Made by a program: the position numbers and the translations under genes. Below are positions 1 to 44,179 of a DNA stretch of 44,179 bases, one piece after another. Positions within the stretch are counted from its first letter, which is position 1; every line of letters begins with the position of its first letter. Source of the stretch: Gelidibacter pelagius. Its GTDB lineage: Bacteria > Bacteroidota > Bacteroidia > Flavobacteriales > Flavobacteriaceae. The stretch lies in the NCBI RefSeq assembly GCF_017581925.1, contig NZ_JAGEVG010000028.1, positions 1 to 44,179 of the forward strand. Direction: 5' to 3'. A model generated the notes under the pieces. That model was given only the letters and a program-made list of their open reading frames with translations, did not search any database and had not been told where the DNA came from.

Positions 1-24
1 TGAGATTTAATACACATGCAAAAA

Positions 25-90
25 TGGCACAGTTTGAACCGAAATGCCTGGCACTCTGATACCGAAATCAGTGGCACAAATCGAACCGAA
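25..90. repeat. Three tandem 23-24 nt repeats, possible IS21-type element end
   Basis: Three imperfect tandem units share TGGCAC, 6-7 nt, then ACCGAA. TGGCAC begins at 25, 49 and 72, and ACCGAA begins at 38, 61 and 85. Multiple short direct repeats near the termini are typical of IS21-family elements, where the transposase binds them. The TGA at 1-3 could be the stop of an element gene lying outside the window, but no IstA or IstB coding sequence is visible here. The unit abuts a dispersed intergenic repeat at about 95. The IS21 assignment is an inference from the repeat layout. Confidence 0.4.
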
Positions 91-94
91 GTAA

Positions 95-179
95 CCTAAA
101 CTTTCCTATAAGTAGAACTACGTATTTTTAAAGCCAGGCCATAGGTGAGCACGAGCGGGATGCTCGCGATAGCAGGGGT
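95..179. repeat. Composite intergenic repeat, copy A (with GC-rich palindrome)
   Basis: Two modules are present. The first, at about 95-128, has an AAACTTTCC core and TAGAACTACGTA and matches parts of the copies near 3240 and 5840. The second, at 147-179, is a GC-rich palindromic unit beginning GAGCACGAGCGGG that is also found at 1447-1480 and 3319-3352. The palindromic module forms the end of the adjoining truncated SRPBCC reading frame. The layout resembles REP-type elements mobilised by RAYT transposases, one of which lies nearby. Confidence 0.7.
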
Positions 180-409
180 TTCTGGATCCCATAGAAAGAG
201 ATAGAATGATCGTTTTCAATTTTGATTTCCTTTATAGGATAATAATCATCAAATTCAGAAAATTTCCATATAACTTCTTTACCCGATTCCAATCTTCCAT
301 TACTTTCTGAGATAAAGTACTTGGTCATTATCTCCGGGTTTATAATTCCTTCGAAAACCTCTTTGACGGGTTTTTGAATTTGAATTACTGCATTAGATTC
401 TAATGTCAT
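128..409 (-). pseudogene. Truncated SRPBCC/AHSA1-type protein, 3' end replaced by repeat
   Basis: The 93-residue frame starts like an AHSA1-type START/SRPBCC protein. A beta strand (residues 5-12) is followed by the helix motif PVKEVFEGIINPEIMTKYF, then the strand region around GKEVIWKFSEF. Family members usually have about 140-160 residues and finish with a long C-terminal helix that lines the ligand pocket. Here homology stops near residue 76, and the last 16 or so codons (KPLLSRASRSCSPMAWL) are read from the palindromic repeat at 147-179. The gene therefore looks broken by repeat insertion or rearrangement. A short functional variant cannot be excluded but would lack the pocket-closing helix. 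Confidence 0.65.
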
Positions 410-512
410 TTTTTAAAATTAAATTATTACCTGAATTTTTCTAATATGCTATTGAAAACACTTGAAGGTTACGATACCTTGAAGCCCTCTGCCGAAGGAT
501 TGGTGAAACTAG

Positions 513-1274
513 TTACATGTCGCCTTCCATAGCGGCAATCAATTCATCCGTGATTTCTAGGTTGTGATACACCTTTTGCACATCATCATCGTCTTCAAAC
601 TGTTCTTCCAAATCTAAAATTTTCTTTGCATCGTCTATTGAGAGTGCAACAGTATTCATAGGAATGCGGTCTAAAGAGGAGTTAACCACCTCAATATTCA
701 TTTGTTCCAATGCTTGTGACATTTTACCAAAGTTGGTGAAATCGGCATAGATGGTTAAAAACCCTTCCTCCAATTCGAGATTCTCTGCGCCGTAATCGAT
801 GAGTTCCAATTCCAGTTCTTCCAAGGGCATTGGGATTGATTCTTTTTCTATAGTAAAGACGCTTTTTCTTTCAAACATGAATTCCACAGAACCATTCACT
901 CCAAGGCTTCCCTCGTTTTTAGAAAAAATGGCTCGGATATTTGCTACTGTACGATTGGTATTGTTGGTAGTGCATTCCACAAAGAATGCTATTCCGTTAG
1001 GCCCATAGCCTTCAAAAGATACTTCTTCATAATGCTCTGCATCGGCACCACTGGCTTTTTTAAGTGCGCGTTCAATGGTATCTTTGGGCATATTGACCCC
1101 TCTAGCATTCGCAATGGCATTACGCAATGCGGGATTGGCTTCTGGATCGGCACTAGCTCCTTCTTTTACAGAAACATAAATCTCTTTAATTGCACGTGAG
1201 AATTCTTTTGCACGTTTTTTGTCCTGCGCTCCTTTCCTACGTTTGATATTTGACCATTTACTATGTCCAGCCAC
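513..1274 (-). CDS. yebC: YebC/PmpR family DNA-binding regulatory protein
   Basis: The protein belongs to the YebC/TACO1 family. Some members are transcription regulators, and recent work links the family to translation of proline-rich stretches. The family start M/V-AGHSKW is present. I place the start at GTG 1272-1274, giving 253 residues, close to the usual 240-250. An upstream ATG would add 28 residues that do not resemble the family. Conserved blocks include NIKRRKGAQDKKR near the N terminus, GVNMPKDTIERALKKA, and YGPNGIAFFVECTTNNTNRT in the middle. The C-terminal domain ends in an acidic stretch (EQFEDDDDVQKVYHN) typical of the family. A TATCTTTG box at 1297-1304 lies just upstream. The gene is monocistronic and is the only clear housekeeping gene in this repeat-rich stretch. 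Confidence 0.93.
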   Translation of the reverse strand: MAGHSKWSNIKRRKGAQDKKRAKEFSRAIKEIYVSVKEGASADPEANPALRNAIANARGVNMPKDTIERALKKASGADAEHYEEVSFEGYGPNGIAFFVECTTNNTNRTVANIRAIFSKNEGSLGVNGSVEFMFERKSVFTIEKESIPMPLEELELELIDYGAENLELEEGFLTIYADFTNFGKMSQALEQMNIEVVNSSLDRIPMNTVALSIDDAKKILDLEEQFEDDDDVQKVYHNLEITDELIAAMEGDM

Positions 1275-1296
1275 AACTTTATTTTTTAATTCCCAA

Positions 1297-1304
1297 CAAA
1301 GATA
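1297..1304 (-). promoter_or_regulatory. Bacteroidetes-type -7 box for yebC
   Basis: Read on the minus strand this is TATCTTTG, a perfect match to the Bacteroidetes -7 consensus TAnnTTTG. It lies 22 bases upstream of the chosen GTG start, so the leader would be about 15 nt. It falls inside the 28-codon N-terminal extension, which argues against the longer start. No convincing -33 TTG is visible. Confidence 0.5.
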
Positions 1305-1410
1305 ATTATTGTTTGTCAGGGGGAAAAGAGAGATGTTTGAGAATTGAAATGTCAACATAGAGATGTATGTTCCTTTCTTCTATCCATTCTGCATTAATGT
1401 TTTCAACTTC

Positions 1411-1480
1411 CAATCTACCACCTTCCACTTAAGTGAAGTTGTTGATGAGCACGAGCGGGTCGCTCGCGCCAGAGAGGGTC
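1411..1480. repeat. Composite intergenic repeat, copy B
   Basis: CCAATCTACCACCTTCC at about 1410-1426 matches the start of copies C and D. The middle module with the CTACGTA core is missing here. The palindromic module follows at 1447-1480 (GAGCACGAGCGGG, then CGCTCGCGCC). The internally deleted layout shows that the modules are separable. Confidence 0.7.
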
Positions 1481-1677
1481 GTACCTACCACTCGAATGCT
1501 TAGTTATTGAAGCTAGTGTTTTTCAGATTACTTTTTTCTTTATATCAATTAAATAAGGAACTATAATATTGCTAACACCCTGCGTTCTTGGCATTACAGA
1601 AGATAGCCAAGATAAAAAGTCAAATAGAATTTTATCAGATAATAATGCAGTCCAACCTTTCATACGTTTTTCACTGC

Positions 1678-1701
1678 TGGCTCTCGTTTGTAACGAGTGC
1701 C
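1678..1701 (-). repeat. REP palindrome, inverted copy upstream of the transposase
   Basis: The reverse complement carries the stem CTCGTT-ACA-AACGAG within GGCACTCG. It is the same unit as the four copies downstream of the transposase, but in opposite orientation. It ends 44 bases before the transposase ATG. The flanking inverted arrangement is what is expected of a RAYT gene between its REP substrates. Confidence 0.75.
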
Positions 1702-1745
1702 CCACAAAGCACTTTTTCAATGCAAACAAGTTGTATATTAGATAC

Positions 1746-2303
1746 ATGAGTAGAAAATATAAATTCCATAACAAAGCAGGTCTCTATTTTGTGTCATTTG
1801 CTACCGTTTATTGGTTAGATATATTCACAAGGCAGGTCTATTTTAACGTATTGGCAAACAGTGTGACTTATTGTAGGGCACATAAGGACATGCAACTTTA
1901 CGCTTATTGTTTTATGCCAAACCATGTGCATATGGTATTCCGATCATCCAATGAACGACCTATGGAATTATTGAGAGACTTTAAAAAATATACGTCTAAA
2001 AAGCTTGTTGAAACTATAGCCAATAATTCCCAAGAAAGTCGAAAAGAATGGTTATTATGGCTATTGGAGCGTGCAGGAAAGAAATCAAGTAATGTTTCTC
2101 AGTATCAGCTTTGGCAACATCATAACCAGCCTATCGAGCTTTGGACTGACAAAGTCATAAAGCAAAAGATCAATTACATTCACAATAATCCGGTCGTCGT
2201 CGGTTTGGTAACGGATCCGATACATTATAAATACTCAAGCGCAAGGAATTATCAGGATGATCATAGCGTACTTGAAATTGATGATCCTGGGTTTATGGGT
2301 TAA
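1746..2303 (+). CDS. REP-associated tyrosine transposase (RAYT, IS200/IS605-like Y1 family)
   Basis: This 185-residue protein is a HUH/Y1 single-strand transposase of the RAYT group, which nicks and mobilises REP palindromes rather than a full insertion sequence. The metal-binding motif HVH sits in CFMPNHVHMVF (about residues 53-63). The likely catalytic tyrosine is in DFKKYTSKKLVE (about residue 81). The C-terminal block YIHNNPVVVGLV plus YKYSSARNY is typical of the family. I start it at ATG 1746, because the open frame further upstream reads through a REP copy. Cognate REPs lie on both sides: one inverted copy at 1678-1701 and four at 2348-2595. The reading frame is intact, so the enzyme may be active. 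Confidence 0.92.
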   Translation: MSRKYKFHNKAGLYFVSFATVYWLDIFTRQVYFNVLANSVTYCRAHKDMQLYAYCFMPNHVHMVFRSSNERPMELLRDFKKYTSKKLVETIANNSQESRKEWLLWLLERAGKKSSNVSQYQLWQHHNQPIELWTDKVIKQKINYIHNNPVVVGLVTDPIHYKYSSARNYQDDHSVLEIDDPGFMG

Positions 2304-2595
2304 GATTAGGATTTAGTGTGGATAAGCTTCTCAGAAATATAGGCTATGGCACTCGTTGCAAACGAGCGCCAACGGGGTTAAAGAGGTTTAGGTCAGGGCT
2401 TATTAGGGTATGATATTGTTGGGATGGGGCTATGGCACTCGTTGCAAACGAGCGCCAACGGGGTTTATGGGTTAAGATTAGGATTTAGTGTGGATAAGCT
2501 TGTCAGAAATATAGGCTGTGGCACTCGTTGCAAAGGAGCGCCAACGGGGTGAAATATAGTCTATGACACTCGTTGCAAACGAGCTTCAACGGGGG
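2289..2595 (+). repeat. REP array downstream of RAYT, with 90-nt direct duplication
   Basis: Four REP copies begin at 2348, 2434, 2520 and 2565. Each has the stem CTCGTT-GCA-AACGAG followed by GCGCCAACGGGG or a close variant. The third copy has a mutated right arm (AAGGAG) and the fourth reads GCTTCAACGGGG. In addition, 2289-2378 and 2461-2550 are a 90-nt direct repeat with only a few mismatches. It starts inside the last codons of the transposase and includes one REP, so the gene's 3' tip was copied with the palindrome. Spacing is irregular, which excludes a CRISPR array. Confidence 0.85.
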
Positions 2596-2626
2596 AGATG
2601 GAACGTCAGCGATAAAATGTATTTCT

Positions 2627-3172
2627 TTATAGAATTTTTATTTTCAATGATTCAAACATCAATGAAATCGCATCTTTAGCATCTTTCTTAAGAATTGATT
2701 CTGTGTTTTTATTCTTAAGGATACTTCTCGAGAACAAATTGTCTTTATCCATAACATTTCTCAAGTGTACAAATGGATTTCTTTTTAGTCTTAGCTCATT
2801 TACTTTATCTAAAAAATAATCAGGAATTGCCGACTTTCCTTTAAAATTCTTAAGAATATTATTAAGAGTGTCTTTTGATTCTGCTTCAAAACCTTTAATA
2901 TGTAGCAATTCTTGAAATCTACGCTCTATGAAAGATAATGCTAAAATGACTACTGAAATATCCTCTGCATTTATAAAGCAACTTTGAACCTCCTTAAAAA
3001 TCCGATATGATTCATCACTCCCAAACATGATATTATTATATTCAGGAAAGTATTTGTAAAAGTATCTAAGTCGACGAAGTCTTTCATCAAAAGTTGCCTT
3101 ATCAAACTCATATAGCTCTTTTTCAAATGAATCACGATTATCAACACTATTTCCAAATAAATCCTCTTGCAT
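2627..3172 (-). CDS. HEPN-like protein, candidate RNase or antitoxin partner
   Basis: I do not recognise a named family for this 181-residue, all-helical protein. Residues 131-136 read RNPFVH, which fits the HEPN RNase signature R-[NDH]-x3-H exactly. It follows a helix with LDKVNELRLK, as in DUF4145/Abi-type HEPN domains. An earlier helix carries an IERRFQELL motif (about 82-90), often seen in the first helix of HEPN folds. Base composition is clearly more AT-rich than the ars genes. It lies downstream of, and on the same strand as, the AAA_13 ATPase, 273 bases away with a composite repeat between. An RNA-cutting effector or a regulator of the neighbour is plausible. The HEPN call rests on one motif and predicted helices only. 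Confidence 0.55.
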   Translation of the reverse strand: MQEDLFGNSVDNRDSFEKELYEFDKATFDERLRRLRYFYKYFPEYNNIMFGSDESYRIFKEVQSCFINAEDISVVILALSFIERRFQELLHIKGFEAESKDTLNNILKNFKGKSAIPDYFLDKVNELRLKRNPFVHLRNVMDKDNLFSRSILKNKNTESILKKDAKDAISLMFESLKIKIL

Positions 3173-3225
3173 TTAGTTCGTTTTTTAATGTCACACAATA
3201 TAGTAATATACACTCCCCATCTTGG

Positions 3226-3352
3226 CCCCAATCTACTACCTTTCCTTAAACTTTCCAATAGATGGAACGACGTGTTTTTTAGGCTATCCCCTGGGTTATA
3301 ATGGTCGTTAGGGTTGGTGAGCACAAGCGGGACTCTCGCGGCAGCGAGGGGT
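3226..3352. repeat. Composite intergenic repeat, copy C (most complete)
   Basis: All modules are present: CCCCAATCTACTACCTTTCC at 3226-3245, TTAAACTTTCCAATAG at 3246-3261, and the GC-rich palindromic unit GAGCACAAGCGGG at 3319-3352. It separates the HEPN-like gene from the AAA_13 gene and may interrupt their cotranscription. Confidence 0.75.
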
Positions 3353-3445
3353 CAGACACACTTATTGACAAGCTTTGGATTGAGCTTTAGCTCTAAGCGG
3401 CTTGGCAGTGTGGGGCTGTATGTAAAAGCTTAACGTTTTATAACT

Positions 3446-5590
3446 TTATTGTGGTTTCATATTATCAAAATGTAACTTGTCTTTATCTTCAATAAGTCTC
3501 ATCAAATATTTTGCAGATTGATGAATTTCATAGGGATTCATAGAACCATTTATCGAATGAGAAAGAATATTGCAAACTTTAATTAACAGACCGAGTTTTG
3601 TTTTTTGATTGTTACTTGTAATACCGAAATGACATTCAATTTGCTTTTGAAGATTACTTGTAAAGTTCAAATCTCTTCCAATTTTAAATCCATACCATTC
3701 TTCAAAAATTCTTCGCATTACATTAGGATAGTGATAAATTTGGCATTCTGTCTTTAAATCTTCATCGCTTTTTCTTGAAAATTCATAAATTTCTTTAAAC
3801 AAATAGTTATATGGTTTTTCTCTACTCGACAATTTGGTTAATGTACTTACTCCATTATTTTTTCTTATTTCTAAAGTTGTAAAAGTTTGATTGTTCTCCT
3901 TACCATATGATAAATTACAGTAATCGTCCCAAGAATGGGTCATAACGAATATCTGTTGATTTTGAAGTTCCAAAAGGTTCTTCATAAGTTCTAAAATGTA
4001 AAACTTATTTGAATCATCCATACTTGAAATTGGGTCGTCTACTATAATAAGTTCAATTACTGGTTTTATGTTCTGTTGTTTGTTATCAGCAAAAAGTTCA
4101 TAATAGAAAAACAATAATGCTAAAAGGTTTTTTTCCCCTTCGCTAATATCTCTAATTGTAAGTGTAGCATTTTCATTAGAGCTTTTGATAATGTAGTTTC
4201 GGTTATCTGTATCGAGAGAAACTTTAAGCGACATATTTATGTCATTCAGAATTTGAGAAACAAAATCAGCAAAATCTTTTGTAAGACTTTTTTGTTGCTT
4301 TAAATTTTGAATTTCTCGATGTTTCTTCTTGTTATTCTCTCGCTTTTCTTTAAGGTCAACTTCCTTGTCTTTAACCTCCTTTAGCTTATCTTTTATAGTG
4401 ACTGATTTTAGAATTTCCAAGCCAATTGCACCTTTTACTAATGTGGTCAGATTGTTTTTTTTCTTTCTTAACTCCGATAATTGTTCATTTTTAGTTTTTG
4501 AGATAGTTGATATTGATTCTTCTATCACTTTCGAGGTTTCTGCTAAAAGTTCAAAGCCGAAATCCTGTTGATTTTCAATGCTATCAATTTTAGTTTGACA
4601 CGAAGTTATAAGAGATTCAATAGTGCTTTTCATTTCTGAAATTGCAGAAAAATTCTGCTCTATCTCATTGCCAATATTGGTAGAATAGGTTTTGGATTCT
4701 TTCTCAATAATTTTGAGACTCTCTAAAAAGCTTTGAAGCTGTTCTCTGAGTTGCTTTAGTTTATCGGTTGCTTTATGACGTTTGTTTTTCTTGTATTCGG
4801 CTATTTTAGACTTGACATCTAAAAAATCTAGCTTATTATCACAGAATTTGCAGTTGTCGCCCTCTTTGTGAAGTTTCAAACCTGATTCAATCCATTGAAC
4901 AACTTCAAATTCTGGGATTGAAATATCTTCTCCAAATTCTTCTTTGAATATTACTTTTACCTCTTCAATTAGAGGCGATTGAATTTTTAATAAGTTTAAC
5001 GGTTTTAAATTTTCATTTTGTTCAATTTGTTTTTCTATTGCATTGTCGCCATTTATCTTTATCAATTTTTCGTCATCTGCTTCAATTTTCTTAGCATCCT
5101 GAAAATCCTTTTTGTAAAGTTCAATAACTCGCTCAACAGATTCATCTTTGGACTTTCTTTGAATATTAGCTTCGCCCTTTCGTCTATCGTGAATTTTGTC
5201 TATTTCAGTTCTAATTTCTTTGCGTAACTTGGTGATAACCGTATCAAGTTTTCCAATTTCATCTTCTTTGATTATTAACTTTTCAAGTTCTTTAATCTTG
5301 ATTTCTATATCAACACCACCTTTACCAAAACTTGCTTCAACTCCTTTAATTTTACCATCCGAATTTTCAAGTAATAGTGAATTTGAAATGTAATCTCTAT
5401 CGAAAATTCTAAGATTCTCTGGCTTCTTGGTTGTGTATTTTAGAAATTCATCCTTAATGCCAATGGCAATAGAACTTTTTCCTTTTCCATTGTAACCAAA
5501 TAAAATGTTTTTGGCACGAAAAAGTAAATCATTAGGATTTGTGTAACCAATAAAAGACTTGTGAGTGAAGTTGTTAAGCTTGGTTATCAT
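3446..5590 (-). CDS. AAA_13 family ATPase, RloC/PrrC-like anticodon-nuclease relative
   Basis: This 714-residue SMC/ABC-like ATPase has the AAA_13 layout. Walker A is GYNGKGKSS (32-40). Coiled coils surround a zinc-hook-like CKFC (C247, C250), as in RloC. The ABC signature is ISEGEKNLLAL (482-492), Walker B lies in VIELIIVDDP (511-520), and an H-loop histidine follows in VMTH (H552). The C-terminal region contains R626-x3-E630 and NILSH with H678, which resembles the Arg-Glu-His catalytic set of PrrC/RloC anticodon nucleases; the Glu-to-His spacing (48) is wider than PrrC's. In that family the ATPase holds a tRNA nuclease in check until phage infection or DNA damage. The gene is AT-rich, flanked by dispersed repeats and next to a HEPN-like gene. 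Nuclease activity is inferred. Confidence 0.8.
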   Translation of the reverse strand: MITKLNNFTHKSFIGYTNPNDLLFRAKNILFGYNGKGKSSIAIGIKDEFLKYTTKKPENLRIFDRDYISNSLLLENSDGKIKGVEASFGKGGVDIEIKIKELEKLIIKEDEIGKLDTVITKLRKEIRTEIDKIHDRRKGEANIQRKSKDESVERVIELYKKDFQDAKKIEADDEKLIKINGDNAIEKQIEQNENLKPLNLLKIQSPLIEEVKVIFKEEFGEDISIPEFEVVQWIESGLKLHKEGDNCKFCDNKLDFLDVKSKIAEYKKNKRHKATDKLKQLREQLQSFLESLKIIEKESKTYSTNIGNEIEQNFSAISEMKSTIESLITSCQTKIDSIENQQDFGFELLAETSKVIEESISTISKTKNEQLSELRKKKNNLTTLVKGAIGLEILKSVTIKDKLKEVKDKEVDLKEKRENNKKKHREIQNLKQQKSLTKDFADFVSQILNDINMSLKVSLDTDNRNYIIKSSNENATLTIRDISEGEKNLLALLFFYYELFADNKQQNIKPVIELIIVDDPISSMDDSNKFYILELMKNLLELQNQQIFVMTHSWDDYCNLSYGKENNQTFTTLEIRKNNGVSTLTKLSSREKPYNYLFKEIYEFSRKSDEDLKTECQIYHYPNVMRRIFEEWYGFKIGRDLNFTSNLQKQIECHFGITSNNQKTKLGLLIKVCNILSHSINGSMNPYEIHQSAKYLMRLIEDKDKLHFDNMKPQ

Positions 5591-5656
5591 TTTTATAATT
5601 TATTTTGTTTATTGTTTGTCAGAGCGGTGGTAAAAAGTAGCTCTTTTGGTTTTTTG

Positions 5657-5796
5657 CTTTGTGTCGACAAAATCTAATGTGCTATTTGTGCGATTGGCTA
5701 TTTTTCGCATGGCATGGAACTTACATTTGCAAGTACAAAGAGTAATCATATCTGCCCTTTTTGCGCCAATAGAAGCCACTTTTGTTGTTTAACAAT
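5657..5796. other. Unexplained structured non-coding segment upstream of AAA_13
   Basis: No credible gene covers 5591-6040. Nested inverted repeats occur here: CTTTGT (5657-5662) with ACAAAG (5735-5740), TGCG (5689-5692) with CGCA (5706-5709), an imperfect palindrome around 5719-5734 (ACTTACATTTGCAAGT), and TTGTT/AACAA near 5783-5795. The fold could be a non-coding RNA, a recombination site or part of the composite repeat that follows. I could not choose between these. Confidence 0.35.
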
Positions 5797-5814
5797 CTCG
5801 CTCCAAATTCTCAA

Positions 5815-5867
5815 CCCCAATCTACCACCTTTCCCCCAATTTTCCAATAAGTAGAACTACGTATATT
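5815..5867. repeat. Composite intergenic repeat, copy D (no palindrome module)
   Basis: CCCCAATCTACCACCTTTCC is followed by TTTTCCAATAAGTAGAACTACGTA, matching copies A and C. The GC-rich palindrome is absent. The rest of the gap, 5868-6040, shows nothing I can name. Confidence 0.65.
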
Positions 5868-6040
5868 TCACTCTCAAAACCCTGTTTTCCTTAGTTATCT
5901 CCCAAAATTCGATCACATTCCTCCCCAGAAACAGCATTTAAAGAACCCAAACCATTGTCAAACGCAAGCGGAGAAAGTTCTTTAAAAACATCCATAACCT
6001 TGCTACATTGGTAAATAAAGAAGACATCCCGAAATCAAGA

Positions 6041-7084
6041 TCACTTTTTAAAATACGCTTTGATCTCCCTCGCAGTATCCCGCGCCGTTTTCCCTACGCC
6101 GTAGATGGTGCCAGAGGCAAAGCCGGTCCAATAGCCATAGCCCACCAACCAAAGCCGAGGTTCTTTCAGGGAACGGGTGCCTTTGGTGCCGATGCGATGG
6201 TCTTCCACCACATCCAAAGTTTTCAAATGTTTGAGGTTGGGTTTAAAACCGGTGCACCAGATCACGGCGTCAAAAGCTTCCTTCTTGCCATTGTCCCAAA
6301 CCACCCCGTCTTTATAAAACGAGGCAAAGGGTCTGACCGCGTGGTAAACATCTCGCTCTATACCATCGACCACACTTTCTACAAGGACGATGTCACTTAA
6401 GGACACCCGCCGATTAAAGGAGTCGGTGGTCTCGTCAAAAAAACTGGCATTGGCTTGATGAAACAGGTAGCGGCCGTCGATATCTTCGGGGAGAAACCGC
6501 GGGGGATCCAAAGTGACCCAGGTCGTGTCCGCCACTTTTGAAACTTCCGCAAGGATCTGGGCGCCGGAGTTCCCGCCGCCTATGACCATGACTTTTTGAT
6601 CTCTAAAAGCGTCGGCATTCCGATAGTCGGCCGTATGTAGTTGCACACCTTGGTAGGCCTTCTGATTGGGGTAGTGGGGGAGGTACGGATTTTTAGCCGT
6701 TCCCGTAGCACTGACCACGGTCTTGGCATAGAGAGTTCCTTGATTGGTTTCCATCTTAAAAAGATCGGTTTGCTTGGTGACCTGTACGACTTTGGTATTT
6801 CTTTGCACCGGAAACTCATAACGTGCTTCGTAGGCTTTGAGATAGGCGATAAATTCATCCCTTAGCGGGTATTCGTGGTCTGTGTCTGGCATCTGCCACC
6901 CGGACAGGGAACTGTAATCGGTAGGAGAGAATAGTTTTAAGCTGTCCCAATAGTGCAACCAGGCACCACCAGATTCCTTTTGATCATCTAAAATTAGATA
7001 GTCCAAACCGCTTCGTCTTAAAAAGTACGCCACAGAAAGTCCTGCTTGTCCGCCGCCAATGATGATGAGATCGTAACTTTTCAC
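6041..7084 (-). CDS. arsO: ArsO-type FAD/NAD(P)-binding flavoprotein monooxygenase
   Basis: This 347-residue soluble flavoprotein belongs to the FMO-like group often found in arsenic operons and named ArsO. The FAD dinucleotide motif GGGQAG is at 10-15 and a second, NAD(P)H-binding motif GGGNSG at 169-174. The SATGT motif (about 125-129) links the two domains, and a C-terminal CTGF block follows. The start is 51 bases after the stop of the arsenate reductase gene, so they probably share a transcript. Its exact role in arsenic handling is not well established; it may oxidise an arsenic or thiol compound. GC content is visibly higher than in the AAA_13/HEPN islet upstream. The name relies on this neighbourhood, since similar FMOs occur elsewhere. 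Confidence 0.75.
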   Translation of the reverse strand: MKSYDLIIIGGGQAGLSVAYFLRRSGLDYLILDDQKESGGAWLHYWDSLKLFSPTDYSSLSGWQMPDTDHEYPLRDEFIAYLKAYEARYEFPVQRNTKVVQVTKQTDLFKMETNQGTLYAKTVVSATGTAKNPYLPHYPNQKAYQGVQLHTADYRNADAFRDQKVMVIGGGNSGAQILAEVSKVADTTWVTLDPPRFLPEDIDGRYLFHQANASFFDETTDSFNRRVSLSDIVLVESVVDGIERDVYHAVRPFASFYKDGVVWDNGKKEAFDAVIWCTGFKPNLKHLKTLDVVEDHRIGTKGTRSLKEPRLWLVGYGYWTGFASGTIYGVGKTARDTAREIKAYFKK

Positions 7085-7135
7085 TTTAGATATCGGTTTT
7101 ATAAATTATGGACGCGCTTCGGTTTTGGGATGCTC

Positions 7136-7756
7136 TCATGAGTTGCTGCCGATTTGTGAAAATACATAAAACAATTCGGTGGCAATCTGTAAACTTCGTT
7201 CCTGATATTTTTCGGCCTGTTGTGGCGTATCATCAAAGGCCTTCGGATCGGCATAGGTGATGGGGATGCGTGCCTCAGAACCGGGTACGAATGGGCAGGC
7301 TTCATTGGCCGAATCGCAGGTCATGATGGCGGCAAATTCAGAGGTTGGATTAAAATCGTCCTCCAAGCGTTTTGAAAAGCCGATAATGGGATGGGCGTTG
7401 GCTGCGTATTTGATGTTGTAGATGGGATTTTTGCCTTTGGAAAGCTTGTCGATCTGAAAACCAGACTTCCGCAAGGTCTCCGCCACCATGGGGAACAAAG
7501 CCGTGCTGTCTGTACCACCGGAATAGCAGTACACATTTTTCAACTTAAAATGATGGGCCATGGTCTGCGCCCAAACTTGCGATAAGTGGCTTCGTCGCGA
7601 ATTGTGGGTGCAGATAAAATGTAAGTTCACCACTTGATTCTGATCGACTTTCGCCTGAATATAGGCCACCAAAGGCTGTAAGAGGGTTGTGCGTGCGACT
7701 GTAATTGTTTCTGGCTTTAATTGGGCAATGAGGTGTTCTATTTTTGGAAATATCAT
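7136..7756 (-). CDS. arsC: Arsenate reductase, thioredoxin-coupled LMW-PTPase type
   Basis: The enzyme reduces arsenate to arsenite in the cytoplasm using an LMW-PTPase fold and a cysteine relay. The P-loop is C49-THNSR-R55 (CX5R) inside FICTHNSRRSHLSQ. The relay cysteines are C147 and C154, seven apart as in the Staphylococcus aureus enzyme (C82, C89), in TCDSANEACPF. The aspartate general acid is probably in YADP (about 168-171). At 206 residues it is longer than the classic 130-residue enzyme because of an N-terminal extension of about 40 residues, common in Bacteroidetes. No arsR, arsB or acr3 is in the window, so arsenite export must be encoded elsewhere or be absent. Confidence 0.88.
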   Translation of the reverse strand: MIFPKIEHLIAQLKPETITVARTTLLQPLVAYIQAKVDQNQVVNLHFICTHNSRRSHLSQVWAQTMAHHFKLKNVYCYSGGTDSTALFPMVAETLRKSGFQIDKLSKGKNPIYNIKYAANAHPIIGFSKRLEDDFNPTSEFAAIMTCDSANEACPFVPGSEARIPITYADPKAFDDTPQQAEKYQERSLQIATELFYVFSQIGSNS

Positions 7757-7849
7757 GATTGTGTCTTTTGTGATTGAACGCGCTCTTGATTTAGGGGAGC
7801 AGGTGAGGGTAAATCATTTTTGTAAAGTTAATATTGTTAATGCATGGGC

Positions 7850-8305
7850 TCATAAGAAAAACGCATAGGTGCAAACTATCAAGGCCGTAATGGCGGTGTA
7901 AAACAGTCCTATAATGGTGATAAATCCTAATCTTTTATGGGTGATAGAAAAGCTGCCTGGCAATGTTTTACGTTTTTTATATTTTTTGTTGGAGGTAAAG
8001 ATCGTAATCCCCCAAATAATATAGGTCAATACCGCCCCAATGATATGCGCGGTCAACACCGACTTGAAAAATGGCGTTCCGGTATAGGCGCTATTGGAGA
8101 CCAAACTTCCCGAACCTCCCGCAACCCGAATCTGAATTTCGAGAATCAGCACGGCAATCACACAGGTCCAAAAGAGGCGTTTTTGAATCTTGATGTGGGT
8201 TGGATAGTCCTTCTTCTTGATAAAGGAGACGGCGTAAAGTGCAATAAAAGGCGCCAATATGGATAAGGTGAGGATGCCGAGGATGATTGCAAAGGTGATG
8301 CTCAT
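7850..8305 (-). CDS. DUF420 family integral membrane protein
   Basis: This 151-residue protein has four hydrophobic helices (about 3-27, 46-61, 83-105, 125-150). The conserved histidines and charged residues of the DUF420 family are seen: a HIKIQKRLFWTCV block after helix 1, H88 in helix 3 (TAHIIGAVLTYIIW), and SITHKRLG before the last helix. Related proteins are often near heme-copper oxidase genes, but none is present here. It sits 93 bases upstream of arsC on the same strand and could be cotranscribed. Its upstream region is a perfect copy of the one ahead of the S41 peptidase gene. Confidence 0.75.
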   Translation of the reverse strand: MSITFAIILGILTLSILAPFIALYAVSFIKKKDYPTHIKIQKRLFWTCVIAVLILEIQIRVAGGSGSLVSNSAYTGTPFFKSVLTAHIIGAVLTYIIWGITIFTSNKKYKKRKTLPGSFSITHKRLGFITIIGLFYTAITALIVCTYAFFL

Positions 8306-8346
8306 GTGTTTTTTTTGGTTTGGTTTTTTTGGAGACCGACAAATGG

Positions 8347-8392
8347 CTCGTCACAAAGCCTTAAAAATACAAAACTACTTGGTAAAATCTGC
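8347..8392 (-). repeat. 46-bp direct repeat, copy 1, upstream of the DUF420 gene
   Basis: This is identical over 46 bp to 10729-10774, with weaker similarity on both sides (about 8337 to 8411). It begins 41 bases upstream of the DUF420 start codon. On the minus strand it contains TAGTTTTG (8370-8377), which fits the -7 consensus TAnnTTTG, so it may be a duplicated promoter. Confidence 0.85.
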
Positions 8393-8468
8393 CATGTCCT
8401 ATTATTTGATGTTTCAAATAAATAATGACCAAGACTAACTTATGGGATATCAACCGCTCTAAAAGTTG

Positions 8469-10670
8469 TTATTCATTTATGAGTTCGATCGCTTTCTCCA
8501 ACAATTCATCTTTGCCTTGTTTTATGCCTTCTATGGTTGGTTTAATGACGACATCAGGGATGATACCGACCCTTTGGGTTTCTGTCCCATCAGGATAATA
8601 AACACCTATGCCTGAAATATTGGTGAGCAACCCACCGGGTAAATATATGGAAGATACGTTGCCATCTGATCCAGCGGTGGTACTGCCTACAATGATGGAG
8701 TTAGCTCCAGCTCTAAATGCCATAGTTGTATATTCGGCCTGGCTTTGTGAGGTTTCATTTACCAGAACTACTAATTTACCGTTGTAGGTTACATCACCTT
8801 TGGGAATCTCCAAGGCTGGTGCGAAAGTAAATTCACCGACGTGATCACGATTAAAATTACTGAATTTCACGAAAGGTGTTGTTGATGAAACGAAATAGGA
8901 GCCTAATGAAAAAGGGACAAATACCGACGGATAGTTCCGAATATCTATAATAATACCTTTGGTGTCCTTAAAAATCTCTTTTATTTCAGGTATGTCCTCT
9001 TTCTTGATGAACTCTAAGGTGATATAGCCAATATTAGGTGTGATAAATTTATAAGATTTATCAGAATTCCATTTATACCATCTCATGTTTAAATCTTCCT
9101 GCTTATAAAGCGGCAAATGATGTTGATCTGTTTCGTGATTTGAAATATAATCCACACGGATGTCCTTTTTGTTGGAGCGTAAAATATCTCGGGAAATATC
9201 TCTCAATTTCGCCGCCCTATTTGAAGCTGGATAATAAGCACCAACACTATCAATAATAGCTTGTATGGGTTTATGATCTATGGCGGTGATGACATCTCCG
9301 ATCTTAAGTTTTGCGACGGTTTTTAGTTCGGGATTGTAATAATCGGTCACGACGAGTTGCCCTTCGATGAATTCTACTTTGAGTGGTGGATAAAACATGC
9401 CCCTGATATTCTGAACGTTATTAAAACCTACATAAGTGAAGCCATGCGTGTCATTGATCTCACCGATAAGTCGAATGCACGCCAATTCATAGTCCAATTT
9501 GTTTTTCGCATTGACGAAAATCGGAATGTATTCTTTTAAAACCCGATTCCAATCTTTGTCCGTTAAGTGCTTATATGGAAAAAAATAATGGATCATATTC
9601 CAATAGCGATACAACGCCAGTAGTTTAAATCCGTCATCCTCAAAGGCCATCGCGTAATACTCGTCTTCATTCAAAAATTCAGCATTCCCCGTATAAGCCT
9701 TTCCTATATAATAGTGATGTCCTTGAAACCTGTTTTGATAGATCTCCTGTAATTTGTTTTTTAATTCAGTGTTGAGCCCAAACTCATTGAGCCAAGACAG
9801 ATCTGGTATTAAAACAGCGTCTTTTGAAGTCTCTTGGCATGTTGTACATGTCTCTATGGCGCCATATTTAGAGATCCATTTAAGTAATAATTGGTCTCTT
9901 TCGTTCGTGTTTTTTGAACTCATATATTCTGGAAGCATCCTGAAAAGTTCAAAATCCCAATTGTAATTTCCTTTACCGATTTCTGGGTGATTGTATTTTA
10001 AGAAGCCCCAGACCTTACCTAACAATTCTAAGTTAGTGATCAGTGCATCATTGAGATTTGAAACTTCGATTTTTGAACCTAAATCAAATTCTTTATCAAG
10101 TGCCGCTTTGTAAATAGGTTTCTCTTTTTCCTTTAAGGCTTGAATATCTTGACCGTCTATTGTCAAAACAAAATCATCAAACCATGCTTCTCCTGTACCA
10201 GTCATGATTCCTGCAACTATAATGGTTTCCGCTTCTTCTGGATAGGTTAAGGTGATCGAAAGTTTCTGCCAATCTTTAGTGCCGTTAATGTTCCGGTTCT
10301 CCATATTTTCACCGGCTAAAGGTGTGTTATTACCATCTATCCTTAATAATAATCCAGCATAGCCATTTTCCACATTTCTAATTTTCATATAGCCTTCAAG
10401 GGTTATAGAGTCTCCAGTATAATTGGCTGGAATTTCATAAGCAATAACACCATAAGTGCCATTGTCTCTTGATTTGATTTTTCCTGAATAGTTACCGGAA
10501 TGAACTGTGAGCGTGTCTACCTCTAATGAATGATCGCCCCAATCCATCCAATCTTTAGCAAATAAATAACGTGGGTTGTATGTTTCAAAATCTAAATTGT
10601 ATTTCTTTTTTGTCTGAGAAAGGCAGCTCATAGAAATAACGGCGAGTATAATTGAAATGGTATGCTTCAT
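8469..10670 (-). CDS. Secreted S41 family peptidase (C-terminal processing protease-like)
   Basis: I choose ATG 10668-10670 because it gives a signal peptide with a possible lipobox (MKHTISIILAVISMSCLSQ, C16); the longer frame adds 22 residues without one. The mature part of this 733-residue protein starts with a jelly-roll, CBM-like domain (about 25-190) and a helical linker. A PDZ-like segment follows (about 455-505, with LKIGDVITAIDHKPI), and then the S41 core. The core has the strand GIIIDIRNYPS and the probable nucleophile S643 in SQSQAEY, followed by GSTTAGSDG, where a substrate-binding loop is expected. The usual S41 motif is S-x-S-A-x-E, so Gln replaces Ala here. It probably degrades peptides in the periplasm or on the surface. 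Confidence 0.85.
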   Translation of the reverse strand: MKHTISIILAVISMSCLSQTKKKYNLDFETYNPRYLFAKDWMDWGDHSLEVDTLTVHSGNYSGKIKSRDNGTYGVIAYEIPANYTGDSITLEGYMKIRNVENGYAGLLLRIDGNNTPLAGENMENRNINGTKDWQKLSITLTYPEEAETIIVAGIMTGTGEAWFDDFVLTIDGQDIQALKEKEKPIYKAALDKEFDLGSKIEVSNLNDALITNLELLGKVWGFLKYNHPEIGKGNYNWDFELFRMLPEYMSSKNTNERDQLLLKWISKYGAIETCTTCQETSKDAVLIPDLSWLNEFGLNTELKNKLQEIYQNRFQGHHYYIGKAYTGNAEFLNEDEYYAMAFEDDGFKLLALYRYWNMIHYFFPYKHLTDKDWNRVLKEYIPIFVNAKNKLDYELACIRLIGEINDTHGFTYVGFNNVQNIRGMFYPPLKVEFIEGQLVVTDYYNPELKTVAKLKIGDVITAIDHKPIQAIIDSVGAYYPASNRAAKLRDISRDILRSNKKDIRVDYISNHETDQHHLPLYKQEDLNMRWYKWNSDKSYKFITPNIGYITLEFIKKEDIPEIKEIFKDTKGIIIDIRNYPSVFVPFSLGSYFVSSTTPFVKFSNFNRDHVGEFTFAPALEIPKGDVTYNGKLVVLVNETSQSQAEYTTMAFRAGANSIIVGSTTAGSDGNVSSIYLPGGLLTNISGIGVYYPDGTETQRVGIIPDVVIKPTIEGIKQGKDELLEKAIELINE

Positions 10671-10728
10671 TATGGCTTGAATTTTCAGATATATGAAGAC
10701 TTGTGTTTGCCAAAATGCTGACACATGC

Positions 10729-10774
10729 CTCGTCACAAAGCCTTAAAAATACAAAACTACTTGGTAAAATCTGC
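10729..10774 (-). repeat. 46-bp direct repeat, copy 2, upstream of the S41 peptidase gene
   Basis: This is identical to 8347-8392 at an offset of 2382 bases. It begins 58 bases upstream of the peptidase ATG. The TAGTTTTG box of copy 1 is at 10752-10759. The two copies bracket the peptidase gene exactly, so either the gene was inserted by recombination or the regulatory segment was duplicated. Confidence 0.85.
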
Positions 10775-10854
10775 TGAGTTGAATTATTTGATTATAGAAA
10801 AATTGTAAAGTAGTGCAGCCATAACTGCTATCCTGGGTGTTTATGCTACTGGAG

Positions 10855-11277
10855 CTATTCGGCGATTTTAATTCCAGGATTAAGTTTTAACAAGTCGGCA
10901 ATCAATTCGTCATTGTTTTCTGGCGCAATATAGACTTCGTCATAGTTGTTGAACTTAATGATCAATCCTTTTGTGGTCATGGCTGGTTTAATCCCGCTCC
11001 ACATCGTTTTGCCGATCACTATTTCTTTGATTTTGGGAATTTCTATGCGTCCTCTTAAAAACCCAGAACGGTAAATTAATTGGTTCTTCTCAATTTTATA
11101 AACCGTATCAAAATAGATCCAAACTATCAGCGCTAACGGACTCAGTAAAGGCAAAAGAATAAATGGGTTTTTGGTAAAGGTATCTTTATCGAGAAAGAAG
11201 ATGGCAATGGGCAATAGCACCGCACCAATCAATAGGTAATTGATCAATCCTTTTCTCTTGGCTTTATATGTTTTCAT
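10855..11277 (-). CDS. Bacterial PH-domain (bPH_6-like) membrane protein
   Basis: This protein of 140 residues is counted from the internal ATG (MKTYKAKRKG); an ATG six codons earlier (11295) is also possible. Two hydrophobic helices (about 13-29 and 36-56) are followed by a cytoplasmic PH-like domain with YKIEKNQLIYRSGFLRGRIEI and EIPKIKEIVIGK. This matches the pattern of the bPH_6/DUF1200 family, whose function is unknown. It starts 20-40 bases after the stop of the DUF417 gene and may be in its operon. Two smaller proteins at 33261 and 37598 have a similar helix-plus-beta layout. Confidence 0.6.
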   Translation of the reverse strand: MKTYKAKRKGLINYLLIGAVLLPIAIFFLDKDTFTKNPFILLPLLSPLALIVWIYFDTVYKIEKNQLIYRSGFLRGRIEIPKIKEIVIGKTMWSGIKPAMTTKGLIIKFNNYDEVYIAPENNDELIADLLKLNPGIKIAE

Positions 11278-11315
11278 GCGATATATTCTGTACAAAAAAC
11301 TTGGTGCTGTGTTTT

Positions 11316-11933
11316 TTAGGATGGCACTTTACGCGCAGCATTTATGCGTTGGGCACAGTCTGAAGCAATGATCAATCCAGCCGCCATCATGATAATATCC
11401 TTTAAGACCAATCGTCCTGCACCAGAGAGATAAGGAAAACCATAAAAAGGGGTGGGCATATCGCCGCCTAAATTCGGTACATACACCTCAGGCGTTGTGA
11501 TGAGAAAGGTTAGGGTGATAATGGACATCCCAAAGGTGAGCAGCCCACCCCAGAGTCCGACTTTAGGAAACCAGATGCCCAAGAGGGTTAAGATGCCAAA
11601 AATCACAATAACGGTACCCAATCCGTAAGAGAAGAGGTAGGTGCCGTTAGATTCGTGCCATGCGATATTTTTCGCGACCATCTTGCCTTCAGGGTTTTTA
11701 TGCAGATGATAGGCTGCCACCGTTTTGCCTTCGGCATTGACTGCCGTGTCGTTGGTATGGTTATAGAAAAAACTCATAAAAGGGCTATTGGTTACAAAAG
11801 GCACGATGCCGTCTGCTTCATATTGAAAGACTTTTAAACCACCAATCCACACCATCACAATACAAATAGCGATGCGAATAAAGTTGATAAATAGGGATTG
11901 TCCGTTGCTTAAAAAGTTGAGTAGGTTTTGCAT
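11316..11933 (-). CDS. DUF417 / YkgB (RclC-like) membrane protein
   Basis: This 205-residue protein has four membrane helices. It carries typical DUF417 segments: RIAICIVMVWIGGLKVFQYEADGI at helix 1, a periplasmic loop of about 45 residues, and TPEVYVPNLGGDMPTPF before LVLKDIIMMAAGL. In Escherichia coli the paralogue RclC (YkgI/YkgB region) protects against reactive chlorine, but RclA and RclR are absent here. The gene follows a quinone oxidoreductase gene on the same strand with a 117-base gap, so a link to redox stress is plausible. Family assignment is firm; function is inferred. Confidence 0.82.
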   Translation of the reverse strand: MQNLLNFLSNGQSLFINFIRIAICIVMVWIGGLKVFQYEADGIVPFVTNSPFMSFFYNHTNDTAVNAEGKTVAAYHLHKNPEGKMVAKNIAWHESNGTYLFSYGLGTVIVIFGILTLLGIWFPKVGLWGGLLTFGMSIITLTFLITTPEVYVPNLGGDMPTPFYGFPYLSGAGRLVLKDIIMMAAGLIIASDCAQRINAARKVPS

Positions 11934-12050
11934 TGTAAAAAAAAATTAACGGCAAACATACAAATAACCCAACATTAAATGAAGGGCAGCTATTAGAAGA
12001 TTCCTGCATTTTTTGGAGCTGGAAGCCATTGGGACTTAAGCTGAAACGGT

Positions 12051-13025
12051 TCAATCCATGGTCAATAGGATTTTTCCAATATGGGTGCTGGTTTCCATCA
12101 GACGATGGGCTTCTGACGCTTCCTTTAATGGGAAGGTTTTGTAAATGACAGGTTCAATTTGCTTAGAACTAAAGAGCGGCCATATATTTTTTTCCACCGC
12201 TTTGGCAATCATGGTTTTGACGTGATCTGATTGGGGTTTTAAGAGGCTTCCGGTCAGCGTCAGATTTTTGCGCATCACCGTGAACAGGTCAATTTGGGCC
12301 GACATACTTTTCATGCCGTTGATATTGATGAGACGGCCCTTGTCATTTAAAATATCAAGATTCTTTTGCGTGTAGTCTCCACCAACCATGTCCAAGATGA
12401 CATCTATTTTTTCATCTTTTAAAAGCGTTTCAAAGGCTTGCTTTTTGTAATTGATGACCGTTCCGAGGTTCATTTCATTTAAAAACGCCATCTTTTTATC
12501 ACTTCCCACGGTGCTGTAAACTATGGAGCCTAAGGCTTTGGCCATTTGTAAACCTATGGTGCCAATGCCGCTCGTGCCGCCGTGGATCAATAATTTCTCT
12601 CCAGGCTTAAGTTGGCCCAGATGAAAGACGTTGAACCACACCGTAAAAACAGTTTCCGGAATGGCGGCCGCCTCTATTAAACTGATGCCTTCCGGTATGG
12701 ATAGACAATGGCTACTATCTACAGCAACATATTCGGCATAGCCACCGTTGGGGATTAGGGCACAGACTCTATCGCCAACCTGTTTATCTTTTACGGCCAT
12801 GCCGATTTCCACTATTTCTCCTGAAACTTCCAAGCCTGGAATCAAGGTTCCTGATGCTCCTTTGCCATAGGCGGCCATGTTTTCTCGGGTATTGATATCA
12901 CTCCGATTGATGCCTGCGGATTTTACTTTGATTAATACTTGATGTCTTTCCGGTTGGGGTTTTGGGGTTTCCTGCAATTGTAATACTTCAGGTCCCCCAG
13001 ATTTTGTAATATGTATGGCTTTCAT
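12051..13025 (-). CDS. Zinc-independent quinone oxidoreductase (PIG3-type MDR)
   Basis: This 324-residue medium-chain dehydrogenase/reductase has the N-terminal GroES-like domain and a Rossmann domain. The N terminus MKAIHITKSGGPEVLQL is typical of the PIG3/QOR group. KSAGINRSDINTRENM marks the substrate region, and GLEVSGEIVEIG is followed by the NADPH-binding loop HGGTSGIGTIGLQMAKALG (about 148-166). The zinc ligands of alcohol dehydrogenases are absent. It likely reduces quinones or enones with NADPH in the cytoplasm. A possible -7 box, TATCTTTA, lies upstream on the minus strand near 13052. The gene is divergent from the esterase gene at 13257. Confidence 0.88.
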   Translation of the reverse strand: MKAIHITKSGGPEVLQLQETPKPQPERHQVLIKVKSAGINRSDINTRENMAAYGKGASGTLIPGLEVSGEIVEIGMAVKDKQVGDRVCALIPNGGYAEYVAVDSSHCLSIPEGISLIEAAAIPETVFTVWFNVFHLGQLKPGEKLLIHGGTSGIGTIGLQMAKALGSIVYSTVGSDKKMAFLNEMNLGTVINYKKQAFETLLKDEKIDVILDMVGGDYTQKNLDILNDKGRLININGMKSMSAQIDLFTVMRKNLTLTGSLLKPQSDHVKTMIAKAVEKNIWPLFSSKQIEPVIYKTFPLKEASEAHRLMETSTHIGKILLTMD

Positions 13026-13205
13026 GCGTTCTTTTTGATTAGAGTTCCATAAAGATAATATATATTGAAATGATGTACGTTTGTGGATGACACATTGGTC
13101 CTACAATCGATCTTATTAGAGTAATCATTTAGGTCCATCTGTAGTTTCCAAAGCCGATGCCATCACAAACTGGTCACATCTTTGTTAATATATTATGATG
13201 ATTTA

Positions 13206-13237
13206 TTGTTTTATAAATCTATAAAAATGTAATTTCG
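13206..13237 (+). promoter_or_regulatory. Candidate promoter for the esterase-pepA unit
   Basis: TTG at 13206-13208 is followed after 21 bases by TAATTTCG (13230-13237), one mismatch from TAnnTTTG. The pair is about 20 bases before the ATG at 13257, consistent with a short leader. It is the best promoter candidate for the plus-strand arm of the amide-ligase cluster. Confidence 0.35.
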
Positions 13238-13256
13238 TTTTTTTAAACAATTTTAG

Positions 13257-14027
13257 ATGCTAGTGACGGAGTTTAGACCCATTATAAAGGTTATTGAAGA
13301 AGCGTATGAGATCCCGCATTTGAAGGCCACACGTAAGATTTCAGCCTTATTGCCCCACGACTATTATACGACAGATAAGCACTATCCCGTGCTTTATCTT
13401 CAGGATGGGCAGAACTTGTTCAATCCCATGGCGCCATTTGGCGATTGGGCTATCGATAAATCTTTGGAGAAATTGGCGCAGGAAGGCTTTAGTGACATCA
13501 TCATTATTGCCATTGACCACGGTAATCATGAGCGGATCAACGAATATCTGCCTTACTACCATCCACGTTATGGCGAAGGAAAAGGCAATTTTTATATCCA
13601 ATTCATCATCGAGAAATTGATTCCCTATATCAACAAGAATTACAGAACACTTACCGATTTTGAAAACACAGGTATCGGCGGCAGTTCTTTGGGCGGATTG
13701 ATCAGTTTATATGCAGGACTTCAAAATCCGGGAGTGTTTGGAAAGATGATGATTTTTTCGCCAAGTCTGTGGATTTCAAAGACCATATTTAACCAGACCA
13801 CCTCATTTAAGCCTTTACGAAAATCAAAAATTTACCTCTATTCCGGTGGTATGGAAAGCAATGAACATTTGCCAAATGCCCAGAGATTGGAGGCTATCTT
13901 TAGGGAGAAAATGGAGGAAAACCACGACATCGAATTTAAATTCTCGCTCAATGAAATTGGCGTCCACGCCGAAATATATTGGAGACATGAGTTTCCAAAA
14001 GCCGTCAAATGGCTCTATTTTAATTAA
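13257..14027 (+). CDS. Alpha/beta-hydrolase, esterase D/IroE-like (PF00756)
   Basis: The 256-residue hydrolase has the nucleophile S144 in GGSSLGG (141-147), preceded by the strand DFENTGI. LYLQDGQNLF (47-56) is a typical early strand-loop. The catalytic His is likely H237 in VHAEIYWRHEFP, and an acidic residue lies in YLYSGGMESNEH. There is no signal peptide, so it acts in the cytoplasm. It is five bases ahead of the leucyl aminopeptidase gene and on its strand, so they form one transcript. A second esterase of the same superfamily ends the minus-strand arm of the cluster at 21364. Related members hydrolyse thioesters, siderophore esters or acyl groups; the substrate here is unknown. Confidence 0.85.
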   Translation: MLVTEFRPIIKVIEEAYEIPHLKATRKISALLPHDYYTTDKHYPVLYLQDGQNLFNPMAPFGDWAIDKSLEKLAQEGFSDIIIIAIDHGNHERINEYLPYYHPRYGEGKGNFYIQFIIEKLIPYINKNYRTLTDFENTGIGGSSLGGLISLYAGLQNPGVFGKMMIFSPSLWISKTIFNQTTSFKPLRKSKIYLYSGGMESNEHLPNAQRLEAIFREKMEENHDIEFKFSLNEIGVHAEIYWRHEFPKAVKWLYFN

Positions 14028-14032
14028 ATACT

Positions 14033-15445
14033 ATGATTTTTAAACACGTTTCAAAAGTTAATACACATCAAGATGTGATTGTGCCTTGTAGGAAAGACCA
14101 ATTGGATCATCTCAAACAATTTATAGCGATCGAAGAACCTGATTTTAATGGTGAGTTCTCGACTGTTCAAATGCTGTATGGGCCCAAAGGCAATAGAGTA
14201 TATCTATTGGGTTTGGGAGAAGAAAAGGATGCCGTAAAAATTGATGAAGCTTTTAGAAAGCTGAGTTTTGACTATAAAAAGTATTGGAAAACCACTGTTC
14301 AGGTGGTTACGGCCGATTTGTCGGACGCAGAACTCCAAAAAGCACTAATTGGACTTGAAATGTCGGCCTACGACATCGGTAGTTTTAAAACAAAGAAAGA
14401 CGAGGTCAATGCCATTACTTTTGAGGTTGTCAATTCAAAAGACATTACAAATATACTTAAAGAAGCAAAAGCCATTGGTGCGACCATCAATCGAATTAAA
14501 ACCTTGGTAGATGCCCCCGCTAATCAGAAAACACCGGAATTTCTGGGCAAATGGGCTGAAGATTCCGCGAAAAATTCGAATTATAAATGTACTGTTCTGC
14601 ACGAAAAGGAACTCAAAGCACAAGGTTTTGATGCCGTAATGGCCGTTGGTCAGGGTAGTGTCAATCCACCAGTAGTCATCGTTACGGAATACATGCCAAA
14701 AAAGGACAGTGGTGTGGATATTGGTTTGGTGGGCAAGGGTATCACCTTTGATACCGGTGGTCTGTCCATTAAATCTTCTACCAATTTGCACTATATGAAA
14801 AGCGATATGGGCGGTGCCGCAGTCGTGTTGGGCGTGGTGGAGTTGGTGGCAAAACTAAAGCTTAACATCAATATTGTAGGCGTGGTCGCTTCCGCAGAAA
14901 ATGCGGTGGACAGTAATAGCTACAGACCTGGAGATGTGATCAACAGTTATTCAGGAAAGACTATTGAAATCATCGATACCGATGCTGAAGGCCGATTGGT
15001 ATTGGCAGATGGCTTGAGCTATATCATCAAGGAATTTCAACCAAAACAAGTGATCGACCTGGCAACCTTGACTGGAAGCGTCGTGCAAACATTGGGCTAT
15101 ACCGCCGCCGGAATGTTCACCAACAATACGGAGATGTCCCAAGACCTCTCCAAAATAGGTTTTGATACTAATGAACGTGTTTGGCCCTTGCCATTGTTTA
15201 CCGATTACGAAAGTGATCTGCACAGTGATATTGCCGATTTACGAAATTATAGTGGAAAGCCCGTTGCAGGTGCCATCACCGCTGCTAAATTCTTAGAAGC
15301 ATTTACGGATAAGCACAAAGCTTGGATGCATTTGGATATTGCGGGGGTATCCTTTGGCGATTCGCCCTATTCCAAAATGAAAAGTGCCAGTGGATTTGGG
15401 GTGCAATTAATTACAAATTATATTAAGAAGATATCAGGGAATTAA
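14033..15445 (+). CDS. pepA: M17 leucyl aminopeptidase
   Basis: This zinc/manganese exopeptidase has 470 residues. The metal and substrate motifs are in order: GKGITFDTGGLSIK, the segment MKSDMGGAA, ENAVDSNSYRPGDVI, and the signature DTDAEGRLVLADGL, where the Asp and Glu bind metals. The N-terminal domain is short, as in many Bacteroidetes. It removes N-terminal residues, with preference for Leu, and members of this family also split Cys-Gly. Because it sits inside a set of ATP-grasp and GCS2 ligases, it may process a peptide made by them, but a housekeeping role is equally likely. The gap to the next gene is 124 bases. Confidence 0.92.
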   Translation: MIFKHVSKVNTHQDVIVPCRKDQLDHLKQFIAIEEPDFNGEFSTVQMLYGPKGNRVYLLGLGEEKDAVKIDEAFRKLSFDYKKYWKTTVQVVTADLSDAELQKALIGLEMSAYDIGSFKTKKDEVNAITFEVVNSKDITNILKEAKAIGATINRIKTLVDAPANQKTPEFLGKWAEDSAKNSNYKCTVLHEKELKAQGFDAVMAVGQGSVNPPVVIVTEYMPKKDSGVDIGLVGKGITFDTGGLSIKSSTNLHYMKSDMGGAAVVLGVVELVAKLKLNINIVGVVASAENAVDSNSYRPGDVINSYSGKTIEIIDTDAEGRLVLADGLSYIIKEFQPKQVIDLATLTGSVVQTLGYTAAGMFTNNTEMSQDLSKIGFDTNERVWPLPLFTDYESDLHSDIADLRNYSGKPVAGAITAAKFLEAFTDKHKAWMHLDIAGVSFGDSPYSKMKSASGFGVQLITNYIKKISGN

Positions 15446-15569
15446 GCCTTTATTTTGTATTTTGTATCAAAATATAGATCATATAACATTTAGCTTCACT
15501 TTTTTAAATCTTAAATCATTTTTTGGTTTTTGATGTTCAAAGCTCCGCTATCCAAACTGCATTAAAACT

Positions 15570-16772
15570 ATGTCAAATAAACGACCACTCAATTTTCTAT
15601 GCGTAACCACGTATCATAAAGGCGCTGATTTCATTAAAAGCTGCAAAGCTGAAGGGAATAACGTCTATCTTTTGACCAAAAAGAAGCTGGAACATGAGGT
15701 TTGGCCTTGGGAAGCCATTGATGACGTGTTTTATGTGGACAACTGGAACCAAAATGACGTCACCAAAGGTATAGCTTATAAATTCAGGACTATAAAATTT
15801 GACCGTTTTGTTGCCTTGGACGATTTTGATGTTGAAAAAGTAGCACTTTTGAGGGAGCATTTCAGAATGCCTGGAATGGGACGGACGACTTCGCATTATT
15901 TTAGGGATAAATTGGCGATGCGTACAAAAGCGCAGGTAGAAGGCATAAATGTGCCTGAGTTTACAGCCTTGTTCCATGATGTGGATATCAATGCCTATGC
16001 AGATCGTGTGAGTCCGCCTTGGTTATTAAAACCACGTTTGGAAGCATCGGCAACTGGAATTCGAAAAATCAATAGTAGGGAAGAGCTGTGGCAAATTATC
16101 GATGTATTAAAAGATGAACGCGATAATTACTTGATCGAGAAATTTGCGCCTGGAGATGTGTATCATGTGGATAGTTTGATTGTTGACAGTAAAGTCGTTT
16201 TCGCCCGTGCAAGCAAATATTTGGATACACCGTTTGAAGTGGCGCATGGGGGCGGAGTGTTTAGATCGGCAACTTGCGAAATAGGTTCCAAAATAGATAA
16301 AGCGCTGACCAAAATGAATGCAGAGGTCATGAAAGCCTTCGGGATGCAGTTGGGTGCTTCGCATACAGAGTTTATTGCTTCTAAAGAAACTGGCGAATTG
16401 TTTTTTCTGGAAACCTCTTCAAGAGTCGGCGGTGCTAATTTAGCTGAAATGGTGGAATTTGCTTCTGGAATCAATCTCTGGGGCGAATGGGCACGAATTG
16501 AATCGGCAACGCTTAGAAAAGAAACTTATACTCTGCCAAAAGTTAAGAATCAACATGCCGGTATCGTCGTGTCTTTGAGTAAATTCGAGAATCCAGATAC
16601 GTCGAGCTTTAACGATCCTGAAATCGTCTGGAAAATGGATAAAAAATGGCATATCGGGATGATAGTGGTATCTGACAGTAGCGACCGAGTTATGGAATTG
16701 CTGGATAATTATACACAACGCATCGCTTCAGATTTTCATGCGAGTATTCCGGCGCCGGATAAGAGCCTGTGA
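15570..16772 (+). CDS. ATP-grasp ligase of the carnosine-synthase-like group
   Basis: This 400-residue protein has a Rossmann-like N-terminal domain (LNFLCVTTYHKGADFIK at about 7-23) and an ATP-grasp core. The ATP-binding Lys is K154 in WLLKPRLEASATGI, then YLIEKFAPGDVYHVDSL (about 187-203). The metal-binding end is TEFIASKETGELFFLET with E267 and E281, then SSRVGGAN. The usual E-x-N is E-T-S here, so one metal ligand is changed. The most similar known layout is that of BL00235/carnosine synthase-type ligases, which join a carboxylate to an amine through an acyl phosphate. Its stop is 359 bases from the end of the opposite arm. The substrate is unknown. Confidence 0.8.
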   Translation: MSNKRPLNFLCVTTYHKGADFIKSCKAEGNNVYLLTKKKLEHEVWPWEAIDDVFYVDNWNQNDVTKGIAYKFRTIKFDRFVALDDFDVEKVALLREHFRMPGMGRTTSHYFRDKLAMRTKAQVEGINVPEFTALFHDVDINAYADRVSPPWLLKPRLEASATGIRKINSREELWQIIDVLKDERDNYLIEKFAPGDVYHVDSLIVDSKVVFARASKYLDTPFEVAHGGGVFRSATCEIGSKIDKALTKMNAEVMKAFGMQLGASHTEFIASKETGELFFLETSSRVGGANLAEMVEFASGINLWGEWARIESATLRKETYTLPKVKNQHAGIVVSLSKFENPDTSSFNDPEIVWKMDKKWHIGMIVVSDSSDRVMELLDNYTQRIASDFHASIPAPDKSL

Positions 16773-16793
16773 TGAAGGGATTAGGTTTAAGGG

Positions 16794-16828
16794 ACCCGCC
16801 CGAACGTGCCTTTTCGGTACGGGCGGGT
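16794..16828. terminator. GC-rich hairpin between the convergent arms
   Basis: ACCCGCCCG (16794-16802) pairs with CGGGCGGGT (16820-16828), with a short inner GCC/GGT stem. It lies 22 bases after the plus-strand stop. There is no long T-run, so it may act as a bidirectional transcription barrier rather than a classical terminator. Confidence 0.5.
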
Positions 16829-16889
16829 TAGGGATTAGTAGTTCAGGAAAAAAATAATTAAATCACGTAATTTAAACGCAAGATTTTTG

Positions 16890-17120
16890 ACACAGATTTC
16901 ACGGATTTTCACTGATTTTTTTTTAAACACGAATTGCACGGATTTTCACGGAATCGGTAATCCCTTTAAATCCCCGTAGAAGAGCAAAATCTCTCTATGG
17001 AACTCTGTGTCTCCTCTGTGGAACTCTATGAAATAGCTCTTCAATCCATGAATTAGGCCTCATTATACCACCGAGAATCCTTCAAAATCAGTGAATATCT
17101 GCCAAATCAGCGTCATCCGC
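16890..17120. repeat. Phylum-typical degenerate intergenic repeat block
   Basis: Units with TTNCACGGATTTTCAC occur at about 16898-16913 and 16934-16949, and remnants such as AATCAGTGAATATCTGCCAA (from about 17085) and CAGCGTCATCCGCGTTCC follow. Similar CACGGATTTTCACTGATT sequences are widespread between genes in Bacteroidetes. No coding sequence is seen in 16829-17131. Confidence 0.6.
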
Positions 17121-17131
17121 GTTCCATCAAA

Positions 17132-18331
17132 TCAAGGCTCAAAAAACCCCGTACTCCCTCCAACCCAAGTCTTATCCTTATTGTATTTCACACCCACCAT
17201 TTCGCCTTTACTTATGCGTATGAGGTTGCTGACAATTTGAGTCTTATTGGTTTTGCTATTATGAAGCAACATCATTCGGATTTCACATTTCGCAGGGTCA
17301 TCCATCGTTTCGATAATAGGCGCATAAGCCACTTTTTCCTGCAACAAATAATTTGATTTGTCTTCCACAGCATCAATCATCGCTTTATCAACGTGAATCT
17401 GCACCCCAGCACCTGCGAAAGAATAAAGTGGTTTTAGGACATAGTTCTCTAAATCGGTTGGAATGGATTCAAGTTTGTCCAAGTAGTAGGATTTCGGTAC
17501 ATAATCGCCCTTTAGCAAAGGCATCGTGTACTTACTGATCCTGAAAAACCAATTGGGATGTCCAATCCATTCAACATCCACTTCGTCCTTAAAATCGTAT
17601 TCGCGAACTAAATCTGGACGCTGATCCAATTCGTCAAAAATAATACGGTTATAAATCTTTAGTACTTGAATCTCGGAGCCTTTATCATCTACGTAAAACA
17701 ATTGCTTTCCTCGTTTGATCAGCTTTGAAATACACAATACTTTGATACCCAATAAGGCTTCGGTAGCGTAGAAATCAATGGCCGTAGCCTGTTTTTCTGG
17801 TTCAATTTCAAGAAGGATGACTTGCTTTGGATCGGTATCACCAACAATTTCTGTACGTAACAATTCGATATAGGCTTCCGAACTCAATCCGTTAAGGTGT
17901 TGTGAGAAATCTTCAGGAATGCCGTCATAATGCTTGCGGTACATGCCGCCGACCAATTCCTGGAAAAAGTAGAGTGACGGAAACCCTTGCAATTCTATGA
18001 GCTTGGGTGTTAAATTACCGTTTTCATCCAAACAGACACCGAAATCCAATTGTATAAACTTAGAGTGGTCATCTTCATTGGGGACTCTCATGCTGTCCTT
18101 GAAAAACGCGCCTTCAGTCAGTTCCTTAAAGTTAGGCTGATCGATGACTTTCATAATGTCTTCACAAGCTTCAACCAATTTCTTTTTTAATTCCTTGGGA
18201 ATGAACACCGGTGTTTCGGCAATTTTAAATTTAGGAGTATAGTCGAATTGAGCAATGATATCTGCCAGCATTGCGGCATACTTTTCTTCAGAAAATTGAG
18301 CGTTAAACGCCTTGCGTAAGGTGGCAATCAT
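17132..18331 (-). CDS. Circularly permuted ATP-grasp-like ligase
   Basis: This 399-residue protein is not a well-named family. The acidic motif KLIELQGFPSL (110-120) precedes the lysine-containing region YVLKPLYSFAGAGVQI (297-312, Lys300). In ordinary ATP-grasp enzymes the metal-binding E-x-N comes last. In glutathionylspermidine synthase and CP_ATPgrasp families the order is reversed, as here. Another metal or substrate segment is CEIRMMLLHNSK (349-360), followed by KYNKDKTWVGGSTGFFE at the end. It begins six bases after the amidotransferase stop, so it is the last gene of the minus-strand operon. The N-terminal 30 residues are unassigned. It likely forms an amide bond at ATP cost. Confidence 0.65.
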   Translation of the reverse strand: MIATLRKAFNAQFSEEKYAAMLADIIAQFDYTPKFKIAETPVFIPKELKKKLVEACEDIMKVIDQPNFKELTEGAFFKDSMRVPNEDDHSKFIQLDFGVCLDENGNLTPKLIELQGFPSLYFFQELVGGMYRKHYDGIPEDFSQHLNGLSSEAYIELLRTEIVGDTDPKQVILLEIEPEKQATAIDFYATEALLGIKVLCISKLIKRGKQLFYVDDKGSEIQVLKIYNRIIFDELDQRPDLVREYDFKDEVDVEWIGHPNWFFRISKYTMPLLKGDYVPKSYYLDKLESIPTDLENYVLKPLYSFAGAGVQIHVDKAMIDAVEDKSNYLLQEKVAYAPIIETMDDPAKCEIRMMLLHNSKTNKTQIVSNLIRISKGEMVGVKYNKDKTWVGGSTGFFEP

Positions 18332-18337
18332 AATGTT

Positions 18338-19156
18338 TTATGAGATTAGTTGTGCTGACAATTGTTTCATGGCACGTTCAATAAACTTCGGTAGAATGAT
18401 TTTATGGGTTCTGATGATTTTATCCGGATCATCCATTTTGTCCATCATATCATCATATTTCTCTTCGCCAAAATTGGCGATGACTTTGAGCTTATTGGCT
18501 TCTCCGAGAAAATGTGCTCTCATGCCAACAGGATCAGCTTCAGGGTGAAATTGTGTGCCAACAAATTCTTTCGAGAAACGAACCGCCATTATGGCACGTT
18601 CATAACTGACATGGCTTCGTATTTTTTCGAGACTTAAAATGGAAGCACCTTGTTCCTTAAAAACCTCTAAACGGGGTTGTACCAATTGCCAATCGCGTGA
18701 ATCCACAGCGTAAAACGGATCGTCCAATCCTTCTAAAAGTGGATCTTTTAAGCCCTTTTTAGTTTTGTGAATCGGTAAAACGCCAAAAGAAGTACTCCGT
18801 CTTGGCTTCATTTCTCCCAATTTGAAATAGTCGCACACCACCTGAAACGAATAACAGATAAAGAACATATATTTCTTTTGGTGCTGTGAGGTCTTGTTAA
18901 AATCCCACAGGTCCTGTACTAATTTGAGATAAGGAATACGCCACGGGCCATCTTCAAGCGGACTGTCAGGTCCGCCACTTGAAATATAAATGTCAAAAGA
19001 GGTGTCAGGTATTTCTTGAGCACCTCTAACATTGAATATTTTATAATCTACTTCATCTTCAAAGCCTCTTACAATATCAGCAATACAACGCAAACCTTGA
19101 TTGGCTTGGTTGTTATTCATATCGAGAATGGCTACTTTAAATTTATCTTTAAGCAT
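18338..19156 (-). CDS. Class I glutamine amidotransferase-like protein
   Basis: This 272-residue protein has the nucleophile C101 in FFICYSFQVVCD and the His-Glu pair H204/E206 in VGTQFHPEADP, giving the Cys-His-Glu triad of class I GATases. An SSGGPDSP loop (59-66) forms part of the glutamine site. The C-terminal 60 residues form a helix-rich extension (GEEKYDDMMDKMDD). It likely releases ammonia from glutamine, or hydrolyses a gamma-glutamyl amide, for the neighbouring ligases. It lies 10 bases downstream of the GCS2 ligase gene and 6 bases upstream of the CP-ATP-grasp gene, so these three are tightly coupled. No known GATase partner domain is fused to it. Confidence 0.83.
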   Translation of the reverse strand: MLKDKFKVAILDMNNNQANQGLRCIADIVRGFEDEVDYKIFNVRGAQEIPDTSFDIYISSGGPDSPLEDGPWRIPYLKLVQDLWDFNKTSQHQKKYMFFICYSFQVVCDYFKLGEMKPRRSTSFGVLPIHKTKKGLKDPLLEGLDDPFYAVDSRDWQLVQPRLEVFKEQGASILSLEKIRSHVSYERAIMAVRFSKEFVGTQFHPEADPVGMRAHFLGEANKLKVIANFGEEKYDDMMDKMDDPDKIIRTHKIILPKFIERAMKQLSAQLIS

Positions 19157-19166
19157 GTAATTTTTT

Positions 19167-20261
19167 CTAAGTTCCTAAAATGGTCTGCTCCATAATATAG
19201 TCCACCACTTTAGTCAAATCCTTGGTTTCTTCGAAAACAGCGAGCTGTCTGTCAGCACCTGTGCCATTTTTTATCATGGTTTTGACGTGTTCTATTTCCT
19301 TTCGGGAACCGAGCTCATCCACAACATCATCTACGAAATTAAGCAATTCGAGCATTAAATCTTTCGTGTTTACTTCACATTCCTTGCCAAAGTCGATCAT
19401 ACTGCCATCAAGTCCGTATCTGCTGGCGCGCCATTTGTTCTCATTTATCAATGCACGATGATAGAGCATAAAGTTAAGATTTTGTGTTCTCAGCTTATAA
19501 AGTTTTGCTACCAAGGCCTGAATTAATGCAGCAATGCTCAAGGTTTCTTCAATGGTCATCGGTACGTCACAAATACGTACTTCCAAGGTTGGGAAGAATG
19601 GATGCATACGAATATCCCACCATATTTTTTTAGGATTGTCAATACAATTCGTTTTGATCAGTACATTTATATAATGCTCATATTCCGCAACAGTTTGAAA
19701 AACTCCGGGAATTCCTGTTCTTGGAAATTTATCAAAAACTTTCGAACGAAATGATTTAAAGCCTGTATTTCGACCTTCCCAAAACGGCGAATTGGTTGAT
19801 AAAGCATATAAATGCGGTAAGAAATAGCGCATGGCGTTGGTTAAATGCAAGGACATTTGTTTGTCTTCTATTCCCACATGCACATGGAGTCCGAAAATTA
19901 AGTTCGAACGTGCTGTATCTTGTAGTTCATGCACGATTTCGTCGTACCGTGGGTTTGGTGTAATCAGTTGTGTTTCCCACTTCGTAAAAGGATGGGTTCC
20001 CGCAGCGCCAATTTTAAAACCTAAAGAGTTGGCAATTTCAGAAATCGATTTGCGCAAATGGGTAAGATCCTTTCTGGCCTCCGTAATATCATTACAGATA
20101 TTGGTGCCAACTTCCACTACCGCTTGGTGCATTTCTGCCTTGACCTGGTCATTCAATATTTTTTCGGCTACGGTAACAATTTGTTGGTCATGCGAGATCA
20201 GTTCCCGCGTTGTTGGACAGATGACCTGATATTCTTCTTCAATGCCTAATGTAAACTTCAT
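19167..20261 (-). CDS. GCS2-family carboxylate-amine ligase (YbdK-like)
   Basis: This 364-residue member of the GCS2 superfamily (gamma-glutamate-cysteine ligase type 2) joins a carboxylate to an amine through an acyl phosphate. The metal-binding start FTLGIEEEYQVI (3-14) is followed by HQAVVEVGTN (45-54), GLHVHVGIED (124-133), and LEVRICDVPMTIEE. The length equals that of YbdK. Its gene is between an ATP-grasp gene and a GATase gene, with a hairpin in the 66-base upstream gap. The family includes enzymes of glutathione, butirosin and other side chains, so glutamate is a plausible but unproven substrate. Confidence 0.88.
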   Translation of the reverse strand: MKFTLGIEEEYQVICPTTRELISHDQQIVTVAEKILNDQVKAEMHQAVVEVGTNICNDITEARKDLTHLRKSISEIANSLGFKIGAAGTHPFTKWETQLITPNPRYDEIVHELQDTARSNLIFGLHVHVGIEDKQMSLHLTNAMRYFLPHLYALSTNSPFWEGRNTGFKSFRSKVFDKFPRTGIPGVFQTVAEYEHYINVLIKTNCIDNPKKIWWDIRMHPFFPTLEVRICDVPMTIEETLSIAALIQALVAKLYKLRTQNLNFMLYHRALINENKWRASRYGLDGSMIDFGKECEVNTKDLMLELLNFVDDVVDELGSRKEIEHVKTMIKNGTGADRQLAVFEETKDLTKVVDYIMEQTILGT

Positions 20262-20286
20262 AAAATCGGGTGGTTTATATGAAAAT

Positions 20287-20316
20287 CTTTCAGTCCCGAA
20301 GTATCGAGACTGAAAG
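20287..20316. terminator. Stem-loop inside the amide-ligase operon
   Basis: CTTTCAGTC (20287-20295) pairs perfectly with GACTGAAAG (20308-20316), with a CCGAAGTATCGA loop. On the transcript it falls between the ATP-grasp stop (20328) and the GCS2 start (20261), followed by AUUUUC. It may stabilise or attenuate the message. Confidence 0.55.
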
Positions 20317-20327
20317 GTTAGTGAATC

Positions 20328-21290
20328 TTATTTATAAACAGTCTTTTTGCCAGTGATCTGATCTTTAACAAATGTGCCCCATGTAAGGTTCATTTTGTCT
20401 TTCTTGTATTGTTTTGCTTTGTTAATGGCCATATTAGCAGCATTTTCAACAATCCAGTCAAAATTTTCCTGACCTACAGAATTGATATCTGCATCTGGCG
20501 CTGGGTTACAGAAGTCAATAGCATACGGGATGCCGTCGCGAATAGCAAACTCTACCGTATTGAAATCGTAGCCTAATGCTTTATTCAAGCGGATAGAATA
20601 GTTTTTAACCAAATCTAAAATCTCTTGTTTTACAGGAGGTCCATCAATCACATAACGTAAGTGGTGCGGATTTCTTGGCTCATATTGCATGATATGAACG
20701 TTGTCAGTATCTAACACGTAACATCTGAAATATTCCGTAAAATTGATTTCCTCTTGGAGCATCATGACCAAATTCTCTGTCTCTCCATGTTTTTTCCATA
20801 GATCTTGAGGGTTTTCAACGCGATACACGCTCTTCCAACCACCGCCATCATGAGGTTTCATATAGGCAGGGAAGCCAATAGTATCAAACATATGTTCCCA
20901 AGCAAATGGAAATTTCATGTTTCGGAATGAATTTTCATCTGTGTCCGGTGGACGATGTGATGTTGGTAAAATAAAGGTTTTTGGTACTGGAACACCTACT
21001 TTTTCTGCGAGGGCATTGTTGAAGAATTTTTCGTCAGCACTCCACCAAAATGGGTTGTTGATGACTGCCGTACCTGAAATAGCCGCATTTTTAAGGAAGG
21101 CGCGATAAAATGGCACATCCTGAGAAATCCTGTCTATAATAACCGCATAATCTGTTGGTTTAGCTTGCTCCACCATATCGATGGAAACAGCTTCCGCCAT
21201 TATCCCCTTTACCTTTTTTTCATTGACGCGATCAATAAACGCTTGAGGGAATGTATTCTCTTGTCCGAATAGGATGCCTATTTTCTTCAT
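20328..21290 (-). CDS. ATP-grasp ligase, RimK/D-Ala-D-Ala ligase-like
   Basis: This 320-residue protein starts with MKKIGILFGQENTFPQAFI. The ATP-grasp core has K145 in AYMKPHDGGGWKSV (142-155). The metal-binding segment IDFCNPAPDADINSVG (258-273) carries D259-x-x-N262, a variant of E-x-N. A conserved FWWSADEKFFNNALAEKVGV segment begins at residue 81. It shows no similarity in sequence to the 400-residue ATP-grasp protein on the other strand or to the CP-type one at 17132, so the cluster carries three distinct ligases. The gene is 73 bases after the esterase gene, with a stem-loop just before its ATG. Confidence 0.82.
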   Translation of the reverse strand: MKKIGILFGQENTFPQAFIDRVNEKKVKGIMAEAVSIDMVEQAKPTDYAVIIDRISQDVPFYRAFLKNAAISGTAVINNPFWWSADEKFFNNALAEKVGVPVPKTFILPTSHRPPDTDENSFRNMKFPFAWEHMFDTIGFPAYMKPHDGGGWKSVYRVENPQDLWKKHGETENLVMMLQEEINFTEYFRCYVLDTDNVHIMQYEPRNPHHLRYVIDGPPVKQEILDLVKNYSIRLNKALGYDFNTVEFAIRDGIPYAIDFCNPAPDADINSVGQENFDWIVENAANMAINKAKQYKKDKMNLTWGTFVKDQITGKKTVYK

Positions 21291-21306
21291 AAATTTTAGT
21301 TTTATT

Positions 21307-21326
21307 ATTTCCTCGAAGGAGGAAAT
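21307..21326. promoter_or_regulatory. Perfect 8-bp stem-loop just upstream of the ATP-grasp start
   Basis: ATTTCCTC (21307-21314) pairs with GAGGAAAT (21319-21326) around GAAG. On the minus strand the arm ends 16 bases before the ATG at 21290, close to the ribosome footprint. It could tune translation or mark an RNA-processing site. Confidence 0.45.
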
Positions 21327-21363
21327 CTATTTAATATCTGTTTTGGTTGTTTGTTTTTAGTTT

Positions 21364-22068
21364 TTAAAGTTTTGAAAGGTATTCTGGAAACATTTGACGC
21401 CATAACGGCCAATCATGCTTAGCCCACTTACGTACGTCATACCAAAAAGGAATGTTCTTGTCGCGGAGTATTTTGGCCATTTTGTCATTGGCTTCCAAAC
21501 AAATATCCCATTCACCGACTCCAAGAATAATTTTCATTTTCCATAGATCGGGATGGTTATTGCCCGGTAGATAGTCTATGGGATTATTAAAGAATACGTT
21601 ATCATCATAATGTCGCCCAACAAATGAGGTAATGTCAAACGCACCGCTCATGCTGAACATGTGGCTGACTTTTTCAGGATGTTTGAAGGCGAAATTTGAT
21701 GCTTGGTACCCGCCAAAGCTTGGACCTGCAACGGCTACTTTTGGTAAGCGTTTTTCATGACAAATTGAATTGACTACTTCATTCATGATAAATTGGTCAT
21801 ACCAATTATGATTTTTTGCCCGTTGTGCGGGGTGAATTTTTTTGTTATACCAGCTCAGTTCGTTAATGCCATCTGGACAGTAAATCTGTACTTTACCCTG
21901 TTCAACAAACCATCGGACGGATTCCACAAGTTTCATGTCTTTACATTCATTGTGTTTGCCCATAGTAGTTGGGAAAAGTATTACGGGATACCCTGAATGT
22001 CCAAAAACAAGCATTTCTATGTCTTTACTAAGGGTCGGTGAGTACCATTTGTGATGTTGTTCTTTCAA
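21364..22068 (-). CDS. Alpha/beta-hydrolase esterase at the head of the ligase operon
   Basis: This 234-residue PF00756-type hydrolase has the nucleophile S117 in AGPSFGGYQASNF (114-126). The acid is probably D188 in VGEWDICLEAN, and the histidine H218 in KWAKHDWPLW. The N-terminal HKWYSPTLSKDIEMLVFGHSGYPVILFPTT replaces the usual signal peptide, so it is cytoplasmic. It is the first gene of the minus-strand arm. The upstream gap, 22069-22459, is AT-rich with no clear promoter box and serves the divergent TPR gene also. Similar esterases often lie beside this ligase set in my recollection of Bacteroidetes genomes, but I cannot verify it here. Confidence 0.85.
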   Translation of the reverse strand: MKEQHHKWYSPTLSKDIEMLVFGHSGYPVILFPTTMGKHNECKDMKLVESVRWFVEQGKVQIYCPDGINELSWYNKKIHPAQRAKNHNWYDQFIMNEVVNSICHEKRLPKVAVAGPSFGGYQASNFAFKHPEKVSHMFSMSGAFDITSFVGRHYDDNVFFNNPIDYLPGNNHPDLWKMKIILGVGEWDICLEANDKMAKILRDKNIPFWYDVRKWAKHDWPLWRQMFPEYLSKL

Positions 22069-22459
22069 TATATTATCTTTTAATGGGTTAGGGTAAAATT
22101 GTAAACTAAGAACGGATGCTTCTTTTTGTGCAGAAGTTTAGTTTGATTGATTATTATTAAACGAGTACAACAATATACTTTTTTTAATTACAAATGCAAT
22201 AGCATATATCAGGATTCTTAAATTTTTGTGAAAAACATAAAGAATATGAAGTAATTTTAATTTTTCATAGTTTATTTTATGTCTTAAGGTGGTTTAATTT
22301 CATTTTGTCCCTTTTTTTTAATTTCGGTTGGTTTTGTAGTCAATGCCTGAGAGTCATTTATTTACAGTTCATCCTTCTGATCTGACAGTTCAGACCTCTA
22401 AGTTTTTTGAATTTATAGAGTCAACCGATATTTGGGTATATAAACCAATATTAATTGAG

Positions 22460-23083
22460 ATGAAGCATATAATTATCATTACCGTATTATTTGTGACTGG
22501 AATTTTATCTGCACAAAGTGACTATGACAAAGGCATGGAAAAGGCATTTGAACTTTGGAAAAATGATCAATGGACCGAAGCCGAGCAGTTTTTTGAGCGC
22601 ATCGCCGCCGCTGAACCAGATGCATGGTTGCCAAATTATTATATTGCCCAAATGAACAGTTTAAAATCTTGGGAAGAAAAGGACGCTAATAAGGTAAAGG
22701 GCCAATTGGAGAAAGCGCAAAACTTTCTCAATGATGCCATGGCCATTGAAAAGGACAATGCTGATCTCTTGGTCATGCAAGCACAGATATTGACCAACTG
22801 GGTGGCTTTTGACGGGATGACCTATGGGATGAAATATTCTGCAAAAATATCAGAGCTATACAATAAAGCTTATGCTTTGGCTCCCGAAAATCCGATGGTA
22901 GTTCTCGGGAGGGCTGAGTGGAATATGGGAAGCGCACGTTATTTTGGACAGGACACCAAACCATTTTGTAAAGAAGTGGAAAAATCCATTGAACTTTTTG
23001 CTAACTTTAAGCCTGAAACTGCTTTTTATCCCAATTGGGGACGGGAGCGTGCCGAATCCGTATTAAAATCCTGCAACGACTAA
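22460..23083 (+). CDS. Exported TPR-containing protein
   Basis: I start this 207-residue protein at ATG 22460, which gives the signal peptide MKHIIIITVLFVTGILSAQ; the upstream frame adds 39 residues with no export features. The mature part has two or three TPR-like helical repeats. They include ELWKNDQWTEAEQFFERIAAAEPD (about 32-55) and an AKISELYNKAYALAPENPMVVLG segment (about 125-147). It probably acts in the periplasm as a binding scaffold. It ends 24 bases before the sensor kinase gene, so the kinase may monitor something in its complex. Similar small TPR proteins upstream of LytS-type kinases are common in flavobacteria. Confidence 0.72.
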   Translation: MKHIIIITVLFVTGILSAQSDYDKGMEKAFELWKNDQWTEAEQFFERIAAAEPDAWLPNYYIAQMNSLKSWEEKDANKVKGQLEKAQNFLNDAMAIEKDNADLLVMQAQILTNWVAFDGMTYGMKYSAKISELYNKAYALAPENPMVVLGRAEWNMGSARYFGQDTKPFCKEVEKSIELFANFKPETAFYPNWGRERAESVLKSCND

Positions 23084-23107
23084 TTCACGTTAAATAGATA
23101 CAAACTC

Positions 23108-24442
23108 ATGACCATCAAATCCATTAAAAGTTTATACCTCACGTTTATTATAGGATGCGCGGTATATCTCATAGGGAACTTTCTGTCAAACGGGTTTGAT
23201 TATAGCACAATCAATGATTTTTTAATTGACTTTGGGTTTTACCAACTTTATGCTTTCCTTTTAGGATATACCAATTATTTCTACTTTGCCTATCTCGAGA
23301 AACTGACCTGGAAAAAAGAAGATGGTTTAAAACGAATTATTGTTGGTATAACCGGTTCGGTCATACTTACTATGAGCGGCTTGTTTGTTTTGAACGGTTT
23401 GCAGTATTATCTCTATAGAGGAAGCTCATGGATTGAGTTTTTGCAAACACAACGCTGGAGTAACTACAGTTTTGGACTTTGGATTACCCTGACCATTGTT
23501 ATTATTTTTCATTTTGTTTATTTCTATAACCGTTATCAACAGAATAAGATTAAGGAGCAAAAGGTCATTGCCCATGCCGCCAGCGCGCAATTTGAAAGTC
23601 TGAAAAATCAGATCGATCCTCATTTTTTGTTCAATAGCTTGAATGTATTGACTTCGCTGATCGAAGAAAATCCTGATAACGCACAGCGCTTTACAGTGTC
23701 TTTATCGAAGATTTACAGATATGTTTTAGAACAAAAGGATAAAGAGTTGGTGACGGTTGCCGAAGAATTGGAGTTTGCCAAAACCTATATGAACTTGTTG
23801 ACAATGCGTTTTGAAAACAGTCTTACTTTTGAGATTCCAGAGCACTTCAACAATGAGGATGCAAAGGTGGTGCCCTTGTCCCTGCAATTGCTTTTGGAAA
23901 ATACCATTAAGCATAATACGGTGAGCGAATCAAAACCTTTGCATATCAAAATCACGGTGGAAGATAACTATTTGGTAGTGCAGAATAATTTACAGAAAAA
24001 AGAAGTCCTTCAAACCAGAAAAGGGGTAGGACTGCAAAATATTGTCAATAGATATGGTATCCTAACCAAACGAAAGGTGTTGATTGACGAATCAAGCACC
24101 TATTTTAAGGTGAAAATACCTGTCTTGACCAAACAAATTTCAATCATGGAAACAAAACATTTATATAACGAAGATACCGCCTATTATAGGGCAAAAAAGA
24201 GAGTGGAAGACATCAAGGGTTTCTTTGGGAACTTAGTGTCCTACTGCGTCGTCATTCCGTTTTTAATATTTATCAACTACAAAACCTCATGGAATTATCA
24301 ATGGTTTTGGTTCCCAATGTTGGGCTGGGGGATGGGCATCATCTTTCATGCTTTTGGCGTATTTGGATACGGAAAGGAATGGGAAGAACGAAAAATAAAA
24401 GAAATATTGGAAAAAGAACAACAGACTAACACATGGAACTAA
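23108..24442 (+). CDS. LytS-type sensor histidine kinase with C-terminal 2TM domain
   Basis: This 444-residue kinase has four N-terminal membrane helices (about 9-27, 42-60, 78-98, 122-140). The phosphoacceptor H172 is in the His_kinase block FESLKNQIDPHFLFNSLN. The ATP-binding GHKL elements include the N-box LLLENTIKHN and GVGLQNIVNRYG. Uniquely, residues about 355-440 form a second membrane module with RAKKRVEDIKGFFGNLVSYCVVI and EWEERKIKEILEKEQ, the 2TM domain pattern. The kinase overlaps the next gene, a free-standing 2TM protein with the same motifs. It likely phosphorylates the LytTR regulator at 24949. Confidence 0.88.
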   Translation: MTIKSIKSLYLTFIIGCAVYLIGNFLSNGFDYSTINDFLIDFGFYQLYAFLLGYTNYFYFAYLEKLTWKKEDGLKRIIVGITGSVILTMSGLFVLNGLQYYLYRGSSWIEFLQTQRWSNYSFGLWITLTIVIIFHFVYFYNRYQQNKIKEQKVIAHAASAQFESLKNQIDPHFLFNSLNVLTSLIEENPDNAQRFTVSLSKIYRYVLEQKDKELVTVAEELEFAKTYMNLLTMRFENSLTFEIPEHFNNEDAKVVPLSLQLLLENTIKHNTVSESKPLHIKITVEDNYLVVQNNLQKKEVLQTRKGVGLQNIVNRYGILTKRKVLIDESSTYFKVKIPVLTKQISIMETKHLYNEDTAYYRAKKRVEDIKGFFGNLVSYCVVIPFLIFINYKTSWNYQWFWFPMLGWGMGIIFHAFGVFGYGKEWEERKIKEILEKEQQTNTWN

Positions 24443-24756
24443 TGGAACCGAATTATTTTGAAAAGGAACGTTACGATCGCGCTAAGAAACGCGTAAAAAA
24501 AATCTCTGGATTTTACAGTCATCTGTTGGTTTATGTAGTCATTAACCTAATGATTGTAGTGGTGAATGTCCAGCAATTGGATGTAGGTGAAAGTTATTTT
24601 AAATGGCAGAACTTCACGACATTGTTTTTCTGGGGCATCGGACTTTTAGCGCATGGCCTATCGGTGTTTATGCCGTATGTCGTCTTAGGAAAAAACTGGG
24701 AAGAACGAAAAATAAAAGAATTTATGGAAAAGGAGCGGAAAAGTAAGTGGGAGTGA
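24442..24756 (+). CDS. Small 2TM-domain membrane protein
   Basis: This protein has 104 residues from ATG 24442. That ATG overlaps the kinase stop as TAATG; an ATG three codons earlier (24433) is also possible. It repeats the kinase's C-terminal domain: RAKKRVKKISGFYSHLLVYVVIN, two helices, and NWEERKIKEFMEKER. The strong identity of the end motifs shows that it came from the same ancestor as the fused domain. It may pair with the kinase in the membrane or modulate its output. The family function is unknown. Confidence 0.8.
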   Translation: MEPNYFEKERYDRAKKRVKKISGFYSHLLVYVVINLMIVVVNVQQLDVGESYFKWQNFTTLFFWGIGLLAHGLSVFMPYVVLGKNWEERKIKEFMEKERKSKWE

Positions 24757-24948
24757 TGGTTCAAGGTTCAGTGTTCAACATTCGAGATTCAGGATTCAGG
24801 ATTGAAGTTCAAGTTTCAAGATTATAGAAAATAGAGAATAGAATTAAGTATCAAGAATCAAGAGGCAAGAACATAGAAAAAAGAACATAGAACAAGAATC
24901 AATAACTTTGGAAATCCCTAATGCCTAATACCTAATCCCTAATTCAAA
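24757..24948. repeat. Low-complexity degenerate repeats between 2TM gene and regulator
   Basis: The segment has repeating AGATTCAGGATTCAAG-like units (about 24780-24825), AGAACATAGAA units (about 24868-24893), then CCTAAT heptamer-like units: CCCTAATGCCTAATACC and TAATCCCTAATTC (about 24915-24943). No coding sequence or stable hairpin is seen. Such tracts often occur between LytS and LytTR genes in flavobacteria. Confidence 0.6.
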
Positions 24949-25704
24949 ATGAACATCATCATCATAGAAGACGAAAAACCATCCGCAAGACGTTTGCAAC
25001 GCATGTTGGCTAATTTACAGATTGAAGCCAATACCCTGTTGCATTCTGTTGAGGAATCCATTGCTTGGTTTTCAGAAAATACCCATCCCGATTTGATATT
25101 TTTGGACATCCAACTGAGTGATGGTTTGTCTTTTGAAATCTTTGAAGCTATGGAAATCAATTCGGCGGTTATTTTCACAACCGCTTATGATGACTATGCA
25201 TTACAGGCCTTCAAGCTCAATAGTATTGATTATTTGTTGAAACCGATTGATGAAGATGATCTCGCAAAGGCGGTTACAAAGTATAAGACGCGCTTGCCGG
25301 TACAGAAATCGGTGGTGATTGATTTTGATGACATCCGTAAAATGTTGGTCAATCCGTTGGATCGGACTTATAAAAAGCGGTTCTCGGTTAAAATAGGACA
25401 GCATTTGAAACTGATCGCTGCAGAAGATATCGAATGCTTTTACAGCGAGAATAAAGGCACCTATGCCTATACCTGCGATGGACGAAACTATCTTTTGGAT
25501 GTGAGTTTGGAACAGTTGGAACCCGATTTAGAGCCAGCCCTATTTTTTCGGGTGAGTAGAAAATTCTATGTGAATATCGATGCCATTAAGGACATGATCA
25601 GTTATACCAATTCACGAATTCAAATCAAATTAAAGACCTTTAACGAACACGACATTATCGTGGCACGAGAACGGGTCAAGGATTTTAGGGAGTGGTTGGA
25701 ATGA
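24949..25704 (+). CDS. LytTR family response regulator
   Basis: The 251-residue regulator has a receiver domain (MNIIIIEDEKPSARRL) with phosphoacceptor D53 in FLDIQLSDGLS. The conserved Thr is in FTTAYDDYAL, and the Lys in YLLKPID. The LytTR DNA-binding domain follows (about 140-250), with KRFSVKIGQHLKLI, IECFYSENKGTYAY, FRVSRKFYVNIDAI and a final RVKDFREWLE. The whole unit, TPR protein, kinase, 2TM protein and regulator, reads on one strand. Its targets cannot be told from the window. The stop is directly adjacent to the stop of the convergent LETM1-like gene. Confidence 0.92.
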   Translation: MNIIIIEDEKPSARRLQRMLANLQIEANTLLHSVEESIAWFSENTHPDLIFLDIQLSDGLSFEIFEAMEINSAVIFTTAYDDYALQAFKLNSIDYLLKPIDEDDLAKAVTKYKTRLPVQKSVVIDFDDIRKMLVNPLDRTYKKRFSVKIGQHLKLIAAEDIECFYSENKGTYAYTCDGRNYLLDVSLEQLEPDLEPALFFRVSRKFYVNIDAIKDMISYTNSRIQIKLKTFNEHDIIVARERVKDFREWLE

Positions 25705-26886
25705 TTAATCGTCGATCCTATTGTCATCAAACGCCGATGGTAATAGCTTTGGAATGAACTTAATGAATAAAGGCAGTAAAATGGCACCGCCAGGCAGCAT
25801 AAAGATGGCCAAACTTGGAATAGATTTAAAAATGTCCAACAGTTGTTCCTGAATCTTTTTATGTTCTTCATCCGTCAGGTCTCTCTGGGTGGACTGGGTC
25901 AATAACACCATCAATTCTTTGCTTTCCCTAAGTTCTTTTACCAAGCGTTTACTGTTTCTGCTGATGAGCTTGATGACCATCTTACTGGAATTGTCATAAA
26001 AACTCTGAACAAAATTCTTAGAACCTAAAGAAGCTATCCGATTGTCATTATGGGAATAAAAATCATCAATATCCTGAATGGATTGTTTTAAAACGGATGG
26101 ATCCAGGTTTAAATGACTGCAAAACTGCGTTAGAAATTCATTTTCACTTTGGTCAACCGTTTTATCTGTCCATGACGCCATACAGGCCAGATCAATGGTA
26201 TATTGTTTTTCTAAAGAGGTTTTAAGCGCCGTAATCGCATCGCCATAATCCATGGGATCATTATTATGGTAACGTCTTGAGGCCTTGAACAATTTTGTCA
26301 AGCTATCGTCATATTTGCTCTTTTGATGCTTGGATTCAAAAACTTCAATCACAATCGTTTCTATGGCATTTTCTAAAGTTTGTAGGTATTGGTCAGAAAC
26401 GCTGCCGGTGTTTAAAAACTGTTTATAGGCAAGAAGGTCTACAAACAAAAGCGCATTGATAATAAAATAATTAAAGTTTTTTGTAAAAATATTGTCATCA
26501 ATATGAATGCGCTTATGGATCAGGTCTTCCAAAAGGGCCGCAGATTTCTTTCTGCCTAAGATAGTATCCAAAATCGAGGTTTTACTTACAGTAATGGCGC
26601 TATAAAAGCTGATAATACTATCAATGAAATTTTCTTCGGATGGATTGTTCTCGTAAAAATAGTAGAAGGCCAATATGAGATTTGCCTTGCACATTTCTTC
26701 ATCGGTGAGGTCGTTTTTCGGAATTGCATTACTCACTATCCCTACATTACTTCCATAAATAAATCCACAAAACTTGAGTTCTTGGTAGAAAGATTCAAGG
26801 GGCTTATTCACAAAGGTTTCCTTTAAAGAAACTTCGTTGAGCAGTTTTTTTATCCAGCCAGATGAAGAAGGATTCATAGTCATCAT
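25705..26886 (-). CDS. LETM1-like domain protein of bacterial type
   Basis: This 393-residue protein is mostly helical and not widely characterised. The C-terminal end is recognisable: LPGGAILLPLFIKFIPKLLP, the core of the LETM1 domain, follows LTQSTQRDLTDEEHKKIQEQ. In mitochondria LETM1 handles K+/H+ or Ca2+ exchange and ribosome contact, but bacterial members are unexplained. The single hydrophobic stretch at about 365-385 may be a membrane anchor. Start sites at 26886, 26883 or 26877 are all possible (MMTM). A TATCTTTG box lies just upstream. The gene shares no spacer with the LytTR gene (stops at 25704 and 25705). Confidence 0.72.
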   Translation of the reverse strand: MMTMNPSSSGWIKKLLNEVSLKETFVNKPLESFYQELKFCGFIYGSNVGIVSNAIPKNDLTDEEMCKANLILAFYYFYENNPSEENFIDSIISFYSAITVSKTSILDTILGRKKSAALLEDLIHKRIHIDDNIFTKNFNYFIINALLFVDLLAYKQFLNTGSVSDQYLQTLENAIETIVIEVFESKHQKSKYDDSLTKLFKASRRYHNNDPMDYGDAITALKTSLEKQYTIDLACMASWTDKTVDQSENEFLTQFCSHLNLDPSVLKQSIQDIDDFYSHNDNRIASLGSKNFVQSFYDNSSKMVIKLISRNSKRLVKELRESKELMVLLTQSTQRDLTDEEHKKIQEQLLDIFKSIPSLAIFMLPGGAILLPLFIKFIPKLLPSAFDDNRIDD

Positions 26887-26898
26887 TCAATTAGGCTG

Positions 26899-26906
26899 CA
26901 AAGATA
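26899..26906 (-). promoter_or_regulatory. -7 box for the LETM1-like gene
   Basis: The minus strand reads TATCTTTG, a perfect TAnnTTTG match, followed by CAG. It is 12 bases upstream of the first ATG, so the leader is short. No clear -33 TTG is seen. Confidence 0.5.
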
Positions 26907-27025
26907 CTTAATTTATTGAGCTCGGTATTATTTTTTTAGCCATCGAAGCTAAAGAAAACCGGATCTCTTTTCTTCTCATACGGCCAAACAATACTTTTTT
27001 TTTCATAATAATCACATTTTTACAA

Positions 27026-27049
27026 AACCGCCTTTTTCTTTTTTCCGTA
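27026..27049 (+). promoter_or_regulatory. ECF-sigma-like promoter for the DUF4331 operon
   Basis: AACC (27026-27029) is followed after 16 bases by CGTA (27046-27049). This AACC-N16-CGTA form resembles ECF sigma promoters. No TAnnTTTG box is seen in the same gap. No sigma or anti-sigma gene is in the window. Confidence 0.35.
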
Positions 27050-27094
27050 GGTATGCACAGAGACATTTAATAATTAACAAAAAATCTCAATATT

Positions 27095-27745
27095 ATGAAA
27101 AAAACAAAAATTTTATTAGGAGTAGCAGTTATTACGGTAGCGGGCTTCTTCGCAATTGCGGCAGATCACATGGATGCGCCAGCAGTTACCGGTGGCACAA
27201 ATGACATCACCGACTTCTATGCCTTTCAGGGGCAAGACAACGGCAACATCGTATTTGTAGCGAATGTTCAAGCGCTTTTATCGCCTACTGAAACCCAGTC
27301 GGCTATGTTTGATGAGAACACGATGATTGAAATCAACATTGATACCGATGGTGACGCCGTTGAGGATTTAGTTATCCAGGCCATTCCTAAAGACGGGAAG
27401 ATGTATTTCTTCGGCCCAGTAGCACCGGCTCAAACCGGGTTGATGAGTACAGTGCGTACTTCAGGAACATCCTCAAGTGTTGCTATCACAAAACCAGGTG
27501 CCAATGCAACCATCGCGACTAACGCAGGCATGAGCTTCTTTGCTGGCCCACGTGACGACCCCTTCTTTTTTGATGTGGATCAATACAAAGCTATTATTGC
27601 AGGTACTGCCACAGGATTTGAAAATCCAGGAACAGACACCTATGCAGGAACAAACGTTTTGTCTGTAGTTGTAGAAGTGCCAAAATCAATGATTGGTGGT
27701 ACAGGAAGTGTCAACTCTTGGGTTGAAACAAAAAGAAAACAATAA
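27095..27745 (+). CDS. DUF4331 family exported protein, N-terminal half
   Basis: The 216-residue product has a signal peptide (MKKTKILLGVAVITVAGFFAIA) and then the DUF4331 beginning, DHMDAPAVTGGTNDITDFYAFQ, with its His-Asp metal-like start. Later blocks are MIEINIDTDGDAVEDLVIQ, FFAGPRDDPFFFDVDQYKAI and NVLSVVVEVPKSM. Family proteins usually go on to a GRP-I block; here the protein stops after VNSWVETKRK. The following gene supplies the remaining part. The first gene of a four-gene operon that ends in a TonB receptor. Function is unknown. Confidence 0.8.
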   Translation: MKKTKILLGVAVITVAGFFAIAADHMDAPAVTGGTNDITDFYAFQGQDNGNIVFVANVQALLSPTETQSAMFDENTMIEINIDTDGDAVEDLVIQAIPKDGKMYFFGPVAPAQTGLMSTVRTSGTSSSVAITKPGANATIATNAGMSFFAGPRDDPFFFDVDQYKAIIAGTATGFENPGTDTYAGTNVLSVVVEVPKSMIGGTGSVNSWVETKRKQ

Positions 27746-27763
27746 ACTCTAAAAAACTTAATT

Positions 27764-28312
27764 ATGAATTTCAATACAATAAAAATAGCTGCAATCGCAG
27801 TATTAGTGTCACTTACTGCATATAACTGTAGTAACGACGACGACTCAAATGAACCTACAGGCCCTGACTTTTCTGGCACTTATGCCCAAGAAGATCAAAT
27901 GGGACGACCAGGAATTAGCACCGTGTTTGTCTCAATGGGAAACAAAGATGCCTTTAACGTTACCATTCCATCCAAACAGAGCGCAGGTTATCAGGCGGCT
28001 TTTCAAAGTAAATTGTTAGCCTTGAATCCTGGTTATGCCACCAATGCATTGGGGATGGACGCCGCAACTTTCACTGGAGCTTTGGCTACAGATGTTCTGA
28101 CGGTTTCTTTAGATGGAACGACCACGTTTTTTGATGGCACCAATGTGCTGACCGGTCGTACCTTGGCAGATGATGTTATCGATGTCGAATTACTATTGAT
28201 CTTTGGTGGCCCAATGGGTACCGATAATGGGAGCTTATCCAGTGATAATGTGGATGCGAATGATAAACCTTTCTTAAGCTCATTTCCATATTTGGCAGCG
28301 CCACATATATAA
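27764..28312 (+). CDS. DUF4331-type lipoprotein, C-terminal half
   Basis: This 182-residue lipoprotein (lipidated at C22 of YNCSNDDD) starts its homology with DQMGRPGISTVFVSMGNKDAFNVTIPS, the block that normally continues DUF4331. It ends with the matching GRTLADDVIDVELLLIFGG and NDKPFLSSFPYLAAPH. So one family domain is split between this protein and the one just before it, 18 bases upstream. Each half has its own export signal: a soluble one and a lipidated one, so they probably assemble in the periplasm or at the outer membrane. Confidence 0.78.
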   Translation: MNFNTIKIAAIAVLVSLTAYNCSNDDDSNEPTGPDFSGTYAQEDQMGRPGISTVFVSMGNKDAFNVTIPSKQSAGYQAAFQSKLLALNPGYATNALGMDAATFTGALATDVLTVSLDGTTTFFDGTNVLTGRTLADDVIDVELLLIFGGPMGTDNGSLSSDNVDANDKPFLSSFPYLAAPHI

Positions 28313-28316
28313 AATG

Positions 28317-28360
28317 AATAATCCCTGGAATAACGTCCCCAAGTTATTTCAGGGTTATTT
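28317..28360 (+). terminator. Long stem-loop after the DUF4331 pair
   Basis: CCCTGGAATAAC (28323-28334) pairs with GTTATTTCAGGG (28343-28354); a further five pairs lie beyond one bulged T. TTTTTAAA follows. It may be an attenuator between the DUF4331 pair and the TPR/TonB genes. Confidence 0.65.
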
Positions 28361-28392
28361 TTAAAGACAAAAAAACTCAAAAAAACAACCTC

Positions 28393-29682
28393 ATGAACTC
28401 AAAATATATTTTAACACTCTGCTTTTTGGTTATATTAAGTAGTTGTACCACATCTTCAAAAAAAGTTTCAAACCCTTCAGATTATGATCGCTATTTGGAT
28501 TTGGCTGAAAATAAAACATGGAATGATGCCCAAAAAGATTATGATTTTTGGAGCAAAAAATTAGAAGCTGCACCCAACCAATACAGTTACTTAAGTAAAA
28601 TTGCCCATGCCAACGCAACAATGTTTGCTTCCACTGGAAAAATCGATTACTTAAAATCGGCAGAAAACAACCTTCTTGCCCTTAACGAGGTCAGCAATTA
28701 TGAATCTTCTGGCGCTATGAAAACTTTAGCGGCCAACTATATATCCCAACACAAATTCAAGGAAGCCTTACAATTGTTGAACAAAGCTGAAATGAACGGC
28801 GACAAACTTGAAGGCACTCAAAAAATGTTATTTGATGTGCATTTAGAACTGGGAAACTATAAAATGGCCAAAACCTATCTGGCGAAATTTGAAAACATGT
28901 CAGATTTTGATTATCTGATTCGATTGGCCAAATGGAGTGACCATCAAGGCAATTTGGATGCTGCCATTACCTATTTGGAAAAGGCCAAAACTATTGCAGA
29001 GTCTTCAAATTTGAAAGGAATTAAACAATGGGCTTACACCAACTTAGCTGATTTTTATGGACATGCGGGTAGAATCGACGATTCCTACACCCATTTCTTA
29101 ATGGCACTGGAACTCGATCCAAACGATGCTTATGCTAAAAAGGGTATTGCTTGGATTGTCTATTCACACGAAAAAAATCCTGATGAGGCGTTGCGGATTT
29201 TAAATTCGGTCATGAAAGATTACCATGCACCAGATTATTATTTGATGAAATCTGAAATTTATGAGTTTAAAGGTGATATGGCGGCCAAAGATGAACAACT
29301 GACATTATATACCGATGCAGTTAAAAATAAGGCCTATGGCGATATGTACAATCAATACAATGTACAATTGTACACTGATGAAAATCAAAATTTGAAAGAC
29401 GCCATCGCTATTTCGAAAATTGAGATAGAAAACAGACCAACCCCACATTCTTATGATCTATTGGCCTGGTCCTACTTTAAAGACGGACAGCTGCAAGAGG
29501 CATTGGCATTGACCAGAAATCATGTATTAGGGTTTACTGCCGAACCTATGGCATTGTACCACAGTGCAGAGATTTTAAAAGCTGCCGGCGAACTTGAGGA
29601 CGTCAAAGCGCTCAAACCAGATTTAATGGATAGTGCTTATGAATTGGGTCCAATAATGGCAGCAAAAGTAAGCCAACTATAA
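28393..29682 (+). CDS. TPR-repeat lipoprotein
   Basis: This 429-residue protein has a lipoprotein signal (lipid Cys C18 in ILSSCTTSS). It contains several TPR-like helix pairs: LQLLNKAEMNGDKLEGTQK at about 117-135, LDAAITYLEKAKTIAES near 194-210, and THFLMALELDPNDAYAKKGI near 234-253. The last third has looser repeats and no other domain. It is probably a scaffold on the periplasmic side. Its gene stops 12 bases before the TonB receptor gene, so it may hand substrate or signals to that receptor. Confidence 0.78.
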   Translation: MNSKYILTLCFLVILSSCTTSSKKVSNPSDYDRYLDLAENKTWNDAQKDYDFWSKKLEAAPNQYSYLSKIAHANATMFASTGKIDYLKSAENNLLALNEVSNYESSGAMKTLAANYISQHKFKEALQLLNKAEMNGDKLEGTQKMLFDVHLELGNYKMAKTYLAKFENMSDFDYLIRLAKWSDHQGNLDAAITYLEKAKTIAESSNLKGIKQWAYTNLADFYGHAGRIDDSYTHFLMALELDPNDAYAKKGIAWIVYSHEKNPDEALRILNSVMKDYHAPDYYLMKSEIYEFKGDMAAKDEQLTLYTDAVKNKAYGDMYNQYNVQLYTDENQNLKDAIAISKIEIENRPTPHSYDLLAWSYFKDGQLQEALALTRNHVLGFTAEPMALYHSAEILKAAGELEDVKALKPDLMDSAYELGPIMAAKVSQL

Positions 29683-29694
29683 AAGGAAATAGAT

Positions 29695-31929
29695 ATGAAA
29701 CTTACAAAATTAACAACACTTTTTGCGGTGTTGGGTGGCATAGCTATGACCCAAGCGCAGCAGATAAAGGGAAAGATAACAGATACGAAAAACCAGCCAT
29801 TGGAAGCCGCTTATATTTATAATCTCAATAGTAAAAGTCATGCCCACAGCTCTGAAAACGGTTTGTTTATTATAGATAATAACACGATAGGTGATAGTCT
29901 TAAAATAGGATTACTGGGCTACGGAACAAGAATTATTGCGTTGAACGCTTCAAATTTTAAAGATGTTACCACCACCATATTGGAAGAGAAAGCTTTTCAA
30001 CTGGATGAGATGGTACTGACGGAAGAACTTAATCCCGTAAGCACAATCAGTCGTTTGGATTTAAATACCAATCCGCTCAACTCATCTCAGGAAGCACTGC
30101 GTAAAATTCCGGGCTTGATCATTGGTCAACATGCGGGAGGCGGAAAGGCAGAACAAATATTTTTAAGGGGCTTTGACATTGATCACGGGACGGACATTTC
30201 CATTTCGGTAGATGGTATGCCCGTAAATATGGTGTCTCATGCCCACGGACAAGGCTATAGTGATCTCCATTTTTTGATCCCGGAAACTGTGAATAAAATT
30301 GATTTTGGAAAAGGGCCGCATTATGCCAATCATGGCGATTTTGCAACGGCTGGCTATGTTGATTTCTCAACCAAAGACTACCTTAAGGAAAGTTCAATCT
30401 CCGTAACTGCTGGTCAATTCAATAGCCTACGCACTTTGGGATTGTTCAATCTTTTGGAAAACACAAAAAATCAAAATGCTTACATCGCCGCAGAATATCT
30501 GGCGAACGATGGCCCATACGTGTCACCACAAAACTTTGACCGTGTCAATATCTTTGGAAAGTACGTCGCGTTTTCGCCCAATAATGATAAGATATCGTTA
30601 ACAGCGTCACATTTTACAAGTCGCTGGGACGCTTCTGGACAAATCCCGCAACGTTCGGTTGATGATGGTAGCATTACAAGATTTGGTGCCATTGATGATA
30701 CAGAGGGTGGCGAAACCGAACGTACCAATGTGAATGTGGAATTCAATAAATTCATTTCAAATAACACCAGGTTTAAGACCAATGCGTTTTACTCACATTA
30801 TGCTTTTGAGCTGTATTCTAACTTTACCTTCTTTTTGGAAGATCCCATCAATGGTGATCAGATCAAGCAAAAGGAAGACCGTCAGATTTTTGGACTGAAC
30901 ACCACTTTTATTCATGATACCAATTTGGGCGATACGCCATTGACGCTGACCTCAGGTTTAGGATTTAGACAGGATCGGGTAGATGATATCGAATTGTCGC
31001 ACACTTTGAACAGAAAGACGGTTTTAGAAAATATCCAATTGGGCGATTTGAATGAAACAAACGTCAACGCTTTTGTAAACGCCGAGTTTGAATTTGGTAA
31101 ATTCAGAATAGCCCCAGCCTTACGTTTGGACTATTTCAAGTTTTTATACAACGATCAATTACAGTCCCAATACCAAAGTCTGTCTGAAACCAAAACAATA
31201 GTGAGTCCGAAATTGAATTTCTATTGGGATGTGAAGGACAATTACCAAGTCTTCTTGAAATCGGGAATTGGCTTTCACAGCAATGATACCCGCGTAGTGG
31301 TGAGCAATCAAGGAAAAGATGTTTTGCCAAAAGCTTACGGTGTGGATCTGGGTGATATCTGGAAACCGCTTCCAAACCTGGTCGTCAATACGACGTTATG
31401 GTATTTATTTTTAGAGCAGGAGTTTGTATATGTTGGAGATGCCGGAATTGTAGAACCAAGCGGGAAAACGGAACGATATGGTTTGGATTTTGGATTCAGG
31501 TATCAGTTTAACGATTGGTTGTTTTTGGATACCGATTTGACCTTGACCCACGCCAGAAGTACTGAGGATCCGAAAGGCCAGAATTATATTCCGTTAGCGC
31601 CAAATTTTACGATGGCAGGAGGCTTGTCCGTCAATGATTGGAACGGCTTTTCTGGAGGATTGCGATACCGATTTATCGATGACCGTCCGGCAAATGAGGA
31701 TAATTCCATAGTGGCGGAAGGCTATTTTATTGCCGATTTTAATGCCAATTATAGTTTTGACAATATCACTATAGGTTTTGCCATTGAAAACTTATTTGAT
31801 GTGGATTGGAATGAAACCCAGTTTGCCACGGAATCAAGACTTCAAAATGAAGCGCAATCAGTAGAGGAAATTCATTTTACCCCTGGAACACCGTTTTTTA
31901 TTAAAGGCACGATTGCCTATAGATTTTAA
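29695..31929 (+). CDS. TonB-dependent receptor with CarboxypepD_reg-like domain
   Basis: The 744-residue receptor has a signal peptide (MKLTKLTTLFAVLGGIAMTQA), then a CarboxypepD_reg-like domain (about 23-100) with ITDTKNQPLEAAYIYN. The plug starts near residue 108 (PVSTISRLDL) with ALRKIPGLIIGQHAGGG and a VDGMPVNMVSHAHGQGYSD loop. Then comes the 22-strand beta barrel, ending in the expected aromatic F (IAYRF). It imports a substrate across the outer membrane with TonB energy. The histidine-rich plug stretch suggests a metal or metal complex, but this is a guess. It is the last gene of the DUF4331 operon. Confidence 0.9.
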   Translation: MKLTKLTTLFAVLGGIAMTQAQQIKGKITDTKNQPLEAAYIYNLNSKSHAHSSENGLFIIDNNTIGDSLKIGLLGYGTRIIALNASNFKDVTTTILEEKAFQLDEMVLTEELNPVSTISRLDLNTNPLNSSQEALRKIPGLIIGQHAGGGKAEQIFLRGFDIDHGTDISISVDGMPVNMVSHAHGQGYSDLHFLIPETVNKIDFGKGPHYANHGDFATAGYVDFSTKDYLKESSISVTAGQFNSLRTLGLFNLLENTKNQNAYIAAEYLANDGPYVSPQNFDRVNIFGKYVAFSPNNDKISLTASHFTSRWDASGQIPQRSVDDGSITRFGAIDDTEGGETERTNVNVEFNKFISNNTRFKTNAFYSHYAFELYSNFTFFLEDPINGDQIKQKEDRQIFGLNTTFIHDTNLGDTPLTLTSGLGFRQDRVDDIELSHTLNRKTVLENIQLGDLNETNVNAFVNAEFEFGKFRIAPALRLDYFKFLYNDQLQSQYQSLSETKTIVSPKLNFYWDVKDNYQVFLKSGIGFHSNDTRVVVSNQGKDVLPKAYGVDLGDIWKPLPNLVVNTTLWYLFLEQEFVYVGDAGIVEPSGKTERYGLDFGFRYQFNDWLFLDTDLTLTHARSTEDPKGQNYIPLAPNFTMAGGLSVNDWNGFSGGLRYRFIDDRPANEDNSIVAEGYFIADFNANYSFDNITIGFAIENLFDVDWNETQFATESRLQNEAQSVEEIHFTPGTPFFIKGTIAYRF

Positions 31930-32005
31930 AATGAAAGATTTTGAGTGCTGTTAATTTGAGGGAATTAACTTTAGCAGGAATGGACACCGTTCTTTTCTGC
32001 GATGA

Positions 32006-32031
32006 TACCACGTGAGTTGTGGTAGTTTTTT
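32006..32031 (+). terminator. Rho-independent terminator of the DUF4331-TonB operon
   Basis: TACCAC (32006-32011) and GTGGTA (32019-32024) form a stem, followed by GTTTTTT. This is the clearest terminator in the window. Confidence 0.75.
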
Positions 32032-32051
32032 AGAGTTTTTTGTTAGTGGAG

Positions 32052-32083
32052 AGTGCCTGGCTATAGCGATATGGTCAGGTGCT
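32052..32083 (+). other. Second hairpin downstream of the operon terminator
   Basis: AGTGCCTG (32052-32059) pairs with CAGGTGCT (32076-32083) allowing two G-T wobbles. A pyrimidine-rich tail follows. It may be a back-up terminator. Confidence 0.4.
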
Positions 32084-32215
32084 TTCTTGTTATAAGCGAA
32101 TCTAATCATATATTTTCAAGATGTATCACATTGACAACTATAGATTGTCGTTGTTAAGAAAGATTGTTTTTCTTGATTTTGTAAGAGAGGGGTGAGGTGC
32201 AAGTGTACTCCAAAT

Positions 32216-32236
32216 TGTTGGTGGAAAACACCAACA
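32216..32236. repeat. REP-like hairpin, family 3, copy 1
   Basis: TGTTGGTG (32216-32223), GAAAA, CACCAACA (32229-32236) make a perfect 8-bp stem, followed by GCGGCGAAA. A near copy of this unit is at 34828-34844. The rest of the 31930-32388 gap also has a 9-bp inverted repeat at 32331-32369 and no gene. Confidence 0.55.
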
Positions 32237-32330
32237 GCGGCGAAAAGAGATTGATGAGGTGGAAAAGTTATAAAAACTGTTGATGGTAACTGGCAACATT
32301 GGTGAAGGAGAATATTAACAGTGGCAGAAG

Positions 32331-32369
32331 TGACTTTTCTGATATGATAACCTTGCGAAGGAAAAGTCA
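32331..32369. other. 9-bp inverted repeat downstream of the SMP-30 gene
   Basis: TGACTTTTC (32331-32339) pairs with GAAAAGTCA (32361-32369). It lies just after the stop of the minus-strand SMP-30 gene and could terminate its transcript, although no T-run is obvious on that strand. Confidence 0.4.
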
Positions 32370-32388
32370 GAACTTGCCGAGGGGTCTG

Positions 32389-33234
32389 TTACAATTCCAC
32401 AACTTCAATATTGCCTCTATCGGCCATGGTGATATAACATTTTTTGTAGTCGTTGCTGAAGGTGATGTTGGATGGATTCCTACCAGTTAATTCTATTTCT
32501 CTCACTAAAACTCCCGAAGACGATAACACTGCAATAGTTCCTTTTCCGTAGCGACACACATAGATATTTCCGCTACCGTCAAAACGCATCCCGTCCATTC
32601 CAAAATCGTCAAAAGAAATAAACTCTTGTTTATTTTCTATAAAACCATTGTCAAGGATGTCATAGACCCAAATTTTTCTTTGGACGGATTCATTGACATA
32701 GAGTTTTTTGCCATCAGGACTTACTTCAATACCGTTGGTGGTTCCCATGTTGTCTTCGAGCAATTCAAATCCATTTTCTTTGGTTACTTTCCATAGTTTA
32801 CCGGTATTGTCTGACCAGTTCGGATCGCTGGCGTAAAGAGTGCCGTTTGGGGCAATAGCGATGTCATTGGGTTGATTGGCGGTTGGCTCGTGGGCAAAGA
32901 CCTCGATTTTTTTGCTTCTCAAATCAATTTCCAGAATGTTGTGATTGACATAATCCGCCACAAACATCTGATGATTTTTGCCAAACCGTATCCCATTGCC
33001 AATACTGCCATTGGGTAGTTTTACTAATACCGAACCTTCTCCACTTGGAGTGACTTTCCCTATCGTGCCTTGTTCTTCAAAGTTCACGGCATAAACATTT
33101 CCTTCGTAATCGGTTGCTGGGCCTTCAACGCCTTCTGTAAAACTCCCTTCTTTAGTGAAATCGCTGCTCTTCAACTGTTGTGCGCATGACGTAGACAGGA
33201 CTAATAATAGGGCCAAATTTGTAATTATTTTCAT
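32389..33234 (-). CDS. SMP-30/gluconolactonase-like lipoprotein
   Basis: This 281-residue beta-propeller protein has a lipoprotein signal (C17 in LSTSCAQQ). The mature part follows the SMP-30/LRE pattern: FTEGVEGPATDYEGNVY, ANQPNDIAIAPNGTLYASDP, TTNGIEVSPDGKKLYVNES and GMDGMRFDGSGNIYVC, with the repeated GxxxxxDGxxY blades. These proteins hydrolyse lactones or act as calcium-binding hydrolases. Anchoring to the envelope suggests action on an external substrate. The gene ends a same-strand run of small genes and lies 26 bases after the next membrane-protein gene. Confidence 0.82.
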   Translation of the reverse strand: MKIITNLALLLVLSTSCAQQLKSSDFTKEGSFTEGVEGPATDYEGNVYAVNFEEQGTIGKVTPSGEGSVLVKLPNGSIGNGIRFGKNHQMFVADYVNHNILEIDLRSKKIEVFAHEPTANQPNDIAIAPNGTLYASDPNWSDNTGKLWKVTKENGFELLEDNMGTTNGIEVSPDGKKLYVNESVQRKIWVYDILDNGFIENKQEFISFDDFGMDGMRFDGSGNIYVCRYGKGTIAVLSSSGVLVREIELTGRNPSNITFSNDYKKCYITMADRGNIEVVEL

Positions 33235-33260
33235 TGATATATTGTTGGTGAATATTGGAT

Positions 33261-33647
33261 TTAGTTGATTTCTAAATTTAAACTTTTCAAGACAGTCTCC
33301 AAATCTATTAAAGATTTTTCGTCAATAAACTTTGTATCGATGATCAGTTCATCAGTATCGGTTTTGAGTTTATAATCTCCAGCAAATAGTTTAATGGATT
33401 TAATATCCTTTAGATTTATTTTTTTTGGAATCAGATGGTTTTTGGAGATCGTTCCATCTTCTATGGTGAGATATTGCTTGTTGTGTTCAAAAAGATAAAT
33501 ACTGAAATATAGTATTCCCAATAGTAAATAACCATAGTTGAAAATATTGTCTGAAAAAAAGATGACGGCGATCACACCAAAAATCAACCATAGTATTCCA
33601 ATGGCCATGAAATATCTGAGACGCTTTTTTTTGAATTTTATTTTCAT
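33261..33647 (-). CDS. Small membrane protein, paralogue of the 37598 gene
   Basis: This 128-residue protein has two hydrophobic helices (about 12-30 and 37-52) and then a soluble part with QYLTIEDGTISKNHLIPKK and DIKSIKLFAGDYKLKTDT. It is clearly similar to the product of 37598-38014 (matching QYLTVKNGEIIKN and SVRHFAGDIKLMTENGEL). The soluble part resembles a compact PH-like beta fold, as in the protein at 10855, but the match is weak. No function is known. It is 26 bases upstream of the SMP-30 gene and may be cotranscribed. Confidence 0.65.
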   Translation of the reverse strand: MKIKFKKKRLRYFMAIGILWLIFGVIAVIFFSDNIFNYGYLLLGILYFSIYLFEHNKQYLTIEDGTISKNHLIPKKINLKDIKSIKLFAGDYKLKTDTDELIIDTKFIDEKSLIDLETVLKSLNLEIN

Positions 33648-33755
33648 TTTTATTAGCAGTTAGACTGTCTCAACTATGAATAGTTGCTTTGGTTGCCCTT
33701 AATTTACATAGTTCATATTATTCTGACAACCATTAGGTGTTTTACAAGTGGGCGA

Positions 33756-33791
33756 GGACAACCAATGATATATAGCTATCGTTGTCAGTCC
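33756..33791. terminator. Hairpin after the VOC gene
   Basis: GGAC/GTCC and ATGATA/TATCGT arms form an interrupted stem around TATAGC. It lies 10 bases past the stop of the minus-strand VOC gene, where a terminator would be expected. Confidence 0.45.
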
Positions 33792-33800
33792 GCTATATTC

Positions 33801-34157
33801 TTAAATTATTTGTCCAAATGTCAATAAATTACTATCTGGATCAAGTACTGAAAATTCCTTTTGTCCCCACGGTTTGATGTCCAATGGGCCATTCGGATGG
33901 ATTTTTGTCTTTTTCGTCAATAATGGTTTATAAAACTCGTCGATATTATCGGTTCTGATATAAACTTGTCCGTAATTTTCTTTTTGATCAAGTTCTTTAA
34001 ATTCAAAGAAATGGATTTGAATTTGGTCTTTTTCCATCATTAGGTAGCCATCAAAGTCGGCATTTCCATATTCTTTAAATCCCAATTGGTTTGAGTAAAA
34101 TTCCCGAGTCACGTTTTTGTTCCGCATTGGTAATTTAGGATGAATGTCTGTGAGCAT
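33801..34157 (-). CDS. VOC superfamily protein (bleomycin-resistance/glyoxalase-like)
   Basis: This 118-residue protein has the paired beta-alpha-beta-beta-beta layout of the vicinal oxygen chelate fold. It starts LTDIHPKLPMRNKNVTREFYSNQLGFKEY, has IQIHFFEFKELDQKENYGQVYIRTDNIDEFY in the middle, and the C-terminal PWGQKEFSVLDPDSNLLTFGQ typical of BLMA-like members. Such proteins bind drugs or act as small metalloenzymes. The typical second-half metal Glu position is not evident, so a binding role seems more likely. It stands alone in its transcript. Confidence 0.82.
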   Translation of the reverse strand: MLTDIHPKLPMRNKNVTREFYSNQLGFKEYGNADFDGYLMMEKDQIQIHFFEFKELDQKENYGQVYIRTDNIDEFYKPLLTKKTKIHPNGPLDIKPWGQKEFSVLDPDSNLLTFGQII

Positions 34158-34203
34158 ATACTTTCACGTTTAGATATATTTTAATTCCCACCAGTGTGTT
34201 TTC

Positions 34204-34300
34204 AATATCCCGAGGCTTGCCTCGATCAAAAAGACAATTCCTTATTCATACCTCGTGGGCTTGTCCGCCCATGCCGGTCGGACCTCGGGGTTCTTGATTC
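34204..34300. repeat. GC-rich palindromic repeat block with dispersed relative at 38122
   Basis: Short stems occur: CGAGG-CTTG-CCTCG (34211-34224) and TGGGC-TTGTCC-GCCCA (34256-34271), next to CCTCGGGGTTCTTG. The segment TTCATACCTCGTGGGCTTG is similar to one near 38136, TTCATACCGCATGGGTTG. It lies between two minus-strand genes. Confidence 0.5.
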
Positions 34301-34307
34301 TAAAATA

Positions 34308-34706
34308 TTATATATTATGAATACGTCCTTTCAATTTTCGCTTGTTGAAAGAACTGACTCTTGTTTGATCTTGTTTTTTTATAATTGCATATACAATGAC
34401 AGGCACCAGCAAGAAACCACCAACAATTAAAATCACATAAGGGTTTCGACTTCCAGAAAATATTGGATTCAGGAAAAAGATCATTAGTGGCGTGCCAATA
34501 ATAAGAAACAAACCTGCTCCAATTTGAGCAATACTGGATTGTTTTGTGTAAAACTCATCAACGTGAAGTTCCGTATTCTTTCCGCAGTCTTTACAACTCA
34601 GAGTTTTGTTTTCACCATCTTGCATTGCAAATTCAACTCTTGTATTTGCACTTGTCGAATAATTTATTTCGCTTTGGCAGTTTTTACATTTTCCGTAAAC
34701 TTTCAT
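34308..34706 (-). CDS. Zinc-ribbon membrane protein of unknown function
   Basis: The 132-residue protein begins with a zinc ribbon: CKNC (8-11) and CKDC (37-40), spaced as in four-cysteine ribbons. Two membrane helices follow (about 60-79 and 88-109), and then a basic tail (KKQDQTRVSSFNKRKLKGR). It may bind nucleic acid or a partner at the membrane face. No better name can be given. Confidence 0.6.
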   Translation of the reverse strand: MKVYGKCKNCQSEINYSTSANTRVEFAMQDGENKTLSCKDCGKNTELHVDEFYTKQSSIAQIGAGLFLIIGTPLMIFFLNPIFSGSRNPYVILIVGGFLLVPVIVYAIIKKQDQTRVSSFNKRKLKGRIHNI

Positions 34707-34827
34707 TAATTTATTGCGTTTGTTTTATATGTTGTACAACTCGTATTTACAAGTGGCTAATATACTTGTATTACCATTTAATGAGTATTATTTATAAAAT
34801 GATTGATGTCAATAATCTTGATTATCG

Positions 34828-34844
34828 TTGGTGGAAAACACCGA
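34828..34844. repeat. REP-like hairpin, family 3, copy 2
   Basis: TTGGTG (34828-34833), GAAAA, CACCGA (34839-34844) form a stem with one wobble; GTGGCAAAA follows. It shares the GTTGGTGGAAAACACC core with 32217-32232. Confidence 0.5.
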
Positions 34845-34859
34845 GTGGCAAAATCATAA

Positions 34860-35570
34860 TCAATCCCTCAAACTCCAAATTTCGTTGATAGGATCTCCTT
34901 TACTGGAGAATCCAGTGTGATGCCATTGTCCATCAATCAGTTCGTAATTGAATTTCAAGCTCATTCCAACTCGGGAATCGTCTCTTGAAAAGAATTCGAT
35001 GTTCTCGGTGTATTCCCCATTGATGGTGGTGTAGGTGCCTCCGCCCGTGCCCATGAACTGTTTGGTTTCTATATTGTAAGCAATCCACTGAAAGCGAGTT
35101 CCAGATAGAATTTTCATGGTTTTGCGTGGGCCACTGGTGTCACGTGTTTGAGCTTTGCTATCTACAACACGACCTGACATTAACCAAGCGCCTTGTAATG
35201 CTCCTGGCTCACCATTATCTATTCTGGTCAGTTTCAGATTCTTGTCATCTATTTTAAGTTCATTATCGGCAACAGTCACTTTAGAACTGGTTTCGGTGCC
35301 AACGCGTTCAGGATCATTGGTGTCAAATTCCACTTTTCTTGTTAGGATATCATTTTCCAATGACCAACTACCGCCATGGGTTTCAATAAATTTTCCATTA
35401 GTGGCATGAAATGTTGTTGACACTTCATATCCATCCACAAAAACAATTACATTTTTTAATTGGTCTCCGTTTTCCGAAGTTGATAAATTCTCCCATGCGC
35501 CAATAATACCTTGTGCATGAACTCCAAACGATAGGAAGATGCAGACGAGCGATAGACATATTTTTTTCAT
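34860..35570 (-). CDS. Exported protein with two lipocalin-like repeats
   Basis: This 236-residue protein has a signal peptide (MKKICLSLVCIFLSFGVHAQ). The mature part contains the same motif order twice. Repeat 1 (about 21-107) has IIGAWENL, then ATNGKFIETHGGSWSLENDILTRKVEF and RVGTETSSKVTV. Repeat 2 (about 124-234) has LQGAWLMS, then TKQFMGTGGGTYTTINGEYTENIEFF and RVGMSLKFNYEL. Both resemble small lipocalin/DUF4488-like beta barrels common in Bacteroidetes. It is probably periplasmic. The gap after it, 35571-35900, has no recognisable features. Confidence 0.68.
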   Translation of the reverse strand: MKKICLSLVCIFLSFGVHAQGIIGAWENLSTSENGDQLKNVIVFVDGYEVSTTFHATNGKFIETHGGSWSLENDILTRKVEFDTNDPERVGTETSSKVTVADNELKIDDKNLKLTRIDNGEPGALQGAWLMSGRVVDSKAQTRDTSGPRKTMKILSGTRFQWIAYNIETKQFMGTGGGTYTTINGEYTENIEFFSRDDSRVGMSLKFNYELIDGQWHHTGFSSKGDPINEIWSLRD

Positions 35571-35900
35571 GACTTTAAATTTTTGTGTTAATTGTCCAGT
35601 TTAAAACAGCTAGAATTTTAAAAAAAAATCATACGATTTTGATAATGACGACTAATTTCGATTGTCAGACATCTAATATACTGATTATACCCGAATTTGA
35701 TGTTGTATAAATTCTTCTCTGATGTTCATTTGTCTCATCATTAAAGCAATGCTCCACGCTCTTGGAATAGACTGAAAGGAATATATAAATTCTATGTTTG
35801 AAAAGCACGTTCTTTTGCCATGATTTAAAGCAGTTGGCAGTGATAATATACTGAGAGGATTTAAAAGAAGCCTTCGGGAACTACTTCTATTTATGTCGGA
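35571..35900. other. Non-coding gap without recognisable features
   Basis: AT-rich sequence without an ORF, a strong hairpin, a terminator or a promoter box that I would trust. Confidence 0.5.
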
Positions 35901-37382
35901 CTAAGAGGTTTTTGCGTATTTTGGATGGAAAAGACATTCTTCGACTTTTAAATAATCTTCAGGTCTATCAGCGAGCACCATCAAAACGTCATTGGCTTTA
36001 ATTTCAGTTGACCCGCCCGGGCGAATATATTGATCATCGCGTTTGATCATGACTATAAATGCTTCTGGGGGGAAGTGCAAATCGACAATTCTTTTGTTTA
36101 TCGGAGAAAATTCAGGTGAAATTGTAAATTCCTGCAATGACGATTTTGGAAGATCCAAAAGAAGTTCATCTATTGGCGTGATCTTTTTTGCTTGTTCTGG
36201 GATACCGACTCTCAGCCATTTTGCCACAACGCCTAATGATGTCCCTTGGATGAGAACAGAGGTTACCGAGATAAAAAATACGATACTAAATATCATATCG
36301 GCCTTTTCAATTCCAGCGAGAAGCGGGTAGGTCGCAAATACTATGGGAACAGCGCCACGCAAGCCAACCCACGAAATGTAGAAGCGTCTTCTCAATTTCA
36401 TTTTAAAGAAAACTAAGCTTATAAAAACGGCTATAGGGCGCGCAACAATTATTAGAAATAATGAAATGAGCATACCAACTCCGATATATGGAACGATCTG
36501 CGATGGGAAAACTAAAAGGCCTAGCGTAAGGAATAAAACGATTTGCATAAGCCAAGCCAAACCATCATACATTTTTAAAATGGTTTTCTTTTGGATGATG
36601 TCTTGATTTCCGAGGTAAACCGCACAAATATAAATGGCCAAAAAGCCGTTGCCTCCAACAAAATCGGTGGCCGAAAAAGTGATGAACATCATTGAAATTA
36701 CCAAAACTGGGTAGAGACCTTCAAAGCCAAGATTGATGCGATTAATGATGTGTTTACTGAGATATCCAAATCCAAAACCTGCGCCGGCACCTACAATCAT
36801 TTGCTGTAAAAACATAGGCACAACCGAGCCAATACCCTGATCTTGATTGATGACTAAAGTTAAAAAGGCAATGGTCAGTACATAGGCCATGGGATCATTA
36901 CTTCCACTTTCCAATTCTAATGTGGGCCTGATATTTTTTTTCAGCGCCAAGCTCTTTGATCGTAAAATTGAGAATACAGCTGCGGCATCTGTTGATGAGA
37001 CGATAGAACCTAAAAGCATACTTTCATAAATGGTAAAGTCGGTAACGTAATAAACAAATCCGCCAAGTGAAAGGGCGGTCAGAAGAACGCCTAGGGTTGA
37101 TAAAATAATACCTTCTTTAAGAATAGGTTTTATAGAGCTCCAATTGGTGTCCAGACCTCCTGAAAATAGGATGAAGTTAAGCGAAATAACACCAATGAGC
37201 TGTGCGTTTTTGGGGTTGTCAAAACGAATACCACCGATTCCCTCTGAGCCTGCCAGCATGCCAATGGTCAAGAATAATAATAATGTAGGAACACCAAATT
37301 TATAAGAAGTTTTACCTACGACAATGCTTATAAAAAGCAAGATGGAACCTACTAATAATATATTCTCACTGGTTAAACTCAT
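35901..37382 (-). CDS. K+/H+ antiporter, NhaP2/CvrA-like (CPA1 with TrkA-C)
   Basis: The 493-residue transporter has about 12 membrane helices, starting with a LLLFLTIGMLAGSEGIGG loop. The ion-binding motifs of CPA1 antiporters are STDAAAVFSIL (about 130-140) and ESGSNDPMAY (about 157-166). Residues about 410-485 form a TrkA-C (RCK_C) domain with EFTISPEFSPINKRIVDLHFP and NDVLMVLADRPEDY. This is the NhaP2 layout, and the domain probably senses a nucleotide. It exports K+ (or Na+) against protons at the inner membrane. A weak -7 box (TATCTTCG) lies at 37412-37419. It is monocistronic. Confidence 0.9.
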   Translation of the reverse strand: MSLTSENILLVGSILLFISIVVGKTSYKFGVPTLLLFLTIGMLAGSEGIGGIRFDNPKNAQLIGVISLNFILFSGGLDTNWSSIKPILKEGIILSTLGVLLTALSLGGFVYYVTDFTIYESMLLGSIVSSTDAAAVFSILRSKSLALKKNIRPTLELESGSNDPMAYVLTIAFLTLVINQDQGIGSVVPMFLQQMIVGAGAGFGFGYLSKHIINRINLGFEGLYPVLVISMMFITFSATDFVGGNGFLAIYICAVYLGNQDIIQKKTILKMYDGLAWLMQIVLFLTLGLLVFPSQIVPYIGVGMLISLFLIIVARPIAVFISLVFFKMKLRRRFYISWVGLRGAVPIVFATYPLLAGIEKADMIFSIVFFISVTSVLIQGTSLGVVAKWLRVGIPEQAKKITPIDELLLDLPKSSLQEFTISPEFSPINKRIVDLHFPPEAFIVMIKRDDQYIRPGGSTEIKANDVLMVLADRPEDYLKVEECLFHPKYAKTS

Positions 37383-37597
37383 AGTTTACGCTTTCCTAAA
37401 ATAGATTTGCGCGAAGATACTTCTTTTTATTTTTATGAAATAAATTTCTTTGTAAGAGGGCTTTAGAAACACACTTTGTCTTGAAGGACAATGATGAATT
37501 TATAAATCGAAATTATTACACTTTCGGAAGTCGACGAATTCAATAAAGAAGCACCGATTAAAAAACAGAAGAGAGAGGTTTGGAGATGCAAACTAGT

Positions 37598-38014
37598 TTA
37601 ATTTGACGGTAAATTATAGATTTTCAATTCGTTTTGAAATGCCACCAGTGAGGTTGGATTTACAATTTGAGCATCAATTATTAACTCACCATTTTCTGTC
37701 ATTAGTTTTATATCACCCGCAAAATGCCTGACTGATTTTATATTAGTAAGTTTTGTTTTTTGGGGAAACATCGTGTTTTTTATTATTTCACCATTTTTAA
37801 CCGTCAGATATTGTTTTTTGTTCTCAAAAAGGTAAACGGCGAACATGAAAATCCCAACAAAAATGTGTCCGATTCCGATAGCGTCCAAGGACATGATTTT
37901 CCACTCATCCATACCTTCTGATAATAAAATAAGAAGAACTCCAATGAAGATAAAGCCAATCCCCATGGTTAAATTGCCTTTTATTCTTTCTTTAGAGTAG
38001 TTGATGGTTGTCAT
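37598..38014 (-). CDS. Small membrane protein, paralogue of the 33261 gene
   Basis: This 138-residue protein has two hydrophobic helices (about 15-30 and 45-62) and a soluble part with QYLTVKNGEIIKNTMFPQKTKL and IKSVRHFAGDIKLMTENGELIIDAQ. The same blocks occur in the 33261-33647 product, 4 kb away on the same strand. The two share about one third of residues over the soluble half. Function is unknown. It lies 215 bases from the antiporter gene and 186 from the peroxidase gene. Confidence 0.62.
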   Translation of the reverse strand: MTTINYSKERIKGNLTMGIGFIFIGVLLILLSEGMDEWKIMSLDAIGIGHIFVGIFMFAVYLFENKKQYLTVKNGEIIKNTMFPQKTKLTNIKSVRHFAGDIKLMTENGELIIDAQIVNPTSLVAFQNELKIYNLPSN

Positions 38015-38068
38015 TGGTCAAAGGTTTTAAATTATTTTCCATTTCCATGGCTCATTATACTACCTGAA

Positions 38069-38110
38069 CATGCCTTCTCTAATCCCACAGATGGGGTTAA
38101 AAAAGGCATG
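38069..38110. terminator. Two-level stem-loop after the peroxidase gene
   Basis: CATGCCTT (38069-38076) pairs with AAGGCATG (38103-38110). An inner stem AATCCC/GGGGTT (38081-38098) stacks on it. It lies between the cytochrome c peroxidase gene and the small membrane protein gene, both minus. No T-run follows. Confidence 0.45.
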
Positions 38111-38121
38111 CTTTCATCGTA

Positions 38122-38192
38122 AAAACAATTTCGTGTTCATACCGCATGGGTTGCCACTTAGTTTGGAACGAGTTTCGAGGTACTTGGGAAAT
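38122..38192. repeat. Degenerate relative of the 34231-34300 repeat
   Basis: Shared blocks are AACAATT(T/C)C, TTCATACC, (T/C)GTGGG or ATGGGTTG, GGA, TCGAGGT and CTTG in the same order. The copies have drifted. Confidence 0.35.
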
Positions 38193-38200
38193 TTATTTTC

Positions 38201-39220
38201 TTAACTCCCAAAAGGTGACTGTTTTACATCCTCTGGAATATCTGAAGAAAGACTGCCTAGAAACGCCACAATATTCTTGACTTCATCATCAGATAGGTCA
38301 ACATTTCGTTGGAGTTTGCCCATGATTCTTACTGAATCATCCAAATCCTGTACGGATCCATCATGGAAATAAGGAGCGGTATGGACGATGTTTCGCAATC
38401 CTGGAACTTTAAAGAAATATTTTTCTGATTCTCTTTCGCTGATATCATACAGTCCAAGGTCAACATCTTCAGATTCCGTGTGTTTCCAATAATCATGAAA
38501 CAAACCAAACTTCTGTAACATCTGACCACCCAAGGCAGGACCACTGTGACAGGTAATGCATCCGGAATCAATAAAGGCTTTCAATCCTTTTTTCTCATCA
38601 GTGTTCAATGCCGATTGATCACCCTCTAAATACTTATCAAATCTACTTTCTGGTATCAATGTGCGTTCAAAAGCCCCGATGGCATTGGTTAAATTGTTGA
38701 AGGTAATTGGGTCCTCATCCTCATAAGCCTTTGAAAAGAGTTCAAGATATAGATCCACTTCTTTCAATCGGTTGACCAATTGTTGTTCGTCTTTAATATT
38801 ATGTTCTAACGGATTCAAAATTGGACCCCCAGCCTGTTCCTCAACATCAGCGGCTCTACCATCCCAAAACTGCATCTTGTGGAGTGCAGCATGAAATACA
38901 GTTGGCGAATTTCGTCCGCCTACGGTTCCGGGTGCATCCCCTGGAGAAAAACGCTCGTTGTCCACTCCATAGGTCTTAAGATTATGACAAGAATTACAGC
39001 TGATATTTCCTTCTCCAGACAAACGTGTATCAAAGAACAAATGTTTGCCCAGATTCACTTTGTCTGCATCTGGTGTTTCAAGATCCAATGATGAAATCGG
39101 TTGGAAGAAGTTGGTGGCAATAGGATACAAATCTTCATATCCATCGTCTGATTTTTCCTTTTGTTTGTTTCCACAGGCAATGAAAGCGGGGAGAATAAAG
39201 ATTATGAGATATTTTTTCAT
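38201..39220 (-). CDS. Di-heme cytochrome c peroxidase (MauG/CcpA family) lipoprotein
   Basis: The 339-residue protein has a lipoprotein signal (C16 in FIACGNK). Two heme-binding motifs are C75-NS-C78-H79 and C221-IT-C224-H225. The conserved stretches NSPTVFHAALH and VPGLRNIVHTAPYFHDGS are typical of the family. It reduces H2O2 using electrons from a c-type cytochrome, on the periplasmic side. A MauG-like role in protein modification is possible. An ATGAC-N4-GTCAT palindrome at 39274-39287 precedes it. It is divergent from the lipocalin-like gene at 39520. Confidence 0.9.
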   Translation of the reverse strand: MKKYLIIFILPAFIACGNKQKEKSDDGYEDLYPIATNFFQPISSLDLETPDADKVNLGKHLFFDTRLSGEGNISCNSCHNLKTYGVDNERFSPGDAPGTVGGRNSPTVFHAALHKMQFWDGRAADVEEQAGGPILNPLEHNIKDEQQLVNRLKEVDLYLELFSKAYEDEDPITFNNLTNAIGAFERTLIPESRFDKYLEGDQSALNTDEKKGLKAFIDSGCITCHSGPALGGQMLQKFGLFHDYWKHTESEDVDLGLYDISERESEKYFFKVPGLRNIVHTAPYFHDGSVQDLDDSVRIMGKLQRNVDLSDDEVKNIVAFLGSLSSDIPEDVKQSPFGS

Positions 39221-39251
39221 AATTATAATATTAGTGTTAATGTGAAAATTA

Positions 39252-39259
39252 CAAAATTA
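39252..39259 (-). promoter_or_regulatory. -7 box for the peroxidase gene
   Basis: The minus strand reads TAATTTTG, a TAnnTTTG match, about 31 bases upstream of the ATG. Confidence 0.4.
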
Positions 39260-39273
39260 AATAGAAGTAACAA

Positions 39274-39287
39274 ATGACTTTTGTCAT
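39274..39287. promoter_or_regulatory. Palindromic operator candidate upstream of the peroxidase
   Basis: ATGAC, TTTT, GTCAT is a perfect 5-bp inverted repeat, 14 bases upstream of the -7 box. It could bind a dimeric regulator of the Crp/Fnr kind or similar. No regulator gene is nearby, so this is weak. Confidence 0.3.
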
Positions 39288-39485
39288 ACTTTAGGTCTTG
39301 CTGTAGGATAGAAAAAGGGTCTTTTTCAAATTCAGAACGATTTGTTTCTCAAATTTCACAATTTGAATTTTCACCATTTACTCCTATATTCTGAAGGCCA
39401 ATAATATAATTTTTAGATTCCGACGTCTATTTTAAATATTTTGGAAAAACTAGTGATTCCATTTAGTCTTGTTCTAAATAAGGCT

Positions 39486-39493
39486 TAAATTTG
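39486..39493 (+). promoter_or_regulatory. -7 box for the lipocalin-like lipoprotein gene
   Basis: TAAATTTG matches TAnnTTTG and lies 26 bases before the ATG at 39520. Confidence 0.45.
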
Positions 39494-39519
39494 CATGAAA
39501 TTTTAAAAAATCAAATTCT

Positions 39520-40062
39520 ATGAAGAAATTAGTTTTATTGAGTGCCCTTGTTTTTGGGTTGGTGTTTTATTCTTGTTCCAGTGATGACGATAATGGCGCA
39601 GAAAACACGGTCAGCTTAGTAGGCGAATGGCGATTGACCAATGTAGATTTTATCACCATGAAAGAAGGTGGAAGACCGGCGAGCGATGCGTGTATCGTGG
39701 AGCTTGTTGCAGGTTATGAATTCCGTGCGGATAACAAGGTCTATTTTATTTTAGGTGAGATGGATAGACCGTTATTTGACCCTTATGCAGAGGATTACTG
39801 GACTTGGGAAGGTGATTCCAAAGATTTTGAAATTGTACAGACCAACCCGATGAGCCCTCCTTATAATTTTGGTTTAAATCCAACCAACATCAAAACAAAG
39901 CAGGTTGAAGGGAAAGTCACGATGACCTTCCAGTCAAAAATGGGCAATGGTTCAGAAGCCAATTTCACTCTTGTAAAGGAGGCTATTGACAAAACAGAAA
40001 CACCAGTATTGACCGATCCTGATGGTGAGGATTTTTATTGCGGATTTTTTGATCCTAAATAA
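39520..40062 (+). CDS. Lipocalin-like lipoprotein
   Basis: This 180-residue protein has a lipoprotein signal (C19 in FYSCSSDDDN) and the acidic tether typical of Bacteroidetes surface lipoproteins. The barrel start LVGEWRLTNVDFITM is lipocalin_5-like, and it continues with YEFRADNKVYF, WTWEGDSKDFEIVQ and KVTMTFQSKM. It probably binds a small hydrophobic ligand at the outer membrane. A hairpin at 40084-40104 ends the transcript. No partner gene is evident, though a TonB receptor follows 150 bases later on the same strand. Confidence 0.72.
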   Translation: MKKLVLLSALVFGLVFYSCSSDDDNGAENTVSLVGEWRLTNVDFITMKEGGRPASDACIVELVAGYEFRADNKVYFILGEMDRPLFDPYAEDYWTWEGDSKDFEIVQTNPMSPPYNFGLNPTNIKTKQVEGKVTMTFQSKMGNGSEANFTLVKEAIDKTETPVLTDPDGEDFYCGFFDPK

Positions 40063-40083
40063 ATAACTTAAAGTAAATAATAG

Positions 40084-40104
40084 AAAGTGCCTTTATGGCG
40101 CTTT
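40084..40104 (+). terminator. Hairpin after the lipocalin-like gene
   Basis: AAAGTGCC (40084-40091) pairs with GGCGCTTT (40097-40104) with one wobble. A second long-range stem (TCGGGCG 40115-40121 with CGCCCGA 40163-40169) lies in the leader of the TonB receptor gene. Confidence 0.5.
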
Positions 40105-40212
40105 AAATGTCTGTTCGGGCGTATCCTAAATTCATCTTTATTATTCTGAGATGCTGTAGATGCGCCCGATACGGATAAAATAATTAGGAGTTTTAAATCG
40201 CTCCTCTTTTCT

Positions 40213-42603
40213 ATGCTTAGGAATATTATACGCTTCTTTTTAATGTTTTTCACCTTGTTTTCTATGGCACAGAATACTGGGACGCTACAAGGTAAACTTA
40301 TCAACTCGCTTGATGACCAGATAGAAAATGTTGAAATTCGTTTGGTTGAGACTAATGCTCGTACTCTGACCGACAAAGAAGGGAAATTTATTTTTAAGAA
40401 TCTGCCTTCAGGTTTCTACAATGTCTATCCAGTGTACGACGGGTTTCAGTTCGACATTAAAAATGTCCAAGTGAGAGCTGGTGAAGTGCATGAAGTGACG
40501 CTCTACATTGAAATGCTCACCTATAATCTGGACGAAGTTAAACTGCGGACGCTTAGCATCAGTGAAAAATTAAAAAGCAGCGCTATCAAAGCAAATATCA
40601 TCTCTGTGGAAGCCAATACGAGGCGTGCCAATTCTGTGGAAGATCTGGTCGATAAAAGTCCCGGGGTGAAAATACGGAATGTTGGTGGTCTTGGATCTGC
40701 GAGCAATATTATTGTTGGAGGATTTACGGGCAATGCGGTCAAGTTTTTATATGATGATATCCCAATTGATTATTTAGGATCCAATTTCGGCCTTACCAAG
40801 GTGCCTACCAACGCCATCAGTCGAGTGGAAATATACAAAGGCGTGTTACCTACAAAGATAGGAGTGGACGCTTTGGGCAGCGCCATCAATATTGTTCCTA
40901 AGACCAGTAAAAAAACATCGGGCACCGTTTCTTATGAAACAGGATCTTATAATACCCATATCGCAACAGCCAATGCGAATATAAAATTCAACGACCATCT
41001 CTTTCTTGGCGTCAATAGCTTTTATAATTATTCTAAAAACAATTATAAAGTAGATAATCTGCCCTATAAAGACCCCAATAGTGGACAGGTCAATTATATT
41101 CGGGAACGTTTGTTTCACAACGGATTTAATCAACATTCTTTAGAATTTTCTTTAGAAGCTCGACAATTATCCTGGGCAGAATCAATTGAGTTTAAAGTGA
41201 ACTCCTACGGGCTGAAAAGAGATATTCAAAACGATCCTTTTTCTAGAGCCAGACCTTTTGGAGAGGTCTACAGACAGGAAAGCGGAAACTTTATTCCTTC
41301 CCTAAAATACAAAAATCATTTTTTCGAAAATAAACTGAGCGTCAATCAGTTTTTGGTCTATAGCAATATTGATTTTGAAATTTTTGACCAGGGCAAGAAT
41401 GTTTATTATGATTGGAAAGGCGTGGCGCATACCACAAGTTCGGCTTCCGAAATGGGAAATATGCTTCTCCAGAACGGCTACATGCACACCAACTTTGAGC
41501 AATTGACCTCCCGAACCAATCTTAATTATTTGATCACTAATTATTTTCAAATAGAAAACAATACGGTTTATAGCAATTACAAGCGAAAATCCAATCTTGG
41601 AGACCAGAATCTGAATGGCACCACCTACAATAAGCTCATTACCAATTTTGCCCTGAATGCCCAGTTTTTTGATCGGAAATTGGAATCCAACACACAATTC
41701 AAGTTTCTATTTGGCAACTTCGCCGGACGCTATAATGCGTCAGACAATCCGCTAGAGGAGAACATTGTGGATAAGGAAGTGATAAATAAAGGTCTGAGCT
41801 TTTCGCAGGCCTTAAAATACAATATCAACGAGAAAAGCTATGTTCGGGTGTCTTATGAAAACACGTTTAGATTGCCAGAACAACAGGAGCTATTTGGCGA
41901 CAATAATTTTATTGTAGCCAATTATGAATTGACTCCCGAGAAAAGTAAAAATATAAATTTGGGATACACCTATTCAGCCACCGATTTCGGTTTTGAAATA
42001 AACACCTACTATCGCGATACCCAGAATCTGATTCGTTTAAAAGATTTGAACCAATATCAAGCCATCAATCTCAACCTTGATAATGTGAAAGGCTTGGGCG
42101 TAGAGTTGCAGGCCAATTACGAACCCGTAGAAAAGTTACAGCTGTCGGGGAATTTAACTTGGAATGACTTTCGCTTACAATCGTCCAAAGATAAATATTT
42201 AAACAATCAACATTTTAAAGACGCACGGATTGCCAATATGCCTTTTTATTATGGAAATATCAGTGCCTCATATAATATCAAGGAGTTATTGAAGCTTTCC
42301 ACCGATCTATCATTTTTTTGGGATTATTCTTATGTGCATCAGTATTATCTCGATTATATCGAAAAACAATTTGAGCCTGACGGATTTTTAGGCCTCTTCG
42401 GAACCTCAAAAATCAATACCAGCCGAATTATTCCAAATCAGCACACCCATAATATTGGATTTATCTATGTTCGCGATTTTTCTAAACAAAGCGTATCTTT
42501 TAGTGCAGAACTTAAAAATGTTCTTGATGAGAATATTTATAACGAATTCAAAATGCAAAGCCCTGGCCGACATTTTAGAATGAAAATAACCTATAGTTTT
42601 TAA
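40213..42603 (+). CDS. TonB-dependent receptor, siderophore/metal type
   Basis: The 796-residue receptor has a signal peptide (MLRNIIRFFLMFFTLFSMAQ), then a CarboxypepD_reg-like domain (about 24-103) with QGKLINSLDDQIENVEIRL. The plug has SVEDLVDKSPGVKIRNVGGL and IIVGGFTGNAVKFLYDDIPIDYLG, then RVEIYKGVLPTKIGVDALGSAIN. A long beta barrel ends in the expected aromatic (KITYSF). It imports a chelated metal or other large solute. The gene directly precedes a DUF4374 lipoprotein gene by four bases, a pairing associated with iron or other metal uptake in Bacteroidetes. No signal-extension domain for an ECF anti-sigma is seen at the N terminus. Confidence 0.9.
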   Translation: MLRNIIRFFLMFFTLFSMAQNTGTLQGKLINSLDDQIENVEIRLVETNARTLTDKEGKFIFKNLPSGFYNVYPVYDGFQFDIKNVQVRAGEVHEVTLYIEMLTYNLDEVKLRTLSISEKLKSSAIKANIISVEANTRRANSVEDLVDKSPGVKIRNVGGLGSASNIIVGGFTGNAVKFLYDDIPIDYLGSNFGLTKVPTNAISRVEIYKGVLPTKIGVDALGSAINIVPKTSKKTSGTVSYETGSYNTHIATANANIKFNDHLFLGVNSFYNYSKNNYKVDNLPYKDPNSGQVNYIRERLFHNGFNQHSLEFSLEARQLSWAESIEFKVNSYGLKRDIQNDPFSRARPFGEVYRQESGNFIPSLKYKNHFFENKLSVNQFLVYSNIDFEIFDQGKNVYYDWKGVAHTTSSASEMGNMLLQNGYMHTNFEQLTSRTNLNYLITNYFQIENNTVYSNYKRKSNLGDQNLNGTTYNKLITNFALNAQFFDRKLESNTQFKFLFGNFAGRYNASDNPLEENIVDKEVINKGLSFSQALKYNINEKSYVRVSYENTFRLPEQQELFGDNNFIVANYELTPEKSKNINLGYTYSATDFGFEINTYYRDTQNLIRLKDLNQYQAINLNLDNVKGLGVELQANYEPVEKLQLSGNLTWNDFRLQSSKDKYLNNQHFKDARIANMPFYYGNISASYNIKELLKLSTDLSFFWDYSYVHQYYLDYIEKQFEPDGFLGLFGTSKINTSRIIPNQHTHNIGFIYVRDFSKQSVSFSAELKNVLDENIYNEFKMQSPGRHFRMKITYSF

Positions 42604-42607
42604 GAGT

Positions 42608-43936
42608 ATGAAGTCTTCAATTATATATAAAGCTTTCTTTGGTATTCTCTTGTTGGGGCTGATGCGTTGTGAAGTTAAAAACTTGGACGATGAAAATAAA
42701 AATCCGAAGACGGAGTATTCATCTAATAATTATGTGTTAGCTACAGAAGATGCTTCTACGGCCGATATTACCCGATTTTTTAGTTTTAATTTGGAAGGAT
42801 TAGATACTGAAAAACAATATGATTTGATCCAAGACAATCAAACTTTTGTCAATTCAGATCCGTCAACCTCCTCAGGGCATCATTTTTTTAAGAACTATAT
42901 CTTTAGTATGGCCAAGGACAAAAGAGGTTATTCGTCCACCCCAGGACTCTTTCGCCTCACATTGAACACATCAGACCAAGTGTTTATTGATAGCGAAATA
43001 TATATAGGGAAGGGCAATCTTTTTCCATCGCGAAAATTGGCTTTAGTAAACGATGATCTCGGCTTTTATTATAATGAGGATAGTGGCGGTCAGACCATCC
43101 AAGCCTTTAATCCTTTGACTATGCAATTGGGAGATGCACTTGATTTGCGTCCATTTATCAAAGCGTTTCGTCCAGATGTTGAATTTGAGGATGCCTATGG
43201 GAATAATTTGGTGAGAACAGGATCTTTGGTCTTGGATTATAAAGATGATAAGCTGTATGTGAGTGTTGTCTTTTTGGAGGAAGCCAATTTCAACCTGATC
43301 TCCGAAGACGAAGAAAACTTCTATCTGGCGGTCATTGATATTCCGAGTTTTAGTTTTGAGAAAATCATTCAATATCACGGCGTCAAGACGGTCGGCTTTT
43401 TTGTTTCGGAAAATAATCCCACGACTAAAGATGAGGACGGAAATCTATATTTCTGCTCTTGGGGTTGGAATCAGTTTAATAACCATAACCCCTCAAAAAT
43501 CTTTAGAATCAAAGCTGGTGAAACAGAATTTGATCAAGATTGGGAGATCGATATTGAATCGTTGTTCGGGGAGGGGAGAATTGCCCAATCGATTATGTCA
43601 TATAACAACAAATTGTATTTGCACATTTCCGAAGCACCTTATTTATTTGACTCCAGTGAAGAGGTCGAAACCAGAAATGGCTTAAAACTATCTTATTACG
43701 AATTTGATACAGCTTCTCCTGAAAATTATACAAAATTGGAGGTGCCAACGTCCAATCCAGCCTCGCGTATGAATGTGTTCAATATTTTGGATGACAGACT
43801 TTTTATGGTGGTTCCTAATGCTATTACGCCCAATTTCAATGGGGTCTATTCCATCGACCGTCAGGGAACTCTTAAAAAGGAGATGCAGATTTCGAATAAA
43901 TACCGACCGACGCGATTTTATAAACTTGGGGAATAA
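42608..43936 (+). CDS. DUF4374 family lipoprotein
   Basis: The 442-residue lipoprotein has the lipid Cys C21 (LLLGLMRCEVKN). The rest is a beta-propeller-like DUF4374 domain with repeated strand motifs: YVLATEDASTADITRFFSF at the start, GKGNLFPSRKLALV, YFCSWGWNQFNNHNPSKIFRI in the middle, and a NGVYSIDRQGTLKKEMQISN end. Members sit next to TonB siderophore receptors, but their function is unknown; surface capture of the substrate or shielding of the receptor are candidates. The gene has no gap problem with the receptor. Its 3' end is duplicated at the window edge. Confidence 0.82.
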   Translation: MKSSIIYKAFFGILLLGLMRCEVKNLDDENKNPKTEYSSNNYVLATEDASTADITRFFSFNLEGLDTEKQYDLIQDNQTFVNSDPSTSSGHHFFKNYIFSMAKDKRGYSSTPGLFRLTLNTSDQVFIDSEIYIGKGNLFPSRKLALVNDDLGFYYNEDSGGQTIQAFNPLTMQLGDALDLRPFIKAFRPDVEFEDAYGNNLVRTGSLVLDYKDDKLYVSVVFLEEANFNLISEDEENFYLAVIDIPSFSFEKIIQYHGVKTVGFFVSENNPTTKDEDGNLYFCSWGWNQFNNHNPSKIFRIKAGETEFDQDWEIDIESLFGEGRIAQSIMSYNNKLYLHISEAPYLFDSSEEVETRNGLKLSYYEFDTASPENYTKLEVPTSNPASRMNVFNILDDRLFMVVPNAITPNFNGVYSIDRQGTLKKEMQISNKYRPTRFYKLGE

Positions 43937-43946
43937 TAGGTATGTC

Positions 43947-44032
43947 GCCCTTTCAGGGCAATATGGTAAATCGGTTATTTCCATTAGCATAGGTTCTACG
44001 CCCTATGCTAATGTATGACGCTCTTTCAGAGC
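43947..44032. repeat. REP block: three hairpins after the DUF4374 gene
   Basis: A perfect 12-bp stem CATTAGCATAGG/CCTATGCTAATG (43982-43993, 44002-44013) with an 8-base loop is flanked by two small stems, GCCCT-TTC-AGGGC (43947-43959) and GCTCT-TTC-AGAGC (44020-44032). The small stems share the loop and the pattern CTTTCAG, so the block looks like a BIME-style REP element. Confidence 0.75.
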
Positions 44033-44106
44033 TCTTGAAATGCGAGAGGTATATAATTGTTTTTCAGAAAGCGAAATCAGCCCAGGAAGGGGCGCCATAT
44101 CATAAC

Positions 44107-44179
44107 TTTCAATGGGGTTTATTCTATCGACCGTCAAGGTACTCTTAAAAAGGAGATGCAGATTTCGAATAAATACCGA
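44107..44179 (+). pseudogene. Second copy of the DUF4374 gene end, cut by the window
   Basis: This segment matches 43834-43906 over 73 bases with four mismatches, at an offset of 273. In frame it would encode FNGVYSIDRQGTLKKEMQIS. The upstream part of the gene is absent, so it is a 3' fragment unless the remainder lies past the edge in another arrangement. Confidence 0.7.

Follow-up and report, generated by a model that had tools for sequence, protein, structure and literature searches.

An eight-gene neighbourhood of Gelidibacter pelagius, a candidate orphan peptide or peptide-amine pathway shared across Bacteroidota

The amidoligase operons predicted by Iyer et al. 2009 reportedly carry several ATP-grasp and GS-fold ligases, together with peptidases, in each neighbourhood. 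In excerpts of PMC2588565, synthesis of glutathione or similar peptides is predicted for GS-fold ligases that adjoin GATase-like thiol peptidases. YgiC and YjfC are named peptidylpolyamine synthetases in excerpts of PMC12568646, where a title on peptide-spermidine ligase activity is cited. Here, these systems, the glutathione pathway and the L-amino-acid ligases are compared with an eight-gene cluster of Gelidibacter pelagius (Bacteroidota, Flavobacteriaceae). The window, that is, the whole stretch of DNA analysed, was 44,179 nucleotides long (contig NZ_JAGEVG010000028.1). All eight open reading frames of an earlier, sequence-only reading were found where it had placed them, and the spacing of 6 and 10 bases that it gave between the genes at 17132, 18338 and 19167 was correct. 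The genes are:

estA, 13257..14027, plus strand: alpha/beta-hydrolase, Esterase PF00756
M17, 14033..15445, plus strand: leucyl-aminopeptidase-like enzyme, Peptidase_M17
AG1, 15570..16772, plus strand: ATP-grasp ligase, L-amino-acid-ligase-like
CPAG, 17132..18331, minus strand: circularly permuted ATP-grasp ligase, predicted glutathione synthetase / GspS / YgiC fold
GAT, 18338..19156, minus strand: class-I GATase-fold protein, perhaps a gamma-glutamyl-peptidase-type hydrolase
GCS, 19167..20261, minus strand: GCS2/YbdK-type carboxylate-amine ligase
AG2, 20328..21290, minus strand: ATP-grasp ligase, RimK/R2K type, under the cut-off of both families
estB, 21364..22068, minus strand: alpha/beta-hydrolase, Esterase PF00756; TTG start; opens the minus-strand run

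We propose, with a probability of roughly 0.6, that these eight genes work together as an orphan non-ribosomal pathway, found across Bacteroidota, whose product is a small peptide or peptide-amine. On our best reading, this small product would be a (gamma-)glutamyl one. No described product for the cluster was found in the open-licence literature, among the matches listed.

With multiple ligases plus peptidases in one neighbourhood, the cluster resembles the operons attributed above to Iyer et al. With the glutathione pathway and gamma-glutamyl peptidase it shares a GCS-type ligase, a glutathione synthetase-fold ATP-grasp and a GATase-fold protein. However, it adds two ATP-grasps, an aminopeptidase and two esterases, CPAG is only 10-17% identical to the enzymes that it matches in fold, and the bacillithiol gene bshC is present anyway. 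The excerpted system of PMC2588565 likewise has a GS-fold ligase and a GATase-like thiol peptidase side by side for predicted synthesis of glutathione-like peptides, but the ligases there belong to a family other than GCS2, and they are described next to the thiol peptidase in Proteobacteria, without the ATP-grasps. The CP-ATP-grasp/Alpha-E/transglutaminase system, as excerpted from PMC3597751, also differs from the cluster: neither PF04174 nor PF14403 matched CPAG, and no Alpha-E neighbour was recognised by eye among the recurring families (each in at most 12 of 80 loci).

The 17132 product, CPAG, had been called a circularly permuted ATP-grasp from its sequence, and the predicted fold backs this assignment. 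It matched no Pfam (E 0.001) or NCBIfam family. Its AF2 model (pLDDT 91.9) gave Foldseek matches to 1m0w (glutathione synthetase fold, 5.7e-15), 3n6x (GspS-like) and 7uk8, and to the folds of YgiC and YjfC. The CPAG profile also matched the YgiC sequence weakly (E 0.039). CPAG thus resembles the GspS/YgiC/YjfC peptide-polyamine ligases in predicted fold and by this weak match, but it lacks a Pfam match and usually occurs with GCS and AG2.

GCS is YbdK-like. It matched GCS2 (PF04107, 4.8e-64), with NF010039 and TIGR02050 above cut-off, and G6, E8 and E10 of its G-h-E-x-E motif were invariant in 16 of 16 aligned sequences. AG1 matched ATP-grasp_4 (Pfam, 3.3e-6). Its nearest solved relative was the L-amino-acid ligase 4wd3, presumably RizA, aligned over 258 profile positions (5e-24), and K154, E190, E267, E281 and R285 were kept in 11 of 11 sequences; we take these ATP-grasp catalytic positions to be ATP ligands. 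By this relative and these positions, AG1 resembles the L-amino-acid ligases. Unlike those ligases, it was found only together with CPAG: 21 of 148 genomes of the host's order carried AG1, all of them among the 25 with CPAG. Both genes were present in genomes G054 and G466, on different contigs. AG2 stayed below the cut-off in both its family matches, R2K_2 (Pfam; 2.3e-5, 24.7 bits, curated cut-off 26.2 bits) and the RimK family TIGR00768 (NCBIfam; 4.9e-9, 35.9 bits, cut-off 143.4). Among the cluster proteins, AG2 was the one compared by tblastn with 72,556 plasmid records; no match was found at 1e-5. Four distinct ligase types with conserved catalytic positions fit the amide-bond synthesis that had been proposed for the cluster.

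The M17 enzyme (Peptidase_M17, 1.3e-112) has seven residues that were invariant in 11 of 11 sequences (K235, D240, K247, D258, D317, E319 and R321), presumably the metal and active-site residues. No second M17 was found in the genome, so the enzyme at 14033 may have a housekeeping role. Both esterases matched PF00756 (7.7e-31 and 2.3e-9). Ser144 of G-x-S-x-G, Glu200 and His237 were invariant in estA (9/9), as were Ser117, Asp188 and His218 in estB (15/15). The esterases have no obvious role for a plain peptide product, which counts against our best explanation. No riboswitch or other Rfam RNA was found in 12900-22500 at E up to 1, the five cluster proteins tried had no PHROGs match indicative of a phage link, and none of the eight had a PADLOC match to a defence system.

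Gene order was conserved. All eight genes stood in identical order at 36 of 80 fetched relative loci and most of the remaining loci held a subset, with estA counts that include a divergent esterase (~25-35% identity) adjoining estB or AG2 in other lineages. The estA-M17-AG1 order was convergent with the core genes in the eight-gene loci, and all eight genes lay on one strand in L094 and L095, from another family of the host's order. Six-frame profiles placed GAT in L098, and AG2 and GAT in L134. Fusions between cluster genes were absent from loci L014-L173. No additional gene family occurred at more than 12 of the 80 loci, and the limits of the unit stand as first drawn. Two kinds of neighbour were recognised by eye: a cyanophycin synthetase-like gene adjoins the cluster in L012, L013 and L094, and a class-III aminotransferase-like family lies near it in 11 loci.

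Some slots were filled differently in other lineages. An M29 aminopeptidase takes the GAT slot in 8 loci, and CP2, another ATP-grasp, takes the CPAG slot in 10. Against PF04174 and PF14403, the CP2 of L141 scored above both cut-offs and that of L136 below both. Two observations count against reading the genes as one unit: CPAG stood alone in 6 of the 80 loci, and neither GAT nor M29 adjoined it in 22 of 30 CPAG loci from genomes lacking GAT.

Among 392 Bacteroidota genomes, CPAG was found in 115, AG2 in 135, GCS in 130 and GAT in 87 (raw counts, uncorrected for shared ancestry). CPAG, AG2 and GCS occurred together in 106 genomes, which is 106 of the 115 with CPAG and ~27% of the sample, and 241 genomes had none of the four genes. 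AG2 was present in 111 of the 115 CPAG genomes and not found in 4, and GCS was not found in 5; these absences, too, count against a single unit. In families where the cluster genes are scattered, they still co-occur in the same genomes. The sequence-only reading had held that the genes belong together, with co-occurrence in related genomes set beforehand as the refutation test, and the claim survived it. Because gene order is conserved and the genes co-occur, the neighbourhood is more than chance. As part of the best explanation, we infer a widely shared trunk of GCS, AG2 and CPAG, to which AG1-M17-estA would be an add-on module.

Other products were considered. The first is a glutathione-like low-molecular-weight thiol, for which GCS would make gamma-Glu-Cys, CPAG would add a third residue and AG2 a fourth, GAT and M17 would serve in recycling, and the esterases would hydrolyse S-acyl adducts. 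The YbdK-like GCS, the predicted eukaryotic-type glutathione synthetase fold of CPAG, the top-ranked fold of GAT (gamma-glutamyl peptidase 1) and the PF00756 matches of both esterases agree with such a product. However, bshC was found in 70 of 70 chosen genomes (68 above cut-off), 40 with CPAG and 30 without, the latter all from the same order, which leaves no thiol gap to fill; moreover, no additional family, for example a thiol-using enzyme, recurred in more than 12 of 80 loci. We consider this thiol unlikely. Since bshC is present in all 70 regardless of the pathway, the pathway does not replace bacillithiol, and a replacement was ruled out.

The product could instead be a peptide-polyamine conjugate, with CPAG acting as a peptide-spermidine ligase like YgiC, YjfC and GspS, and here the strong fold matches (3n6x, YgiC, YjfC), the weak YgiC match and the activity cited in the PMC12568646 excerpts are in agreement. 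Yet CPAG did not match the GSP_synth family model (Pfam, E 0.001). No polyamine-synthesis gene was recognised among the recurring neighbour families, which were judged by eye rather than by annotation search and include the class-III aminotransferase-like one. Such a conjugate appears improbable.

GAT had been taken for an ammonia source. In that case the product would be a peptide amide, for instance a dipeptide-amide osmolyte. GAT matched the GATase family (PF00117, 3.6e-7), and the triad C101, H204 and E206, as well as the oxyanion residues G61-G62-P63, were found in 25 of 25 aligned sequences. Of the predicted-fold matches, Arabidopsis gamma-glutamyl peptidase 1 ranked first (9k7i, 2.9e-12, TM 0.67), with a narrow lead over the nearly tied 3l7n (3.7e-12). 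Further matches were GATases, including DnfC, and homoserine acyltransferases, a likeness to amidotransferases and MetA. The gamma-glutamyl peptidase fold and the triad are not diagnostic, because other GATase-fold families match too. The PF00117 match, the intact triad with Gln105, and DnfC and other GATases close behind the top match would suit an ammonia source. The top-ranked fold, however, is that of a gamma-glutamyl peptidase, and no GAT-ligase fusion was present in L014-L173. The M29 peptidase in the same slot (8 loci) speaks against ammonia transfer as well, because an M29 enzyme is not expected to free ammonia from glutamine. On the fold and the M29 slot, the role of ammonia source was not upheld; a peptide amide made in this way is doubtful, and GAT more likely trims.

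It is very improbable that the cluster tags proteins or makes a graspetide-type ribosomal peptide rather than a free small molecule. RimK, which modifies a ribosomal protein, is a precedent for a protein target. R2K-type ligases were proposed as protein modifiers in excerpts of PMC4431377. Still, no small ORF family (20-120 aa) occurred in more than 5 of 63 loci, and hence no Pup-like tag or precursor peptide was seen. That the genes merely adjoin without a common function is hardly credible: the sole M17 could be a housekeeping enzyme and the cluster is here split between two strands, but the one-strand layout in L094/L095 speaks against it, and order and co-occurrence contradict it for GCS, GAT, CPAG, AG2 and AG1.

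For the preferred (gamma-)glutamyl product, the following steps are conceivable; their sequence is a guess. GCS would join an amine to a carboxylate that it has activated, most probably the gamma-carboxylate of glutamate. CPAG would then add an amino acid or amine at the carboxyl end of the (gamma-)glutamyl compound, and AG2, as a RimK-like ligase, one more residue. In lineages like that of Gelidibacter, AG1 may supply or add a dipeptide part. Removal of protecting or terminal residues would fall to M17 and GAT (M29 in place of GAT in some other lineages), and both esterases may act on an ester or thioester bond or in a release step.

A broader proposal is tentative and falls somewhat short of an even chance: the ligase trio of GCS2, circularly permuted ATP-grasp and RimK-like ATP-grasp would build an undescribed, phylum-wide core metabolite, a gamma-glutamyl-type peptide or peptide-amine beside bacillithiol, with enzymes swapped within fixed slots. 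The swaps of M29 for GAT and CP2 for CPAG limit what each slot must do. With the trio in about 27% of the sampled Bacteroidota, a rare secondary metabolite is an unlikely product. The gene set is a short list of enzymes that can be tested directly once purified, and what they make may serve a major phylum as a cofactor, an osmolyte, or a storage or redox compound.

All eight open reading frames proposed in the sequence-only reading were present in the window at 13257-22068, with the claimed 6 and 10 bases between minus-strand genes.

13257-14027, plus strand: estA, esterase
14033-15445, plus strand: M17, aminopeptidase
15570-16772, plus strand: AG1, L-amino-acid-ligase-like ATP-grasp
17132-18331, minus strand: CPAG, circularly permuted ATP-grasp
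18338-19156, minus strand: GAT, GATase-like protein
19167-20261, minus strand: GCS, GCS2 ligase
20328-21290, minus strand: AG2, RimK-like ATP-grasp
21364-22068, minus strand: estB, esterase

The enzyme families named in that reading held as stated for most genes; CPAG had no Pfam or NCBIfam match, and the R2K_2 and RimK matches of AG2 fell below curated cut-offs. GCS was nearest to YbdK (3e-63), with NF010039 over its cut-off, and AG1 to an L-amino-acid ligase. Against solved structures, AG2 gave only weak, generic ATP-grasp matches (best 0.006).

The AlphaFold2 model of CPAG (pLDDT 91.9) was nearest in fold to glutathione synthetase (1m0w), GspS-like 3n6x, Escherichia coli YgiC and YjfC, and Cp1B (9cjn), at 10-17% identity. 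D96, E113, Q115, K300, E350 and N384 were invariant in 25/25 sequences; by position, we infer that they are metal and ATP ligands. The arginine before the aspartate, which Cp1B uses according to a passage in PMC12568646, has no obvious counterpart in CPAG, where position 94 is Gln, Val or Ala. For GAT (pLDDT 92.0), the top-ranked fold was that of gamma-glutamyl peptidase 1 from Arabidopsis (2.9e-12), with SMU.1228c almost level (3.7e-12) and DnfC and MetA after it; the sequence profile of GAT was closest to MetA (2e-5). C101, Q105, H204 and E206 were invariant (25/25), as were the esterase triads and M17 ligands within their aligned sets. Judging by these conserved residues, all the cluster enzymes look active.

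The CPAG alignment retrieved 472 relatives from the genome collection. The best 80 of these were taken with flanks of up to 10 kb, a sample skewed to close relatives (9/80 Gelidibacter) and truncated in places by contig ends. By tblastn, these 80 loci contained GAT in 74, AG2 in 63, GCS in 58, estB in 54, estA in 51 (some distant), AG1 in 40 and M17 in 39. Using profiles, the order estB> AG2> GCS> GAT> CPAG> AG1< M17< estA< was found in 36 of the 80 loci, and in one more with M17 split; 29 others carried subsets, including six with CPAG alone. The exceptions were a divergent esterase adjoining estB or AG2 (13 loci) and a flipped AG1 (one). Between neighbouring profile matches, the median gap was 19 bases from GAT to CPAG (n=74) and 22 from GCS to GAT (n=58). 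Two loci from a different family in the order, L094 and L095, had all eight genes on one strand, as estA M17 AG1 estB AG2 GCS GAT CPAG.

Genes flanking the cluster in the window matched in at most 9/80 loci, which places those at 22343-25704 outside the unit. By eye, these encode a TPR protein, a LytTR-type response regulator and a histidine kinase that includes a 2TM region, as well as another, small 2TM protein. Clustering of ORFs of at least 90 aa gave no family beyond the eight in more than 12/80 loci. Families in 10-12 loci each seemed confined to single lineages (e.g. L078, 12513-13769; L036; L083); by eye, a fumarate hydratase-like protein was present in 12 loci, a class-III aminotransferase in 11 and a short-chain dehydrogenase in 10. 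Four Gelidibacter loci (L018, L020, L021, L046) had a small ORF resembling, by eye, a RelE/ParE-type toxin between CPAG and AG1, which partly explains the varying gap between the convergent halves. Relatives of one genus (L094, 10285-12915; L012; L013) carried, by eye, a cyanophycin synthetase-like gene on the opposite strand behind CPAG, directly so in L094 and L012.

Co-occurrence in related genomes, on which the original proposal depended, was borne out both by gene order in the 80 loci and across 392 Bacteroidota genomes, drawn evenly with minimum completeness set to 85. CPAG was found in 115, AG2 in 135, GAT in 87 and GCS in 130 (by genus, n=174: 75, 91, 59 and 80). CPAG and AG2 occurred together in 111 genomes, CPAG only in 4, AG2 only in 24 and neither in 253 (Fisher 9e-68, ignoring shared ancestry); for CPAG and GCS, the numbers were 110, 5, 20 and 257. 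All four genes were present in 65 genomes, CPAG, AG2 and GCS without GAT in 41, other subsets in 45 and none in 241. The four CPAG genomes where AG2 was not found (G200, G210, G275, G373) may reflect assembly gaps or real losses.

The association persisted in families whose genes lie apart. In family f39, for example, CPAG was on its own in L123, L125, L128 and L131, with AG2 and GCS elsewhere in the same genomes. These four are among the 15 loci L117-L131, in all of which a divergent CPAG (306-409 bits) stood alone; 13/15 genomes had both GCS and AG2 elsewhere. Within the host's order, AG1 (E up to 1e-60) was detected in 21/148 genomes, every one of which belongs to the 25 that carry CPAG (Fisher 8e-22, ignoring shared ancestry); the other four CPAG genomes lacked it. 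In G054 and G466, AG1 and CPAG were on different contigs.

In some lineages the enzymes were exchanged. The CPAG region was inspected in 30 of 45 GAT-less CPAG genomes, and eight (L104, L105, L112, L114, L154-L157) had an M29 aminopeptidase between GCS and CPAG, identified by PF02073 in the two that were compared with Pfam and in the rest by a profile built from four of the eight. Neither GAT nor M29 adjoined CPAG in the remaining 22 genomes, where some of the contigs were short. A group of 24 genomes had AG2 and lacked CPAG. The AG2 region was inspected in 17 of them, and in ten (L134-L142, L144) another ATP-grasp, CP2, came after AG2, followed by GAT in nine; L135 reads AG2 CP2 GAT esterase AG1. 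The CPAG profile does not recognise CP2 at 1e-4; of two CP2 proteins tested, one scored above the cut-offs of the circularly permuted ATP-grasp models PF14403 and PF04174, and the other below both. AG2 was alone in the remaining seven, with weak scores (218-361 bits) in six. Thus, in these lineages the slots for a RimK-like ligase, a circularly permuted ligase and a hydrolase persist while the enzymes change.

Every enzyme type in the cluster is already known. Ligase-plus-peptidase operons of this sort were reportedly predicted by Iyer et al. in 2009. Passages of PMC2588565 and PMC4431377 also predict operons of ligase and peptidase. Searches of an open-licence library turned up no publication on this gene combination, which may be new as such.

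The simplest reading is a pathway for a short non-ribosomal chain, the main clue being that GCS occurs together with a ligase of glutathione synthetase fold and a hydrolase of GATase fold. GCS would form a (gamma-)glutamyl amide, CPAG would lengthen its carboxyl end, AG2 would add a residue and the hydrolases would trim the product; the least secure element of this scheme is what the esterases do. M29 in the GAT slot favours, without proving, trimming over ammonia supply for that slot. M29 might instead replace M17, which was not seen in the M29-bearing loci. A bacillithiol substitute as the product is argued against by the bacillithiol gene bshC, present in 70/70 genomes tested, with and without CPAG; this does not count against an additional thiol. 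To the short-chain pathway, AG1, M17 and estA appear to be an add-on module, suggesting that a dipeptide part is made and trimmed in some lineages.
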